A DNA stretch of 64,000 bases. Source: Rhodopseudomonas palustris. GTDB taxonomy: Bacteria; Pseudomonadota; Alphaproteobacteria; Rhizobiales; Xanthobacteraceae. Made by a program: the position numbers and the translations under genes. Numbering within the stretch: position 1 is the first letter of the stretch; every line of letters begins with the position of its first letter. The stretch lies in contig NZ_CP041387.1 of the NCBI RefSeq assembly GCF_007005445.1, positions 682,001 through 746,000 of the forward strand, given 5' to 3'. This document shows positions 1 to 64,000 of the stretch, one piece after another. A model generated the notes under the pieces. That model had not been told where the DNA came from, did not search any database, and saw only the letters and a list, made by a program, of their open reading frames with translations.

Positions 1-2411
1 AGGTCGAACACACCGTCACCGAAGAGGTGCTGGCGGTCGATCTGGTGCGTGCCCAGCTCGCAGTCGCCGGCGGCGCGACGCTGGCCTCGCTCGGCCTCGA
101 TCAGCCCTCGGTGCCGCGGCCGCGCGGGTTCGCGATCCAGCTCCGCGTCAACATGGAGACGATGGACGCCAAAGGCGCGACCAAGCCGACCGGCGGTAAG
201 CTTGCGATCTTCGAGCCGCCATCCGGGCCCGGCGTCCGCGTCGATACGTTCGGCTATGCCGGCTACACCACCAGCGCGTCCTACGATTCACTGCTCGCCA
301 AGGTGATCGTGCATGGCCGCGGCGACTGGGCCGAGGCGGTCGCAAAGGCCGCGCGGACGCTGCGCGAATTCCGCATCGGCGGCGTTGCCACCAACGTGCC
401 GTTGCTGCAGGCGATCCTCGCGCACGCCGATTTCAAGGCCAATCGGGTCAGCACCAGCTTCATCGATCGCCATGTTGCCGAGCTGGTCGAGGCTGCGCAG
501 CAATTCGACCATCCGCTGATCGCGACCGAAGGCGCCGACCCGCGCGGCAGCAGCCCGACGGCTACTTCGGAGCCGGTCCCCGAGGGCGCGGTCGCGATTG
601 CCGCGCCGCTGCAGGGCACTGTGGTGGCGATCACGGTCGCGGAAGGCGACGTGGTGCGGCCGGGGCAGCAGCTCGCGGTGATCGAGTCGATGAAGATGGA
701 GCATCTGGTCGCGGCCGAGCAGGGCGGGCGCATCCGGCGTATCGTCGCCGCCGACGGCGTGACGCTGATGCAGGGCGAGCCGATCCTGTATCTCGAGCCG
801 CAGGACGTCGAAGGCGACCACGTCGTCGCCGAAGAGGATATCGATCTCGACGCGATCCGGCCGGACCTCGCCGAGATGCTGGCGCGGCAGGCCAACACCC
901 TCGACGAGAACCGGCCGGACTCGGTGGGGCGGCGGCGCAAGACCAATCAGCGCACCGCGCGCGAGAACATCGCGCAGCTCGTCGACGACGGCTCGTTCAT
1001 GGAATACGGCAGCCTGGCGATCGCCGGCCAGCGCCGCCGCCGTTCGCTCGACGATTTGATCAAGAACACCCCGGCTGACGGCCTCGTCACCGGTGTGGCC
1101 ACCGTCAATGCCGCGGAGTTCGGCGAGCACGCCGCGCGCTGCATGGTGATCGCCTACGATTACACCGTGCTGGCCGGCACCCAGGGCCACATGAACCACA
1201 AGAAGATCGACCGGATGCTGACGCTGGTCGAGCAGTGGCGGATGCCGCTGGTGTTCTACGCCGAAGGCGGCGGCGGCCGGCCCGGCGATACCGATCGGCT
1301 CGGCATGACCGGTCTCGACGGTCCATCCTTCGTGCAGTTCGCCAAGCTGTCCGGCCTGGTGCCGGTGGTCGGCGTCGTCTCCGGCTATTGCTTCGCCGGC
1401 AACGCCGCGATGCTCGGCTGCTGCGACGTCATCATCGCCACCCAGAACGCCTCGATCGGCATGGGCGGGCCGGCGATGATCGAGGGCGGCGGCCTCGGCG
1501 TTTATCATCCGGCCGAGGTCGGACCGGTGTCGTTCCAGTCGCCGAACGGCGTGGTCGATATTCTGGTGCAGGACGAAGAGGAGGCGACCCGGGTCGCGCA
1601 GAAATATCTGTCCTACTTCCAGGGCGCGGTGAGCGAATGGAAGGCGCCGGACCAGCGGCTGCTGCGCCGGGCGATCCCGGAGAACCGGCTGCGGGTCTAC
1701 GACATCCGCAATGTCATCGATCTTATCGCGGATGAAGATTCGGTGCTCGAACTGCGCCGCGATTTCGGCGTCGGCATGATCACCGCCTTCATCCGGATCG
1801 AGGGCAAGCCATTCGGTCTGATCGCCAACAATCCGAAGCATCTCGGCGGCGCGATCGACGCCGACGCCGGCGACAAGGCGGCGCGCTTCCTGCAGCTCTG
1901 CGACGCATTCGACATTCCGATCGTGTCGCTGTGCGACACGCCCGGCTTCATGGTCGGCCCCGAGGCCGAGAAGACCGCGATCGTCCGTCATGTTGCGCGG
2001 ATGTTCGTCACCGGGGCCAGCCTCACCGTGCCGCTGTTCGGCATCGTGCTGCGCAAGGGCTACGGCCTCGGCGCGCAGTCGATGATCGGCGGCGGCTTCC
2101 ACGCCTCGTTCTTCACCGCGGCTTGGCCAACCGGTGAATTCGGCGGCATGGGGCTGGAGGGCTATGTGCGCCTCGGCTTCCGCAAGGAGATGGAGGCAAT
2201 CGCCGATCCGGCCGAGCGCGAGGCTTACTACAAGAACAAGGTCGCAGAGCTGTATGCCAACGGCAAGGCGGTCTCGATCGCGTCGGTGTTCGAGATCGAC
2301 AATGTGATCGATCCGGCCGAGACGCGGCGCTGGGTCATGGCCGGGCTGCGCTCGGTGCCGACGCCGCCGAAGCGCACCGAGCGCAAGCGGCCCTGCATCG
2401 ATACCTGGTAG
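1..2411 (+). CDS. Single-chain biotin-dependent acyl-CoA carboxylase, 5'-truncated
   Basis: The reading frame is already open at base 3, so the N-terminal biotin carboxylase half lies outside the window. What is visible begins in the end of the biotin carboxylase domain (QVEHTVTEEV-like start, then the B/C cap around bases 130-480). A biotinyl carrier domain follows, with the biotin-accepting lysine in ESMKMEH (lysine codon 693-695). A full carboxyltransferase of the acetyl/propionyl-CoA type then fills roughly bases 900-2400, with glycine-rich oxyanion loops such as GMGGPAMIEGGG. All three activities on one chain match the long-chain acyl-CoA carboxylase type known from mycobacteria and R. 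palustris. The exact acyl-CoA substrate cannot be read from sequence. Confidence 0.87.
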   Translation, partial: VEHTVTEEVLAVDLVRAQLAVAGGATLASLGLDQPSVPRPRGFAIQLRVNMETMDAKGATKPTGGKLAIFEPPSGPGVRVDTFGYAGYTTSASYDSLLAKVIVHGRGDWAEAVAKAARTLREFRIGGVATNVPLLQAILAHADFKANRVSTSFIDRHVAELVEAAQQFDHPLIATEGADPRGSSPTATSEPVPEGAVAIAAPLQGTVVAITVAEGDVVRPGQQLAVIESMKMEHLVAAEQGGRIRRIVAADGVTLMQGEPILYLEPQDVEGDHVVAEEDIDLDAIRPDLAEMLARQANTLDENRPDSVGRRRKTNQRTARENIAQLVDDGSFMEYGSLAIAGQRRRRSLDDLIKNTPADGLVTGVATVNAAEFGEHAARCMVIAYDYTVLAGTQGHMNHKKIDRMLTLVEQWRMPLVFYAEGGGGRPGDTDRLGMTGLDGPSFVQFAKLSGLVPVVGVVSGYCFAGNAAMLGCCDVIIATQNASIGMGGPAMIEGGGLGVYHPAEVGPVSFQSPNGVVDILVQDEEEATRVAQKYLSYFQGAVSEWKAPDQRLLRRAIPENRLRVYDIRNVIDLIADEDSVLELRRDFGVGMITAFIRIEGKPFGLIANNPKHLGGAIDADAGDKAARFLQLCDAFDIPIVSLCDTPGFMVGPEAEKTAIVRHVARMFVTGASLTVPLFGIVLRKGYGLGAQSMIGGGFHASFFTAAWPTGEFGGMGLEGYVRLGFRKEMEAIADPAEREAYYKNKVAELYANGKAVSIASVFEIDNVIDPAETRRWVMAGLRSVPTPPKRTERKRPCIDTW

Positions 2412-2448
2412 CAGCCGACGACTGTCTGAACGCATTGGGAGTGAGACG

Positions 2449-3402
2449 ATGACGCAAGCCGCTTTCGAGACGCCGATCGACGATACCGGCGAGGCGCTGG
2501 CCGGGCCGTGGCGACAGCCGCGGCAGATGCTGCATGCGCAGGTCTACGACTCGCACGCCTCGATCCACGACGACGCCACCGCGCAGAAGCTCGGCTTCAA
2601 GGGCGGCACCATCGAGGGCCCGACGCATTTCAGTCAGTTCGCGCCGCTGTGCGAACGGCTGTGGGGCAAGGAGTGGTTCGAAACCGGCTGCATCTCGGCG
2701 CATTATCGTAACGCTGCGTTCGAGGGCGAGGACGTTCAGGCGATCGCCGACAAGCCGGTGGCCGGTGCGCGCCATACCACCATCCGCATGGTCAAGCGCG
2801 ACGGCACCGAAGTGCTCCGCGGCACGGCCTCGGTCGGCCGCGACGCGCCGGCTTCGGCGCTCGACGTCCGGCTCACCGAGCTGAAGCCGTTGGCCGACCC
2901 GGTGATCCTGCGCGACATCTCGGTCGGCATGACGACCAAGACCCAGGCGGCGCAGATGGACCATGACCAGATCATGGGCGAGCTGTATCCGTTCTCGCTC
3001 GCCCAGAAGCTGGAAGTGATCACCGAGCCGTCGCCGTATTATCGGCCGGGCGGCGGGGCGCCGTGGGGCAAGGCGATCATCCCGCTGGAGATGCTGAGCG
3101 TGCTGTTCCAGTACCTCAGCAAGCAGGACGGATTGCCGGTGCGCGGCCCGGTGGTCGGCCTGTTCGCCGATCAGGAAATCCGGCTGATCCACGGGCCGCT
3201 GTTCGTCGGCGAGCCCTACCGGATCGAGCGCAAGGTGGTGGCGCTGTCCGGCAGCAAGCGGACCGAGAGCATGTGGGTGCGCAGCGAAGCCTATGACGCC
3301 ACCGGCCGCCTGGTCGCGACCATGCTGCTGAATTCGGCGACGCTGAAGGATTCCTACGCGCCCTATGCGCAGGAACACGCCGCGCTGTATCCGGCGGGAT
3401 AA
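2449..3402 (+). CDS. MaoC-like hotdog-fold protein
   Basis: 317 residues, starting 37 bases after the carboxylase stop and probably cotranscribed with it. The N-terminal half carries a hydratase-like hotdog signature (residues about 35-60: a Y-D-S-H segment, then GGTIEGPTHFSQF). The second half looks like another hotdog repeat (about 215-310, with PVVGLFADQEIRLIHG and VGEPY). This double-hotdog layout is typical of MaoC-type enoyl-CoA hydratases or thioesterase-like proteins. With the carboxylase next door, a role on the same CoA-linked acid pathway is likely but inferred. The canonical MaoC D-x-N-x-H catalytic motif is not obvious, so hydratase activity is uncertain. Confidence 0.65.
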   Translation: MTQAAFETPIDDTGEALAGPWRQPRQMLHAQVYDSHASIHDDATAQKLGFKGGTIEGPTHFSQFAPLCERLWGKEWFETGCISAHYRNAAFEGEDVQAIADKPVAGARHTTIRMVKRDGTEVLRGTASVGRDAPASALDVRLTELKPLADPVILRDISVGMTTKTQAAQMDHDQIMGELYPFSLAQKLEVITEPSPYYRPGGGAPWGKAIIPLEMLSVLFQYLSKQDGLPVRGPVVGLFADQEIRLIHGPLFVGEPYRIERKVVALSGSKRTESMWVRSEAYDATGRLVATMLLNSATLKDSYAPYAQEHAALYPAG

Positions 3403-3408
3403 TCCTGC

Positions 3409-3564
3409 CTATTGGGTCAGGAACAGGCTGGCGGCAATCGCCACCGTGATGATCGCGGTGGCGACCACGCCCGTGGTTTGCAGTGCGCCGAACCGGCGCA
3501 TCGCGAACGCGAAGGCGATGATGATCGCCGAGACGACGATCAGTCCCAGCTTGGCTTCGGTCAT
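3409..3564 (-). CDS. 51-residue membrane miniprotein
   Basis: The short minus-strand ORF begins MTEAKLGLIVVSAIIIAFAF and contains two hydrophobic segments (about residues 6-21 and 29-48) around a basic/polar loop (MRRFGAL). The start at 3564 is preceded by GAGGGG a few bases upstream. An in-frame extension to 3714 is possible but would be arginine-rich and would run through the nor regulatory region, so I reject it. It is convergent with the MaoC-like gene. I do not recognise a family; a small inner-membrane protein is all the sequence supports. Confidence 0.55.
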   Translation of the reverse strand: MTEAKLGLIVVSAIIIAFAFAMRRFGALQTTGVVATAIITVAIAASLFLTQ

Positions 3565-3617
3565 GGGCCCCTCATGGGTTGATTGGCGCGATCCTAGCGG
3601 CTGGCAGGAAGCGCTGT

Positions 3618-3668
3618 TTGTCGGGGCGCAAGCTGCGGTGAATTGCCTGCGAGTTTGTCGCGGCACAA
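3618..3668. promoter_or_regulatory. Two tandem NnrR/FNR-type boxes upstream of norE
   Basis: TTGTCGGGGCGCAA (3618-3631) and TTGTCGCGGCACAA (3655-3668) both fit the TTG-N8-CAA form of CRP/FNR-family operators, such as those bound by NnrR/DnrD NO-sensing regulators. They are 37 bases apart, and the proximal one ends 33 bases before the norE start. The placement suggests NO- or oxygen-dependent activation of norEFCBQD. No NnrR gene is in the window, so the regulator is inferred. Confidence 0.6.
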
Positions 3669-3701
3669 CGTTGCGGCGGGGGCGGCCTCTATCGTCGCGC
3701 C

Positions 3702-4310
3702 ATGACCGACGCAACCGCAGCGGGTGTGCCCGCGCTCTCCGACAGCACTGACAGCCGCGCCGCGTCCGGTGCCAGCGCGCTGGAGTCGCTCCCCGGTCAC
3801 CTGATGATGTGGGTGCTGATCTTCAGCGAACTCGCGGCTTTCGGCGCGTTGCTGATCGGGTTCCAGATCGCACGAGCGTTGCAGCCGGACGTTTTCTCGG
3901 CCGGGCAGGCGCAGCTCGACCCGGCGCTCGCCGCCGCCAATACACTCTGCCTGGTGTCCAGTGGCTGGTTCGCCGCCAAGGCCAGCGCAGCCGCTCGTAA
4001 CGGTGCGTGCGACGCGAGTTGGCGCTGGACCGTCGGTGCCTGTTTGCTCGGCGCGGCGTTCATCGCCATCAAGCTGTTCGAATACGCCGGTGAGATCGCC
4101 CGCGGTGCCGATATCGACGGCAGCACCTTCTTCACGCTGTACTTCTTGCTCACCGGGTTTCACCTGCTGCATGTCGCGCTCGGAATCGCGATCCTGCTCG
4201 GCGTCGCTTGGCGCGCCAATGCCGCCGCAGTCGAAAGCGGAACCTGCTTCTGGCACATGGTCGATCTGGTGTGGCTGGTGATGTTCCCGATCGTCTACCT
4301 GATGCGGTGA
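3702..4310 (+). CDS. norE: NorE, nitric oxide reductase accessory membrane protein
   Basis: 202 residues of the cytochrome c oxidase subunit III family. After a polar N-terminus of about 30 residues come roughly five transmembrane helices, including the HLMMWVLIFSELAAFGALL and FHLLHVALGIAILLGVAW segments typical of CoxIII/NorE. NorE is not catalytic; it supports assembly or activity of the NorCB nitric oxide reductase in the cytoplasmic membrane. It is the first gene of norEFCBQD, 4 bases before norF, and sits directly downstream of two NnrR-like boxes. Confidence 0.9.
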   Translation: MTDATAAGVPALSDSTDSRAASGASALESLPGHLMMWVLIFSELAAFGALLIGFQIARALQPDVFSAGQAQLDPALAAANTLCLVSSGWFAAKASAAARNGACDASWRWTVGACLLGAAFIAIKLFEYAGEIARGADIDGSTFFTLYFLLTGFHLLHVALGIAILLGVAWRANAAAVESGTCFWHMVDLVWLVMFPIVYLMR

Positions 4311-4314
4311 GGCG

Positions 4315-4584
4315 ATGATCCGGTTCACCCAGCGCCGGGATCGCAGCGCGATTGCTCTGCTACTGCTCACCATCCTCGGTGTTCTACTTAGCCGAGGCGC
4401 CGCGGCAGCGTTTGCCGGCGGCGCCGTGCTGATGATCGTCGCGGTGCTGAAGGCCCGCCTGGTCGTGCTCGATTATTTCGGGTTTCGCGGCACGCCCGGG
4501 CCGTGGCGGGCGTTGTTGTTCGGCTGGATCGCGCTGGTCGCGTGCGGTGCACTCGCCTCGCCATTGGTGCAGGCCCTTCGCTAA
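4315..4584 (+). CDS. norF: NorF, small nor-operon membrane protein
   Basis: 89 residues with about three hydrophobic helices and the motif LVVLDYFGFRG in the middle, as in NorF and cytochrome oxidase subunit IV-like proteins. It follows norE by 4 bases, so the two are translated from one message. Family members are needed for full NO reductase activity but carry no cofactor. Assignment rests on size, helix pattern and position between norE and norC. Confidence 0.82.
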   Translation: MIRFTQRRDRSAIALLLLTILGVLLSRGAAAAFAGGAVLMIVAVLKARLVVLDYFGFRGTPGPWRALLFGWIALVACGALASPLVQALR

Positions 4585-4596
4585 TCGTTCCGAACC

Positions 4597-4610
4597 TTGA
4601 GCCAGCACAA
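4597..4610. promoter_or_regulatory. NnrR/FNR-like box upstream of norC
   Basis: TTGAGCCAGCACAA is a TTG-N8-CAA palindrome in the 112-base gap between norF and norC, about 87 bases before the norC start. It could drive a second, internal promoter so that norCBQD is expressed apart from norEF. The left half-site (TTGAG) is weaker than the right (CACAA). Confidence 0.45.
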
Positions 4611-4696
4611 AGTTGCGGCGGTCCGGTCGATTAGTTTCGCAGGCGAAGCTGCAGCGCCGCACCTTCGCCTCCCCACATCGAAAAAGGAATCACGTG

Positions 4697-5149
4697 ATGG
4701 CTGAACGCCTCACCAAGTCTGCCGCGCGCAATGTGTTCTTCGGCGGCTCGGCCTTCTTCTTCGCGATCTTCGTCGGGCTCACCGCCCACAGCCACTATTA
4801 CATCGCGACCAAGTCGACCGACGCCTCGACACTGACCCCGTCGGTGGCCCGCGGCAAGCACGTCTGGGAAAAGAACTCCTGCATCAACTGCCACACCCTG
4901 CTCGGCGAGGGTGCGTATTTCGCCCCCGAGCTCGCCAATGTCTGGGTGCGCTGGGGCGGCGACAAGGATCCGGCCCAGGCCCGCGAAATGCTGAAATCCT
5001 GGATGGCGTCGCAGCCCTCCGGCGTCCCGGGGCGGCGGCAGATGCCGCAATTCCACCTGACCGATCAGGAGGTCGGCGATCTGGCTGATTTCCTGGAATG
5101 GACCAGCAAGATCAAGACGCAAAACTGGCCGCCGAACGACGCCGGCTGA
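4697..5149 (+). CDS. norC: NorC, cytochrome c subunit of nitric oxide reductase
   Basis: 150 residues. One N-terminal membrane anchor (about residues 12-35) is followed by a periplasmic class I cytochrome c domain with the heme site CINCH and a likely methionine ligand in RRQMPQF. It receives electrons from periplasmic donors and passes them to NorB. The start at 4697 is chosen because AAGGAA lies 7 bases upstream; a longer in-frame start would add a basic, non-membrane leader. norB follows after 36 bases. Confidence 0.95.
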   Translation: MAERLTKSAARNVFFGGSAFFFAIFVGLTAHSHYYIATKSTDASTLTPSVARGKHVWEKNSCINCHTLLGEGAYFAPELANVWVRWGGDKDPAQAREMLKSWMASQPSGVPGRRQMPQFHLTDQEVGDLADFLEWTSKIKTQNWPPNDAG

Positions 5150-5185
5150 ACCGACCTCGCGCATCCGCATCAGAAAGACCTCGTG

Positions 5186-6532
5186 ATGAAATATCAAACC
5201 CAAAAGGTCGCGCTGCTGTATTTCTACGGCGCGTTGACGCTGTTCCTCGCTCAGGTGACGTTCGGTGTGCTCGCCGGCACCATCTACGTGCTGCCGAACA
5301 CGCTGTCGGAGCTGCTGCCCTTCAACATCGTCCGGATGATCCACACCAACGCGCTGATCGTCTGGCTGCTGATGGGCTTCATGGGCTGCGCCTATTATCT
5401 GGTGCCCGAAGAGGCTGAAAACGAGCTGTTCAGCCCGTTGCTGGCGAAAGTGCAGTTCTGGCTGTTCTTCGGCGCCGCCGGCGCCGCTGTGGTCGGCTAT
5501 CTGTTCCACTATCACGAGGGCCGCGAATTCCTCGAGCAGCCATTCGTGATCAAGATCGGCATCGTCGTGGTCTGCCTGATCTTCCTGTTCAACATCACCA
5601 TGACGGTGCTGAAGGGACGCAAGACCACCATCACCAACATCCTGCTGTTCGGGCTGTGGGGCGTGGCGATCTTCTTCCTGTTCGCGTTCTACAATCCCAT
5701 CAACCTCGCGCTCGACAAAATGTACTGGTGGTACGTCGTGCACCTCTGGGTCGAGGGCGTGTGGGAGCTGATCATGGCGTCGGTGCTGGCGTTTCTGATG
5801 ATCAAGCTCAACGGCATCGACCGCGAAGTGGTCGAGAAGTGGCTGTACGTCATCGTCGGCCTCGCGCTGTTTTCCGGTATCCTCGGCACCGGGCACCACT
5901 ATTACTGGATCGGCGCGCCGGGTTACTGGCAGTGGATCGGTTCGCTGTTCTCGACCCTCGAAGTCGCGCCGTTCTTCACCATGGTGGTGTTCACCGTGCA
6001 GATGACCTGGAAGGCCGGCCGCAAGCATGAGAACCGCGCCGCGCTATTGTGGTCGGTGGGCTGCTCGGTGATGGCATTCTTCGGCGCCGGCGTGTGGGGC
6101 TTCCTGCACACGCTGTCCAGCGTAAACTACTACACCCACGGCACCCAGGTCACCGCGGCGCACGGCCATCTCGCCTTCTTCGGCGCCTATGTGATGCTGA
6201 ACCTGGCGATGATGACCTACGCGATCCCGCAGCTCCGCGGCCGCGCGCCTTACAACCAGGCGCTGTCGATCGCCAGCTTCTGGCTGATGTGCACGGCGAT
6301 GAGCGTGATGACCTTCGCGCTGACCTTCGCCGGCGTCATTCAGGTACATCTGCAGCGCGTGCTCGGCCAGAGCTACATGGAGGTGCAGGACCAGGTCGCG
6401 CTGTTTTACTGGGTGCGGCTCGGCTCCGGCGTCGCCGTTCTGATCTCCGCGCTGATGTTCGTCTGGGCGATCCTCGTCGCCGGACGCACCAAGCAGGCCA
6501 CGCTGACTGGCGTCCTGCAGCCGGCCGAATAG
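5186..6532 (+). CDS. norB: NorB, catalytic subunit of nitric oxide reductase
   Basis: 448 residues, about 12 transmembrane helices, of the heme-copper oxidase superfamily. It reduces 2 NO to N2O at a heme b3/non-heme iron centre in the cytoplasmic membrane. Visible ligand motifs: HLWVEGVWE (FeB histidine plus the diagnostic glutamate), GTGHHYYW (two FeB histidines) and HGHLAFFGAY (heme b and b3 histidines). The length is standard for the cNOR type and there is no quinol-oxidase N-terminal extension, consistent with the separate NorC. ATG 5186 is preferred over an adjacent GTG at 5183. Confidence 0.96.
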   Translation: MKYQTQKVALLYFYGALTLFLAQVTFGVLAGTIYVLPNTLSELLPFNIVRMIHTNALIVWLLMGFMGCAYYLVPEEAENELFSPLLAKVQFWLFFGAAGAAVVGYLFHYHEGREFLEQPFVIKIGIVVVCLIFLFNITMTVLKGRKTTITNILLFGLWGVAIFFLFAFYNPINLALDKMYWWYVVHLWVEGVWELIMASVLAFLMIKLNGIDREVVEKWLYVIVGLALFSGILGTGHHYYWIGAPGYWQWIGSLFSTLEVAPFFTMVVFTVQMTWKAGRKHENRAALLWSVGCSVMAFFGAGVWGFLHTLSSVNYYTHGTQVTAAHGHLAFFGAYVMLNLAMMTYAIPQLRGRAPYNQALSIASFWLMCTAMSVMTFALTFAGVIQVHLQRVLGQSYMEVQDQVALFYWVRLGSGVAVLISALMFVWAILVAGRTKQATLTGVLQPAE

Positions 6533-6588
6533 GCCCCCTGGCGGCCACGGCAATCCGTGGCCGCTCTTTTCCATTCACGGAGATCGCC

Positions 6589-7401
6589 ATGAAGCCCGCT
6601 CTGCACGCCATCGACGCGACGCTGCCCGCTCCGCCACCCTACACGCCCGCCGGCAACGAATGCGCGCTGTTCGAGCACGCCTGGAAGCGGCGGGTGCCGC
6701 TGCTGCTGAAGGGGCCGACCGGCTGCGGCAAGACCCGCTTCGTCGCCCATATGGCGGCGCGGCTCGGCCTGCCGCTGTTCACGGTGTCCTGCCATGACGA
6801 TCTCACCGCGGCGGATCTCACCGGCCGCTACCTGCTGAAGGGTGGCGAGACGGTGTGGGTCGATGGTCCGCTGACCCGCGCGGTGCGGGAAGGCGGCATC
6901 TGTTATCTCGACGAGGTGGTCGAGGCGCGCAAGGACGTCGCGGTGGTGCTGCATCCGCTGGCTGACGATCGCCGTGTGCTGCCGCTGGAGCGCACCGGCG
7001 AGGAGCTGCAGGCGCCGCCGCATTTCATGCTCGTGGTGTCCTACAACCCTGGCTACCAGAGCCTGCTCAAGGCGCTGAAGCCGTCGACCCGGCAGCGTTT
7101 CGCCGCGATCGAGTTCGGCTTCCTCGCGCCCGAACGGGAGATCGCCGTGGTGGCCGCCGAGAGCGGCCTGCCGAGCGAGCGAGTCGCGCCGCTGGTCGCG
7201 CTCGCCGGCCGGCTGCGCAAGCTCAAGGGCCATGATCTCGAAGAGGGCGTGTCGACCCGGCTATTGGTGTATTGCGCCAGCCTGATCGGCGAAGGCCTCC
7301 CGGTGCGCGACGCCGTGCTCGCCGGTCTGATCGAGCCGTTGACCGACGACGCGGATGTGAAGGCCGCACTGATCGAAGTCGCCGGCGCGGTGATTGGATA
7401 G
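6589..7401 (+). CDS. norQ: NorQ, MoxR-type AAA+ ATPase
   Basis: 270 residues. Walker A is GPTGCGKT and Walker B is GGICYLDEV, with the AAA+ arginine region around STRQRFAAIEF, as in the NorQ/CbbQ group of MoxR ATPases. Together with NorD it inserts the non-heme iron or otherwise activates NorCB. The start at 6589 follows a GGAGA ribosome site. It begins 56 bases after norB and is followed by norD after a palindromic repeat. Confidence 0.93.
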   Translation: MKPALHAIDATLPAPPPYTPAGNECALFEHAWKRRVPLLLKGPTGCGKTRFVAHMAARLGLPLFTVSCHDDLTAADLTGRYLLKGGETVWVDGPLTRAVREGGICYLDEVVEARKDVAVVLHPLADDRRVLPLERTGEELQAPPHFMLVVSYNPGYQSLLKALKPSTRQRFAAIEFGFLAPEREIAVVAAESGLPSERVAPLVALAGRLRKLKGHDLEEGVSTRLLVYCASLIGEGLPVRDAVLAGLIEPLTDDADVKAALIEVAGAVIG

Positions 7402-7415
7402 TCGGCCTCTCTTCA

Positions 7416-7513
7416 GTCATTCCGGGGCGCCGCGCAGCGGCAAACCCGGAATCTCTCTCGATAACAATCTCGGGAGTCCGGGTTCGCGAGCTGCGCTCGC
7501 GCCCCGGAATGAC
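7416..7513. repeat. Dispersed palindromic repeat, family A, copy 1
   Basis: The element starts GTCATTCCGGGGCGCC and ends with the inverse CGCCCCGGAATGAC, with CCCGGAATCTC and GAGTCCGGG inside, so it can fold into a long hairpin. It fills the norQ-norD gap. The same element, diverged, is at 21645-21739. It looks like a REP/MITE-type non-coding element common in Bradyrhizobiaceae. Confidence 0.75.
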
Positions 7514-7541
7514 TCCTTGGGATTTCGCTGGAGCGGACGCC

Positions 7542-9452
7542 ATGCTCGACTTCCTCGAACTCGAAGAGACCGTCGGGCGCGCTTGGCACCGCATGGTCGG
7601 GCGCGCGGCGAGCTATCCGGAGCATCTGGAACACGCAGCGACCCTGAACGAGTGCCGTGCCGCGCTCGGCGTGATGTATCGCGGGCTCGGCGGCGAGACC
7701 GCGGTACAGCTTGCCGGCAGCAGCGCACGCACCTTGGGGCACCGGCTCGGCTGGCGGCAGCGCATCGGGCTCGGCGAGGAGCGGCTGAGGCAGCCTGGCC
7801 GCGACGACGCAACGCTATTCTTGCCCGACCGGATCGCGCTGTTCGCCGATGTGGCGCTCAATCGCGCGCTGTATCGCTGGCTCGCGGCCTGGTTCGCGGT
7901 GGCGCCGACCGGCAGTGTGCACCAAGCCGATCCGCTGCGGCGCGACGTTCTGCTGCTACGCCGCGCGCATGCCACGACCCAGCAGGTGCTCGCGGCCTAT
8001 CCCGGTCTCCGCGGCTCCTACCATCGCCTTGCGGCCGCAACGGCTGCGGCGCGGCCACGCCGGGCGTTGCCGCGGATGGAGAGCGATCTCGAAACCGCGA
8101 TCCGGGCCTTGCTCGGTGCGGAAGTAACGCCGGACCCCGAGCTGTGGCGGATGATCGTGACCGATGGCGAGATCTCCGTGTGGTCGCCGCCGGGCTATCA
8201 GCCGTTCCTGCCGTGCCCGCTGTGGGGTGAAGTCTGGACCCGCAATGTGGAGGCTCCGGTCCGCGATCCCGACGAAGCCGACGACGCGGCGTCCAAGCCG
8301 TGCTCGGAGCCGCGGCGCAAGGCGGCAAAGCGGAAGGCAGACGACGGGCCGCAGCGCGATCCCTTGGCGCTCAACCGGTTCGAGAAGATCCTGGCGATGG
8401 CCGAGATGGTCAATGTCGATCGGCCGACCGACGAGGACGACGACGAGCATGCCGACAAGGCTGCCGACGATCTCGACGAGATCACCATCGGCAAGTCGAC
8501 CAAGAAGCCCGCCAGCAAATTCCGCTTCGATCTCGATCTGCCGCCGCAGGCGATCGAGCACAGCCGGCTCACCGCCGGCACGCTGTATCCGGAATGGGAC
8601 TACAAGCGCGGCGCTTATCTTGCGGATCATTGCCGGGTGCTGGCGCAGCAGGCGCCGGGGCAGGGCGAGGCGTGGCAATGCAGCGAGGCGACACGGGCGC
8701 TGGTCAAGCGGGTGCGGCGTCAGTTCGAAGCGTTGCGGCCGCGGCACGAGGTGCTGCGGGCGCAAGCCGACGGCGATGATCTCGATCTCGACGCGCTGGT
8801 GCGCTCGCGCTGCGAGATCGCTGCCGGCGACGGCGGCTCGGATCGTTACCACCTTGCAGCGCGGCCGCAGGCGCGCGACTTGGCTGTGACGCTGCTGGTC
8901 GACGTGTCGCTGTCGACCGATGCCTGGATCGACAACCGCCGCGTGCTCGACGTCGAGAAGGAAGCGCTGACGGTGCTGGCCCATGGTATCGAAGCGTGCG
9001 GCGATCAGCACAGCATCCTGACCTTCACATCCCGGCGCCGCGATTGGGTCCGGGTCGAGACCGTGAAGGGCTTCGATGAGAGCATGAGTCCGCTGGTCGA
9101 GCGGAGGATCGCGGCGCTGAAGCCCGGCTACTACACCCGGATCGGTGCGGCACTGCGGCATGCCAGCGCCGAATTGGCCAGGCAGCCGCAGCGCAAGAAG
9201 CTGCTGCTGGTGCTGACCGACGGCAAGCCCAACGACGTCGATCACTACGAAGGCCGGTTCGCGCTCGAGGACAGCCGCAGGGCGGTGCAGGAATCGCGCC
9301 GCAGCGGCATCGCGGTGTTCGGCGTCACCATCGATGTCGATGCGCAGGCGTATTTCCCGACGCTGTTCGGCCGCGCCGGCTATGCCATCGTCGGCCACAT
9401 CGGCAGGCTGCCCGCCGCGCTCCCCGGCATCTACCGCAATCTGATGGGGTGA
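7542..9452 (+). CDS. norD: NorD, von Willebrand A-domain activator of NO reductase
   Basis: 636 residues. The C-terminal part (about residues 445-630) is a vWA domain with the MIDAS motif DVSLSTDAW and a later LTDGKPND. The N-terminal part is the NorD-specific region, and the middle has a long acidic, low-complexity stretch (around residues 290-320). NorD works with NorQ to mature NorCB in the cytoplasm. ATG 7542 is chosen because GGAG lies 8 bases upstream and earlier in-frame starts would run through the palindromic repeat. Last gene of the nor operon; its end faces a convergent gene. Confidence 0.93.
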   Translation: MLDFLELEETVGRAWHRMVGRAASYPEHLEHAATLNECRAALGVMYRGLGGETAVQLAGSSARTLGHRLGWRQRIGLGEERLRQPGRDDATLFLPDRIALFADVALNRALYRWLAAWFAVAPTGSVHQADPLRRDVLLLRRAHATTQQVLAAYPGLRGSYHRLAAATAAARPRRALPRMESDLETAIRALLGAEVTPDPELWRMIVTDGEISVWSPPGYQPFLPCPLWGEVWTRNVEAPVRDPDEADDAASKPCSEPRRKAAKRKADDGPQRDPLALNRFEKILAMAEMVNVDRPTDEDDDEHADKAADDLDEITIGKSTKKPASKFRFDLDLPPQAIEHSRLTAGTLYPEWDYKRGAYLADHCRVLAQQAPGQGEAWQCSEATRALVKRVRRQFEALRPRHEVLRAQADGDDLDLDALVRSRCEIAAGDGGSDRYHLAARPQARDLAVTLLVDVSLSTDAWIDNRRVLDVEKEALTVLAHGIEACGDQHSILTFTSRRRDWVRVETVKGFDESMSPLVERRIAALKPGYYTRIGAALRHASAELARQPQRKKLLLVLTDGKPNDVDHYEGRFALEDSRRAVQESRRSGIAVFGVTIDVDAQAYFPTLFGRAGYAIVGHIGRLPAALPGIYRNLMG

Positions 9453-9480
9453 CCGGCGGTCGCCGGAAAAGTGTCGAGCG

Positions 9481-10485
9481 CTACTGCGGCGGATCGATGA
9501 TCAGGATGTCGAGATCGCGGCTCGGCTTGAAATTGATCTTGCGCACTTCGAACCGGGTCGGGCCGGTCTTGACCACGCCGGTCTCGCAGAAGCTGACCAG
9601 CGCATTCGGCTTGCCCTTGTCGATCGTCAGATGGAAATCGCCGATCGGCTTGGCCCAATTGGCGCCGGTGGTCAGGACGTAGGAGAGGCGCTGCTCCGGC
9701 GGCGGCTGGTTGCCGTTCTTGCGCGTCATCGCCGCCACCGCCTTGATGAACGAGGCCTCGGTGCAGAACTTGCGGACGTAGTTGGTGCGCTCCTCTGCGG
9801 TTGAATACGGGCCGGTGATGCCGGTCTGGACGCTGCCGCCGACGCTCGGCGTATAGCTGTGCTCGACCACCAGCTCGCGCCCGGCAGGGAAGGTCTGATC
9901 CCAATGATAAGTCGCCCGCAGCCGCCAATTCGGCGCAAGGTGATGCTCCATCCCCTTGCCGACGTCGTAATCGTCGGGTCGGATGATCTCGTCCTTGAGC
10001 AGTTGCTGTTGCGTCTGCGCCGGTAGCGCTTCCAGCGCGGTCTGGGTCGCCTTGGCGCGCGGCTGCAGCGGCACGCCGAGGGCCTTCAGCCGGGCAGTCA
10101 CGTCGGCGTTGTCGACCAGCGCCTTTTGTTCGAGCTGAGCCGTGACGTCGCGGCCGTCGACCTTGGTGCGGAAGTTGAGGAAGTTGTCGGAGTCGTTGTT
10201 CGGTACATCGATGTTGCTGGCGTCGGAAAAGTCGATCTCCGGCATCGGAAACGCCACGGTGACGTGCTGATCGGCGCCGGAGCGATTGAGGAAGCGATAG
10301 CGCACGTCGATCCGCTCGCGCGAGATCGACAAGTCTTCCGACAGCATTTCGATATCGGCGTTGCTGCGGAATTCGAGCCCGCCGGTCGTCAGCGCCGCGG
10401 TGGTGTCGTTGGCCCGGGCCGGAAGGCTGGATGTCAGCAGCGCGATCGTCATGGCGGCCGCAGATGCGGCGATGTTCTGATGCAC
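9481..10485 (-). CDS. DUF4424-type exported protein
   Basis: 334 residues from a GTG start at 10485, preceded by GGGGG in a good ribosome-site position; an ATG upstream at 10578 would bury the signal peptide. The N-terminus is a Sec signal ending near SLPARA. The mature part opens with the family hallmark of alternating strands (SNADIEMLSEDLSIS, then VRYRFLNRSG and VAFPMPEI). Proteins of this family are periplasmic and of unknown function. Probably a single gene, convergent with norD and downstream of the zigA-like gene. Confidence 0.72.
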   Translation of the reverse strand: MHQNIAASAAAMTIALLTSSLPARANDTTAALTTGGLEFRSNADIEMLSEDLSISRERIDVRYRFLNRSGADQHVTVAFPMPEIDFSDASNIDVPNNDSDNFLNFRTKVDGRDVTAQLEQKALVDNADVTARLKALGVPLQPRAKATQTALEALPAQTQQQLLKDEIIRPDDYDVGKGMEHHLAPNWRLRATYHWDQTFPAGRELVVEHSYTPSVGGSVQTGITGPYSTAEERTNYVRKFCTEASFIKAVAAMTRKNGNQPPPEQRLSYVLTTGANWAKPIGDFHLTIDKGKPNALVSFCETGVVKTGPTRFEVRKINFKPSRDLDILIIDPPQ

Positions 10486-10530
10486 GATATCCCCCAACGC
10501 CGAGCTGTGCCGCGAACGCGCCGCGGCACT

Positions 10531-10564
10531 TGATCCGATTGTGCCAGAGCACACAACCGGATCA
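10531..10564 (-). terminator. Hairpin downstream of the zigA-like gene
   Basis: TGATCCG and its complement CGGATCA enclose a second pair TTGTG/CACAA, giving a 13-pair stem (one G-U) with an 8-base loop. It lies 24 bases past the zigA-like stop. There is no T-run, so it may be a transcript-end stabiliser or a weak terminator. Confidence 0.45.
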
Positions 10565-10587
10565 TTGGGGCGGGTCAATAACGGGGA

Positions 10588-11796
10588 TCAGTTCTGTGCC
10601 GGCGTCCAGCTCGGGAACGGATCGGGGAGCTGTCGCCACGCATCGGGCGTGAACTCTGCGTCCTCGCCGATCAGGCACATGTCGAGCTGGCGGCGCAACG
10701 CGGTTTCGTCCATCTCGCCGGTGCCGATGAACACGATCTCCTGGCGGCGGTCGCCCCACACCGGGTCGAAATACGGCTTCATCGCCTCGTGCCAGTCGAC
10801 ATTGTCCGGCCAATGCTGCGTCGGCACCGCCGACCACCACAGCCCGCGCTTGGAGGTCCGGACCATCGCGCCGGCCTGCGCCAGTTCGCCGACATGCTGC
10901 GGTCGCGTCGCCAGCCAGAAGAAGCCCTTGGCGCGGATCACGCCCGGCCAGCTCCGGTTGCAGAACGACTGGAAGCGCAGCGGATGAAACGGCCGCCGCG
11001 CGCGATAGACGAACGAGCGGATGCCGTATTCCTCGGTCTCCGGCACGTGATCTGAAAAGCAGTTCAGCTCCTTGAACCACAGCGGGTGCTGGTGCGCGCG
11101 CTCGAAATCGAACAGCCCGGTGTGCAGCACCGACGACAGCGGCACTTCGCCGAAATCCGCCTCGATGATCTTGGCGTCCGAGTTCAGCGCGCGCACGATC
11201 GATCGCGCGGTTTCGCGCCGCGCGGGGGAAGCCGCCGATGCCTTGTTGAGAACGATCACGTCGGCGAATTCGATCTGCTCGACCAGCAGATCGACCAGTG
11301 TCCGCTCGTCGTCGTCGCCGGCGACTTCGCCGCGATCGCGCAGGAATTCCTGGCTGGAATAGTTCGCCAGCAGGCTGGCGGTGTCGACCACCGTCACCAT
11401 GGTGTCGAGCCGGGCGATGTCCGACAGACTGTCGCCGTTCTCGTCGCGGAATTCGAAGGTCGCCGCAACCGGCAGCGGCTCGGCAATCCCGGTGGATTCG
11501 ATCACCAGCGCGTCGAACCGGCCGCTTTCGGCGAGCTTGCGGACCTCGACCAGCAGATCTTCGCGCAAGGTGCAGCAGATGCAGCCGTTGGTCATCTCGA
11601 CCAGCGATTCCTCGGTGCGTGTCATCCCGCCGTCCTGCCGCACCAGTTCGGCGTCGATGTTCACCTCGCTCATGTCGTTGACGATCACCGCGATCCGCCG
11701 ACCTTCGCGGTTGGCGAGCATCCGGTTGAGCAGCGTGGTCTTCCCGGCACCGAGGAAGCCGGACAGGACGGTCACCGGAAGCAGGGAGTTATCCAT
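10588..11796 (-). CDS. CobW/COG0523-family GTPase, ZigA-like zinc metallochaperone
   Basis: 402 residues. The N-terminal G3E GTPase domain has Walker [10 protein letters not shown], the metal-binding CXCC motif in [11 protein letters not shown], Walker B-like [12 protein letters not shown] and NKAS for guanine recognition. A CobW C-terminal domain follows from about residue 255. COG0523 proteins of the ZigA/YciC group help deliver zinc under starvation. The zinc assignment rests on a Zur-like palindrome (11838-11853) about 42 bases upstream of the start. Cobalt or nitrile-hydratase partners, which would suggest another metal, are absent. Confidence 0.85.
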
Positions 11797-12122
11797 GGCG
11801 GGCTGGGCCTTTGCTATGGTATTGGAGGGCAGGTAAGAAATGTTATAACATTACTCAAAAGTCAGGCAAGGTGGCGCGCTTCTGCTCCCGCAAAGACGTT
11901 GTTCAATTGATCGTGCGTTGGAAGCCGTGGCCTGTCCCGGACCGCCAATCGCGAGCGTCCGCGCGCAGGTCGTGCCCCCTGCGCGCCGGCGGCCATTGAG
12001 GGAGAGGCTGTTCTGAAGTAAGGCTTATCGAGGTCGCAATGCTTCGGCGCGCCTTTCACTGAAGCCTGTTTTCGGCCGCCGGCGCGCCTTTCCGGCGACG
12101 GACAATTTCACGGAACAGTTCA
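11797..12122. other. Divergent intergenic region zigA-like / ilvD
   Basis: 326 bases between divergently read genes. It holds the Zur-like palindrome near the left end. The rest shows no convincing ORF or attenuator: no run of branched-chain codons that would make a leader peptide for ilvD. GGAAC sits 8 bases before the ilvD start as a weak ribosome site. Confidence 0.5.
11838..11853. promoter_or_regulatory. Zur-like operator
   Basis: AATGTTATAACATT (11839-11852) is a perfect 14-base palindrome in an otherwise GC-rich gap, and it matches the alphaproteobacterial Zur consensus core (GTTATA/TATAAC). It lies about 42 bases upstream of the COG0523 GTPase start, as expected for a zinc-repressed promoter. 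Confidence 0.65.
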
Positions 12123-13973
12123 ATGCCTGCTTATCGATCGAGAACGACGACCCACGGCCGCAATATGGCCGGCGCGCGCGGCCTGTGGCGCGCCACCGGC
12201 ATGAAGGACAGCGATTTCGGCAAGCCGATCATTGCGGTGGTCAACTCGTTCACCCAGTTCGTGCCGGGCCACGTCCATCTGAAGGATCTCGGCCAGCTCG
12301 TCGCGCGCGAGATCGAAGCGGCCGGCGGCGTCGCCAAGGAGTTCAACACCATCGCGGTCGACGACGGCATCGCGATGGGCCACGACGGCATGCTGTATTC
12401 GCTGCCGTCGCGCGAGCTGATCGCCGACAGCGTCGAGTACATGGTCAACGCGCATTGCGCCGACGCGATGGTGTGTATCTCCAACTGCGACAAGATCACC
12501 CCCGGCATGCTGATGGCCGCGATGCGGCTCAACATTCCGGCGGTGTTCGTCTCCGGCGGCCCGATGGAAGCCGGCAAGGTGGTGCTGAAGGGCAAGACCC
12601 ACGCGGTCGATCTGATCGACGCCATGGTCGCCGCCGCCGACAGCGCGATGAGCGACGAAGACGTGCAGACGATGGAGCGCTCGGCGTGCCCGACCTGCGG
12701 TTCGTGCTCCGGCATGTTCACGGCGAACTCGATGAACTGCCTGACCGAGGCGCTCGGGCTGTCGCTGCCGGGCAACGGCTCGGTGCTCGCCACCCACGCC
12801 GATCGCAAGCGGCTGTTCGTCGAGGCCGGCCACACCATCGTCGATCTGGCACGGCGCTACTACGAGAACGACGACGCCTCGGTGCTGCCGCGCAACATTG
12901 CCAGCTTCAAGGCGTTTGAGAACGCCATGACGCTCGACATCGCGATGGGCGGCTCGACCAACACCGTGCTGCATCTGCTGGCTGCCGCGCGCGAGGCCGA
13001 ACTCGACTTCTCGATGAAGGATATCGACCGGCTGTCGCGCCGGGTGCCGTGCCTCAGCAAGATCGCGCCGTCGGTGTCCGACGTGCACATGGAAGACGTG
13101 CATCGCGCCGGCGGCATCATGGCGATCCTCGGCGAACTCGATCGCGCCGGGCTGCTGGATACCTCGTGCACCACGGTGCATTCCGAAACGCTCGGCGCCG
13201 CGCTGGCGCGCTGGGACATCCGCCAGAGCAACAGCGAGAGCGTCCGCACCTTCTTCCGCGCGGCGCCCGGCGGCGTGCCGTCGCAGACCGCGTTCAGCCA
13301 GGACCGCCGCTACGACGAGCTCGATCTTGACCGTGAGAAGGGCGTGATCCGCGACGCCGCGCATGCCTTCAGCAAGGATGGCGGTCTCGCCGTGCTGTAC
13401 GGCAACATCGCGCTCGACGGCTCGATCGTGAAGACCGCGGGCGTCGACGCGTCGGTGCTGGTGTTCTCGGGGCCCGCCAAGGTGTTCGAGAGCCAGGACG
13501 ACGCGGTGTCGGCGATCCTGACCAACAAGATCGTCGCCGGCGACGTCGTGGTGATCCGCTACGAAGGTCCGCGCGGTGGTCCGGGCATGCAGGAGATGCT
13601 GTATCCGACCAGCTACCTGAAGTCGAAGGGCCTCGGCAAAGCCTGCGCGCTGATCACCGACGGTCGCTTCTCGGGCGGCACCTCGGGCCTGTCGATCGGC
13701 CACGTCTCGCCGGAAGCGGCGGAAGGCGGCCTGATCGGCCTGGTGCGCGACGGCGACCGGATCTCGATCGACATTCCGAACCGCACCATCAGCCTCGACG
13801 TCTCCGAAGCCGAACTCGCCAAGCGCGGCGAGGAGGAGCGGGCGCGCGGCGAAGCCGCCTGGACGCCGAAGGACCGCAAGCGCAACGTCTCTGCGGCGCT
13901 GCAGGCCTACGCGATGCTGACCACCAGCGCCGCCAACGGCGCGGTCCGCGACGTCAAGCGGCGGGGACGGTAA
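12123..13973 (+). CDS. ilvD: Dihydroxy-acid dehydratase
   Basis: 616 residues, the standard IlvD length. It dehydrates 2,3-dihydroxyisovalerate and 2,3-dihydroxy-3-methylvalerate in valine/isoleucine/leucine synthesis in the cytoplasm. Iron-sulfur ligands are visible in [10 protein letters not shown] and [10 protein letters not shown]; the C-terminal region has [17 protein letters not shown]. It appears to be a single-gene unit, with no other branched-chain genes adjacent. Confidence 0.97.
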
Positions 13974-14056
13974 GCTGAACTAAGCGGCTGACGTTCGGCG
14001 GGCCAGCTCTGTGTTGATCAACTCAGAGCTGCCCGCTACTGAGCCCAGTACAAGTA

Positions 14057-14181
14057 CATCCTCATGGTGAGGAGGCGCGAAGCGCCGTCTCGAACCATGT
14101 GCCACAAGCACCCGTGGCCTCATCCTTCGAGACGCCCCGGCTGCGCCCTTCGGGCTACGCCGCGGCTCCTCAGGATGAGGA
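14057..14181. repeat. Dispersed palindromic repeat, family B
   Basis: Imperfect inverted repeat starting CATCCTCATGGTGAGGAG and ending GGCTCCTCAGGATGAG, with internal GGCGCGAAGCGCC and CGTCTCGAA/TTCGAGACG pairs. It lies in the 237-base gap between convergent ilvD and the class-I amidotransferase gene. The CTCATCCTGAGGAG-type ends are typical of abundant Bradyrhizobiaceae intergenic repeats. Confidence 0.7.
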
Positions 14182-14210
14182 CGCAGTGCATGGAGCAATG
14201 ATGCTGCGCC

Positions 14211-15017
14211 CTACCCCGACCGCCGCAGCGCGGCGAACGGCTGTTGCCGCTTGTCGCGATACGCGGCAACGGCTTCGCCGAAGGCGAGAAACAGCGCGCG
14301 GTTGATCGGATTGACCTGCGGGTCGTATTCGGCGTGCCACTGCACGCCGAGCGCGAAGCCGGGTGCATCGGCGATGCGGATCGCCTCGATGGTGCCGTCC
14401 TCCGCGACACCTTCGATCACGATACGCGGGCCGGGCTCGAGAATGCCCTGGCCATGCAGCGAATTCACCCGGATCAGATCGCGGCCGAGCAGTCGTGCGA
14501 ACTCGCCGCCTTGCGTGAGTTGCACGTCGTGGCGATCGGCGAACACCACGGTCGGATCGGGATGGATCTCGCCGTTCTCCAGCCGCGGCATCCTGTGATT
14601 GAGCCGTCCCGGCAATTCGCGGATCTCCGGATGCAGTGAACCGCCATAGGCCACGTTCATCTCCTGGAAGCCGCGGCAGATGCCGAACAGCGGCACGCCC
14701 CGCTCGACACAGGTCCGCACCAGCGTCAGCGCCAGCTCGTCGCGCGGCTGGTCGTAAGGTTCGTGGCGGGGATTTGGTTCGGCTTTGAAATGCGTCGGAT
14801 GCACATTGGCGCGTCCGCCGGTCAGCAGGATGCCGTCGACCACCGCGAGCAGATCCTCGACGTCGGTAAACTCCGAAGAGCCGCCGAACATCAGCGGCAG
14901 CGCGCCTGCGACCTCGGCGACCGCACGTAGATTGCGTTCCCCGACATGCTGGACCGCAAACCGATTATCGACGAGATGGGCGTTGCCGATCACGCCGATC
15001 ACCGCTCTGCCAGTCAT
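14211..15017 (-). CDS. Gamma-glutamyl-GABA hydrolase-like class I amidotransferase (peptidase C26)
   Basis: 268 residues from ATG 15017, which has GGAGGA 7 bases upstream. The catalytic triad is visible: nucleophilic cysteine in FGICRGFQE, and histidine plus acid in GVQWHAEYD near the C-terminus. This is the PuuD/C26 fold that releases glutamate from gamma-glutamyl compounds. No polyamine or putrescine genes are adjacent, so the substrate is not established. Confidence 0.82.
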   Translation of the reverse strand: MTGRAVIGVIGNAHLVDNRFAVQHVGERNLRAVAEVAGALPLMFGGSSEFTDVEDLLAVVDGILLTGGRANVHPTHFKAEPNPRHEPYDQPRDELALTLVRTCVERGVPLFGICRGFQEMNVAYGGSLHPEIRELPGRLNHRMPRLENGEIHPDPTVVFADRHDVQLTQGGEFARLLGRDLIRVNSLHGQGILEPGPRIVIEGVAEDGTIEAIRIADAPGFALGVQWHAEYDPQVNPINRALFLAFGEAVAAYRDKRQQPFAALRRSG

Positions 15018-15263
15018 CCTGTTCCTCCCTGACAACCCTCGGACCATACAGACAAAACGACGAAAATCGAGCCCGACGATGCCGCCTTATTTGGTTGCCA
15101 GCTCTGCACTGGTGGTCCGTCTGATCAGCCGGTAGAAGCTGGCGCCAATCAGCCGAGTTCGTGCGGCGTCCGAGCCGGCACGGGCTTGTATCTTCCCGAG
15201 GATCGCCCGCAGCCATGTGCCTCGCCCGATGTCGATGAATGTCCATTCCGGCGGGGCCGCCCG

Positions 15264-17078
15264 ATGAGCGTCGTCTCACGCCCGGATACGCCCGCTGTTT
15301 CAGGCCCCGCCTCCGCGGCGTCGGCGGCGTCCACTCCGTGGCGACTGCCTGCCGTGGTGCGCAACTTCGTTCGCAACCGGGAAATCGGGCTGGTGATCGT
15401 CGCGGTGGTGATCGGGCTGCTGTCCGGCCTGTTGGTGGCGATCATCTGGCACCTGAGCGAGTTCGCCCATGCGGTGCTGTTCGGCATCCCGTTCGGCACC
15501 CGGCTCAGCGCCAATGGGGTGATTTCTTGGCAGCGGATCCTGCTGGTGCCGCTGTGCGGCGCCATCGTTCTGGCGATCATCGGGGCGTTCTATGCCGGCC
15601 GGTTCAGGGGGCGGCTCGCCGACGCGATCGAAGCCAACGCGCTGTACGGCGGACGGGTGTCGATGCGCGGCAGTCTGCTGATTTCGCTGCAGACGTTGAT
15701 TTCGAACGGCTGCGGCGCATCTGTGGGCCTCGAAGCCGGCTACACCCAGATCTGCGCGGCATTCAGCTCACAAATCGGCCAGCGCCTCGCCGCCCGGCGC
15801 GCCGACATGCGGCTGCTGGTTGCCTGCGGCGCTGCCGGCGCGATCAGCGCGGCGTTCACCGCGCCGCTCGCCGGGGCGTTTTTCGCTTTCGAAGTCGTAC
15901 TCGGCGCCTACACCTCGGCGAGTCTGGTGCCGGTGATCGCCAGCGCGGTGTCGTCCTGGCTGGTAATTCGGCATCTCGTGCATCCGTCGTTTCTGCAGAT
16001 CCCCGGCGTGCCGACGCCGGCTTCGGTGGAGATGATCGGCCAGACCATGCTGCTCGGCGTGCTGTGCGCGTTCTTCAGCATCCTGGTGATGCTGGCGGTG
16101 GCGTTCTCGGAGCGGACGTTTCAGCGCATCACCGTATGGCGCGGCACGCCGCGGCTGCTGATCGGCGCGCTGTTCCTCAGTGGCCTGGCATTGCTCAGTC
16201 CGACCGTGCTCGGCTCGGGCCACGGCGCGATGCAGCTTCTGCTGATGAGCAATCCGACCTGGCTGATGCTTCTGACGACGCTGATCCTGAAGACGCTGGC
16301 GTCGGCGATTTCGCTCGGCGCCGGCTTCCGCGGCGGCCTGTTCTTCGCCTCGCTGATGCTCGGATCGCTGATCGGCCAGCTCTACAGCACGGTGCTGATG
16401 CCGTATGTCCCGGACATCGCGCTACAGCCCGGCACCGCCGCGGTGGCCGGCATGGTGGCGCTGGGGACCGGGGTGATCGGCGCGCCGTTCAGCATGATCT
16501 GTCTGGCGCTCGAACTGACCGGCGATTTCTGGGTGACGATCGGGGCCGTGGTCGCCGCATCCACGAGCGCCCTGATCGTGCGCGAACTGTTTGGCTACAG
16601 CTTCGCGACCTGGCGCTTCCATCTTCGCGGCGAGACCATCCGCGGCCCCCAGGACATCGGCTGGGTCAAGCAGATCAGCGCCGCGACCCTGATGCGAACC
16701 GATTTTCCGACCGCGCCTGCGGACCTGCCGATCGCCGAGGCGCAGAAGCTGTTTCCGCCCGGTCGGGTCAAGCACATCGTGTTGCGGCATGCCGACGGCA
16801 GCTATGCCGGCCTTGCCAACTCGGCCGAACTGCACGGTGTCGCCGACGCCGGCGATGCGTCGCTGGAGACCCTGGCGCAGCAGGTCGATCAGTTCCTGCT
16901 GCCGCAGGTCTCCGTGCGCGACATTCTGGCGGCGTTCGACCGCAGTGAGGCCGACGTCCTGGTGGTGATCGACAACGCCGCGGACCGCCGGGCGATCGGG
17001 ACGGTCAGCGAGGCGCATGTGTTGCGGACCTATTCCACCGAGCTCGAGCGCCGCAATCAGGAAGTCTTCTTCCGTTGA
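15264..17078 (+). CDS. Divergent ClC-family chloride channel/antiporter with C-terminal CBS-like region
   Basis: 604 residues; about 10-12 hydrophobic helices up to residue 450, then a cytosolic tail of about 150 residues resembling a CBS pair. The gating-glutamate segment reads GASVGLEAGYTQ, keeping the glutamate but not the usual GREGP. The selectivity motif GSGIP is not recognisable, and the GxFxP motif reads GGLFFAS, lacking the proline. The fold is ClC, but ion selectivity could differ from canonical members. ATG 15264 is chosen as the start of the polar N-terminal arm. Confidence 0.82.
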   Translation: MSVVSRPDTPAVSGPASAASAASTPWRLPAVVRNFVRNREIGLVIVAVVIGLLSGLLVAIIWHLSEFAHAVLFGIPFGTRLSANGVISWQRILLVPLCGAIVLAIIGAFYAGRFRGRLADAIEANALYGGRVSMRGSLLISLQTLISNGCGASVGLEAGYTQICAAFSSQIGQRLAARRADMRLLVACGAAGAISAAFTAPLAGAFFAFEVVLGAYTSASLVPVIASAVSSWLVIRHLVHPSFLQIPGVPTPASVEMIGQTMLLGVLCAFFSILVMLAVAFSERTFQRITVWRGTPRLLIGALFLSGLALLSPTVLGSGHGAMQLLLMSNPTWLMLLTTLILKTLASAISLGAGFRGGLFFASLMLGSLIGQLYSTVLMPYVPDIALQPGTAAVAGMVALGTGVIGAPFSMICLALELTGDFWVTIGAVVAASTSALIVRELFGYSFATWRFHLRGETIRGPQDIGWVKQISAATLMRTDFPTAPADLPIAEAQKLFPPGRVKHIVLRHADGSYAGLANSAELHGVADAGDASLETLAQQVDQFLLPQVSVRDILAAFDRSEADVLVVIDNAADRRAIGTVSEAHVLRTYSTELERRNQEVFFR

Positions 17079-17092
17079 TTGCGGTGCCGGTT

Positions 17093-18898
17093 TCAGCCGG
17101 TCGCCGCAAGCTCAGCCATGTAGGCTCGCCAGCCGCCGAAATGCGAGATATCGCGGGCGCCCGCGAGCGCTTCAGGTTCGGCGAGGAAGCCTTTCACCTT
17201 GGCGCCGTCGGCGAGCGTCAGCGTGCCGATCGACAGCGGCGAGGGGATCGCCGCGACGAACGTGCCGAATGCCGCAGGCGACAGCGCCCATACCTCCAGC
17301 GCGATTGCTGCGCCGGCTCCGGGCGCCACGCGAAGCAGGCCCGGCTTCGGCGGCGTGGTGCCCTTCAGCGCATACAGCTTGTAGTCCGGAACGGTGGCGG
17401 TGACGGACAGCAGCCGGCCGCCGCGAGTGGTGAGCTCGTGGTTCAGCGGCATCCCGGACAGATGCGCGCCGACCACCGCGATCGCGATCTCGTCGCTGGC
17501 ATCGCCGGCCGTGATCGCCGCAAGCGGTGGCTGCGCTCGGTCGCCGGCGCCTATCGGCAGCGCGGTGTCGGCATGGAAGACGCGGCCGAGGCTGGCGAGT
17601 TCGGCGTCGCGGCCAGCGGGCGCCAGCAGAGTGATGCCGAACGGAATGCCGTCGTTGCGGATCGACGCCGGCACCGCGAGGCCGCAGAGGTCGAGCAGAT
17701 TGACGAAATTGGTGTAGGTGCCAAGGCGGCTGTTGAGCGTGATCGGGTCGGCCTGCACCTCTTCGACCGTGTAGGCGGTCGGTGCGGTGGGGAGCACCAG
17801 CGCGTCGATCCCCGTAAAGCTGCGCTCCGCGATCTTGCGCAGCGCCTGCAGCCTGTAGAGCGCCGCGAAGGTGTCGGCGGCGGACAGCTTGGCGCCGGCG
17901 AGCGTGATCTGCCGCGTCACCGGATGCACCGCGTCCGGCTGGATGTCGAGCAACTCCCGGATCGTCAGATAGCGCTCCGCCACCCACGGGCCTTCGTACA
18001 GCAGCCGCGCCGTCTCGTAGAGCGGCTCGACGTCGATCTCGACCAGCTCCGCGCCGAGCCCCCGCCAGCGTTCGAGCGCTTCCTCGTAACCGCGCGCCGC
18101 GAGATCATCACCGAAGAACTGCAATTGGCCTTTTTGCGGCACGCCGAGCCGCACCCGGCTCGGCATCGCGCTGACTGCCGCCACCGGCCGCTCGCGCGAG
18201 AACGGATCTTCGGCGTCCGGCGCCGCCATCACCCGCAGCGCCGTCAATGCATCGTCGGTGGTCAGTGCGAACACCGAGACGCAGTCGAGCGTGCGGCAGG
18301 CGGGCACGACGCCCGCGGTCGAGATCATTCCGAGGCTCGGCTTCAGCCCGACGATGTTGTTGAGCATCGCGGGCACCCGGCCGGAGCCGGCCGTATCGGT
18401 GCCGAGCGACAGCGGTACCAGACCGGCGCCGACCGCGACCGCCGAGCCGGAGCTCGATCCGCCGGGCACGAGGTCGCTGCGGATTGCGTTGCGGGGGACG
18501 CCGTAAGGCGAGCGCACGCCGACGAGACCGGTGGCGAACTGATCGAGATTGGTCTTGCCGATCACGATCGCGCCGGCGGCCCGCAGCTTGGCGACCGCTG
18601 TGGCGTCGCACGCCGGCTGATACGAAAACGCCGGACAGGCTGCGGTGGTCGGCAGGCCGGCGACGTCGATATTGTCCTTCACCGCGACCGGCACGCCGTA
18701 GAGCGGCAGCGACGGATCCCGCGCCGCCAGCGCGACCGCTTCGGCGACCGCATCGGCCTCGTCGCGCAAGGTGATGAACAGCGCCGGGTCCGCATAGGCG
18801 CGGATGCGTTGATAGCAGCGCGCGATCGTCTGCGCCGGCGTGCTGGTGCCGGCGCGATGCGCGGCTACGATTTCACTGATGGTTTCGAACTTGTTCAT
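17093..18898 (-). CDS. atzF: Allophanate hydrolase AtzF
   Basis: 601 residues. The N-terminal amidase-signature domain has the catalytic lysine in AVKDNIDVAG and the serine pair in PGGSSSGSA. The C-terminal domain (from about residue 470) matches the AtzF-specific extension. It converts allophanate to CO2 and two ammonia. Its start overlaps the stop of the GntR gene as ATGA, implying coupled translation. It is the last step of the amide-hydrolysis cluster encoded on this strand. There is no biotin-dependent urea carboxylase nearby, so allophanate would have to come from AtzE-type chemistry. Confidence 0.9.
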   Translation of the reverse strand: MNKFETISEIVAAHRAGTSTPAQTIARCYQRIRAYADPALFITLRDEADAVAEAVALAARDPSLPLYGVPVAVKDNIDVAGLPTTAACPAFSYQPACDATAVAKLRAAGAIVIGKTNLDQFATGLVGVRSPYGVPRNAIRSDLVPGGSSSGSAVAVGAGLVPLSLGTDTAGSGRVPAMLNNIVGLKPSLGMISTAGVVPACRTLDCVSVFALTTDDALTALRVMAAPDAEDPFSRERPVAAVSAMPSRVRLGVPQKGQLQFFGDDLAARGYEEALERWRGLGAELVEIDVEPLYETARLLYEGPWVAERYLTIRELLDIQPDAVHPVTRQITLAGAKLSAADTFAALYRLQALRKIAERSFTGIDALVLPTAPTAYTVEEVQADPITLNSRLGTYTNFVNLLDLCGLAVPASIRNDGIPFGITLLAPAGRDAELASLGRVFHADTALPIGAGDRAQPPLAAITAGDASDEIAIAVVGAHLSGMPLNHELTTRGGRLLSVTATVPDYKLYALKGTTPPKPGLLRVAPGAGAAIALEVWALSPAAFGTFVAAIPSPLSIGTLTLADGAKVKGFLAEPEALAGARDISHFGGWRAYMAELAATG

Positions 18899-19638
18899 AA
18901 GGACACCGCGTAGATTTCGTATTCGTCGCGCACCAAATCGATGTGGTGGCGCATTGCACTTGCGGCGCCGTCTCGGTCGCCGCGCAGGATCGCGATCACG
19001 ACCTGGTCGTGTTCGGCATGTGACTTCGCCAGCCGTCCGAGATTGCGGAACTGCGCTCGTCTGAACGGCTGCACCCGCACCCGCGTCGCCAGCGTGATCT
19101 CGGCGATGTAGTCGTTGTGGGCACCCGCATAAATCGCATTGTGGAAGTGCTCGTTGACGTCGTGGAAGCGCTCCGGATTGCCCTGGGAACTGAGCGTCCG
19201 CAGCTCTTCGTGGATCGTCTCCAGTGCCCGCCGCTCCAGCGGCGTCATCCGCTCGGCGGCGAAGCCGGCACAGAGCGCCTCGAGTTCCGACATCGCTTCG
19301 AACATGCCGGTCAGTCGTTGCAATGAAGGCTGCGCCACCACCGCGCCGTGATGCGGGCGCGACTCGACGAGTCCGTTGGCGACGAGCTGCCGCAGCGCCT
19401 CGCGCACCGGCGTCCGCGACACCTTGAAGCGCTGCGCGATCTCGGTCTCGTCGAGGGCCGCGCCCGGGCGCAGCGTGCCGCGCACGATCTCGTCGGCGAG
19501 CTGACGCCGCAGTTCCTCGGCACGGGTGATCTTCACCGGCGGCGGGGGGCGGGCGATCCGCGCGTCCGGAGCGACTACGCGCGCCGATTCGGGAAGCGAC
19601 TTCGTTTTGCGCGGAGTCGATGCCTCGTGGACGCTCAT
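18895..19638 (-). CDS. GntR/FCD-family transcriptional regulator
   Basis: 247 residues. After a proline/lysine-rich leader of about 40 residues comes a winged helix-turn-helix (about 42-105; ETEIAQRFKVSRTPVREAL), then an all-helical FCD ligand domain with metal-binding histidines (ELEALCAG, DVNEHFHNAI, AMRHHIDLV). It sits between atzH and atzF with ATGA overlaps on both sides, so it probably autoregulates this operon in response to a cluster metabolite. Its operator is not proven; see the TTGCATACAA site at 27469. Confidence 0.9.
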   Translation of the reverse strand: MSVHEASTPRKTKSLPESARVVAPDARIARPPPPVKITRAEELRRQLADEIVRGTLRPGAALDETEIAQRFKVSRTPVREALRQLVANGLVESRPHHGAVVAQPSLQRLTGMFEAMSELEALCAGFAAERMTPLERRALETIHEELRTLSSQGNPERFHDVNEHFHNAIYAGAHNDYIAEITLATRVRVQPFRRAQFRNLGRLAKSHAEHDQVVIAILRGDRDGAASAMRHHIDLVRDEYEIYAVSL

Positions 19639-20030
19639 GGCGATTCCCGCGGTTCGTCGATCATGCTGACATGCGCCGCGACGATGCGCCAGCCTTCGGG
19701 AAACCGTACCCAGGTCTGCATCTGCCGGCCGACCTTGCCGGGCGCGTTGTCGCGGTAGAACAAGGTCGACGCGACCGCGGTGTCGCGGCCGTAAGACGTG
19801 ATCACTGTGCGTGCGGTGGAGCGCATCAGTCCGACCGGCGAGCGGGCGCCGCGGAACGCCTTGATCTCGGCGTAGCCATAGAGGTTCTCGCCGCCGCCGT
19901 AGCGCAGCGTCCGTGGGTCGTTGTGGAACAGCTCGTTGAGCGTGGCGACGTCGTTGCCGACGAGCGCAGTCTCGTACCTGGCGAAGGCTGCGCTGACCTC
20001 GGCGACGACGTCGGGTAGATCGATATCCAT
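19635..20030 (-). CDS. atzH: AtzH/HpxZ-like protein, NTF2-like fold
   Basis: 131 residues of the DUF3225/HpxZ group: NELFHNDPRTLRYG, then ENLYGYAEIKAFR and a C-terminal GWRIVAAHVSMID. Such proteins occur with AtzE-type amidases in cyanuric-acid and oxalurate clusters and are thought to aid conversion of unstable carbamoyl intermediates. The stop overlaps the gntR start (ATGA), and the start lies 2 bases after the atzE stop. ATG 20030 is used; earlier in-frame codons give an arginine-rich shadow of atzE. Confidence 0.82.
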   Translation of the reverse strand: MDIDLPDVVAEVSAAFARYETALVGNDVATLNELFHNDPRTLRYGGGENLYGYAEIKAFRGARSPVGLMRSTARTVITSYGRDTAVASTLFYRDNAPGKVGRQMQTWVRFPEGWRIVAAHVSMIDEPRESP

Positions 20031-20032
20031 GG

Positions 20033-21424
20033 TCAGAAATCCTTTGGTCGCGGCGCGCGGGCGACGCCGGCGCGCTCCAGCGCTGCGGCGACGCGCAGCG
20101 CGATGTCTTCGCGCCACGGCGCGGCGATGATCTGCACCCCGATCGGCAGCGGCTCGAGCGGGATCGGGACCGCCACCACCGGCAGGCCGATGAACGAGAT
20201 CGGCTGGGTGTGCAGGCCGACATTGGCCCGCACCGGCAGCTCGACGCCGCCCAGCGTGAAGGTAACCTGCCCGAGCTTGGGCGCAACGCAGGGCGTGGCC
20301 GGCGCGATGATGACGTCGACCTGCTCGAACAATTCGAGCACGCGGGCGCGGTACCAGCGGCGGAACTTCTGCGCGCGGTCGACCAGCGGCGCCGGCACCA
20401 TCGCGCCGGCGAGCAGCCGGTCGCGCACCGCGGGATCGAAGTCATTCGGCTGCTGCCGCAGCCGGTCGAGATGCAGTGACGCGCCTTCGGTCGTGCTGAT
20501 CACGTAAGCCGCGGCGCGGGCGCGGGCGGCCTCCGGCAGTTCGACCGAGCGGGTGACGCCGAGCGCCTTCACCACGCGGCCCACGGCTTCCTCGGCTTCC
20601 GGGAACAGGTTGGTCTCGAAGTAACCGCCGGCCTTCGCGATCCGCAGGTCGTCGAGGCCTTGCGTAAGCAGGCCGGAGACCGGCTCCGGCGCCCGCGTCG
20701 TGCAGGCGGCGTCGCCATCGTCCGGCCCCTGCATCGCATCGTAGGCCAGCGCCAGATCGGCGGCGCTGCGCGCCAGCGGGCCGAGATGATCGAAGCTCGC
20801 GACGAACGGGAACGAGCCGGTGCGCGGCAGCCGTCCGTAGGTCGGCTTCAGGCCGAAGATGCCGCACAGCGACGACGGTACCCGGATCGAGCCGTTGGTG
20901 TCGGAGCCGAGCGCCAGCGGCACCTCGCCGCCGGCGACCGCAGCGCCCGATCCGCCGGAGGATCCGCCGGTCATCCGGCTCGGGTCGTGCGGATTACGCG
21001 ACGGCCCGTCGTGGATGTTTTCGCCGGTGAAGTCGTAGGCGTATTCGCCCATGTTGAGCGCGCCGATCAGCACGGCGCCGGCCGCTTCCAGCCGCTTGAT
21101 CAGCGGTGCGTCACTGGCGGCCGGGCTGCGGTCGCGGTTGATCTTGGAGCCGGCCCGGGTGGCGAGCCCGGCGACGTCGAACAAGTTCTTCACCGCGAAC
21201 GGCACGCCGGCCAGCGGGCCGACGCTGTCGCCGCGCGCGAGCGCCGCGTCGATTTCTCCGGCGCGCGCACGAGCCCGCTCGGCGACGATGTCGGTGAACG
21301 CATTGAGCGTTGCGTCGGCCTTGGCGATGCGTGCGAGCGCAGCCTCGGTGGCGGCGATGGCCGTCGTCGTCCCGTCCTTGACGGCGGCGGCGATCTCGGC
21401 GGCGGTCATCCAGTCGGTGGACAT
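20033..21424 (-). CDS. atzE: AtzE-family amidohydrolase
   Basis: 463 residues of the amidase-signature family: catalytic lysine in AVKNLFDVAG, serine pair in TGGSSGGSGAAV, and downstream GSDTNGSIRVP. AtzE with its small partner AtzG hydrolyses 1-carboxybiuret in the cyanuric-acid pathway; close relatives act on other ureido compounds. ATG 21424 is preferred because upstream codons belong to atzG in another frame. Neither cyanuric acid hydrolase (AtzD) nor biuret hydrolase is in the window, so the physiological substrate is open. Confidence 0.85.
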   Translation of the reverse strand: MSTDWMTAAEIAAAVKDGTTTAIAATEAALARIAKADATLNAFTDIVAERARARAGEIDAALARGDSVGPLAGVPFAVKNLFDVAGLATRAGSKINRDRSPAASDAPLIKRLEAAGAVLIGALNMGEYAYDFTGENIHDGPSRNPHDPSRMTGGSSGGSGAAVAGGEVPLALGSDTNGSIRVPSSLCGIFGLKPTYGRLPRTGSFPFVASFDHLGPLARSAADLALAYDAMQGPDDGDAACTTRAPEPVSGLLTQGLDDLRIAKAGGYFETNLFPEAEEAVGRVVKALGVTRSVELPEAARARAAAYVISTTEGASLHLDRLRQQPNDFDPAVRDRLLAGAMVPAPLVDRAQKFRRWYRARVLELFEQVDVIIAPATPCVAPKLGQVTFTLGGVELPVRANVGLHTQPISFIGLPVVAVPIPLEPLPIGVQIIAAPWREDIALRVAAALERAGVARAPRPKDF

Positions 21425-21437
21425 GGCGGTATTGACC

Positions 21438-21617
21438 TCAGGCACGGAACACGCTCGCAGGCTCGGTCTCGTCGGGAAGCGGAAATTCATCGACCATCCG
21501 CGCCAGCCTCAGCGACACTTCGAGATTGGCCCGCACCGCCGGCTTCCATGCCGGATCGATCGGCAGACCGAGTGCAGCGGCAACGGCGTCGATGTAGGAG
21601 TCGAGAGAGTCGGTCAA
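21438..21617 (-). CDS. atzG: AtzG-like small subunit (DUF4089)
   Basis: 59 residues read from a TTG start at 21617, with AAAGGGA about 6 bases upstream. The product runs from LDSYIDAVAAALGLPIDP to a C-terminal DETEPASVFRA, the typical AtzG pattern that packs against AtzE to stabilise it. It is too short and has too unusual a start to be found by simple ATG searches. It ends 13 bases before atzE, as in known atzG-atzE pairs. Confidence 0.82.
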   Translation of the reverse strand: MTDSLDSYIDAVAAALGLPIDPAWKPAVRANLEVSLRLARMVDEFPLPDETEPASVFRA

Positions 21618-21644
21618 AGCAGGTCCCTTTCAATTAACCGGCTG

Positions 21645-21739
21645 GTCATTCCGGGGCGCGCGCAGCGCGAACCCGGAATCCCGAGATGATAACAGCGAGA
21701 TTCCGGGGTCGCTCGCTGGCGCGAGCCCCCCGGAATGAC
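21645..21739. repeat. Dispersed palindromic repeat, family A, copy 2
   Basis: Same element as 7416-7513: begins GTCATTCCGGGGCGCG and ends CCCCGGAATGAC, with GAACCCGGAATCCCGAG in the left arm. It fills the gap between the ABC ATPase gene and atzG. Confidence 0.75.
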
Positions 21740-21763
21740 CATGGAGATTTGTGTGTCGTGTCA

Positions 21764-23605
21764 TCACATCACCGGCAACGGCGGATGCGGGATCGCGGTG
21801 AGGAGTTCGCGGGTGTAGTCGTGCTTCGGGCTGCCCAGCACCTGCTCCGATGTTCCCTGCTCGACGATCCGCCCCGAGCGCATCACGATGACGTGGTCGC
21901 ACAGCAGTCGCACGACGTTGAGGTCGTGCGACACGAACAGGTAGCTCATCCCCATCGACTGCTTGAGATCCTGCAGCAGGTTCAGCACCACGGCCTGCAC
22001 CGAAACGTCGAGCGCCGCAGTCGGCTCGTCCAGGATGATCAGTTTCGGCTTCAGCGCGATCGCGCGGGCGATGCCGACACGGGCCTTCTGACCGCCGGAG
22101 AGCTGATGCGGAAAGCGGTCGAGCAGATCGAGCGGCAGGCCGACCTGCGTGGCCAGCTCCTCGCAGCGTGCCCGCACCGCAGCGCCGCCCTTGATGTCGC
22201 CGAGCTGCAGGATCGGATCGGCAATCGCGCGCGCCGCGGTGAAGCGCGGGTTGAGGCTGTCGGTCGGATCCTGAAACACCATCTGGATCGACTTGCGCAG
22301 CGGCAGCCGCGCGAAGCGTTGCGGCAGGATGGTGCCGATCTCCTCGCCATCGAATACGATCCGGCCCGAGGTCTGGTCGAGCAGCCGCATCAGCATCATC
22401 GAGGTGGTCGACTTGCCGCAGCCGGACTCGCCGACCAGCCCGACGCTTTCGCCGTGGCCGATCTGAAAGCTGATACCGTCGACCGCGCGAAATACCTCCG
22501 GCTCCGGCGCCGGTCCGCGCGAGAACAGCCGGTTCAGCGTCGCGGTCGCACCCTGACGCGGATATTCCTTCACCAGCTTTTCAACGAGGAGGAGAGGGGA
22601 GGCCTGCTCCCTCTCCCCGCTTGCGGGGAGAGGGGGGGGGTGAGGGGGCGTCTCCGCAAGGCCGAGCGCTCCGACTCGTGGAGACGCCCGCTCACCCGGA
22701 CCATCGCTAGGCGCTGATCCGACCTCTCCCCGCGTGCGGGGAGAGGTTCGCGCCGTGCCGTGTTCGGCCGCGCTGCTTCGCTCGTCCTCCGGCAGCAGCT
22801 CCCGCAAACTCACCCCGAGTCGCGGCGTCGCGCGCATCAGTTTCTTGGTGTAGGGGTGCTGCGGATTGGCGAAGATGTCGGCCGCGGAGGCGGTCTCGAC
22901 CACGCGGCCCTTCTCCATCACCACCACGCGGTCGGAATAGGCAGCCGCCAGCCCGAGGTCGTGGGTGATCAGGATGGTCGACAGGCCGCGGCTCCTGGTC
23001 AGTTCGACGATCAGATCCATCACCGCCTTCTGGGTGGTGACGTCGAGGCCGGTGGTCGGCTCGTCGGCGATCAGCAATTGCGGGTTGCAGGCCAGCGCCA
23101 GCGCGATCACCACGCGCTGACACATGCCGCCGGAGAGCTGGAACGGATAGGCGTGATAGCGCTCGCGCGGCCGCGCGATCTTCACCGCCTCGAGCGCCGC
23201 GATCGCCTTCTCGCCGCGGTCGGACGAGGTGGATTGGACGTGTTGGCGCAGCACGTCCTCGATCTGGTCGCCGACCTTGCGGATCGGGTTGAGCGCGGCG
23301 CGCGGGTTCTGGAAGATCATCGAGATCTCGCGGCCGCGCAGGTCGCGCATCTCCTTTTCGGTCGCGGCCTTGATATCCATGCCGCCGAACATCACCGAGC
23401 CTTCGGCGATCCGGCCGGCGCGGTCGAGAATCCGCATCACCGCATAGGACGTCACCGATTTGCCGGAGCCGCTTTCGCCGACGATCGCCAGCGTCTCGCC
23501 CTTGCCGACGCTGATATCGACATGCTGCACCGCCTTGACGATGCCGCGGCGGGTGGCGAACTCGACCGTGAGATCCCGGACTTCGAGCAGGGGCTGGGTG
23601 GTCAT
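21764..23605 (-). CDS. Fused double ABC ATPase for oligopeptide/nickel-type importer (DppD-DppF fusion)
   Basis: 613 residues with two complete ATPase modules. First: Walker A GESGSGKS, signature LSGGMCQR, Walker B LLIADEPTTGLD. Second: Walker A GESGCGKS, signature LSGGQKAR, Walker B LIILDEPTAALD. It energises the two permeases encoded just upstream, probably importing a substrate for the Atz enzymes. The linker (about residues 282-340) is proline/arginine/glycine-rich and is encoded by a palindromic repeat, including a run of nine G at 22632-22640. It is in frame here, but the linker is not ancestral family sequence. Confidence 0.9.
   Translation of the reverse strand: MTTQPLLEVRDLTVEFATRRGIVKAVQHVDISVGKGETLAIVGESGSGKSVTSYAVMRILDRAGRIAEGSVMFGGMDIKAATEKEMRDLRGREISMIFQNPRAALNPIRKVGDQIEDVLRQHVQSTSSDRGEKAIAALEAVKIARPRERYHAYPFQLSGGMCQRVVIALALACNPQLLIADEPTTGLDVTTQKAVMDLIVELTRSRGLSTILITHDLGLAAAYSDRVVVMEKGRVVETASAADIFANPQHPYTKKLMRATPRLGVSLRELLPEDERSSAAEHGTARTSPRTRGEVGSAPSDGPGERASPRVGALGLAETPPHPPPLPASGEREQASPLLLVEKLVKEYPRQGATATLNRLFSRGPAPEPEVFRAVDGISFQIGHGESVGLVGESGCGKSTTSMMLMRLLDQTSGRIVFDGEEIGTILPQRFARLPLRKSIQMVFQDPTDSLNPRFTAARAIADPILQLGDIKGGAAVRARCEELATQVGLPLDLLDRFPHQLSGGQKARVGIARAIALKPKLIILDEPTAALDVSVQAVVLNLLQDLKQSMGMSYLFVSHDLNVVRLLCDHVIVMRSGRIVEQGTSEQVLGSPKHDYTRELLTAIPHPPLPVM
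22611..22745. repeat. Palindromic repeat family C, inserted in coding sequence
   Basis: CTCTCCCCGCTTGCGGGGAGAG (22611-22632) and CTCTCCCCGCGTGCGGGGAGAG (22724-22745) are two perfect hairpins flanking GTCTCCGC...GGAGACGCC arms. A relative of this element lies between genes at 25605-25700. Here it encodes the linker of the fused ATPase. Confidence 0.8.
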
Positions 23606-23607
23606 TC

Positions 23608-24519
23608 TCACGTCCTCCGCTGCGGGTCGAAGATGTCGCGCAGGCCGTCGCCGAGCAGGTTGAAGCAGAACACGGCGGTCATCAGCGCGAGGCCGGGGAA
23701 CAGTGCGATCCACCATTCGCCCGAGACCATGAAGCTCGCGCCTTCCGCGACCATGATGCCCCATTCGGCGGTCGGCGGACGGACGCCGAGGCCGATGAAC
23801 GACAGCCCGGCGGCGTTGAGGATGGCGTAGCCCATCGTCAGCGACATCTGCACGATCATGATCGGCATGATGTTCGGCAGGATGTGCACCAGCAGGATAC
23901 GCATCTCGCTGTTGCCGGAGAGCCGCGCCGCCATCACGAAGCCGGCCTCTCGGCGGACATTGGCTTCGGCGCGGGCGACCCGGGCATACAGCGGGAAGTT
24001 CACGATCGCGGTGGCGATGATGATGTTCTGCACGGTGTTGCCGAGCGCGGCGACGATGCCCATCGCCAGCACGAACAGCGGAAACGCCATGATGGTGTCG
24101 GCGATGCGGCCGACGATGCGGTCGGTCCAGCCGCCGAAGTAACCGGCGGCGACGCCGGCCAGCCCGCCCATCAGGAACACTAGCACCACCGAGGCGACCG
24201 CGATGAACAGGTCGAGTCGGGTCGCGACCACGACACGGCTGAAGATGTCGCGGCCGAGCTGATCGGTGCCGAACCAGTTGGTCGCCGAGGGCGGCTTCAG
24301 CGCTTGGGCGGTATTGCTGGCGAGCGGGTCATACGGCACGAGGTACGGTCCGAACAGCGCGGCGAGCACGATCACCACCAGCAGGCCGAATGCGAAGGCG
24401 GTGACCCGGTTGCCGCCGAGCACGTAGCGCGCGTGCGAGATCGTCTCGGCGAGGCCGGAGCGGCGCGCAGTTGGCGCAGGCGCCGACGGCTCGTTGAGCG
24501 GATGGGAGATGCTGGTCAT
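23608..24519 (-). CDS. ABC importer permease, DppC/OppC type
   Basis: 303 residues, six predicted membrane helices. The typical N-terminal OppC segment and NWFGTDQLGRDIFSRVV precede the permease domain; the ATPase-contacting EAA loop reads around AARLSGNSEMRILLVHILPN. The start at 24519 is preferred because AGGAG lies 7 bases upstream; an ATG 6 bases earlier is too close to it. Partner of the DppB-type permease upstream and the double ATPase 2 bases downstream. Confidence 0.88.
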   Translation of the reverse strand: MTSISHPLNEPSAPAPTARRSGLAETISHARYVLGGNRVTAFAFGLLVVIVLAALFGPYLVPYDPLASNTAQALKPPSATNWFGTDQLGRDIFSRVVVATRLDLFIAVASVVLVFLMGGLAGVAAGYFGGWTDRIVGRIADTIMAFPLFVLAMGIVAALGNTVQNIIIATAIVNFPLYARVARAEANVRREAGFVMAARLSGNSEMRILLVHILPNIMPIMIVQMSLTMGYAILNAAGLSFIGLGVRPPTAEWGIMVAEGASFMVSGEWWIALFPGLALMTAVFCFNLLGDGLRDIFDPQRRT

Positions 24520-24529
24520 GGTCATGCTC

Positions 24530-25543
24530 CTAGCCTTCCAGCCGCACGCGCGGGTCGATCACGCCGTAGAGGATGTCGATCGCCAGATTGAGCAGCACAT
24601 ACATCACCGCCATGGTGAGCACGAAGCCCTGGACCGGCGCGAAGTCCGAGGCGATCAGCGCCTCGACCGCGTAGGATCCGATGCCCGGCCAGGCGAACAC
24701 CTTCTCAACCAGCACGTTGGCGCCGAGCAGGAACGAGAACACCATCGACAGCGTGGTGACCACCGGCAGCATCGCATTGCGGAACGCGTAGGTCATCGTC
24801 ACCTTGCGTGGCGACAGGCCGCTGGCGCGCGCGGTGCGGACGAAGTCGGACGCCAGGATCGCCAGCATCGAGGCGCGGGTCATGCGCGCGATCGGCGCCA
24901 GCGAGAAGATCGCCAATGTCGTCGCCGGCAGCAGCAACTGGCTGAGCGCCGAGCGGAAAGTCTCGAAATCGCGCGCGATCAGGCTGTCGATCAGATAGAA
25001 GCCGGTGACCGTCTCGGGCGCGCTGTAGAACACGTCGAGCCGCCCGAGCGGCGCCGGCGACCAGCCGAGCTTGAAGTAGAACACGTAGACCAGCAGCAGG
25101 CCGGTGAAGAACACCGGCAGCGACACGCCGGCGGTGGTCGTCACCCGGCACAGATGATCAATCCACGAGCCCGGCCGCGTCGCCGCCATGATGCCGAGCG
25201 GAATCGCGATCACCACCGACAGCGCCAGCCCGAACAGTGTCAGCTCGGCGGAAGCGGGGAGGCGGTTCTTGATCTCGGTGACGACCGGCTGTCCGGTCGT
25301 CAGCGATTCGCCGAGATTTCCGCGGGCCAGATCGGCGGTGTAGCGGACGAACTGCTCTGGCAGCGACTTGTCGAGTCCCAGCTTGTGGCGGATCTGCTCG
25401 ATCGCCTCCTTGCTCGCCGCTGGTCCGGCGAAATACGCCGCCGGATCGCCGGGCAGCGCACGCGTCAGCAGAAAGGTGACGATCACCACCCCGATCAGAC
25501 TCGGGATCGCGAACATCAGGCGTTTGCCGATCAGGGTTAGCAT
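24530..25543 (-). CDS. ABC importer permease, DppB/OppB type
   Basis: 337 residues; an N-terminal helix and OppB-type periplasmic region (LGLDKSLPEQFVRY), then the permease core with an EAA-like loop near RTARASGLSPRKVTMTYAFRN. It forms the membrane channel with the DppC-type subunit. It lies between the substrate-binding protein gene (165 bases upstream across a repeat) and dppC-like. Confidence 0.88.
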   Translation of the reverse strand: MLTLIGKRLMFAIPSLIGVVIVTFLLTRALPGDPAAYFAGPAASKEAIEQIRHKLGLDKSLPEQFVRYTADLARGNLGESLTTGQPVVTEIKNRLPASAELTLFGLALSVVIAIPLGIMAATRPGSWIDHLCRVTTTAGVSLPVFFTGLLLVYVFYFKLGWSPAPLGRLDVFYSAPETVTGFYLIDSLIARDFETFRSALSQLLLPATTLAIFSLAPIARMTRASMLAILASDFVRTARASGLSPRKVTMTYAFRNAMLPVVTTLSMVFSFLLGANVLVEKVFAWPGIGSYAVEALIASDFAPVQGFVLTMAVMYVLLNLAIDILYGVIDPRVRLEG

Positions 25544-25604
25544 TGGATCATACCCTTAAGTCATGGCGTTAGAGAGCATTGCGTTGCCAAGCGCCGCGGC
25601 CTGC

Positions 25605-25700
25605 TCCCCTCCCCCTTGCGGGGAGGGGCGGGGGCGGGGTGCGCGAGCGCTGTGCCCGCGTCGCCCTCACCCCGGCCCTCTCCCGCAAGCGGGAGAGGGA
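25605..25700. repeat. Palindromic repeat family C, intergenic copy
   Basis: CCCCTCCCCCTTGCGGGGAGGGG at the left and CCCTCTCCCGCAAGCGGGAGAGGG at the right, with a GC-rich centre. Same type as the element inside the ATPase gene. It sits between the binding-protein gene and the first permease and could attenuate or stabilise the polycistronic message. Confidence 0.72.
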
Positions 25701-25708
25701 GAAGAGCC

Positions 25709-27328
25709 TCAGCCCTTCACCATCGTTCGGTAGTCGAGCCGGCGGTGGAACCAGTAGGCGAAGCCGGAGACGTTCTTCTGCATCGCGACGTTGAGATAGG
25801 GCTGGTACAGCGGCAGGCGCGGGATGTCGGTGAAAGCGAGATCGACGAAGCCCTTGACGCTGGAATCGTAGGTCGGGAGATCGTTGGCCGCGGCGGCGAC
25901 GCGGGCGGCTTCGATCAGCTTGTCCATCTCCGGCGAGTTGTAGTTCATGGTGTTGAAGATCGAATTGCCGGAGCGGTAGCACCAGTAGAAGAAGTACTCC
26001 GGGTAATCGAGCCAGCCCGAGAAGATGTTGACGTAGAGCGGCAGCACCTTCTTGTTCAGCTCGGTGCGCCAGTTGGCGCCCGGGATCTTGTTGATGGTGC
26101 AGCGGATGCCGATCTGCGCCAGGCTTTCCTGGATCAGGATGCACATCGGCTCGTTGACGCCGGCGAAGCCGAGGTCGAACGACAGCGTGGTGTCGAAGCC
26201 GTTCGCGTAGCCGGCCTCGGCCATCAGCGCCTTGGCCTTGGCGATGTCGGTGTTGAATTTGGTCGGCTGCGGCCACTTGACCTCGGTTTGCTTGTCCGCC
26301 GCCGCGCCGAACATCGGATTGGCGAGACCGAACATCACCGCGTCAATGATCTTCTGGTACGGCACGGCGTAAGCGACCGCCTCGCGCACCTTCGGATTGT
26401 TGAACGGCGGTTGCGAGACGTTCATGCCGAGATACTGGATGCCGTTGCTGATCGGCAGCGACACCACGTTGACCTTGCCGTCGCGCTTCATTTCGGCGAA
26501 GTCCTGGTTCGGCAGCTCATAGGAGATGTCGGCATCGCCGCGCTCCAGCAGAGCCCGTCGGTTGCCGGCCTGCGGCACCATCCGCCAGATCACGCGCTTG
26601 ATTTTCGGCAGCGGGCCGCCGACCCACTTGTCGTTGCGCTCCATGATCACTTCGGTGCCGGCGGTCCACTTCACCACGCGGTACGCACCCGAGCCGGCGG
26701 TGTTCTGCTTGGTGTATTCGAGACCCCACGGGTCCTTCTCGGTGGCGTGCTTCTTCACCAGTTCGGAGTTGACGACGCACGGCACGATCACCGCGAGATC
26801 CGGGATCGTCAGCTTGTCCTTCTTCAGGAAGTCGACGCGCACGGTGTGGTCGTCGACGACGACGAACTGCTCGGGCTTGGTCAGCGAGCCTGCGCTCATC
26901 TGGAAGGTCGGGAAACCGCCGACGCTGACCGAGCGATCGAGCGACCATTTGACGTCCTTGGCGGTGACCGGGGTGCCGTCCTGGAAGGTGGCGTTCTTCT
27001 TCAGCTTGAAGGTCGCCGACATGTCGCCGACGTTCATGTCCTCGGCGAGTTCGCCCTTGAACTTGTCCTTGTCGTAGTAGGGGACGCCGCCGGGGCCTTC
27101 CTTCATCTCGTGGGTGATCAGCCGGTCGTAGCAATTCCACGACACCTCGTAGCCGGGCACGTTGGTGCCGACGCCGTGGATGTCGAGATTGTTCGGACCG
27201 CTTTCGGAGACGACCAGCAGGGTCTCCGATCGGGCGTCGGCCTTGGCGGCAGACCAGATCGCCGGTGCGGGCACCATCGCACCAGCGGCGAGGGCGGTTG
27301 CAGACTTCAGGAAATCGCGACGCTTCAT
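25709..27328 (-). CDS. Family 5 extracellular solute-binding protein, Tat-exported
   Basis: 539 residues. The N-terminus MKRRDFLKSATALAAGA has the twin-arginine signature and a cleavage region near the KADA sequence. The mature part has SBP_bac_5 features: the SWNCYDRLI and LKKNATFQDGTPVTAKDVKWSL segments and a GSGAYRVVKW stretch. It captures peptides or comparable amide-rich solutes in the periplasm for the DppB/C/D/F-type transporter. First gene of the island; with atzGEHF downstream, the cargo is probably a nitrogen-rich ureido or amide compound, which is an inference. Confidence 0.9.
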   Translation of the reverse strand: MKRRDFLKSATALAAGAMVPAPAIWSAAKADARSETLLVVSESGPNNLDIHGVGTNVPGYEVSWNCYDRLITHEMKEGPGGVPYYDKDKFKGELAEDMNVGDMSATFKLKKNATFQDGTPVTAKDVKWSLDRSVSVGGFPTFQMSAGSLTKPEQFVVVDDHTVRVDFLKKDKLTIPDLAVIVPCVVNSELVKKHATEKDPWGLEYTKQNTAGSGAYRVVKWTAGTEVIMERNDKWVGGPLPKIKRVIWRMVPQAGNRRALLERGDADISYELPNQDFAEMKRDGKVNVVSLPISNGIQYLGMNVSQPPFNNPKVREAVAYAVPYQKIIDAVMFGLANPMFGAAADKQTEVKWPQPTKFNTDIAKAKALMAEAGYANGFDTTLSFDLGFAGVNEPMCILIQESLAQIGIRCTINKIPGANWRTELNKKVLPLYVNIFSGWLDYPEYFFYWCYRSGNSIFNTMNYNSPEMDKLIEAARVAAAANDLPTYDSSVKGFVDLAFTDIPRLPLYQPYLNVAMQKNVSGFAYWFHRRLDYRTMVKG

Positions 27329-27657
27329 TTAGAGCTCCAGAGCACGAGGAGGGGGGCTATGGAACTGCTTCGCAAGCATCGTGCCAGACGCGCCTATCTC
27401 GGCAAGTGTCTGATTTCGCGTCCAAATGCGATCCGGGAGGCGGCGCTGGACCGGTCGCTGAGAGTAAATTGCATACAAAGAGCAAAAATTGCCTTCAAAA
27501 TAGGCAGTAGATCACAGAGTGATTGTGCGACGGCGGCAGGGTGGACGTTGGTGCTCCGCCAAGCCGGCTCTGCCGTCCCGCCATGCGGTCGAGCCAAAAA
27601 TAAAGGCGGCGAGGATGCCCCCGCCGCCCGCTGGCTTGAACCGCCCGCCCGACGCGG
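27329..27657. other. Intergenic region upstream of the binding-protein gene
   Basis: 329 bases between two minus-strand genes. It probably carries the promoter for the transporter-atz island; the AT-richer stretch 27463-27520 stands out against the GC-rich surroundings. A candidate operator is listed separately at 27469-27478. No convincing ORF. Confidence 0.45.
27469..27478. promoter_or_regulatory. Candidate GntR/FCD operator
   Basis: TTGCATACAA is a one-mismatch version of the TTGTATACAA palindrome recognised by many FCD-type GntR proteins. It lies about 140 bases upstream of the binding-protein start in an AT-rich patch. Binding by the regulator encoded at 18895-19638 is a prediction. Confidence 0.35.
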
Positions 27658-28122
27658 TCAGTTCATCTTCACGCTCTCGTTGCGCGCCGGCGCGTAGATC
27701 ACCGGATCGCTGACCGGCTTGGCTTCGATGGCGGTGGTCGCGCGCGGCAGCGGTCGATGGCTGCGATAGACTTCGAACGCGTACCATGCGGCCACCACGA
27801 CGGCGATCAGCGCGACTTGGCTCGGCGGCAGGATCAGCGACAGCGCGATCAGCGCAGTGGCGACGGTGCCGGCCTTCACCACGCTCTCACCATCGTGGAA
27901 CATGGCGTTGAAGCGTTCCCAGTTCTCGCCCTTCCAGAACGGAGCCGAGAAACGATCGAGGGCGAACCGCGTCCAGGCGCCGGCGAAGCCGAGCTTGCGT
28001 GCCCACATCAAATACAATGAGCCCGCGAAAGCGAGCAGCGATACCAGCGCGCCGACCGGACCGGCGGCGTACCCGATGACCACGACCAGCGCGGCCGTGA
28101 ATGCAATGATCCAATATTGCAT
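27658..28122 (-). CDS. Hypothetical membrane protein, 154 residues
   Basis: Two closely spaced hydrophobic segments at the N-terminus (about residues 4-20 and 23-42), an amphipathic middle (residues 45-80), another pair of helices (about 83-113) and a polar tail. No enzyme motif is visible and I do not recognise a family. A GCCCGC/GCGGGC hairpin (28137-28151) lies just upstream of its ribosome site and could affect translation. Probably an inner-membrane protein. Confidence 0.55.
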   Translation of the reverse strand: MQYWIIAFTAALVVVIGYAAGPVGALVSLLAFAGSLYLMWARKLGFAGAWTRFALDRFSAPFWKGENWERFNAMFHDGESVVKAGTVATALIALSLILPPSQVALIAVVVAAWYAFEVYRSHRPLPRATTAIEAKPVSDPVIYAPARNESVKMN

Positions 28123-28384
28123 TGTTTGACCCTTCCGCCCGCTTCGCGGGCGCCTTTCAGATTTGATTCGATGGCGGCGATAGCCGGCGCATTATGTGCT
28201 GTTTTCCACAGCCGCGCCGCAAAAATCTGGCACCTTAGTTATTCATCCGATTAGCACTTTGGCGAAAGGTAGCGGGTGGTGGAGTGGGAGCCGAGCCGTT
28301 GCGCATCTGGTCATGAGGCGCGACAGCTCGCCGCACTCCGCAGGTCGAGTGTAACAGATGGAAGATCGTACCGCAGACGACGAC

Positions 28385-28624
28385 TCAGCGGGCGAGCCGG
28401 CTTTCCGCCTCGGCGATCTTGGCGTTGCGAATGCGTTTGGCATCGCGACTCGCCATGAACGGCATCCCGAGTTTGCGCGCCTTGACCTGCACCGATGAGC
28501 GCGCGCGCTTCAATGCAGCGGCCGCACGCACCGCCGAGGCCCCGCTGGCGATCAGCTCCTTCAGCCGTTCGACCTGTTCGTCGTCCCACGGTCTGCAGGC
28601 GTTGCTCTTGGCGGGCGTCGGCAT
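28385..28624 (-). CDS. Small helix-turn-helix-like hypothetical protein
   Basis: 79 residues from ATG 28624, with AAAGGAG about 7 bases upstream. The PWDDEQVERLKELIASGAS segment followed by AVRAAAALKRARSSVQVKARKLG resembles the short SANT/GcrA-like HTH proteins common in Bradyrhizobiaceae, where a W-rich helix precedes the recognition helix. Likely DNA-binding; the target is unknown. It stands alone on the minus strand, divergent from the ABC importer. Confidence 0.6.
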   Translation of the reverse strand: MPTPAKSNACRPWDDEQVERLKELIASGASAVRAAAALKRARSSVQVKARKLGMPFMASRDAKRIRNAKIAEAESRLAR

Positions 28625-28969
28625 CGGCGGCTCCTTTCGTTGAGCCCGCATGCTGGCCAATCGTGCAGGCGGGCATTTGTCGGGTCGATTGCGGGTGAGC
28701 TGGCCAATGCGATCCGGGTGACCGATCGTCGCAACTCACGTTCGGCAATGCGGCGTGCGCGGCGGCGTCCTGCTTCGGCGGAGCCGAGCACAGCCATCCG
28801 CCTCCCAATCATCTGCGCGGGTGAAAGTTCCAAGGTGGATGTGCGGCTGCGGTCGCTGCACCACAGAGTACCTGTCTTGTCGCAAGCTTGTCATGGGCCG
28901 CCGATAGGTGAGGGCGCGCCGCGTCGGCATGGCTGGCGGGCGCCCGCTGACATCGAAACGAGGAAGCTG
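28625..28969. other. Divergent intergenic region with a Pho-box-like repeat
   Basis: 345 bases between the HTH-like gene and the importer. CTTGTCG (28876-28882) and CTTGTCA (28887-28893) are direct repeats spaced 11 bases, the geometry of a PhoB box, though they match the CTGTCAT consensus only partly. No ORF longer than noise. GAGGAAG precedes the importer start. Confidence 0.35.
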
Positions 28970-29977
28970 ATGAAACCGGTCCGTCTGGTCGCCGCTCTGC
29001 TGGCGCTGTCCGCATTCGCATCTCTGCAGCCGGCGAAGGCCGCGGATGTGATCTGCTACAACTGCCCGCCGCAATGGGCCGACTGGGCGACGATGCTCAA
29101 GCAGGTCAAGGCCGATCTCGGCTACGACATTCCGTTCGACAACAAGAACTCCGGTCAGGCGCTGTCGCAGCTCATCGCCGAGAAGAGCAACCCGGTCGCC
29201 GACATCGGCTATTTCGGCGTCAATTTCGGCATGAAGGCGAAGGCGCAGGGCGTCACCCAGCCGTACAAGCCGGCGAAGTGGGACGAGGTTCCGACCGGCC
29301 TGAAGGATCCCGACGGCGAGTGGACCGCGATCCATTCCGGAACGCTCGGCCTGTTCGTCAACGTCGATGCGCTCGGCGGCAAGCCGGTTCCAGCGTGCTG
29401 GAAGGATCTCGAGAAGCCGGACTACAAGGGCATGGTCGGCTATCTCGATCCGCCGTCGGCGGCGGTCGGCTATGTCGGCGCGGTGGCGGTCAATCTCGCC
29501 CTCGGCGGCAGCGATCAGGATTTCTCGCCCGCGGTTTCGTTCTTCAAGAAGCTGCACGCCAACGACGCGATCGTGCCGAAGCAGACCTCCTACGCCCGCG
29601 TGGTGTCGGGCGAGATCCCGATCCTGTTCGACTACGACTTCAACGCCTATCGGGCCAAGTACACCGAGAAGGGCAACTTTGCCTTCGTAATCCCGTGCGA
29701 AGGCTCGGTCGTGTTCCCCTATGTGGTCGGCCTGACGAAGGGCGCTCCGAACGCCGACAAGGCCAAGAAGGTGATGGACTATCTGCTGTCCGACAAGGGG
29801 CAGGCGATCTGGACCAACGCGTACTTGCGCCCGGCGCGGCCGATCGCGTTGCCCGCTGAGGTCAAGGCCAAGTTCCTCCCGGACAGCGACTACGCTCGCG
29901 CCAAGAACGTCGATTGGGCCAAGATGGAAGCCGCCCAGAAGGCCTTCACCGATCGCTACCTGGCAGAAGTCCGCTGA
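28970..29977 (+). CDS. Periplasmic solute-binding protein of a Fe3+/phosphonate-type ABC importer
   Basis: 335 residues; Sec signal peptide with cleavage after PAKA (about residue 24). The mature start ADVICYNCPPQWADWA and later YSYD-type hinge regions place it among family 1/6 binding proteins (iron, thiamine, putrescine, aminoethylphosphonate). Two conserved cysteines near the mature N-terminus are visible. The first gene of a five-gene unit ending with a phosphodiesterase, which argues for an organophosphorus ligand. Iron cannot be excluded by sequence alone. Confidence 0.82.
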   Translation: MKPVRLVAALLALSAFASLQPAKAADVICYNCPPQWADWATMLKQVKADLGYDIPFDNKNSGQALSQLIAEKSNPVADIGYFGVNFGMKAKAQGVTQPYKPAKWDEVPTGLKDPDGEWTAIHSGTLGLFVNVDALGGKPVPACWKDLEKPDYKGMVGYLDPPSAAVGYVGAVAVNLALGGSDQDFSPAVSFFKKLHANDAIVPKQTSYARVVSGEIPILFDYDFNAYRAKYTEKGNFAFVIPCEGSVVFPYVVGLTKGAPNADKAKKVMDYLLSDKGQAIWTNAYLRPARPIALPAEVKAKFLPDSDYARAKNVDWAKMEAAQKAFTDRYLAEVR

Positions 29978-30023
29978 GCCGGTCCATCGTCCCGGCCGGC
30001 GACGGCCGGGACAGCTCCAAATC

Positions 30024-30839
30024 ATGAAGCACCGACGTTTCCTATTGATCTGCCTGGCGCCGCTGGTCGTTCTGACCGCGGCGTTCTTCCTGTTGCCGAT
30101 GACGCGGCTGGTGGCGGTCGGGGCCGAAGGGCCGCACGGGGCGGCAGGCTACCTGGCAATCCTGCTGGAGCCGCGCTACCGCGCGACTCTGATCAACACC
30201 GTGCTGCTCGCCGCCGCGACCACGCTGGCGACGCTGGTGATCGCCACCGTCGCCGGGCTGTTCCTGCAGCGCCATCGCTTTGCCGGCCGCGCCGTGCTGA
30301 TCGCGATGCTGACCTTCCCACTCGCGTTTCCCGGCGTGGTGATCGGCTTTCTGATCATCCTGCTCGCCGGACGCCAGGGCGTGATCGGCGATCTGACGCG
30401 GCTCGTTTCTGGAAGCAAGGTGGTGTTCGCCTATTCGATCTGGGGGCTGTTCCTGGGCTATCTGTATTTCTCGATCCCGCGGGTGATCCTCACCATCATG
30501 GCGGCGGTGCAGAAGCTCGATCCTGGGCTGGAAGAGGCCGCGCGTTCGCTCGGCGCCAGTCCCTGGGCTGTGCAGCGTGACGTGGTGCTGCCGGCGCTGG
30601 TGCCGGCGTTCGTGGCTTCCGGCGCGATCGCATTCGCGACCGCGATGGGGGCGTTCGGCACCGCCTTCACGCTCGCCACCAATATCGACGTGCTGCCGAT
30701 GCTGATCTACACCGAGTTCACGCTGGCGGCGAACTTTGCCACCGCGGCGTCGCTGTCGGTCGGTCTCGGCCTGATTTCCTGGGCGATGCTGGCACTGGCG
30801 CGGTCGTTGACCGGCGGCACCGTGGCGGCGACGGGCTGA
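30024..30839 (+). CDS. ABC importer permease 1
   Basis: 271 residues, six hydrophobic segments, with the ATPase-contact loop around EEAARSLGASPWAVQRDVVLP. Standard BPD_transp_1 permease. It starts 46 bases after the binding protein, and its stop nearly abuts the next permease, indicating one transcript. Confidence 0.87.
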   Translation: MKHRRFLLICLAPLVVLTAAFFLLPMTRLVAVGAEGPHGAAGYLAILLEPRYRATLINTVLLAAATTLATLVIATVAGLFLQRHRFAGRAVLIAMLTFPLAFPGVVIGFLIILLAGRQGVIGDLTRLVSGSKVVFAYSIWGLFLGYLYFSIPRVILTIMAAVQKLDPGLEEAARSLGASPWAVQRDVVLPALVPAFVASGAIAFATAMGAFGTAFTLATNIDVLPMLIYTEFTLAANFATAASLSVGLGLISWAMLALARSLTGGTVAATG

Positions 30840-30843
30840 TGTG

Positions 30844-31629
30844 ATGCGTGATCGCCTGATTTTCGTCGGTCAATTGCTGTTCACTCTGCTGGTCGCCGCG
30901 TTCCTGGTGGTACCGGCGCTGCTGTCGATCGCCGCAGGCGTCACCGCGAATTACTTCCGCGGCATCTCCTCCGGCCTCACCCTGCAATGGGTGGTGCAGG
31001 TGTGGGCGCTGTATGCCGACAGTATCGTGCTGTCGTTCGTGATCGCGCTCGCCACGCTCGCCGTCACCCTCGCTGTCGGCGTGCCTGCCGCCTATGCGCT
31101 GCACATCCGCGGCGGCACCTGGTCGCGGCTGATCGAGGAGGTGATCACGTTGCCGCTGGCGATCCCGGGGCTCGCGATCGCACTGGCGCTGCTGCTGACT
31201 TATGGCGGCTTCGGCGAATTTCGTCGCTCCTGGCTGTTCATTCTGGTCGGCCATGTGGTGTTCACCATGCCGTTCATGGTGCGCTCGGTGATGGCGGTGT
31301 TCGCCACCATCGACATCCGCACCCTGGATGAAGGCGCGGCCTCGCTCGGCGCTTCGCCGGGCCGGCGGTTCGTCAATGTGATCGTGCCGAATGCGATGCC
31401 CGGCATTCTGGCCGGCGCCCTGATGGTGGTGACGCTGTCGCTCGGCGAGTTCAATCTCACCTGGATGCTGCACACGCCGCTGACCAAGACGCTGCCGGTC
31501 GGCCTGGCCGACAGCTACGCGTCGATGCGGCTGGAAGTCGCCTCGGCCTACACGCTGATCTTCTTCATCATGATCGTCCCGTTGCTGGTGGCGATGCAGT
31601 TGCTCGCGGAACGGGAGCCGAAGCGATGA
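30844..31629 (+). CDS. ABC importer permease 2
   Basis: 261 residues; six hydrophobic segments with the EAA-type loop at LDEGAASLGASPGRRFVNVI. It forms a heterodimer with permease 1. ATG 30844 is used, and a GTG three bases earlier is equally possible. Its TGA overlaps the ATPase start (ATGA at 31626-31629). Confidence 0.86.
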   Translation: MRDRLIFVGQLLFTLLVAAFLVVPALLSIAAGVTANYFRGISSGLTLQWVVQVWALYADSIVLSFVIALATLAVTLAVGVPAAYALHIRGGTWSRLIEEVITLPLAIPGLAIALALLLTYGGFGEFRRSWLFILVGHVVFTMPFMVRSVMAVFATIDIRTLDEGAASLGASPGRRFVNVIVPNAMPGILAGALMVVTLSLGEFNLTWMLHTPLTKTLPVGLADSYASMRLEVASAYTLIFFIMIVPLLVAMQLLAEREPKR

Positions 31630-32687
31630 CGGCAAATGGCGGACACGGCGTGGCGGTCGAGGTCGCCGCTTGCGGCAAGACCTTTGCGGACGGCCCGCGC
31701 GCGCTCGAGCCGGCGAGCCTGAGCATCGCGCGCGGCGAGACGATGGTGCTGCTCGGCCCTTCCGGCTGCGGCAAGACCACAATGCTGCGGATTATCGCCG
31801 GACTGGAGAGCCCCGATGCCGGCGGACGGGTGCTGTTCGACGGCGTCGATGTAACCTCGGTGCCGATCGAGCGCCGCAACGTCGGCATGGTGTTCCAATC
31901 CTACGCGCTGTTTCCGAACATGACGGTGGCCGAGAACATCGGCTACGGCCTCAAGATCCGCGGCGTTGCCAGGGCCGAGCGCGCTGCCCGGATCGCCGAG
32001 CTGGTGGCGCTCACCAACATCGCCGGGCTGGAGCATCGGCGGATCGATCAGCTCTCCGGCGGTCAGCGCCAGCGCGTCGCGCTGGCCCGCGCGGTGGCGA
32101 TTCGTCCCGCGGTGCTGCTGCTGGACGAGCCGCTCACCGCACTCGACGCGGCCTTGCGCGACAAGCTGCGCGGCGAGCTCGACCGGCTGCTGCGCTCGCT
32201 CGGCATCACCACGATCTACGTCACGCATGACCAGGCCGAGGCGATGGCGCTCGGCGACCGCATCGTGGTGATGAGCAAGGGCGCGATCGCCCAGGTCGGC
32301 ACCCCGCGCGAGATCTATTTTCGACCTGCCAGCCGGTTCGTCGCCGAGTTCGTCGGGGCCGCCAACATCATCGAGGCCGAGATTGCCGATGGGGCCCTGC
32401 GGCTTCCCGGCGGCCACTGGCGCATCGCCGACAGCGTCAGCCACAGCCGCGCGGTCGCGATGATCCGCCCGGAGACGATCCGGATCGCAGCGCCCGAGGC
32501 CGCGACGCTGCAGGGCGTCGTCGACAGCGTCAGTTTCGTCGGCGACCGCCAGCGGATCGTTGTGTCCGGCGCGGCCGCACGACCACTGGCGATCGACGCG
32601 CCGAACGCGCTGCCGATCCGGGGCGGCGATCGCATCGGCCTCGTGGCTGATCCCGAAGCCATCCGGCTGCTGCCCGAACATCTGTGA
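31626..32687 (+). CDS. ABC importer ATPase (PotA/FbpC/PhnT type)
   Basis: 353 residues. Walker A GPSGCGKTT, Q-loop MVFQSYALFPNMT, signature LSGGQRQRVALARA, Walker B LLLDEPLTALD, H-loop YVTHDQAEAM. A C-terminal TOBE-like regulatory domain lies from about residue 245. It powers the two permeases just upstream and is translationally coupled to permease 2. Confidence 0.92.
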   Translation: MTANGGHGVAVEVAACGKTFADGPRALEPASLSIARGETMVLLGPSGCGKTTMLRIIAGLESPDAGGRVLFDGVDVTSVPIERRNVGMVFQSYALFPNMTVAENIGYGLKIRGVARAERAARIAELVALTNIAGLEHRRIDQLSGGQRQRVALARAVAIRPAVLLLDEPLTALDAALRDKLRGELDRLLRSLGITTIYVTHDQAEAMALGDRIVVMSKGAIAQVGTPREIYFRPASRFVAEFVGAANIIEAEIADGALRLPGGHWRIADSVSHSRAVAMIRPETIRIAAPEAATLQGVVDSVSFVGDRQRIVVSGAAARPLAIDAPNALPIRGGDRIGLVADPEAIRLLPEHL

Positions 32688-32711
32688 CGAACCAGAACGA
32701 GAGATCCGACC

Positions 32712-33548
32712 ATGCCGCCGAAGCCGATTCTGATCGCCCAGATTTCCGACCTGCATATCAAGGCGCCCGGCGAACTCGCCTATGGCAAGGTCGACACCGC
32801 GGCCGCGCTGACTCGCTGCGTCGCAGCGCTGAACGCGCTCGCGCCGCGGCCCGACCTGGTGGTGATCTCCGGCGATCTGGTCGATACGCCGACCGAGCAG
32901 GAATACGCCCACCTGATGCGCCTGCTGGCGCCGCTGGAGATTCCCTTCGTCGCCGTTCCGGGCAATCACGATTCCCGCGAACTGATGCGCACCGCGTTCC
33001 CCCAGCCGGCGTTTCCGGGGGAGGGGCCGCTCAATCAGCTTCATCCAGTCGCCGGGCTCGACGTCGTGCTGCTGGATTCCAGTGTGCCTGGCCAGCCCCA
33101 CGGCGAGCTCGATGCCGACACGCTGCAATGGCTGGAGGCCGTGTTATCGGCCTCGGACCAGCGGCCGGCGCTGCTGTTCCTGCATCATCCGCCATTCCGC
33201 ACCGGAATCTGGCACATGGACCGGCAGAATCTCCGCAACTCTGCCGAGTTCGCCCTGCTGGTCGAACGGTACCCCTGGGTTCGTCTGGTCGCCTCGGGCC
33301 ACGTGCACCGTGCCACGGCGACGGCGTTTGCCGGCACGGTGGCGACGATCTGTCCTGCGCCCAACCACGCGGTGGCGCTCGATCTCGGGGAACTGCTCGA
33401 ACCATCGTTCCGGGTCGAGCCGCCGGCCTTTCACCTGCACGCCTGGTTCGAAGGCGGCGCGTTCGGGGAGGTCGTCACCCATCTGGTACCGGTCGGCTCG
33501 TTCGACGGTCCGCACCCGTTCTTCGGGCCCGACGGCCGGCTACTTTGA
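32712..33548 (+). CDS. Calcineurin-like phosphodiesterase, CpdA/GpdQ type
   Basis: 278 residues with all class III metallophosphoesterase motifs in order: DLH (ISDLHI), GD (ISGDLVD), GNHDS, LHHPPF and GHVHR. These bind a dinuclear metal centre and hydrolyse phosphodiesters such as cyclic nucleotides or glycerophosphodiesters. It lies 24 bases after the ABC ATPase, so it probably acts on the imported compound. No signal peptide: cytoplasmic. A cAMP-phosphodiesterase role is an alternative. Confidence 0.86.
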   Translation: MPPKPILIAQISDLHIKAPGELAYGKVDTAAALTRCVAALNALAPRPDLVVISGDLVDTPTEQEYAHLMRLLAPLEIPFVAVPGNHDSRELMRTAFPQPAFPGEGPLNQLHPVAGLDVVLLDSSVPGQPHGELDADTLQWLEAVLSASDQRPALLFLHHPPFRTGIWHMDRQNLRNSAEFALLVERYPWVRLVASGHVHRATATAFAGTVATICPAPNHAVALDLGELLEPSFRVEPPAFHLHAWFEGGAFGEVVTHLVPVGSFDGPHPFFGPDGRLL

Positions 33549-33823
33549 TACCGATGGTCTCTGCCTTCAATCGTTCATGCCGACGCGTGTCGCCGGCATG
33601 AGCGTCTTGACTGCCGCGCAAGGCCAATGCGGCGGATCGCCGGGACCCGGGCTCGGCCACGGCGCGTGGTTCACCATCCGCGGCGACCGGTATGAGCTCC
33701 AGTGGCAACCGGTCGCGTTAACGGCGCCGGTAAAATAGGAACGATTATACCCAGGGATTTCCCCCAGGTCCGGAACGATCGCGAGGCTGAGCCCTTGATG
33801 ATCGATCGACATGGCTTGAGAGG

Positions 33824-34195
33824 ATGACCGAAGTGAGCAGGAGACCGGTAGTTCTGGTGGTCGAAGACGAACCGCTCCTGCGCATGAATGCCGTCGATAT
33901 GATCGAAGCCGAGGGTTTCGAGGTCTTGGAGGCGGGGTCGGCCGACGTCGCGATCGCGATTCTGGAAGATCGGGACGACGTTCGCCTGGTGTTTACGGAC
34001 ATCCAGATTCCAGGGTCGATGGACGGGTTGAAGCTCGCCCGCGCCGTCCGCGGTCGATGGCCGCCGATCAAGATCGTCGCCACCTCGGGCCGCGTGAACG
34101 TCACCCCGACGGAACTGCCGGACGGAGGGCGATTTGTACCAAAACCGTACACGTCGGCGCAGATCACCGCGCTGCTGAGAGAAATGCTGGTGTAA
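33824..34195 (+). CDS. Stand-alone response-regulator receiver domain
   Basis: 123 residues, only a CheY-like receiver: acidic pocket VVEDEP, phosphoacceptor aspartate in VFTDIQIPG, switch serine in VATSG, and conserved lysine in FVPKPY. The GFEVLEAGSADVAIAIL pattern resembles orphan receivers of Rhizobiales. No kinase or output domain is adjacent, so its partner is unknown. Confidence 0.85.
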   Translation: MTEVSRRPVVLVVEDEPLLRMNAVDMIEAEGFEVLEAGSADVAIAILEDRDDVRLVFTDIQIPGSMDGLKLARAVRGRWPPIKIVATSGRVNVTPTELPDGGRFVPKPYTSAQITALLREMLV

Positions 34196-34390
34196 CGGGG
34201 CCCGCGCGCACCCGTCGGTGCCATCGCGCACTTTCCAAAATTTAATCCATGTCGTTTCAGGATCAGGTCTTTTCGAGTTATCCTTCCGCCCCAGCTAGAG
34301 ACTAAGAGCGTTTTTTTGAGCGAACGGCGCTCCGCTTGCGTGACGAGAACGGGGCGAGCTCCAGGGAGGCCGGGCCGGGTTGGTGCAACG

Positions 34391-35236
34391 ATGAAGCGAC
34401 CACTGATCATATTTGTCCTGCTGAGCGCGGTGGCCGTTGCGGCGTATTTCTCGTTCAGCCACTGGGCGATCAAACATGAGATGCTGACCTTTTTCGACGA
34501 GACGCGCGGTCGGCCGGTCGCGATCCAGCTCGCGGTGCGCCGCGATGCCCAGATGAAGGCCGAAGCCGGCATGGTCGCGCTGCCGGTCGCGGTCGTCAGC
34601 CATGGCAACACCGTCAAGAATACCGAGTACTCGTTCCTCGCCAATGTGCTCGCCGCCCGTGGCTACCTGGTGGCCAGCATCCAGCACGATCTGCCGGAGG
34701 ACAAACCGCTGATGACCGTGGCCGGCTCGCTGTATGTCGGGCGCCTGGCGGTGTACGAGCGCGGCGAGCAGAACATCTTCTTCGCGCTCCGCGAATTGAA
34801 GAAGCTCGAGCCGTATGCGGACTACGAACATCTGACCCTGGTCGGGCATTCCAATGGTGGCGACATATCGATGTACTTCGCCCAGCAGCACCCCGAGCTG
34901 GTCCGGCGGGTGGTGACGCTGGACAATCTGCGGGTGCCGTTCGTCACCGCCGGCTTCGCCAAGATATTGTCGTTCCGGTCGAAGGATCCGCAGTTCAAGA
35001 CCGATCCCGGGGTGCTGCCTGATCCGACCATCGCCAAGGAGGCCGGCATCGAGATCATCGACACCGGCGCGCAGCACACCGAGCTGAGCGACCGCGGGCC
35101 GGACAGTGTCAAGGCGCGGATTCAGGCGACGCTCGACCAGTTTCTGGCGGACGACGGAAACAGCAAACTGCGGTCTCTGGACGTCAAGAAGGACATCAAG
35201 CGGATGTACAACGATCCGCGTGCGATGGGACCGTAG
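34391..35236 (+). CDS. Membrane-anchored or exported alpha/beta hydrolase
   Basis: 281 residues; N-terminal hydrophobic segment (about 5-22) as anchor or signal. The core has VVSHGNTVKN (oxyanion region) and the nucleophile elbow VGHSNGGD, and a likely histidine in DTGAQHTELS. Esterase/lipase-like, substrate unknown. ATG 34391 is used because the upstream extension is arginine-rich and non-signal-like. Single gene, ending before a strong hairpin. Confidence 0.72.
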   Translation: MKRPLIIFVLLSAVAVAAYFSFSHWAIKHEMLTFFDETRGRPVAIQLAVRRDAQMKAEAGMVALPVAVVSHGNTVKNTEYSFLANVLAARGYLVASIQHDLPEDKPLMTVAGSLYVGRLAVYERGEQNIFFALRELKKLEPYADYEHLTLVGHSNGGDISMYFAQQHPELVRRVVTLDNLRVPFVTAGFAKILSFRSKDPQFKTDPGVLPDPTIAKEAGIEIIDTGAQHTELSDRGPDSVKARIQATLDQFLADDGNSKLRSLDVKKDIKRMYNDPRAMGP

Positions 35237-35284
35237 GCCGGCCGGTGCTCGGGCGGGCTTCAGCCGAACGGCGACTCCAACTCG

Positions 35285-35322
35285 AAAGGGCCTCGTGCCG
35301 TGGATCACGGCCGAGACCCTTT
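35285..35322. terminator. Strong hairpin, probable bidirectional terminator
   Basis: Nested pairs AAAGGG/CCCTTT, CTCG/CGAG and GCCGTG/CACGGC form a near-perfect stem of about 16 pairs. It lies between the plus-strand hydrolase and the minus-strand miniprotein and would end both transcripts. Confidence 0.72.
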
Positions 35323-35342
35323 GAAGAATTCAGTAAATCGAA

Positions 35343-35426
35343 TTAGCGCCAGAACAGCGCCAGCAGAATGATGATCGGCAGCGGGATGCCGATCAGCCAC
35401 ATCAACGCGCCTTTTCCGAAAGTCAT
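35343..35426 (-). CDS. 27-residue hydrophobic miniprotein
   Basis: The ORF runs [20 protein letters not shown] to a C-terminal ALFWR, with GAGGA positioned 7 bases before the ATG. It is one transmembrane helix with a proline kink (GIPLP). The same short pattern recurs in Bradyrhizobiaceae genomes as far as I recognise it, and a good ribosome site plus an adjacent terminator argue it is real. Function unknown. Confidence 0.6.
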
Positions 35427-35582
35427 GTCTCGTCCTCCAGTCGTTCAACTGGGGCGATAACCGTGTTGCTGCCGAACGGTTCCGCGCCGCCGCCGGCTCG
35501 AGCAGCTCATCCTGATGCCGTCTTGACGGCCGACCCGCGCCGGGCGAGGGATCGGACCTGGTTCGAAGGCATGGAGTGCGAG

Positions 35583-37235
<1,653 letters not shown>

Positions 37236-37302
37236 CGCGCGACAACGTTGGAACCGGCAAGCCGGGCGATGTCTGGCGGATAAATTGTCTTCGCTTCACT
37301 CC

Positions 37303-37382
37303 GTCATTGCGAGCGAAGCGAAGCAATCCAGGTCTCCACGCACGACGCTGGATTGTTTCGTCGCTTCGCTCCTCGCAATGAC
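37303..37382. repeat. Dispersed palindromic repeat, family D
   Basis: GTCATTGCGAGCGAAGCGAAGCAATCCAG and its inverse CTGGATTGTTTCGTCGCTTCGCTCCTCGCAATGAC form an 80-base imperfect hairpin between pgm and nnrU. The GTCATTGCGAGC ends are characteristic of a widespread Rhizobiales intergenic element. Confidence 0.72.
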
Positions 37383-37412
37383 GGACTGCGCCGCCAACGT
37401 GTGAGGTCGACC

Positions 37413-38105
37413 GTGTCCGGCTGGACTGAATTCGTCGCCGCCTTCGCCGTGTTTCTGCTCAGCCACGCGATCCCGGCGCGGCCGGCGGTGCGCGCGCGGC
37501 TGGTCGGCGCGCTCGGCGAGCGCGGCTTCCTGATCGTCTACAGCATCGAGTCGCTGGTCGTGCTGACCTGGCTGATCGTCGCCACCGGACGGGCGCCGTT
37601 CGTCGAGCTGTGGCCGTTCGAGACCTGGCAGATGTGGGCGCCGAACCTGGCGTTGCCGCTGGCCTGTCAATTGGCGGCGTTCGGCATCGGCGCCGCCAAT
37701 CCGCTGTCGTTCGGCGGCGATCCGCGCAAATCCTTCGATCCGCAGCATCCGGGCGTGGTCGGTATCGTCCGGCATCCGCTGCTGTGGGCGATCGGACTTT
37801 GGGCCGGTGCGCATGCGGTGCCGAACGGCGACCTCGCCCACGTGCTGCTGTTCGGATTTTTCGCGATGATCGCGCTGGCCGGGATGCTGATCATCGACCG
37901 CCGCAAGCGCCGCCAGCTCGGCGCCGCGCGCTGGGCCGAACTGGCGGCGCGGACTTCGTTCTGGCCGTTCGCGGCCCTGATCAGCGGCCGCTTCAAGCCG
38001 CAGCGCTGGCGAGTCAGCCTTCTACGATTCGGCATCGGCGTCGCGGCGTGGCTGTCGCTGCTGCTGCTGCATCCGCTGGTGATCGGTGTCTCGCCGCTGC
38101 CCTGA
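37413..38105 (+). CDS. nnrU: NnrU-family membrane protein
   Basis: 230 residues from GTG 37413, which follows a GAGG site. About six hydrophobic segments and the NnrU-type core RHPLLWAIGLWAGAH are present. NnrU is required for nitrogen-oxide metabolism in several Rhodobacterales, with undefined biochemistry. It lies upstream of nnrS. A methyltransferase-like membrane fold is shared by the family, so the electron or modification role is unresolved. Confidence 0.83.
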   Translation: MSGWTEFVAAFAVFLLSHAIPARPAVRARLVGALGERGFLIVYSIESLVVLTWLIVATGRAPFVELWPFETWQMWAPNLALPLACQLAAFGIGAANPLSFGGDPRKSFDPQHPGVVGIVRHPLLWAIGLWAGAHAVPNGDLAHVLLFGFFAMIALAGMLIIDRRKRRQLGAARWAELAARTSFWPFAALISGRFKPQRWRVSLLRFGIGVAAWLSLLLLHPLVIGVSPLP

Positions 38106-38174
38106 CGAGTAGTTGCTCGGCTGCGCTTCCTCGCCACGACAGGGCAAGCGGTTCCCTGCAAATCGTTCGCGAAG

Positions 38175-38188
38175 TTGTGCTGGCACAA
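38175..38188. promoter_or_regulatory. NnrR/FNR-type box before nnrS
   Basis: TTGTGCTGGCACAA is a full TTGTG-N4-CACAA palindrome, the best-matching box in the window, about 75 bases upstream of the nnrS start. It predicts NO-responsive (NnrR) or oxygen-responsive (FixK/FNR) activation of nnrS and the DUF2249 gene. Confidence 0.65.
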
Positions 38189-38263
38189 CCAGCGCCGGAC
38201 GTTGCTCTCCTACACAGGATGAGCCGGCAAATGCACCGCCGGTATCAGTTCCGGTGGACCGCG

Positions 38264-39490
38264 ATGAGCAGCACGACGATCGAATCTTCCGCAGCCGACC
38301 CCGCCAAGCGCAAGCCGGTGCCGCGCTATCCGTTGCAGAGCCGCTGGACGATTCTTTCGGCCGGGTTCCGGCCGTTCTTTCTGCTCGGCGCGATCTTCGC
38401 CGCAGTCGCGGTGCTGCTGTGGTTGCCGGTGTATCACGGCGACCTGACGCTGCAGACCGCGTTCGCGCCGCGCGACTGGCACGTCCACGAGATGCTGTAC
38501 GGCTATCTGCCGGCGGTGATCACCGGCTTCCTGCTCACCGCGATCCCGAACTGGACCGGGCGGCTGCCGCTGCAGGGCGCGCCGCTGGGGACGCTGGTTC
38601 TGGCCTGGCTGGCCGGGCGGTTGGCGGTGACGTTCTCGGCCGATACCGGCTGGCTCGCCGCGCTGCTGGTCGACGCGTTGTTTCTGCTGCTGGTGGCGCT
38701 TGCCGCGCTGCGCGAAATCATCGCCGGTCGCAATTGGCGCAACCTCAACGTCGTCGCGCTGCTGACGCTTCTCCTCGTCGGCAACGTCGCGTTCCATCTC
38801 GAAGCGCGTGTCGGCGGCAGTGCCGACTACAGCATCCGGATCGGCATCGCGGTGGTGATCATGCTGATCTCGCTGATCGGCGGCCGCATCACCCCGAGCT
38901 TCACCCGCAACTGGCTGGTGCGTGCAAATCCCGGCCGGCTGCCGCAGCCGTTCAACAAGCTCGACATGGTGATCGTCGCGTTCGGCGGATTGGCGCTGGT
39001 GCTTTGGGTGGCGCTGCCGCTCAGCCCGATCAGCGGCTCGGCGCTGCTGATCGCCGGCGTGCTGCATCTCGTCCGGCTCGGTCGCTGGGCCGGCGACCGC
39101 ACCGTCGGGGAGAAGCTGCTGCTGGTGCTGCATGTCGGCTATCTGTTCATCCCGCTCGGCTTCCTTTTGACGTCGGCCGCGGCGTTCGGGCTGATCCCGG
39201 TCAGCGCAGGCATTCATGCCTGGATGGTCGGCGGCGCCGGTGTGATGACGCTGGCGGTGATGACCCGCGCCTCGCTCGGCCACACCGGCCAGCAGCTCAC
39301 CGCCTCGCTGCCGACTCAGGGCATCTACCTTGCGGCGGTGTTCGCGGTCGCGGCGCGCATCGCCGCGGTGCTGCTGCCGGCCTGGAGCGATCCTCTGCTG
39401 CATCTGTCCGCGCTCGGCTGGGCGGTCGCCTTTCTCGGGTTCGCGCTGAGCTACGGGCCGACACTGCTCGCCCGCGGCAAGCCGCACTGA
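38264..39490 (+). CDS. nnrS: NnrS, heme/copper membrane protein of NO metabolism
   Basis: 408 residues, about 12 hydrophobic segments. Characteristic NnrS stretches: AGFRPFFLLGA, HVHEMLYGYLPAVITGFLLT, TPSFTRNWL and MTRASLGHTGQ. NnrS is an NO-regulated heme- and copper-containing protein that lowers NO stress, with no fully defined reaction. ATG 38264 is chosen since a GGTGG lies 7 bases upstream; ATG 38219 is possible. A strong NnrR-type box precedes it. Confidence 0.9.
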   Translation: MSSTTIESSAADPAKRKPVPRYPLQSRWTILSAGFRPFFLLGAIFAAVAVLLWLPVYHGDLTLQTAFAPRDWHVHEMLYGYLPAVITGFLLTAIPNWTGRLPLQGAPLGTLVLAWLAGRLAVTFSADTGWLAALLVDALFLLLVALAALREIIAGRNWRNLNVVALLTLLLVGNVAFHLEARVGGSADYSIRIGIAVVIMLISLIGGRITPSFTRNWLVRANPGRLPQPFNKLDMVIVAFGGLALVLWVALPLSPISGSALLIAGVLHLVRLGRWAGDRTVGEKLLLVLHVGYLFIPLGFLLTSAAAFGLIPVSAGIHAWMVGGAGVMTLAVMTRASLGHTGQQLTASLPTQGIYLAAVFAVAARIAAVLLPAWSDPLLHLSALGWAVAFLGFALSYGPTLLARGKPH

Positions 39491-39531
39491 TCCGTCCGGA
39501 CTTCGTCTTCACCTCCAACCAGGACATGGCC

Positions 39532-39777
39532 ATGACCGAAGCCGTCACCACCGAACGCGTGCTCGACGTCCGCGAGATTCCGCCCTATCAGCGCCACGAG
39601 ATCATCCCGCGATTGTTCGATCGTCTCGAGCCCGGGCAGTCGATGCAGATCGTGGTCGATCACGATCCGCGACCGCTGCGGCAGTTCTTTGCCTCGGTCC
39701 ACGGTGAGGATTGCGAGTGGAGCTATCTGGAGCAGGGGCCCGACGTCTGGCGCGTGCGCCTCCGCCGAGCGGCCTGA
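39532..39777 (+). CDS. DUF2249 domain protein
   Basis: 81 residues. LDVREIPPYQRHEIIPRLF and IVVDHDPRPLRQFF are the DUF2249 pattern, a TusA-like or histidine/aspartate-rich small fold found next to NnrS, hemerythrin and NO-related genes. ATG 39532 has AGGA 7 bases upstream; the ATG six bases earlier is too close. Probably cotranscribed with nnrS; the role in NO stress is inferred from context. Confidence 0.78.
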   Translation: MTEAVTTERVLDVREIPPYQRHEIIPRLFDRLEPGQSMQIVVDHDPRPLRQFFASVHGEDCEWSYLEQGPDVWRVRLRRAA

Positions 39778-39780
39778 CGT

Positions 39781-41022
39781 TCAGCGTGCACCGAACCGCA
39801 CGATCTCGTCGTCGGAATAGCCGGCCTGTTGCAGCACCAACCTGGTGTGCTCGCCGAGCCGAGCCACCACCGGGTTCGGCGACGGATCGGCCGCCGACAT
39901 CCGGAACGGCAGGTTGAGCACCTTGAAGCTGCCGGCATCGTCGTGCACCTCGGCGAGTGCCTGGCGGTGCGCGGTCTGCGGATCGGCCATCGCTTCCGCC
40001 ACGGTACGATAGGCCGAGCAGGGTACGCCGAACTTGTCGAGCGCGGCGAGACATCGCTGCGACGTCAGCGTACGGGACCAGCTCGTCTCGATGGTGTCCA
40101 TCAGCTCGCCCCAGTTCAACCGCCGGTCGGCGTATTTCTCGAAACGCGGATCTGTGATCAGGTCGGGGCGCTCGGCCGCCAGCATGAAATTGCGGAACGA
40201 CTTCTCGCTCGCCACCGCGATCATCACATAGCCGTCGGACGTCTCGACCGGGCCGAACTGCGGCCGCGCCGGCAGCGTCACCGGAAACTGCGACCACTGC
40301 ATTTCGTTCAACGTCAGCGTCAGCATCGATTCCAGCATCGACACGTCGATGTGCTGGCCTTCGCCGCTTCGTGTGCGCTGATACAGCGCCGAGGTGATCG
40401 CCCCATAGGCATAGACCCCGCTGACCACGTCGGCCAGATAGATGCCGCAATAATCCGGGCGGTCGCGCCCGGGCTGATAGGCGAGGTGCGCCAGATCGAA
40501 GCCGGACGCGGCATGGATCGCCGGCGCGTAGGCGGGGAGTTCCGCCGAGGGTCCGGTCTGGCCGTAGCCGGAGATCGAGCAGTAGATCAGTTCGGGATTG
40601 AAGCTGCGCAGCGACGCGTAGTCCATCTGCAGCCGCTGCATCACGCCGGGACGGAAGTTCTCGACCAGCACGTCGGCTGAAGCGACCAGCCGCTGCACCG
40701 CCTCGAGGCCGGCCGGCGATTTGAGATCGAGCACGATGCTCTTCTTGCCGACGTTGAGCTGGCCGAATGCGGTGCTGCAGGCGCCGCGCACCGGCGGCCG
40801 GTTGCGCATGGTGTCGCCGTCAGCGGCTTCGATCTTGATCACCTCGGCGCCCATGTCGGACAGCATCCGGGTGCAGTGCGGGCCGGCGATGGTGGTGGAG
40901 AAGTCGAGCACCCGCAGCCCGGCGAGGGCCTTGGCGCTGGTGGCCGGAGTGCTGGTGGCCGGAGCGTTGGTGGCTGGAGCGGCGGTGGCCTGCGGCTTCT
41001 GCGTCCGCGTCTCGACGGTCAT
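39781..41022 (-). CDS. CaiB/BaiF-type CoA-transferase (family III)
   Basis: 413 residues. The CaiB core begins LAGLRVLDFSTTIAGPHC, with catalytic aspartate region YCGIYLADVVSGVYAYG and NVGKKSIVLDLKSP. Moves CoA between short organic acids without a covalent enzyme-CoA intermediate of the family I type. The N-terminal 30 residues are Ala/Thr/Pro-rich and encoded by a 15-base tandem repeat, and may be a non-conserved extension. No obvious partner gene; convergent with the DUF2249 gene. Confidence 0.86.
   Translation of the reverse strand: MTVETRTQKPQATAAPATNAPATSTPATSAKALAGLRVLDFSTTIAGPHCTRMLSDMGAEVIKIEAADGDTMRNRPPVRGACSTAFGQLNVGKKSIVLDLKSPAGLEAVQRLVASADVLVENFRPGVMQRLQMDYASLRSFNPELIYCSISGYGQTGPSAELPAYAPAIHAASGFDLAHLAYQPGRDRPDYCGIYLADVVSGVYAYGAITSALYQRTRSGEGQHIDVSMLESMLTLTLNEMQWSQFPVTLPARPQFGPVETSDGYVMIAVASEKSFRNFMLAAERPDLITDPRFEKYADRRLNWGELMDTIETSWSRTLTSQRCLAALDKFGVPCSAYRTVAEAMADPQTAHRQALAEVHDDAGSFKVLNLPFRMSAADPSPNPVVARLGEHTRLVLQQAGYSDDEIVRFGAR
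40939..40993. repeat. 15-base tandem repeat in the CoA-transferase leader
   Basis: Three and a half copies of GGTGGCCGGAGYGYT (40939-40953, 40954-40968, 40969-40983, partial 40984-40993) encode the repeated ATN/APATST-like leader of the CoA-transferase. Units differ by one to three bases, so copy number could vary without a frameshift. Confidence 0.75.
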
Positions 41023-41154
41023 TCAGTCTCCCCCGATGCTTCCCGTTCTTGTTCGATGCAAAAGGCATCGCGACCGCGGGAACGCTGCTTGTTCGATCGG
41101 GGGCAGGCTAGCGGGTCGATCGAACCGGATCAACGGGGCGAGATCGGGCGAAAA

Positions 41155-41826
41155 CTACGGGTCGGACAGCCAGCCCATGCTCAGCGCGAAGCGCACCACC
41201 TCGACGCGATTGTGGAAGCCGAGCTTGGCCATGCCGCGCGCCTTGTAGGTCTCCACGCTCTTGGCGCCGATCTGCAGCTTGGCGGCGATGGTCTTGTTGC
41301 TGTGGCCGATCGCGGCCAGCCGCAGCACTTCGATCTCGCGGGTCGACAGTTCCGACACCGCATTGTGCTCGTCGCCATTGTGCAGATGCGGTGTGGTGCG
41401 GCCGATCGCCCGGCCGGCGATCGCCGGATCGAGATAGATGCCGCCGCTGCCGACCGCATGGATGCCGCGGATCAGTTCGTCGGTGGCGGAGCGCTTCAGC
41501 ACGTAGCCGGCGACGCCGAGATCGAGCAACTGCCGCAAGTAAGCGCCATCCTCGTGCACGGTCAGGACCAGTACCCGGCAATCCGGGCAGGCGGCCAGGA
41601 ATTTGCGCGCCACCTCGATGCCGTTGAGGCCGGGCATCGACAGATCGAACACGGCGACATCGGGCCTGAGCTCCGTTGCGCGCCGCAGCGCGTTGGGGCC
41701 GTCGCTCGCTTCGCCGACCACTTCGAGGCCGGAATCGTCCGCGACCAGCGCCTTCATGCCGCTGAGCACCACCGGGTGATCGTCGGCGAGAAACACGCGC
41801 AATCGGGAAGGGGCTTGCTGGTCCAT
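41155..41826 (-). CDS. NarL/FixJ-type response regulator partnered with the phytochrome-like kinase
   Basis: 223 residues from ATG 41826 (GGAAG upstream); an in-frame ATG at 41841 has no ribosome site but is possible. Receiver domain: FLADDHP, phospho-aspartate in VFDLSMPG, lysine in VLKRSA. A LuxR-type HTH follows at about residues 165-220 (ELSTREIEVLRLAAIG, KTIAAKLQIGAKSVETY). It directly follows the kinase gene, and such a pair is known in R. palustris to control LH2 genes; binding to the puc promoter 2.3 kb away is the expected output. Confidence 0.88.
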   Translation of the reverse strand: MDQQAPSRLRVFLADDHPVVLSGMKALVADDSGLEVVGEASDGPNALRRATELRPDVAVFDLSMPGLNGIEVARKFLAACPDCRVLVLTVHEDGAYLRQLLDLGVAGYVLKRSATDELIRGIHAVGSGGIYLDPAIAGRAIGRTTPHLHNGDEHNAVSELSTREIEVLRLAAIGHSNKTIAAKLQIGAKSVETYKARGMAKLGFHNRVEVVRFALSMGWLSDP

Positions 41827-41844
41827 CACGGTTACTTCCATCGG

Positions 41845-44160
41845 TCACAGCGGAACACGGGCGTAGAGCGTAGTGCCCTTGCCCGGCGCGGTTTCGAGCT
41901 CGAGCGAGCCGCCGACCAGCGACAGCCGCTCACGGATACCGAGCAGACCGAGCCGGTCCGCCGGCTGCCTGAGACCGGCGGTGGCGAAGCCCCGGCCGTC
42001 GTCTTCGACGATCATCGTCACCTGGTCGCCGCTGAGCCGCAGCACCACGCCGACATGGCGCGCCGCGGCGTGACGGACGACGTTGGTGAGCGCCTCCTGC
42101 AGCACGCGATACAGCGTGGTTTCGACCAGCGACGGCAGCCGGCGCGCGCCGAGCGTGATGTGCAGGTCGAAGGCGACATCGGACTTTTCGCTCCAGGATT
42201 CGAGAAGGTTCTGGATCGCGGTCTGAAGGCCGAGGTCGTCGAGCGCGCTCGGGCGGATCTCCCAGGCGAGCCGGCTGGTCTGGCGGCCGAGATCGGCGGT
42301 CAGGCTCCTCATCTCGGCGATGCGCTGCTGCAGTTCCGGCAGGTCGCCCGCGGCCTGGCCGAGCTTGTCGAAGCCGAGTTGCAGCAAGGTCAGCGATTGC
42401 CCAAGCGTGTCGTGCAGCTCGCGTGCGATCCGCAGCCGCTCGGCCTCCTGATCCTCGACGGTTCGGCGCAGCACCTGGGACAGGTCGGCCTCGACCAGGA
42501 CGCGCCGCTCCTTTTCTTCCCGCAACGTCTGCGCGACGTCCTTCGAGCGCATCAGGCCGATCTCGACCTGACGCATCAACTGCTCGTGCAGAAGCTGAGC
42601 CGACTTGCGCTCGCGGGCGATGCCGTCGATCCGGCGCAGCACGACGTCGAGCAGGGATTCGCGCAGCCGGCGCGCCGCCTCGACCTCGGCCTCGCTCCAA
42701 GGATCGCTGTGCAGCCGCACCGAGTCCGGCCTCGCGGCGCCGCCCTTGGAGGCCGTGCGGCCGCCGTTGCTGTCGACGCTCACCGGCTTGTTCGGAATCC
42801 CGGCCCAGGTGATGCGGCGGACCACCTCGGGACGAAACCACAGCACGTAATCGCGCGGCGTGTCCGACAGCGACAGCGCGATCAGCCCACAGGCTTGCGC
42901 GGCGATGGCCTTGGCCGGCGGATAGGCGAGCGGGAGCGCGTCGGTATGGTAGACGCCATCGTGGGGCACGCCGTGCAGCCATCCCATCAGCGCGGCGACC
43001 TGGCCGGCGTCCGGTGTGACGCCGACCCCGGTGAACTGGCCGTCGATCCACAGCCCGACGCCGGCGGCCGGGATGAAATCGAGCAAATTGGGATAGAACC
43101 GGATCAGTCCCTCGGCGAGGTCGGACTCCTGGCTCATCCGCGTCACCAGCTCCTCGTGGACGCGGCCGCTGCGCAGCCGCGCGGCGAGCCGCTCCGCCGA
43201 GAGCCGAGTCTCGAGCTGCGACGAGGCCATCTCGGCGAACAGCGTGCAGGCCTCGCGCATCCGGTAAGGCAGGAATCGCGGGGTCCGGTGATGGCAGACC
43301 ATCAGCCCCCACGGCTCGCCGTCCACCACCAGCGACAGCGACAGCGAGGCTGCGACCCCGAGCTGGGCCAGATACAGCCGGTGTTCGGGCGAGGCGCTTC
43401 GGATCGCACTGTGCGACAGATCGAGCGCGGCGCCGCTCCCCGGATTGATCCCCGGCAGCACCGGCGCTGCGATTGCCTGGGCATCGGGCTGGACGCGAAT
43501 TCGGCTGAACGGCTCCGACTGCTTCGGAATGTCTGGCTGCGGATCGCGCAGCCCGAGCAGGGAGCCGACGTCAGGCGCCCGCGCCTCGGCGATCACGTCT
43601 CCGCTGCCGTCTGCCGCGAAGCGGTACACCATCACCCGATCGAAGCCGGTCACCCTGTGCAGCTCGGCCACCATCGCGTCGCAGAATTGCCCGACCGTGG
43701 AGGTTCGCTGCAGCTTCCGGATCATCGACTGCACCAGCGCCAGCGAATTGTCCGGTGCCGGCTCGCGGCGCGGATCGAGTTCGACCACCAGAAGCCCGGA
43801 CGCTTGATGCACGATTGCGTCGGTCGGCGTGGCGTCCGGGGCGTTGAGGGTGAAGGCGTGCAGCGGTCGTTCGATCAGCCGTTCGGACAGCGCCAATGCG
43901 CGCAGCCGGGCGATCTGATCGGACGAGAACACAGTGGCGGCCGCGGTGCCGGGCAACAGTTCCGCCGCGGCGCCGACCAGCGACTCGGTGGCGCCGCCGG
44001 CATGGACGATGACGAGATCGTCCTGGGCGAGTGCCAGCAAGGCGGCGTGCGGGTGGATCGAAGCCGCCGATACGCCCAGGGCACGCCTGCCGGCACCGAG
44101 ACGGGTAGCCGCACAGTCCGCGAGATCAAGCTCGGCAGAATTGTCAAGGCCGGACTGCAT
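41845..44160 (-). CDS. Phytochrome-like histidine kinase (RpBphP4 type) with degraded chromophore motifs
   Basis: 771 residues. Order: PAS (1-110), GAF (about 135-310), PHY (310-500), a HisKA_3 dimerisation domain with phosphoacceptor H583 in ELHDTLGQ, then an HATPase (DGRGF). A cysteine is at position 16, but the usual I-H-I-P-G-S-I-Q-P-H-G follows only as SAASIHPHA, with an insertion of about eight residues. GAF histidines near 259 and 290-291 (CHH) and a DIP remain. The PHY tongue PRxSF is replaced near residue 478 by RPDSV. This matches RpBphP4 forms that sense redox state instead of binding biliverdin; loss of photochemistry is inferred. Confidence 0.88.
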
Positions 44161-44181
44161 CACAATCTACTCAATTTTCCG

Positions 44182-44270
44182 TGTCCGGGACTCGTCGGAC
44201 CGGTTTGAGGATGTCCGGTATGACACGGACAGTGATCAGTGTCATGTTAAATTGACAAAGATGTGTGTCA
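44182..44270. promoter_or_regulatory. Dense inverted-repeat control region between the kinase gene and pucB
   Basis: GTCCG N8 CGGAC (44183-44200), TGTCC N10 GGACA (44212-44231) and TGACAC N12 GTGTCA (44221-44244) overlap. TGACA and TGTCA then alternate (starts at 44221, 44240, 44253, 44266). TGT-N12-ACA at 44240-44257 also fits the PpsR/CrtJ repressor consensus. A further dyad TCAGAG N6 CTCTGA is at 44299-44316. Candidate ligands are the NarL-type regulator encoded nearby and PpsR. Confidence 0.6.
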
Positions 44271-44479
44271 GGATACTCTTACAATCACTCGGATGTGATC
44301 AGAGCGTGATCTCTGACCCGCCGCGTACTGGAAGCATCCGCATCTGTCCGCTCGGCGGCTGGGTGTCGGGGCGAACAGGAAATGCTGAGACCAAGCGAAC
44401 GAATGTTCGGCGTAGCAGCGAAAGACCTACGTGCAGGTTCAGCACGACACTGATCGTAAGTCTCTCAGGAGGATTTACT

Positions 44480-44635
44480 ATGGCAGACGATCCCAACAAG
44501 GTCTGGCCGACCGGTCTGACGATCGCGGAATCGGAAGAGCTCCACAAGCATGTGATCGACGGCACGCGCATCTTCGGCGCGATCGCCATCGTCGCTCACT
44601 TCCTGGCGTACGTCTATACGCCCTGGCTGCACTAA
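44480..44635 (+). CDS. pucB: LH2 beta polypeptide
   Basis: 51 residues, start at 44480 with an ideal CAGGAGGA site. One membrane helix (about 28-48); histidine 40 in IVAHFLAY is the axial ligand for B850 bacteriochlorophyll. The N-terminal [16 protein letters not shown] segment is typical of LH2 beta chains. Pairs with PucA in ring-shaped antenna complexes of the intracytoplasmic membrane. pucA follows after 12 bases. Confidence 0.97.
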
Positions 44636-44647
44636 GGAGTCACTAAG

Positions 44648-44827
44648 ATGAATCAAGGTCGTATTTGGACTGTTGTGAAGCCGACCGTTGGTCTGCCGCT
44701 GCTGCTCGGCAGCGTCACCGTGATCGCGATCCTGGTGCACCTCGCTCTCCTGAGCAACACCACCTGGTTCCCGAAGTACTGGAACGGCAAGACCGCGGCG
44801 ATCGAGAGCTCGGTCTCCATCGGCTGA
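44648..44827 (+). CDS. pucA: LH2 alpha polypeptide
   Basis: 59 residues starting [10 protein letters not shown]. Membrane helix about residues 12-36; histidine 31 (ILVHLALL) ligates B850. Tyrosine 44 and tryptophan 45 (WFPKYW) are the residues that hydrogen-bond the B850 acetyl groups in high-light LH2, so this copy looks like a B800-850 type and not a low-light B820 variant. A short C-terminal tail lacks the Ala/Pro extension of other R. palustris copies. Confidence 0.97.
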
Positions 44828-44856
44828 TTCAGCTTCGTTCGAAGCTGTCGTGGCTG

Positions 44857-44880
44857 GACCGGGATCCATGGGTCCCGGTC
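44857..44880 (+). terminator. Hairpin after pucA
   Basis: GACCGGGA and TCCCGGTC (44857-44864, 44873-44880) with CCATGG in the loop give a GC-rich stem, 29 bases past the pucA stop, without a T-run. Such hairpins often partly terminate or stabilise the abundant pucBA message relative to downstream genes. Confidence 0.55.
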
Positions 44881-45012
44881 GCTTGCTTTGTGACCGGCGT
44901 GCGGGCGGACATTTGATCTGCCGCAGTTCATGTTCGGTCGCAAAGTGGTGCTGTTCGTTCGGACACTGGCGGTCGTGACCGCCGGGCTCACGCAAGCTGG
45001 AATTGCTGCACG

Positions 45013-46452
45013 ATGAACACAGTCAGCCAAAAGATGATGAAAGTCTGGGCCTCGCTCGGGCCCCGCTTTTTGCCCTTCGCGGATGCGGCCACGCCGGATC
45101 TGCCGTTGTCCCGGTTGCTGCGCCTGTCGTTGTTTCAGGTCGCGGTCGGTATGTCGCTGGTGCTGCTGGTCGGTACCCTGAACCGGGTGATGATCGTCGA
45201 ACTCAATGTGCCGGCGTCGATCGTCGGTATCATGGTTTCGCTGCCCCTGCTTTTCGCGCCGTTCCGTGCGCTGATCGGCTTCAAGTCCGACATTCATAAA
45301 TCCGCGCTGGGCTGGCGCCGCGTGCCGTTCCTGTACAAAGGCACCATGGTGCAATTCGGCGGTCTGGCGATCCTGCCGTTCGCACTCCTGGTGCTGTCCG
45401 GTGGCGGTGATTCCGGTCAGGCACCGGTCTGGGTCGGACAGGTTGCTGCCGCCGCGGCGTTTCTGCTGATCGGCGCCGGCGTGCACACCACGCAGACCGT
45501 CGGTCTCGCGCTCGCGACCGATCTGGCGCCGCCGGAGTCGCGGCCGAAGGTCGTCGGCCTGATGTACACCATGCTGATGTTCGGCATGATCGCCAGCGCG
45601 ATCATTTTCGGCATCCTGCTCGCCGACTTCTCCCCCGGGCGCCTGATTCAGGTCATCCAGGGCTCCGCGGTCGTCACCATCATCCTCAACGGTATCGCCT
45701 CCTGGAAGATGGAGGCGCGTCGTCGCGACAATCCTCATCAGGCCACGGCGCACCCCGATGCGCCGACCGGCGGCTTTCGCCAGTCGTGGGACGCATTCAT
45801 CCATGGTCCGAATGCGGTCCGCCGGCTGATCGCGGTCGGGCTCGGCACCATGGCGTTCAGCATGGAAGACGTGCTGCTCGAACCTTACGGTGGCGAGATT
45901 CTGAAGCTCAGCGTCGGCGACACCACCAAGCTGACGGCAGCATTGGCGGTCGGCGGCCTGCTCGGCTTCGGCTACGCCTCGCGCGTGCTGAGCCGCGGCG
46001 CAGATCCGTTCCGGATGGCTAGCTTCGGCACGCTGGTCGGAATTCCCGCTTTCCTCGCAGTGATCTTCTCCGCTGACCTGTCCTCGACGACGGCCTCGGC
46101 GGTGGTGTTCGGCTTCGGCACGCTGATGATCGGCTTCGGTGCCGGCCTGTTCGGCCACGGCACGCTGACGGCGACGATGAATGCGGCGCCGAAGGATCAG
46201 GTCGGCCTCGCGCTCGGCGCCTGGGGGGCCGTGCAGGCATCGGCCGCCGGTGTCGCGATCGCGTTGGGTGGTATTTTGCGCGACGTGGTAACCGCTTATG
46301 CGCCGCACGGTTGGGACGGGGCCACGGCGGGTTATCACTTTGTCTATTACCTCGAACTAGTGTTGCTCATTGCCACGCTGGTGACGATGTTCCCTCTGAC
46401 ACGGCGGCGGCGGGAGACGATTCTGATGCAGGGCCAGTTGAGCGGGTCCTGA
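45013..46452 (+). CDS. pucC: PucC-family transporter for LH2 assembly
   Basis: 479 residues, 12 predicted helices in a major-facilitator layout. PucC/LhaA hallmarks include LNRVMIVELNVPASIVG, FRALIGFKSDIHKSALGWRR near the first loop, and GLALGAWGAVQASAAGVA late. These proteins probably assist bacteriochlorophyll or polypeptide insertion into light-harvesting complexes. It lies 185 bases behind pucA and leads into the two repeat proteins. Confidence 0.9.
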   Translation: MNTVSQKMMKVWASLGPRFLPFADAATPDLPLSRLLRLSLFQVAVGMSLVLLVGTLNRVMIVELNVPASIVGIMVSLPLLFAPFRALIGFKSDIHKSALGWRRVPFLYKGTMVQFGGLAILPFALLVLSGGGDSGQAPVWVGQVAAAAAFLLIGAGVHTTQTVGLALATDLAPPESRPKVVGLMYTMLMFGMIASAIIFGILLADFSPGRLIQVIQGSAVVTIILNGIASWKMEARRRDNPHQATAHPDAPTGGFRQSWDAFIHGPNAVRRLIAVGLGTMAFSMEDVLLEPYGGEILKLSVGDTTKLTAALAVGGLLGFGYASRVLSRGADPFRMASFGTLVGIPAFLAVIFSADLSSTTASAVVFGFGTLMIGFGAGLFGHGTLTATMNAAPKDQVGLALGAWGAVQASAAGVAIALGGILRDVVTAYAPHGWDGATAGYHFVYYLELVLLIATLVTMFPLTRRRRETILMQGQLSGS

Positions 46453-46470
46453 GATTGAGACGGAGTAGCC

Positions 46471-47115
46471 ATGACGCAAATCATCACCCGCTTGTATGAT
46501 TCCAGCAGCCGGCTTTCGGCGCTGGAGAGCGATCTGAAGAGCAGCCATTTCACCTATGCGGTGGTCACGTCCGGCCGCTCCTCCGCCGACGAGATCGTCG
46601 CCGCCCTGGTCAAGGCCGGCGTGTCGCGCGCATCGGCGGTGACCTACGCCGATTTCGTCAGGAAGGGTGGGGTCGTCGTTGCCGCGGAAGCCGACTTCGG
46701 CTTCGGTACGAAACTGACCAGAATTCTCGACAGCTATGGGCCGAACCCGATCAGCCTGCAGTCGTCGTCGCGCGCTGCCGAACAGAGCGATGCCGCGCCG
46801 TTCTCGAACATGATCCACGCGCCGGTGCTGCTCGACACGTCCGGCCCGTACAAATCCTATTCCGGTGACTTGCTGCTGGTCGACAGCGACAAGACCTTCT
46901 CTGGTACGCCGCTGGTTATCAGCAGCGATGGCCCGTATCAGTCGTTCTCCGGAACACCGTTGTTGCTCGACAGCAGCGGCCCATACAAGTCCTTCTCAGG
47001 GACTCCTCTGTTGGTGGACACCAGCGGTCCGTACAAGTCGTACTCGGGCGAGCCGCTGTTGATCAACAACTCCACACCCTTCTCCTCCTGGCTGGGCCTG
47101 CCAGTGCTACTCTAA
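46471..47115 (+). CDS. Repeat protein with an N-terminal general-stress-type domain, linked to LH2
   Basis: 214 residues, starting 18 bases after pucC. Residues 1-95 resemble the YflT/GsiB-like heat-induced-stress fold (AGVSRASAVTYADFVRKGG, then TRILDSYGP). From about residue 115 the chain is built of roughly 16-residue units, each with a S-G-P-Y-K/Q-S-F/Y-S-G-T/E-P-L-L core. The related small repeat protein is encoded 15 bases downstream. No signal peptide or membrane helix is visible. Position makes a role in LH2 assembly or chromatophore structure likely, but nothing direct shows it. Confidence 0.62.
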   Translation: MTQIITRLYDSSSRLSALESDLKSSHFTYAVVTSGRSSADEIVAALVKAGVSRASAVTYADFVRKGGVVVAAEADFGFGTKLTRILDSYGPNPISLQSSSRAAEQSDAAPFSNMIHAPVLLDTSGPYKSYSGDLLLVDSDKTFSGTPLVISSDGPYQSFSGTPLLLDSSGPYKSFSGTPLLVDTSGPYKSYSGEPLLINNSTPFSSWLGLPVLL

Positions 47116-47130
47116 GTAAAGGAATCGACC

Positions 47131-47424
47131 ATGAGCGAAGAATACAAAGGACACTCTGGACATCCGCTGATCCTCAAGCAGGAAGGCGAGTACAAGAGCT
47201 ATTCGGGTGAGCCGCTGATCCTGAAGCAGGAAGGCGAGTACAAGAGCTACTCCGGTACGCCGCTGATCCTCGAGCAGAAGGGCGAGTATCAGAGCTTCTC
47301 CGGTACGCCGCTGATCCTGAAAGACGAGGGCGAGTATCGGGGCTTCTCCGGTATGCCGCTGATCCTGAAGCAGGAAGGCGAGTACAAGTCGTACTCCGGC
47401 TATCCGCTGCTGCTCAACATCTGA
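47131..47424 (+). CDS. Short protein of six 16-residue repeats
   Basis: 97 residues: a three-residue start and six units of E-Y-K-S-Y-S-G-x-P-L-I-L-K-Q-E-G form the entire sequence (units start at residues 4, 20, 36, 52, 68, 84). Tyrosine, serine, glycine and proline are fixed; the ends are charged. The unit is the same design as in the 214-residue protein just upstream, suggesting a recent or coordinated pair. Possible repetitive beta structure or self-assembling scaffold; a multi-core peptide precursor is a less likely alternative, since no modifying enzyme with a recognisable link is adjacent. Confidence 0.65.
   Translation: MSEEYKGHSGHPLILKQEGEYKSYSGEPLILKQEGEYKSYSGTPLILEQKGEYQSFSGTPLILKDEGEYRGFSGMPLILKQEGEYKSYSGYPLLLNI
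47140..47421 (+). repeat. 48-base tandem repeat encoding the six protein units
   Basis: Six copies of a 48-base unit read in frame, each encoding one 16-residue repeat. Units differ at several third positions as well as at the variable residues, so the array is not fresh. Copy number could differ between strains without breaking the frame. Confidence 0.8.
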
Positions 47425-47450
47425 GCCAGTCGGCCACACAGGTTCCATGA

Positions 47451-47476
47451 CGCCGCGGGCAGCAATGCCCGCGGCG
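47451..47476 (+). terminator. Hairpin ending the puc-repeat operon
   Basis: CGCCGCGGGC and GCCCGCGGCG form a perfect 10-pair stem with an AGCAAT loop, 27 bases past the repeat gene. No clear T-run, but strength and position fit a transcript end. Confidence 0.62.
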
Positions 47477-47564
47477 CCGTGCGTTTGAGTCGCAAGAAAT
47501 TGCTGGGCAAAGCCGCCCGCAGCCGTCATTCTGTTTCCAACGACACAAGAAAAGTCGAGGAAAC

Positions 47565-49112
47565 ATGACCCACTCTGCTTCCGCCGCGCCCGGCCGCGAC
47601 GGCGCAGCGGCGTCCGCGCCGTTCAGCGATCACGCTCCCCGTTCCGATTGCGAACATATCGATGTGCTGGTTGTCGGCGCCGGAATTTCCGGCATCGGCG
47701 CCGCCTACCACCTGACCACGCAGTGCCCCGACACCCGTTTCGTCGTGCTGGAGGCGCAGGACGGGTTCGGCGGCACCTGGCGCACCCACCGCTATCCCGG
47801 CATCCGCTCCGACAGCGATCTCTACACCTTCGGCTATCGCTTCAAGCCCTGGACCGGCAAGCCGATCGCCACCGCCGCCGAGATCCGCGACTATCTCGGC
47901 GAGGTGATCGCCGATCACGATCTTGCCCGCCACATCCGCTACCGTCACCGCATCGTTTCGGCGAGCTGGTCGAGCGAGGATGCGTGCTGGACGATCGAAG
48001 CGCTACGCGGCGAGGGCGGCGAGACGGTGCGCTTCACCGCCAACTTCCTGTGGATGTGCCAGGGCTACTATCGCCACAGCGAAGGCTACACCCCGGAATG
48101 GCCGGGCATGGCCGAGTTCAAGGGGCGGATCGTGCATCCGCAGACCTGGCCCGACGATCTCGACGTCGCTGGCAAGCGGGTGATCGTGATCGGTTCGGGG
48201 GCGACCGCGGCCACCCTGGTGCCGTCGATCGCGCCCACCGCGGCGCACGTCACCGTGCTGCAGCGCTCGCCGACCTATTTCATTCCCGGCCGCAACAAGA
48301 TCGAGATCGCCGATACGCTGCGGGAACTCGGGGTGGCCGAGGATTGGATCCACGAGATCGTCCGTCGCAAGATCCTGTTCGATCAAGCGACCTTCACCCG
48401 CCGCTCGATGAGCGAGCCCGAGGTGGTGAAGCAGGAACTGCTCGCCGGCGTTCGCGCCCATCTCGGCCCCGATGCCGACCTTGATCCACACTTCACGCCG
48501 AGCTACCGGCCGTGGCGGCAGCGTATCGCCTTCGTTCCCGATGGCGATCTGTTCAAGGCGATCGCATCGGGCAGGGCCTCGGTGGTCACCGACGAGATCG
48601 AGTGCTTCACCGAGACCGGTATGATGTTGAAGTCCGGCGAGGCGCTCGCAGCCGACATCGTCGTCACCGCCACCGGTTTCAATCTCAATGTGCTCGGCGA
48701 CATCGCGTTCTCGGTCGACGGCGCGCCGCTGGATTTCGCCGAGACCGTCACCTATCGCGGCATGATGTTTACCGGCGTTCCGAACATGGCCTGGGTATTC
48801 GGCTATTTCCGCGCGAGCTGGACGCTGCGTGCCGATCTGGTCGCCGATTTCGTCTGCCGGCTGCTGAGCCACATGAGGGAGAACGCCTATCGCAGCGTGG
48901 TACCGGCGCTGCGTCCGGAGGATCGCGACATGGCGCTGTTGCCGTGGATCGACCCGGAGAACTTCAACCCCGGTTACCTGATGCGCGGCATGCACCTGTT
49001 GCCCAAGCGCGGCAATAAACCCGAGTGGCAGCACAGCCAGGACTATTGGACGGAGAAGGACCAGTTTCCTGCGATCGATCTGACCGACCCGGCGTTCGTG
49101 TATGCGGCATGA
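47565..49112 (+). CDS. Baeyer-Villiger-type flavin monooxygenase
   Basis: 515 residues. First FAD Rossmann motif GAGISGIGAAYH, then GGTWRTHRYPGIRSDSD; the class signature F-K-G-R-I-V-H-P-Q-T-W-P; and the NADPH site VIGSGATA. These identify a type I Baeyer-Villiger monooxygenase or close relative that inserts oxygen next to ketones using NADPH and O2. Substrate cannot be told. It follows the LH2 operon terminator and is likely independent; oxygen use makes it unexpected in an anaerobic-photosynthesis neighbourhood. Confidence 0.87.
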   Translation: MTHSASAAPGRDGAAASAPFSDHAPRSDCEHIDVLVVGAGISGIGAAYHLTTQCPDTRFVVLEAQDGFGGTWRTHRYPGIRSDSDLYTFGYRFKPWTGKPIATAAEIRDYLGEVIADHDLARHIRYRHRIVSASWSSEDACWTIEALRGEGGETVRFTANFLWMCQGYYRHSEGYTPEWPGMAEFKGRIVHPQTWPDDLDVAGKRVIVIGSGATAATLVPSIAPTAAHVTVLQRSPTYFIPGRNKIEIADTLRELGVAEDWIHEIVRRKILFDQATFTRRSMSEPEVVKQELLAGVRAHLGPDADLDPHFTPSYRPWRQRIAFVPDGDLFKAIASGRASVVTDEIECFTETGMMLKSGEALAADIVVTATGFNLNVLGDIAFSVDGAPLDFAETVTYRGMMFTGVPNMAWVFGYFRASWTLRADLVADFVCRLLSHMRENAYRSVVPALRPEDRDMALLPWIDPENFNPGYLMRGMHLLPKRGNKPEWQHSQDYWTEKDQFPAIDLTDPAFVYAA

Positions 49113-49469
49113 CGCCGCGCGCCGTTGTCACAAAACCTGCGTGGACGGCTGTCGCCAATTCGACAGCCGAATCGCCGGAACACGGCATGGTTAAGCGTTC
49201 GTGAGTTCCCCGGACGGCCAGTAAGCTGCGGCATTTGTTCGCGTATTTGCCGCCACACAGAGCTGTGAAGCCGGGAAAGGCCTGCGGGATCAGGCGGTTC
49301 CCTACTGTGTGACATTGCGCCGCCATCCCCCCATGTTGTGATGCACAAATTAGCGATTAACATCTGTTCACCAGTCGTCTCCACGATCGGGTCGGTTGTC
49401 GGCGCCTTGCTGTCGCCGATGGTCCGCGCCTTGCTTGATCGCGTTGAGGCGCACCACACGAGGTTTCAG
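49113..49469. other. Intergenic region before the RND efflux operon
   Basis: 357 bases. No clear inverted operator or ORF, and no TetR-type regulator is beside the efflux genes to guide a site search. An in-frame ATG at 49341 would add 43 unstructured residues to the efflux lipoprotein; I treat 49470 as the real start because of the ribosome site and lipoprotein signal. Confidence 0.4.
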
Positions 49470-50669
49470 ATGCGGGGTATGACGAGGTTTGGGTTGACGG
49501 CGCTGGCGCTCGCCTGTTTGTCGCCGACGCTGGCCGGCTGCAACGAGCCGTCCGTCGCGAGCGCGTCATCGCCCGAGAAACCGGAAGTCAGCATCGTCAC
49601 GATCAAGGCGCATCCGCGCTCGATCGTCCGCGAACTGCCGGGACGGATCGCTCCGGTCCGGGTCGCCGACGTGCGTCCGCGGGTGTCGGGAATCATCCTG
49701 CGACGGATGTTCCAGCAGGGCAGCGAGGTCAAGATCGGCGATCCGTTGTATCAGATCGATCCGCGGCCGTTCGAGGTCGAGTTGAAGGCCGCCGAGGCCG
49801 CGCTCGCCAAGGCGACCGCCGCGCGCGATCAGGCCGACATGCATGCCAAGCGCGTGTCGACGCTGGCGAACGAGCAGGCGGCGTCCCGCGCCGCCAGCGA
49901 GGTCGCCATCAGCAATTTGCGCCAGGCCGCCGCCGAGGTCGCGGTGCGTGAGGCCGAGGTCGCCCGCGCCAAGCTCAATCTCGAATACGCCACCATTCGG
50001 GCGCCGATCAGCGGCCGGATCGGCGCGGCGCTGGTCAGCGAAGGCGCGCTGGTGGTGCAGAACGACTCCACCAGCCTCGCCACCATCCAGCAGCTCGACC
50101 ACGTCTATGCCGACTTCACCCAGCCGGTGTCGGAGATGGCGCGGCTGCGCCGTGCGTTCGATTCCGGCGAGCTCGACCAGATCGCCCCCGACGCGGTGCG
50201 CGCGCATCTCGTCCTCGACGACGGCACGCACTATCCGGAGCACGGCAAGTTGTTGTTCTCGGACGCCAAGGTCGACGCCTACACCGGCCAGGTGACGCTC
50301 CGCGCCGAGTTCGACAATCCGAAGCGGGATCTGTTGCCCGGCATGTATGTGCGGGTGCGGATCGAGCAGGGTATCGACGCCGATGCGATCGCGGTGCCGG
50401 AGCAGGCGGTGCAGCGCAACAGCGGCGGCGGTAGCGAGGTCTTCGTCGTCAAGCCCGACAACCGCGTCGCCGTGCAGGCGGTGCGGCTGGGACCGCAGCA
50501 GGACGGGCAATGGCTGGTGCTCGACGGTCTCAAGCCGGGCGAGCGTGTGGTGGTCGAAGGCTTTCAGAAGTTCGCCGCAGGCGACACCGTGACTCCGGTG
50601 AGCGTCGGAGAACGTCGGTCGGCGGCAGTATTGCCTGAGACCACGGGTTCCGTCCAAGCGGTGCGATAG
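49470..50669 (+). CDS. RND efflux periplasmic adaptor (AcrA-like lipoprotein)
   Basis: 399 residues. The lipoprotein signal ends in LAGC. Barrel-sandwich halves flank an alpha-hairpin coiled coil (about residues 95-160, Ala/Glu-rich), then a beta-barrel and membrane-proximal domain. Bridges the inner-membrane pump to an outer-membrane channel. The start at 49470 has GAGG 6 bases upstream. The pump gene follows after 9 bases; no TolC-type gene is present. Confidence 0.9.
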   Translation: MRGMTRFGLTALALACLSPTLAGCNEPSVASASSPEKPEVSIVTIKAHPRSIVRELPGRIAPVRVADVRPRVSGIILRRMFQQGSEVKIGDPLYQIDPRPFEVELKAAEAALAKATAARDQADMHAKRVSTLANEQAASRAASEVAISNLRQAAAEVAVREAEVARAKLNLEYATIRAPISGRIGAALVSEGALVVQNDSTSLATIQQLDHVYADFTQPVSEMARLRRAFDSGELDQIAPDAVRAHLVLDDGTHYPEHGKLLFSDAKVDAYTGQVTLRAEFDNPKRDLLPGMYVRVRIEQGIDADAIAVPEQAVQRNSGGGSEVFVVKPDNRVAVQAVRLGPQQDGQWLVLDGLKPGERVVVEGFQKFAAGDTVTPVSVGERRSAAVLPETTGSVQAVR

Positions 50670-50678
50670 GCACCAAGG

Positions 50679-53600
50679 ATGCCCTCATTTTTTATCGACA
50701 GGCCGATCTTCGCCTGGGTCATCGCGCTGTTCATCTGCCTGATCGGCGCGATCTCGATTCCGTTTCTTCCGGTCGCGCAGTATCCGATCATTGCGCCGCC
50801 GTCGATTTCGGTGTCGACCCAGTACCCGGGCGCCTCGCCGGAGAACCTGTACAACAGCGTCACCCGGCTGATCGAAGAAGAGCTCAACGGCGCGAACGGC
50901 ATTCTGAATTTCGAATCGACGTCCGACTCGCTGGGACAGGTCGAGATCATTGCGAACTTCGAGCCGGGTACCGACACCGAGATGGCGTCGGTGAACGTGC
51001 AGAATCGCATCAAGCGCATCGAAGCGCGGCTGCCGCGGGCGGTGCTGCAGCAGGGCATTCTGGTCGAGGAAGCCTCCAGCGCGGTGCTGCAGATTATTAC
51101 CCTGACGTCGACCGACGGTTCGCTGGACGAGGTCGGCCTCGGCGACTTCATGATCCGCAACGTGCTCGGCGAAATCCGCCGCATTCCCGGCGTCGGCCGC
51201 GCCACGCTGTATTCGACCGAGCGGGCACTGCGGATCTGGATCGATCCCGACAAGCTGGTCGGTTACAATCTCACCGCCGATGACGTCACCAAGGCGATCG
51301 AGGCCCAGAACGCTCAGGTCGCGTCAGGCAGCATCGGCGCCGAGCCGTCACCGAAGGACAAGAAGACGTCCACGCTGGTGTTGGTCAAGGGGCAGCTCTC
51401 CTCCGCGGACGAGTTCGGCGCGATCGTGCTGCGGGCCAATCCGGACGGATCGACGGTACGACTGCGCGACGTCGCCCGGATCGAAATCGGCGGCTTTTCC
51501 TACCAGTTCAACACCCGCCTCAACGGCAAGCCGACCGCTGGCCTTTCGGTGCTGATGTCGCCGACCGGCAACGCGCTGGCCACCGCCGGCGCTGTCGAGG
51601 CCAAGATGAAGGAGCTGTCGCGCTTCTTCCCGGACAACATCAAATACGAGATCCCCTACAACATCACCCCGGTGGTCGAGGCCTCGATCACCAAGGTGCT
51701 GCACACGCTGATCGAAGCGGTGGTATTGGTGTTCGTGGTGATGTTCCTGTTCCTGCAGAACATCCGCTACACCATCATCCCGACCATCGTGGTGCCGGTG
51801 GCGCTGCTCGGCACCTGCGCGTCGCTGCTGCTGTTTGGCTATTCGATCAACATGCTGTCGATGTTCGGCATGGTGCTGGCGATCGGCATTTTGGTCGACG
51901 ACGCCATCGTGGTGGTCGAGAACGTCGAACGCATCATGTCCGAGGAAGGGCTGCCGCCGAAGGAAGCGACCCGCAAGGCGATGTCGCAGATCACCTCGGC
52001 GATCATCGGCATCACCCTGGTGCTGATCGCTGTGTTCCTGCCGATGGCGTTCTTCCCGGGCTCGGTCGGCATCATCTATCGGCAGTTTTCGGTGACGATG
52101 GTGTCGGCGATCGCGTTCTCGGCGCTGATGGCGCTGACCTTGACGCCGGCGTTGTGTGCGACGCTGCTGAAGCCGGTGAACAAAGGCCATGCCCACGCAG
52201 AGCGCGGCGTGTTCGGCTGGTTCAACCGCACGCTGGACAACGTGCGCGAGCGTTATTCCAGCATCGTGCGCTGGAATCTCGGCCGCACCGGCCGGTTGAT
52301 GGTGATCTATGCGGTGCTGGTCGCCGTGCTCGGCTGGGCGATGGTGCGGATGCCCGGCGGCTTTCTTCCGATCGACGACCAGGGCTTCGTTACCGTCGAC
52401 GTGCAGACGCCGTCGGATTCTTCCTACAACCGCACCTACGACGTGGTGAAGCAGGTCGAGGACTATCTTCTGAAGCGCGACGGGGTGGAGAACGTGACGT
52501 TCCTCACCGGCTTCAGCTTCCTCGGCCAGGGCATGAACGCCGCGCAGGCGTTCGTGACCTTGAAGGATTGGGGCGAGCGCGACGCCAAATCGTCGGCCGC
52601 GGCGATCGTCGACGACGCCAACCGCAAGCTCGGCGAGATCCGCGACGCCCGTGTGTCGGCGTTGCAGCCGCCGCCGGTCGACAACCTGGGCAATTCGTCG
52701 GGCTTCAGCTTCCGGCTGCAGGATCGCGGTCAGAAGGGCTACGACGCACTGGTGAAAGCCAGCGAACAGCTCGTCGCCGCCGCCAACGCCAGCCCCGTGC
52801 TGCAAAAGGTCTATGTCGAAGGGCTGCCGCCGGCGCCGGTCCTCAATCTGGTGATCGACCGCGAGAAGGCCGGGGCTTTCGGTGTCACCTTCGAGGACAT
52901 CAACAACACGGTCTCGACCAACCTGGGCTCGTCCTACGTCAACGATTTCCCCAACCGCGGCCGAATGCAGCGCGTGATCGTGCAGGCCGACGCCGCGGGG
53001 CGGATGAACGGTGACGACATTCTCGGCTACACGGTGAAGAACAGCCGCGGGCAGCTTGTGCCGTTCTCCTCGTTCGCGACGGTGGAGTGGTCCAAGGGGC
53101 CGACCCAGATCGTCGGGTTCAACTACTATCCGGCGATCCGCATCAGCGGCGAAGCGCGGCCCGGCTTCACCTCGGGCGACGCAATCGCCGAGATGGAACG
53201 GCTTGCCGGTCAGTTGCCGCGCGGCTTCGGTTACGATTGGACCGGCCAGTCGCTGCAGGAGAAGCTCTCCGGCTCGCAGGCCCCGATCATTCTGGCGCTG
53301 TCGGCGCTGGTGGTGTTCCTGGTGTTGGCGGCGCTGTACGAGAGCTGGACGATTCCGCTGTCGGTGCTGCTGACGGTGCCGCTCGGCATCGCGGGTGCGG
53401 TGATCGCGGCGTCGATGCGGTCGCTGCCGAACGACGTGTATTTCACCGTCGGTCTGATCACGATCATCGGTCTAGCCGCCAAGGACGCGATTCTGATCGT
53501 CGAGTTCGCCAAGGATCTCCGCAAAGAGGGCAAGAGCCTGCGCGACGCGACGATGGAGGCCTGCCATCTCCGGTTCCGACCGATCCTGATGACGGGCCTT

Positions 53601-53846
53601 GCGTTCTGCTCCGGCGTGCTGCCGATGGTGATCGCCAGCGGTGCGGGCGGCAAGAGCCAGCAGGCGCTCGGCACCGGTGTGATGGGCGGCATGATCGCGG
53701 TGGTGATTTTGGCGCTGCTCTTTGTCCCGGTGTTCTTCGTCGTAGTGCAGCGGCTGTTCGCAGGCGACCGCTCCGACGATCCGGTCGAGGAGACCCTGAC
53801 CCATCGGGTTCCGATGCACGCGCAGTTGCCGCACGATCAGACCTGA
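50679..53846 (+). CDS. RND multidrug efflux pump (AcrB-like)
   Basis: 1055 residues; N-terminal FFIDRPIFAWVIALFI and the two six-helix halves each carrying a large periplasmic loop are hallmarks of the HAE1 family. The proton-relay acidic pair sits in FGMVLAIGILVDDAIVVVEN, and the second half has GLAAKDAILIVEFAKD. Proton-driven trimer that exports hydrophobic drugs or metabolites through the adaptor encoded upstream. Confidence 0.95.
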   Translation: MPSFFIDRPIFAWVIALFICLIGAISIPFLPVAQYPIIAPPSISVSTQYPGASPENLYNSVTRLIEEELNGANGILNFESTSDSLGQVEIIANFEPGTDTEMASVNVQNRIKRIEARLPRAVLQQGILVEEASSAVLQIITLTSTDGSLDEVGLGDFMIRNVLGEIRRIPGVGRATLYSTERALRIWIDPDKLVGYNLTADDVTKAIEAQNAQVASGSIGAEPSPKDKKTSTLVLVKGQLSSADEFGAIVLRANPDGSTVRLRDVARIEIGGFSYQFNTRLNGKPTAGLSVLMSPTGNALATAGAVEAKMKELSRFFPDNIKYEIPYNITPVVEASITKVLHTLIEAVVLVFVVMFLFLQNIRYTIIPTIVVPVALLGTCASLLLFGYSINMLSMFGMVLAIGILVDDAIVVVENVERIMSEEGLPPKEATRKAMSQITSAIIGITLVLIAVFLPMAFFPGSVGIIYRQFSVTMVSAIAFSALMALTLTPALCATLLKPVNKGHAHAERGVFGWFNRTLDNVRERYSSIVRWNLGRTGRLMVIYAVLVAVLGWAMVRMPGGFLPIDDQGFVTVDVQTPSDSSYNRTYDVVKQVEDYLLKRDGVENVTFLTGFSFLGQGMNAAQAFVTLKDWGERDAKSSAAAIVDDANRKLGEIRDARVSALQPPPVDNLGNSSGFSFRLQDRGQKGYDALVKASEQLVAAANASPVLQKVYVEGLPPAPVLNLVIDREKAGAFGVTFEDINNTVSTNLGSSYVNDFPNRGRMQRVIVQADAAGRMNGDDILGYTVKNSRGQLVPFSSFATVEWSKGPTQIVGFNYYPAIRISGEARPGFTSGDAIAEMERLAGQLPRGFGYDWTGQSLQEKLSGSQAPIILALSALVVFLVLAALYESWTIPLSVLLTVPLGIAGAVIAASMRSLPNDVYFTVGLITIIGLAAKDAILIVEFAKDLRKEGKSLRDATMEACHLRFRPILMTGLAFCSGVLPMVIASGAGGKSQQALGTGVMGGMIAVVILALLFVPVFFVVVQRLFAGDRSDDPVEETLTHRVPMHAQLPHDQT

Positions 53847-54052
53847 CCGGCGAAGGCTTCCGCTTCTGATCGATCGGAACCCGCGTTTGATCTGTGACGC
53901 CTTCGCTTCACGCGAACGGTCTTTCTCCGTCGCTCGACAACGCGCCGGGATCGTTTTTTCCAGCATCACTGCCGGATCCGGAACCAATCCGACTATCTCC
54001 GGTTGGTTGGCGACAGGTGAACAATCCACACGTCGACAACCGGAGATAATTC

Positions 54053-54499
54053 ATGGACGGAGACCAACCGATTAGCTGGCTGATGTTCTTCACGCTCGCT
54101 GCAGGCGTGGTGATCGTCGGATTGGCGTTCCTCAATTTCATTCGGTCCCGCTCGAATCGCGAGATCGCCGCCGATACGCTGGAAGGCAACGGTCCCGGAC
54201 GCGGCGCCGCGCGCGACGGTGCGCTGCCGGAACTCGCCGGCATTGCGGTATTCGCGCTGATCGCGATGGGCCTGCTGGCGGCCGGCTTCTCCTACAAGCC
54301 GGGTGAGCAGGCGACCGCCCAGGTCAGTTCGCCCGCGGGCCAGGGCGGCACCACGGGAATGGCGCAGCCGGAAGGCATTCAGAACGAGCCGAAGCGCTAT
54401 CAGCCGAACAATCCGGGCACCGACACGCGGGTCGCGCCGACCGCGTCCGACGCCGGGGTCGGAAACTCGCCGGGCTCGACCGGTACGGTGACGAAGTAA
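54053..54499 (+). CDS. Small hypothetical membrane protein with a disordered tail
   Basis: 148 residues. Two hydrophobic helices (about residues 8-28 and 60-80) are separated by a short basic loop and followed by a Gly/Pro/Thr/Ser-rich tail of about 60 residues, probably on the periplasmic side. No family recognised. It ends at a strong terminator. Confidence 0.55.
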   Translation: MDGDQPISWLMFFTLAAGVVIVGLAFLNFIRSRSNREIAADTLEGNGPGRGAARDGALPELAGIAVFALIAMGLLAAGFSYKPGEQATAQVSSPAGQGGTTGMAQPEGIQNEPKRYQPNNPGTDTRVAPTASDAGVGNSPGSTGTVTK

Positions 54500-54531
54500 T
54501 CGCCGGCAGTTCAAGCCGGGTACAAGTGGGA

Positions 54532-54561
54532 GGCCTCGGTCGAAAGACCGGGGCCTTTATT
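54532..54561 (+). terminator. Rho-independent terminator
   Basis: GGCCTCGGTC-GAAA-GACCGGGGCC is a 10-pair stem (one G-U) on a stable GAAA tetraloop, followed by TTTATT; it ends the small membrane protein transcript. Confidence 0.88.
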
Positions 54562-54881
54562 CATTGCCGGCTGCTCGGAGCTTGCCGCCAATGCGATCAA
54601 TGAAATCGGCATTTGTTTCTCACCCGTCATTGTCCGGCATTGTGCCCGGCATCCAGGTCATGCAGCTGAAGCCGCAAGAAACGCCTGCAAACTAAACGAG
54701 CCACCATCGCGATTGGCTCGACGGCCTGTATTGCGGTCAGGCTCCGAGGAGCACGGCAAAGCCGGACGTCTCCAGCCGCTCGCGGTGCGCGCGGGACGGC
54801 GCTGCGCACTCCTCGCCATGAAGCTGTGCCGATATGACCGATAGTCAGCTAGCTGGTCCGATCCGCCGCGGTGCTTCGCAC
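54562..54881. other. Intergenic region, no gene seen
   Basis: 320 bases between two terminators. It contains a GTCATTGTCCGGCATTGTGCC stretch that looks like a worn repeat fragment. No convincing ORF or RNA. Confidence 0.4.
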
Positions 54882-54903
54882 AAAAACGGGGGCCGCGGCC
54901 CCC
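54882..54903 (-). terminator. Rho-independent terminator of the DUF2383 gene
   Basis: Read on the minus strand, GGGGGCC-GC-GGCCCCC is followed by GTTTTTG, 31 bases past the DUF2383 stop; a strong intrinsic terminator. Confidence 0.88.
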
Positions 54904-54933
54904 GAGGTCATGTCTGATCGATTGCGCCGTCGC

Positions 54934-55383
54934 TCAGTGCGCGGCCTCGTAGGCGGCTTTCTGCTGCTCCATCAGCGCGATCTTTTCGCTGATCTTGGTG
55001 CGCTGGGTGGTGAGCGTCGACGCGATCGACGGCATGCCGGCGGTGGCCTTCAGCGCGTCGTCGTATTTCGACAGGTTTCTCTTCTCGCCGTCGATCAGGC
55101 CGGGCAGCACGCTGCCGTCGAGGCCGTCGAACAGCGACCGCACGCTCATGATGGTGCGATGAACCACGCTCATGAACGAGCCGGAATCGTCGGCGGTTTC
55201 GCCGGCGTTGATCAGCAGGCCGGCCAGTTCTTCGGCGTTGCCGTGATGCAGCGCGATCATGTCGCGGAACAGCGGCGTCATGCCTTGGCCTTCCGCGTCC
55301 TCCAGCGCTTCCTCGTAGCCGTTGCGGGCGTCGATTTCGCTGGTGTGCAGCGTCTTCAGATGGTCGATGATATCGGTGTCCAC
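54934..55383 (-). CDS. DUF2383 four-helix protein (ferritin-like)
   Basis: 149 residues from a GTG start at 55383, with GGAGG 5 bases before; ATG 55395 in frame lacks a ribosome site. Two helical hairpins with ARNGYEEALEDAEGQGM and a regular Ala/Leu heptad pattern match DUF2383/PA2169-type bundle proteins. Family function is unknown; relatives bind metals in a ferritin-like way. Single gene with its own terminator. Confidence 0.75.
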   Translation of the reverse strand: MDTDIIDHLKTLHTSEIDARNGYEEALEDAEGQGMTPLFRDMIALHHGNAEELAGLLINAGETADDSGSFMSVVHRTIMSVRSLFDGLDGSVLPGLIDGEKRNLSKYDDALKATAGMPSIASTLTTQRTKISEKIALMEQQKAAYEAAH

Positions 55384-55498
55384 GTCAGCCTCCATGTTCG
55401 GTTGAGCGATGTGCGAGCGACAACGCCCGCGCACCTGCCGCGCGATAACCGGGATTAGGAAGCTCGGTTCCGGGCAGGAACCACGGCACGGAAAGTTG

Positions 55499-56728
55499 TT
55501 AGTTGTGGCGTTCGCCGTCTTGCGGCTCAAGCCCGTAGGGCTTCACCAGGGCCCAGACGTGGGGCGGTATCATGTTCTTCATTTTGTGTTTGTAGTGCCG
55601 CCGCAGATGCAGCACGGTCTCGACCGCCTTCATCTCGACCCGCGCCCGCGCAAACTCGATGCCGCGCGGTCCGACCTTCGGCATCAGCCAGCCCATCAAC
55701 GGCCGCAGCCAGTTCGGCATGCCGCGCACCGGCAGGCCGCCGGCGGCCAGCTCGGTATTCTTGAGGAAGCCCTTCACCGGTGCCACCCGATTGCCGGCGC
55801 TGGTGGGCTCGCGCAATTTCACCTCTTCGCCGAGCAGTCTCAGCAGTTCCTCGCCGCGCTCGTTGCGCACCAGCAGCCACTGCTCGCCGCGTCCCCCCAT
55901 GTAGCCGACGGTGATGTCGGCGAGCGTGTTGGTGTAGTCGACGCAGGTGCGGCAGGTGATCGGAAAGAAGTCCGGCGGCAGCTTCGAGATCGGCAGCAGC
56001 AGGAACGGCACCCGCTTCACCTTGCCGTCGTCGAACCGCATCTCGACATGATAGTCGGCGCAGAATTCCAGATAGGTGATGGTCTCGGGCTTGTCGGACA
56101 AGAGATCGAGAAAGCCGTGAAACGCCTCGGTCGTGGTGTTGTCCGAGCACGGCGTGCCAATCACGTAGAGCTTTTCGAGGCCGAGCTGATCCTGCAGCCG
56201 GCGCAACGCGTAGATTTGGCACGGCACCCCGATCACCGCGAGCCGCTTGTAGCCGGCGGCGATCGCCGGCTCCAGCAGCGCCAGCGACGGGGCGTAGCCC
56301 ATCCGCATGCCGCGGCACTGCGCCATCCCTTCCGGCTTGGTCACCAGCACCGGCATCGGCTTCCATTTGTCGGACGGATCCGGCGCCATCGCGATCACCG
56401 CGTCGACCGCGCCGGTCTCCAGCAGCCGCTGCGCGATGGTGGTGGTGATGCCGGTCCACTGCGCGCCCTCGCGCGGCTGCTTCATCGCCGCCTGCAGCAT
56501 CCGGCGATACGGCCCGAAGAACGCTTCGTCGCCGGAGCCGCTGTCGCGGCTGCGGCCGTGCACCCGCCGTTCCATCGCCGGGTAGTCCGGCTTGATGAAC
56601 TGGCAGGCCTGACCACATTGCTTCGGATCGCTCATCCGCGACACGCCGCAATCGGTGCACAGTTCGCGCTCCGCCGGCTGGTTCAGCGGCGGCGTCCACA
56701 GTGCGGGCGGGGGGCTACGATCGTGCAT
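55499..56728 (-). CDS. bciB: 8-vinyl reductase BciB (ferredoxin-type)
   Basis: 409 residues. The N-terminal cysteine cluster (ELCTDCGVSRM, then CGQACQF) and a second one (CRTCVDY) fit two iron-sulfur centres; HGRSRD, EGAQWTGI, GVPCQIYALR and IGTPCSDN are strongly conserved with the cyanobacterial 8-vinyl reductase Slr1923. It reduces the C8-vinyl group of divinyl-(proto)chlorophyllide using reduced ferredoxin. It belongs to the F420-hydrogenase beta-subunit fold but here serves bacteriochlorophyll synthesis, consistent with bchI-bchD 5 kb away. Confidence 0.88.
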   Translation of the reverse strand: MHDRSPPPALWTPPLNQPAERELCTDCGVSRMSDPKQCGQACQFIKPDYPAMERRVHGRSRDSGSGDEAFFGPYRRMLQAAMKQPREGAQWTGITTTIAQRLLETGAVDAVIAMAPDPSDKWKPMPVLVTKPEGMAQCRGMRMGYAPSLALLEPAIAAGYKRLAVIGVPCQIYALRRLQDQLGLEKLYVIGTPCSDNTTTEAFHGFLDLLSDKPETITYLEFCADYHVEMRFDDGKVKRVPFLLLPISKLPPDFFPITCRTCVDYTNTLADITVGYMGGRGEQWLLVRNERGEELLRLLGEEVKLREPTSAGNRVAPVKGFLKNTELAAGGLPVRGMPNWLRPLMGWLMPKVGPRGIEFARARVEMKAVETVLHLRRHYKHKMKNMIPPHVWALVKPYGLEPQDGERHN

Positions 56729-56788
56729 GGGCGCGTCTTCTAGGAACCGGCGGATGACGTCGCCATTCGCCTTAAGTTGCTCGTCCGA

Positions 56789-57277
56789 TCAATAGAGCCA
56801 AAGCCGGGCGACCGATAGATCTGCGTCAAACTCGCGGCCGATCGCCACCAGCCCGACCCGCCGCAGCCGGCGCGGGTCGAACGGCATGTCGGTACGGTGC
56901 GGCGTGACGGCCGCGAACGGAAACTCGAGCACCTGCCAGCGCGGCGGCGCCTCGAACGGGTGGCGATAGGATTGCTGCGGCCGCAGCAGATCGGTGGTGC
57001 GAAGATGCAGGCCGTAGGCTTGGTCGTTGCCGAACAGTTCGGCGGCGATACCTTCGAAGCCGCCGGCATCGAACGCGCCGCCGTCCGGCGACAAATCCAT
57101 CGCGATCTGGATGAAGCCGCCATTGTTCTCGGTCGAGACCGCGCCGCGCATCCGGGTCGCCGTCCGGCCCTCGATCTCGGTAAGCTCCACAGTGCCCTGC
57201 GACACGCCACCCATCACCGTGTCGGTGATCACTCGCCAGCGTCGCTGTCCTGCCGCAGGCCACAGCTCGTGCTGCAT
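56789..57277 (-). CDS. CIA30-like protein
   Basis: 162 residues with the complex-I intermediate-associated (CIA30) beta-sandwich pattern: WRVITDTVMGGVSQG near the N-terminus, MRGAVSTENNGGFIQI and FPFAAVTP. CIA30 relatives in bacteria act in assembly or in binding-type roles that are not settled. Its start shares one base with the hydrolase stop (TGATG). Third gene of a coupled operon. Confidence 0.75.
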   Translation of the reverse strand: MQHELWPAAGQRRWRVITDTVMGGVSQGTVELTEIEGRTATRMRGAVSTENNGGFIQIAMDLSPDGGAFDAGGFEGIAAELFGNDQAYGLHLRTTDLLRPQQSYRHPFEAPPRWQVLEFPFAAVTPHRTDMPFDPRRLRRVGLVAIGREFDADLSVARLWLY

Positions 57278-58881
57278 CACCGGATCACCATCGGGAACGT
57301 CACCGCGATCGCCCACGCGAACAGCACCGCATTGGCCAGCGCCCCGGGCAGCGGATGATTGGTCGCCTTGTAGGTCCAATTGCTGATCAGGCCGAAGGCA
57401 AGGAACAACAGCAGGATCGCCGGCACGATGATGATCAGGAAGAACAGCTTCTGCAGATTGAGCGCAACGGCTGCGGCGAGCGAAGCGAGGAAACAGAACT
57501 TCGCCAGCGCGTAGGCGCCACGCTTGGCGCCCTGGCCATGAGCCATCCATTCTGCGGTGAGGAAATACGGGATCGTGCCGCAGGCGACCGCGGCGATCAG
57601 ATGAATGCGCGGCTCGATCGGCATGAACGAGAACAGATAGCTGTCGAGCGCGACGCCGAAGCCGAGGATGTTGTAGGCGATTGCCGCCACGGTTGCGATC
57701 ACCAGCGCCGCGATCGCGACCCGCGGGTGGGCGGGATCGGGCAGAGCGCCGAGCGCGGCCAGTTCCTGCGCGTGAGGCCGCGTGGGATGCGCCGCGGCAC
57801 GCCGGCCACGCAGCCGGATCAGCACCAGGATCGCGGCGGTCAGCAGTCCGTACAGAAGGAAATGCAGCGTCAGATAGTCGCCGAGCAGGATGATCAGGAA
57901 ATCGGTCGGCGCCTTCCAGAGCAGCAGTGGTGTCAGCACCGCCGGCACGATCGCGGCGACCAGGAGTTGCTTCCAGCTCAGGCTGGCGCCCATCGGTACC
58001 GCGGCGGCGCGTGGCAGCAGCTTCGACAGCGGCCAGGCCAGCACGATCAGCCCGCCGAACAACAGCGCCAGCCAGCGCGGGCGCTGGTCGATCCAGCCGG
58101 AACCGGTGCGGCCGAACGCATCGTTCATCCAGTGCAGGGACTCCCGCATCGAGTCCTGGCTGTACAGCACGCCGATGTGCTCGACGCCCGAGGACAGCAC
58201 GAGGCGCCGCGCGGTGCCGTCGGCGAAGCTCCCGTAGGTGCGGCCGGCGACGGCATTGCTGCCCGCGAATTGATTGACGATGCGCAGGCCCTCGTCCTTC
58301 AGCATCTGCGGCTCGAGCGCGCCGACGATCACCAGCAGATTGTGCGGCAGCGTCGCGGTCGATTTGCGGGTGAACACAGACACCGCGACCGTGGCGGCGA
58401 TGTCCGGATGCGCCACCGCATAGGCCACCACGATGTCGGAAGCCATCGAGTGGCCGAGCACGGCGGCGCGGCCGTCGCTCTGCGGCAGCTTGCGGGCATA
58501 GTCGGTGACCCGGCCGAGTTCGTCGACCAGCACGCCGGTGATCCTGGTCGGCTCGTCGACGTCGCCCACCATCGTTACTGGATTCCGGCCGTGTCCGGTG
58601 AAGTCGAAGGTGACGGCGATGTAGCCGTTGCGCGCCAGCGTCTGCGCGAACGGCTGCATCAATTGCTGGGAGCCGGCGAAGCCGTGGGCGATCACCACCA
58701 CGGGCGCCTTGGTGGCAGACGGCAGCCGGAACACGGTGACGGGCGTCTGCCCGACCGTCGCATGCGTGATGATCAGCCCGTCCTTGCCGAGCTGCAACTG
58801 CCACAGCGCCACCGCGATCGCAGCCAGCGCGGCGAGCGCGACGATGATCCGAAGCAGCTTCGGCCTGCGATGCGCGGCCAT
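57277..58881 (-). CDS. Alpha/beta hydrolase fused to a multi-helix membrane domain
   Basis: 534 residues. After one N-terminal anchor, a hydrolase domain (about residues 45-260) has the oxyanion strand VIAHGFAGS, the nucleophile elbow LGHSMAS and a GVEHIGVL histidine region. From about residue 280 the chain has some seven hydrophobic helices. This combination is uncommon; a membrane-lipid or envelope role is possible but not shown. It starts within the stop of the DUF3422 gene (TGATG) and ends in the CIA30 start. Confidence 0.72.
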   Translation of the reverse strand: MAAHRRPKLLRIIVALAALAAIAVALWQLQLGKDGLIITHATVGQTPVTVFRLPSATKAPVVVIAHGFAGSQQLMQPFAQTLARNGYIAVTFDFTGHGRNPVTMVGDVDEPTRITGVLVDELGRVTDYARKLPQSDGRAAVLGHSMASDIVVAYAVAHPDIAATVAVSVFTRKSTATLPHNLLVIVGALEPQMLKDEGLRIVNQFAGSNAVAGRTYGSFADGTARRLVLSSGVEHIGVLYSQDSMRESLHWMNDAFGRTGSGWIDQRPRWLALLFGGLIVLAWPLSKLLPRAAAVPMGASLSWKQLLVAAIVPAVLTPLLLWKAPTDFLIILLGDYLTLHFLLYGLLTAAILVLIRLRGRRAAAHPTRPHAQELAALGALPDPAHPRVAIAALVIATVAAIAYNILGFGVALDSYLFSFMPIEPRIHLIAAVACGTIPYFLTAEWMAHGQGAKRGAYALAKFCFLASLAAAVALNLQKLFFLIIIVPAILLLFLAFGLISNWTYKATNHPLPGALANAVLFAWAIAVTFPMVIR

Positions 58882-60194
58882 CAATCGACGTCCGGGATGT
58901 GCTTCTTGCGGATCCGCCGGATCGTCCACCAGATCGACAGCGCGGCGATCGGAACAAAACCCGCCGTCAGGAGATTCGGATCGATTTTCAGCCGGCCGGC
59001 CTCGGCGGCGCCCTTCACCATGTAGCCGAACAGGCCGACAACGTAGTAGGTGATCGCCGCGGTCGACAGCCCTTCGACCGTGGTCTGCAGCCGAAGCTGC
59101 AGCCGCGTCCGGGCGTTCATCGACTTGAGCAGTTCCTGATTCTGCTGTTCGAGTTCGACGTCGACCCGGGTGCGCAGCAGGTTGGCGGCGCGGGCGAGTT
59201 TGAGCGACAGGTCGGACTGGCGGGCCTCGGTGGTGGCGCAGGTGCGCATCGCCGGCTTCATCCGGCGGGCGAGGAACGACGACCAGGTCGGCAGACCGCC
59301 GACCTTGCGTTCGCCGAGTGTCGCCAACCGGCCGTTCATGATTTCGTCATAGGCGCGGCTGGCTCCGAATCGATACAGGCTGGCAGCCGCACCGGCTTCA
59401 ACCTCGGCTGCGAGCTCGGTCAGCTCCTGCAACAGCTTATTGTTGTTGGCGAGGTCGCCGCCGCCGCGCATCTCCGCGGTGACTTCGGCGAGGCGCTTCT
59501 CGCTGGCGGCGATCGAGGGCGCGAGCCGCTGCGCTTCGGGCAGGCCGAGCAGCGCCAGCGTCCGATAGGTCTCGACTTCGAGCACGCGCTGCACCAGTGC
59601 GCCGGCGCGCTCCGCCGACATGCCGCGATCGATCACCAGCACCCGCACGAAGCCGGACGGCCCGGGCTGGAAATCGGTAGCGAACAGCGCCGCGCCGTCC
59701 GAGTTCTCGGCGACCGCGAGGCTGGCGCGATCGAACTGCCGCTCCGGCGCGGTGCGCGGCGGATCCTCCGGCATCGCGTGCAGATCGACCGCGACCAGGA
59801 GCGGGCCCGGCTGCGGCAGCAGACGCATCGGCGAGGCGATCGACGATGCTTCCGGATGGAACGGCGCTGCGGTCGGATCGGCCGGAATCTCCCAAGTGTA
59901 GGTGGTGAACTCGGAGTGCTGCTCCCAGCGCAGCATGGTTGTGCCGAACCGGGCGCGGTGGTGTTTTTCGCCGGGCGGTGGCGGCTGCAGCCCGCGCGAC
60001 TCGCAGAAGCTGATCATTGCGGCGCGGTCGGCAGCGGCGGCCGGTCCTGAAGTGTCGAACGCGAAGTGCAGCACGCGTGCCGGCAGGTTCAGTGCAGTGA
60101 ACGGGCGCGCGTGGACCTCGCCGAGAACGATGGCGCGCAGCGGGTGCGGCGAAAGTCGAACGTCTCCGTCGCCAATCAGAACTTCAGCCGTCAT
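58881..60194 (-). CDS. DUF3422 membrane protein
   Basis: 437 residues. Cytosolic N-terminal region with the conserved opening HPLRAIVLGEVHARPF, a long coiled-coil-rich middle (about residues 200-350) and two helices near the C-terminus (about 370-390 and 400-422). DUF3422 proteins are widespread in proteobacteria and have no known function. ATG 60194 is used. First gene of the operon with the hydrolase and CIA30 genes; divergent from hemC. Confidence 0.82.
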   Translation of the reverse strand: MTAEVLIGDGDVRLSPHPLRAIVLGEVHARPFTALNLPARVLHFAFDTSGPAAAADRAAMISFCESRGLQPPPPGEKHHRARFGTTMLRWEQHSEFTTYTWEIPADPTAAPFHPEASSIASPMRLLPQPGPLLVAVDLHAMPEDPPRTAPERQFDRASLAVAENSDGAALFATDFQPGPSGFVRVLVIDRGMSAERAGALVQRVLEVETYRTLALLGLPEAQRLAPSIAASEKRLAEVTAEMRGGGDLANNNKLLQELTELAAEVEAGAAASLYRFGASRAYDEIMNGRLATLGERKVGGLPTWSSFLARRMKPAMRTCATTEARQSDLSLKLARAANLLRTRVDVELEQQNQELLKSMNARTRLQLRLQTTVEGLSTAAITYYVVGLFGYMVKGAAEAGRLKIDPNLLTAGFVPIAALSIWWTIRRIRKKHIPDVD

Positions 60195-60431
60195 CTCGCT
60201 TTTGACCTTGCTCAATATTGCGCCTAGTTGACTTGAGTACCATTGCGTGGCGATAGACAGAAGCTGAAAGGTTCCGCGAAAGGCTGTCGCAGGCACCGGA
60301 ATTGTCCAGGATCAACGACCCCGGTCCCCCGCCGGGCTTCTACGAGACATCGGTGTCATCCGTTTGCAATCTGGCTCGGGCTGGTCATAAGGTTCGGCCG
60401 AACTTCGCCGCGGGCCCGTCGCGGTTGTCGA

Positions 60432-61424
60432 ATGGAGCGTGTGGTGAAATTTCCAGTCCGTATTGGTACGCGCAAGAGCGTGATGGCGCTTGCCCAGACT
60501 GAGGACATCGCCAAGCAACTGAGCGCGGCTGCGAGTGAGCTCGATCCCCAGATCATCAAGTTCGAAACTGTCGGCGACAGCGATCAGATCAGCAAGCTGC
60601 TGCCGCACGGCGGCAAGGGCGGAGCCTTCGTCGCCGAGATCCGCGCCGCGATGCTGCGCGGCGAACTGCATTGCGCGATGCATTCACTCAAGGACATGCC
60701 GGCCAACGAAGAGACGCCCGGCCTGATCGTCGCCGCCACGCTGGCGCGCGATCCGGCGTGCGACTCGCTGGTGCTGCGCAAGGGCCTCACTCTCGATGAT
60801 CTGAAGAAATCCCGCGGCAAGGGCTACACCATCGGCACCAACGCGGTGCGGCGCGCGGCCTATGCCAAGCGCCTGTTCCCGGAAGTCGAGGTGATCCATT
60901 TCCGCGGCGCGGCCGACAGCCGGATGCGCAAGCTCGACAATGGCGAGAAGCAGCGGATGCCGGACGGCAGCGAGGTGGGTCCCGCCGACGCGCTGATCAT
61001 GGCGCGCGCCGGCATCGAGCGCGTCGGCTTCGTCGATCGCATCGCTCACGACTTCACCCCGGAAGAAATGCTGCCCGCAGCCGGTCAGGGAATCGTCGCG
61101 GTGGAATGCCCCGTGCACGAGTGGAAGACTCGCCAGTATCTGGCGCTGATCGACAATCATCAGTCGCGGCTGTGCTGCGATGCCGAGCGCGAGGTGCTGT
61201 GGGTGCTGAATGGCCATTGCAACTCGCCGATCGCGGCGCACTCGATCATCACTGGCGACGAGATGACGCTGCGCGCCTCGGTGCTCGACCTGGAAGGCGG
61301 AATGTTCATCGAGGCGGTGCGCACCGGTCCGGCCAATCGGCCGCGCGAACTCGGTCGCGACGTCGGACTCGAACTGCTCGACAAGGGTGCAGCCGCGGTG
61401 ATCGAAAAGACCCGGCCGGAGTAA
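60432..61424 (+). CDS. hemC: Hydroxymethylbilane synthase, divergent copy
   Basis: 330 residues. Makes the linear tetrapyrrole from four porphobilinogens. Key features remain: the catalytic aspartate region HSLKDMP, and the dipyrromethane-cofactor cysteine in NGHCNSPI. Other usual signatures are altered: RIGTRKSVMALAQ at the start, GTNAVRRAAY instead of GTSSLRR, and longer loops (DNGEKQRMPDGSEV). ATG 60432 is given; GTG 60444 has the better ribosome site (GGAG). Next to bchI, it probably feeds bacteriochlorophyll synthesis; a second, canonical hemC may exist elsewhere. Confidence 0.85.
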   Translation: MERVVKFPVRIGTRKSVMALAQTEDIAKQLSAAASELDPQIIKFETVGDSDQISKLLPHGGKGGAFVAEIRAAMLRGELHCAMHSLKDMPANEETPGLIVAATLARDPACDSLVLRKGLTLDDLKKSRGKGYTIGTNAVRRAAYAKRLFPEVEVIHFRGAADSRMRKLDNGEKQRMPDGSEVGPADALIMARAGIERVGFVDRIAHDFTPEEMLPAAGQGIVAVECPVHEWKTRQYLALIDNHQSRLCCDAEREVLWVLNGHCNSPIAAHSIITGDEMTLRASVLDLEGGMFIEAVRTGPANRPRELGRDVGLELLDKGAAAVIEKTRPE

Positions 61425-61429
61425 TCGTC

Positions 61430-62452
61430 ATGGCCACAGTGTTTCCGTTCTCCGCGATCGTCGGCCAGGACGAGATGAAGCTGGCGCTGCTGATCGCGGC
61501 GGTGGATCAGAAGGTCGGCGGCGTGCTGGCGTTCGGCGATCGCGGTGCCGGCAAGTCGACCGCGGTGCGCGCGCTCGCTGCGCTGCTGCCGAAGATGAAG
61601 ACGGTCGTCGGCTGCCGCTATAATTGCGATCCCGACCAGCCCGAGCGCTACTGCGAAGAGTGCAGGGAGAAGGTCAAGCACGGCAAGGTCAAGACCGCGC
61701 AGGTGCCGGTGCCGGTGGTCGATCTGCCGCTCGGCGCCACCGAAGATCGCGTCGTCGGCGCACTCGATCTCGAACGCGCTCTGGCCAAGGGCGAGAAGGC
61801 GTTCGAGCCTGGCCTGTTGGCGCGAGCGCATCGCGGCTTCCTCTACATCGACGAAGCCAACCTGCTCGAAGACCATCTGGTCGACCTGTTGCTCGACGTC
61901 GCCGCCTCTGGCGAGAACGTGGTCGAGCGCGAAGGGCTCAGCATCCGTCACCCGGCGCGGTTCGTGCTGGTCGGCACCGGCAACCCGGAAGAAGGCGAGC
62001 TGCGTCCGCAATTGCTCGACCGCTTCGGCATGTCGGTGGAAGTGAAGACGCCGGACACGCTGCCGGAACGCATCGAAGTGGTGCGACGCCGCGATGCGTT
62101 CGAGAACGATCCGGCGGCCTTCGTGGCCGATTGGTCGAAGGAAGAGGCCAAGCTCCGCCGCAAGATTTCGCAGGCAAAGGAACGGCTGCCCGATGTCACC
62201 GTGAGCGATGCGGCGCTGGAGCGCGCCGCCAAGCTGTGCATGACGCTCGGCACCGACGGCCTGCGCGGCGAACTCACCTTGATGCGTGCCGCGCGTGCGC
62301 TCGCTGCGCTCGAGCACGACAAGACCGTGACCGATGATCACCTGAAGCGGATCGCGCCCTCTGCCTTGCGGCACCGGTTGCGCCGCAATCCGCTCGACGA
62401 TGCCGGCTCCAGCGTGCGGGTCGACCGCGCGCTCGCCGAAATCTTCGGATGA
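61430..62452 (+). CDS. bchI: Magnesium chelatase ATPase subunit BchI
   Basis: 340 residues of the AAA+ chelatase I family: Walker A GDRGAGKST, Walker B FLYIDEANLL, arginine finger region NPEEGELRPQLLDRFG. With BchD and BchH it inserts Mg2+ into protoporphyrin IX, committing it to bacteriochlorophyll. It begins 5 bases after hemC, and its stop overlaps the bchD start (ATGA). Confidence 0.97.
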   Translation: MATVFPFSAIVGQDEMKLALLIAAVDQKVGGVLAFGDRGAGKSTAVRALAALLPKMKTVVGCRYNCDPDQPERYCEECREKVKHGKVKTAQVPVPVVDLPLGATEDRVVGALDLERALAKGEKAFEPGLLARAHRGFLYIDEANLLEDHLVDLLLDVAASGENVVEREGLSIRHPARFVLVGTGNPEEGELRPQLLDRFGMSVEVKTPDTLPERIEVVRRRDAFENDPAAFVADWSKEEAKLRRKISQAKERLPDVTVSDAALERAAKLCMTLGTDGLRGELTLMRAARALAALEHDKTVTDDHLKRIAPSALRHRLRRNPLDDAGSSVRVDRALAEIFG

Positions 62453-64000
62453 GCATCGCGCTCGCATGGTCCGATGCGGTGACCGCGGCGCAGTTGTTCG
62501 CGGTCGATCCGGTCGGCACCGGCGGTGTGTTGCTGCGCTCGCGTGCCGGCCCGGTGCGCGATCGCTGGCTCGCGATGCTGCGGGCCGCGCTGCCGCCTGA
62601 ACAACCCTACAAGCATCTGCCGCTGCACATCGGCGACGGCCGCCTGCTCGGCGGGCTCGATCTGTCGGCGACGCTGCTTGCCGGCCGCCCGGTCGCCGAG
62701 CGTGGTCTGCTGTCGGAAGCCGATGGCGGCGTGCTGGTGGTGGCGATGGCAGAGCGGCTGCAGTCCTCGACCAATGTGTATCTGACCGCGGCGATGGACG
62801 CGCACGAAACCGCAGTGGAGCGCGACGGCCTGTCGCTGCGGATGCCGGCGCGGTTCGGCGTCATCGCGCTCGACGAAGGGCTGGAAGACGAGTTCGCGCC
62901 GGCCGGGCTGCGCGACCGGCTCGGCTTCCATCTCGATCTCGATCAGTTCGCCTGGCGCGAGACCGACGATTTCCCGATCTCGCTCGACGACATCCGCGCC
63001 GCGCGCGCCCGGCTCGCCGACATCAAGGTCGAGAGCGACCAGATCGAGGCGGTTTGTACGGCGGCTGCCGCGCTCGGCATCATCTCGCTGCGCGCCCCGC
63101 TGCTGGCGATTCGCGCCGCCAAGGCGAGCGCGGCGCTGTTCGATCGACCTGCGATCGCGCAGGACGACATCACGCTTGCCGCACGGCTGGTGCTGGCGCC
63201 GCGCGCGACCGTGTTCCCGCAGCAGGAGCAGCCGGACCAGGCCGATGAGCCGCCGCCGCCCGAGCCGCCGCCGCCGGAAGACGACAATCAGGACAACAAC
63301 GATCAAGAGCAGCAGACGCCCGACATCGACAAGGCGCTGGACGAGGTGATCCTCGCCGCCGTCAAGGCCGCGATGCCGCCCGGCGTGCTGGAGGCGATGC
63401 GCGCCTCGGCCGGACGGGCGCGGGCCCGCTCGGCCGGCAAAGCCGGCGAGCTGCAGAAGTCGAAGAAGCGCGGCCGTCCCGCCGGCAGCATCCGCGGCGA
63501 ACTGCGCGACGGCTCCAAGCTCAACGTGATCGAGACGCTGCGCGCCGCGGCACCGTGGCAGCCGCTCCGGCGGCGCCAGGCCGAAGGTCGCAACGGCAGC
63601 GCGCCGCGCATTCTGGTCGAGAAGGACGATTTCCGGATCGCGCGCTTCAAGCAGCGCACCGAGACCATCACCATCTTCGTGGTCGACGCCTCCGGTTCGG
63701 CGGCACTGCACCGCCTGGCTGAAGCCAAGGGCGCGGTGGAACTGTTACTTGCCGACTGCTACGTCCGCCGCGACCAGGTGGCGATGATCTCGTTCCGCGG
63801 CACCATCGCCGAGATCCTGCTGCCGCCGACGCGGTCGCTGGCGCGCGCCAAGCGCAGCCTCGCCGGACTGCCGGGCGGCGGCGGCACCCCGCTGTCGGCC
63901 GGGCTCGACTGCGCCTTCATGCTGGCGGATTCGATCAAGCGCAAAGGCCAGACCCCGACCGTGATCGTGCTCACCGACGGCCGCGCCAACATCGCGCGCG
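62449..64000 (+). CDS. bchD: Magnesium chelatase subunit BchD, 3'-truncated
   Basis: The first 517 residues are visible; the gene continues beyond the window. N-terminal AAA-like domain without a working Walker A (VDPVGTGGVLLRSRAG), a proline/acidic linker (about residues 265-285, PPPPEPPPP) and the start of the vWA domain with MIDAS motif VVDASGSAALH. BchD is the scaffold that assembles with BchI to drive BchH. Starts within the bchI stop codon, so the two are translated together. Confidence 0.96.
   Translation, partial: MSIALAWSDAVTAAQLFAVDPVGTGGVLLRSRAGPVRDRWLAMLRAALPPEQPYKHLPLHIGDGRLLGGLDLSATLLAGRPVAERGLLSEADGGVLVVAMAERLQSSTNVYLTAAMDAHETAVERDGLSLRMPARFGVIALDEGLEDEFAPAGLRDRLGFHLDLDQFAWRETDDFPISLDDIRAARARLADIKVESDQIEAVCTAAAALGIISLRAPLLAIRAAKASAALFDRPAIAQDDITLAARLVLAPRATVFPQQEQPDQADEPPPPEPPPPEDDNQDNNDQEQQTPDIDKALDEVILAAVKAAMPPGVLEAMRASAGRARARSAGKAGELQKSKKRGRPAGSIRGELRDGSKLNVIETLRAAAPWQPLRRRQAEGRNGSAPRILVEKDDFRIARFKQRTETITIFVVDASGSAALHRLAEAKGAVELLLADCYVRRDQVAMISFRGTIAEILLPPTRSLARAKRSLAGLPGGGGTPLSAGLDCAFMLADSIKRKGQTPTVIVLTDGRANIAR

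Follow-up and report, generated by a model that had tools for sequence, protein, structure and literature searches.

What do two small proteins made of the same tandem repeat do directly behind the genes of an LH2 antenna? The question is raised by a 64,000-nucleotide stretch of Rhodopseudomonas palustris DNA (the window), in which two genes, here called ORF1 and ORF2, follow pucBA and pucC. A first-pass annotation, made from the letters of the sequence, had proposed that the pair encode an uncharacterised antenna factor. The link to the antenna stands, and ORF1, which is puc-linked, is apparently an undescribed relative of the LH2 gamma polypeptide, but ORF2 is that gamma polypeptide, as far as a close match to solved chains can tell, and is already known.

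The features of the locus are collected in Table 1. Both reading frames lie on one strand behind pucBA–pucC, as first described, with 18 bases between pucC and ORF1 (46453–46470) and 15 between ORF1 and ORF2 (47116–47130). The repeat core Y-x-S-x-S-G-x-P-L is indeed common to the two, with tandem-repeat scores of 134 and 297 at a period of 48 nt, well above what chance would give, and ORF2 is nothing but six S-G-x-P-L repeats at a step of exactly 16 residues. The terminator said to be shared by the genes holds up in part. There is a stable hairpin in the region 47425–47500 (−34.6 kcal/mol, z −2.56, with 6 of 200 shuffles equally good), but a T-run is missing and the terminator scan gave no site there, so a terminator common to ORF1 and ORF2 is possible only. 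On the other side of the operon, a bphP-type kinase neighbour, 64–77% identical, recurs at loci L035, L037, L043 and L047–L050.

Table 1. Features of the pucBAC–ORF1–gamma locus in window coordinates; for ORF1 and ORF2 the first position is that of the ATG and the last that of the stop.
Feature	Position	Strand	Evidence
pucB (LH2 beta polypeptide)	44480..44635	+	PF00556, E 1.5e-10
pucA (LH2 alpha polypeptide; residues 44/45 are Y/W)	44648..44827	+	PF00556, E 3.7e-15
pucC (MFS-type LH2 assembly protein)	45013..46452	+	PF03209, E 1.4e-150
ORF1, 214 aa, member of the puc-linked family (YflT-like N-terminal domain and seven gamma-like units)	46471..47115	+	
ORF1 N-terminal domain, residues 1–91, predicted beta-alpha-beta-alpha-alpha-beta-alpha	46471..46743	+	AlphaFold2; remote YflT relation
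ORF1 ribbon: leading PFSNMIHAPVLL, five SG units, closing PFSSWLGLPVLL	46798..47112	+	Unit scan; match to 7zcu_S
ORF2, almost certainly the LH2 gamma polypeptide, 97 aa, six 16-residue repeats	47131..47424	+	Identity to 7zcu_S
GC-rich hairpin 3' of the gamma gene, without T-run	47451..47476	+	
Bacteriophytochrome-type histidine kinase (bphP), divergent neighbour of the operon	41845..44163	−	PHY (3.7e-52), GAF, HisKA_3

ORF2 aligns with PDB chain 7zcu_S over 97 of 97 residues, 91 of which (94%) are identical, and it matches the chain named PucA-LH2-gamma in PDB entries 7zcu, 7zdi, 7ze3 and 7ze8. The six differences from 7zcu_S leave every SG serine intact, at residues 9, 25, 41, 57, 73 and 89 (a step of 16). 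ORF2 is thus almost certainly LH2-gamma, and the earlier remark that no known LH2 gene has this design falls away. The word uncharacterised does not fit ORF2 either, as the available text of the published work describes the Rps. palustris gamma RPA1495, solved by cryo-EM, as a ribbon around six of the nine alpha-beta pairs (PMC9618040; PNAS 2022) and reports its identification by mass spectrometry in two studies (PMC9618040 and PMC9897067). According to the part of the first study available to us, the serine of each gamma repeat ligates one extra BChl, giving six BChls per chain, BLASTp returned gamma in Rhodopseudomonas only, and the reason for its partial coverage of the ring was called unclear (PMC9618040). 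The same text reports that heterologous Rps. palustris LH2 assembled without the gamma gene (PMC9618040), so the ribbons are not strictly needed for the ring. In the sequence of the solved gamma chain the other serine position is occupied by glycine in four of the six repeats, and the SG serine must therefore be the BChl ligand. By transfer from the Rps. palustris orthologue at this level of identity, ORF2 would form an extended ribbon on the cytoplasmic rim of the LH2 nonamer. Each 16-residue unit would span one alpha-beta pair, six pairs in all, and its SG serine would ligate one extra B800-type BChl.

The repetitive design had also led to the suggestion that the repeat proteins are multi-core RiPP precursors. 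That design is the one feature in its favour; four cryo-EM structures contain the orthologue of ORF2 as a complete modelled chain, for which reason this reading of ORF2 was rejected, and no maturase was found among the seven window proteins scanned. The suggestion finds no support, and we consider its probability negligible.

The tail of ORF1 matches the gamma chain 7zcu_S with E 6.9e-27. A unit scan finds seven units in it, at steps of 16, 13, 16, 16, 16 and 16 residues. The five SG units (serines 131, 144, 160, 176 and 192) are flanked by two degenerate end units, the closing one of which has leucine at the ligand-serine position, and the lag-16 autocorrelation of the tail stands at z = 13.0 against shuffles. 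With an N-terminal domain, five SG units and two degenerate ones, ORF1 departs from the stand-alone gamma design. AlphaFold2 models the N-terminal domain with confidence (mean pLDDT 83.9 over residues 1–93), but residues 92–214 have pLDDT below 50 and the ribbon is unplaced. Foldseek with the N-terminal domain alone listed 465 matches, none of which had an E-value of 0.001 or lower, and the full model likewise gave nothing at that level.

The first-pass annotation likened this extra domain to general stress proteins. The resemblance is to YflT-type domains, but it is remote, and Pfam gives no match at E up to 10 for the window ORF1 or its N-terminal part. Among 22 members of the ORF1 family, three match YflT (PF11181) at E up to 1, the best at E 0.014, below the curated cut-off. 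The next profile neighbours of the family are YflT- or YsnF-like proteins; of five such neighbours submitted to Pfam, two pass the YflT cut-off, one matches YflT below it, one has DUF2382, and one has DUF2382 with a weak YflT match. We conclude that the N-terminal domain is probably related, remotely, to YflT-type stress domains.

ORF1 is under purifying selection, with dN/dS of 0.21–0.55 against 14 relatives, silent sites being near saturation in several of these comparisons, and the pairwise pN of the N-terminal domain exceeds that of the tail in 14 of the 14 comparisons. This asymmetry bears on the view that ORF1 is a light- or redox-stress protein, in which the YflT-like domain does the work and the tail tethers it to LH2 membranes. 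Such a role would agree with the YflT- and YsnF-like neighbours retrieved by the family profile, but the supposed working domain is the part with the higher pN throughout, and few family members match YflT in Pfam; we regard this role as improbable. The two halves also differ in one close comparison. Over window positions 46794–47243 compared with locus L048, the repeat half of ORF1 is 97–99% identical to genome G010 and the N-terminal half 75–82%; pucC is about 85–94% identical in this comparison, and the silent-site difference is 0.056 versus 0.471. Recombination, gene conversion and codon constraint are alternative explanations for the similarity of the repeat half.

Homologues of ORF1 were found near pucBA at 35 loci outside Rhodopseudomonas, on the pucBA strand in 29 and on the opposite strand in 6. 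Some of the ORF1 genes occupy the gap that separates pucBA from pucC. At L136 and L137 the homologue stands between two pucBA pairs, followed by pucC. At L083, L085, L088 and L170 the alpha chains extend far beyond the usual 50–60 residues, being still open at 100 residues, and at 120 in L170. A profile of 15 ORF1 sequences matched 38 of 397 genomes of the order; when 19 of the 37 matches outside the own genome were examined in context, 17 had pucBA nearby and the remaining two (L097 and L149) were stress-type proteins. A broader profile matched 21 of 385 genomes of the class, and among the 15 of 20 non-own matches examined the ten best all lie near pucBA, while five are stress-type in appearance (three of these were scanned with Pfam). 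The broader profile also matched 21 of 349 genomes of the phylum, where six of the seven loci examined, from six genomes (own genome and G460 excluded), have pucBAC nearby; L175 of this sample is a second copy in a genome already holding a puc-linked ORF1. The matches left out of these examinations (18 in the order, 5 in the class and 13 in the phylum) are weaker and mostly cover the N-terminal domain only. Two further homologues, in G096 and G133, were found at puc loci examined for LHC genes.

Co-occurrence with pucBA in phototroph genomes, which the first-pass annotation had proposed as a check, is borne out. Genomes with four or more LHC matches were counted as having both LH1 and LH2; ORF1 is found by puc in 19 of the 23 such genomes in the order and in 10 of the 11 in the class. 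LHC counts per genome are lower bounds, because no more than 18 candidates were scored in each. Two genomes (G220 and G530) have ORF1 and puc yet only two LHC matches, again as lower bounds. At eight puc loci of five genomes (G066, G109, G175, G226 and G559) no ORF1 was found at E up to 1, and genome-wide profiles returned nothing in these five except the stress-type protein of G066. ORF1 is thus not always required, as these five LH2-type genomes lack it at the puc loci examined. The first four belong to one genus of family f31, and since the order-level profile missed the homologues of G096 and G133, the f31 genomes may still encode ORF1 elsewhere. Homologues of the full design that are common in non-phototrophs, which would speak against an antenna role, were not seen: all repeat-tail relatives examined are in LHC-bearing genomes. 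The examined relatives without nearby puc genes are stress-type proteins, plus extra copies in phototrophs. Nothing was matched on plasmids when these were searched with ORF1 and with two of its distant homologues. ORF1 is a member of a wider puc-linked, LH2-linked family.

The genome of the window itself holds two paralogues with no puc gene found nearby. One, of 175 aa (L146:5061–5585; G000:C1, about 4116060–4116584), has a shorter N-terminal domain, short repeats of the SSLASSQ type, a closing PFSSMLGLPVL and no SG array. The other (L147:5131–5637, minus strand; G000:C1, about 4178130–4178636) combines a proline-rich linker with one closing-type unit and a single SG unit.

The puc linkage, together with a likely membrane-seeking tail, could also suit a regulator or membrane-curvature factor that serves chromatophore shape and not LH2. 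The homology of the tail points to an LH2-binding chain, not to membrane shape, and we hold this role to be very unlikely.

The 16-residue step reaches beyond Rhodopseudomonas. At lag 16 the combined autocorrelation of 28 tails from outside the genus has z 19.9, and at lag 32 it has z 16.6, values inflated by counting related sequences as independent. In 24 of these tails lag 16 ranks within the top four, and in the other four (L098, L099, L137 and L140) it does not. A unit matrix, itself seeded from this family, puts 59 of 96 unit-to-unit steps at 16 residues exactly, the next most frequent being 25 (9) and 31–32 (9). The tails of family f74 have a period of 25–26, or 15 (L175), or none, with no clear signal at 16. 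Given these and the four tails off the step, one unit per alpha-beta pair is no rule for the whole ORF1 family. Among the f74 loci, L172, L174 and L175 have extended arrays in which repeats of 25 or 15 residues are built around MANWPIPLISRRKP or MAKFPFAHLVPGH, and L172 has two successive ORF1 genes behind pucC.

The array of SG units is absent from the 51 non-Rhodopseudomonas loci scanned. Of the 28 tails, 24 have no SG unit and four have a single one; a single TG occurs in three. Such a single SG (L088, L089, L090, L092) or TG (L044, L083, L085) is always in the second unit, at the ligand position, and is a possible forerunner of the BChl-ligand array. We read this as suggesting that the SG array and gamma arose in Rhodopseudomonas and the closely neighbouring G020, out of a family that may have possessed one such unit beforehand. 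Gamma is probably an offshoot of the ORF1 family, since the family tails lack the SG array yet mostly keep the step.

Evidence on expression comes from a paralogous locus. According to the available part of a published screen, rpa3011, a hypothetical gene bordering pucBAd, responds to low light with a rise of over twofold in at least 14 of the 17 strains, and the same holds for pucBAd (PMC6879726). It is the one published observation found that concerns a protein of the ORF1 kind. The gene order at L041 is a LuxR regulator, a pucBAd-like pair, an ORF1 paralogue and a pucBAc-like pair, and L042 also has an ORF1 paralogue at the place corresponding to rpa3011; identified by synteny alone, rpa3011 is very probably an ORF1 paralogue. 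In G004 both pucBA pairs are present without ORF1 between them.

Gamma itself varies in length. Its usual form in Rhodopseudomonas loci has six SG units. In G009 and G014 the six units follow mostly 13-residue steps and the first unit reads TSG, and a gamma of four units is encoded in the second operon of G012. Four genomes (G002, G005, G012 and G020) also encode a 145-aa gamma of nine units, eight of the SG kind and one closing; nine would match the LH2 nonamer. The alpha chain of the nine-unit operon has F44/M45 in G002 and G012 and Y/M in G020; in G005 a contig end cuts the operon. By alignment, F44/M45 is also found in the low-light PucD chain 7ze3, and since the pucBAc-like pairs are F/M as well, F/M marks low-light types in general.

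The homology of the ORF1 tail to a rim-binding ribbon, the common 16-residue step and the puc neighbourhood suggest that ORF1 docks on LH2, and these observations, with purifying selection, are the basis of the mechanism that we propose. The repeat tail would dock on the LH2 rim in the one-unit-per-pair register of gamma, the folded N-terminal domain would stay in the cytosol, and the protein would hold or space the growing LH2 ring during assembly. In Rhodopseudomonas, ORF1 might carry as many as five BChls, bound to its serines, until gamma or the mature packing occupies these sites. Docking, BChl load and a transient part in assembly and pigment loading are all deduced from sequence, and for the mechanism as a whole we estimate a little less than an even chance.

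It is possible instead that ORF1 is a stable, minor second gamma on some LH2 rings, its N-terminal domain contacting other proteins. The five intact SG units and the homology to the solved gamma chain agree with this, and the nine-unit gamma of four genomes shows that other ribbon lengths are in use. However, in the available text of two papers alpha, beta and gamma are the only proteins named in purified LH2, ORF1 not being among them (PMC9618040, PMC9897067), which is weak evidence because one of the studies cut gel bands of ≤10 kDa (whole complexes were also run). The scarcity of SG units outside Rhodopseudomonas also counts against a stable subunit, as binding several BChls cannot then be the common job of the family. 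An arrangement with ORF1 and gamma in register on one ring was rejected on unit count (7 + 6 > 9). Given this count and the purified complexes, we modestly favour the transient assembly role; a stable second subunit seems to us possible but doubtful.

These results lead us to a bolder speculation, to which we attach a rather low probability: the puc-linked repeat proteins may act as rulers of the ring. The number of units would set, or follow, how many alpha-beta pairs are gripped; the ligand serine, single in some relatives, would have spread to every unit in the Rhodopseudomonas gamma; and the nine-unit gamma would belt an entire low-light ring, which would answer why the usual gamma stops after six pairs. 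The nine-unit form offers a direct test of whether ribbon length decides the extent of the extra B800 pigment. Gamma has been reported as a Rhodopseudomonas speciality, and the ORF1 family lies near LH2 genes in many photosynthetic bacteria. If it is the parent family of gamma, rim-binding ribbons would be a common and overlooked part of LH2 in Alphaproteobacteria, and the gap in our understanding of ring assembly and pigment loading would become testable gene by gene.

No description of ORF1 was found in the open-licence papers searched. RPA1494, by its number presumably the ORF1 orthologue, is not mentioned there; RPA1495 and RPA3011 are.

Among known systems, the closest is LH2-gamma RPA1495, of which ORF2 is the orthologue by sequence, with all six SG serines kept at step 16. 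The tail of ORF1 is homologous to it, but ORF1 differs from gamma in its added N-terminal domain, in having five SG units where gamma has six, and in end units whose ligand serine is replaced. For the N-terminal domain the nearest profile neighbours are proteins of the YflT (PF11181) or YsnF kind, although the window ORF1 has no Pfam match to YflT. RPA3011 and the ORF1 paralogue of L041 occupy the same place beside pucBAd, and RPA3011 is induced by low light as pucBAd is. In Rhodobacter capsulatus, PucD and PucE (the 14-kDa LHII gamma polypeptide) are encoded behind pucBAC and matter for stable LH2. The ORF1 homologues of f74 genomes also lie behind pucBAC, which makes the R. capsulatus proteins, likened to them here by position alone, a lead for relating the ORF1 family to known LH2 factors.
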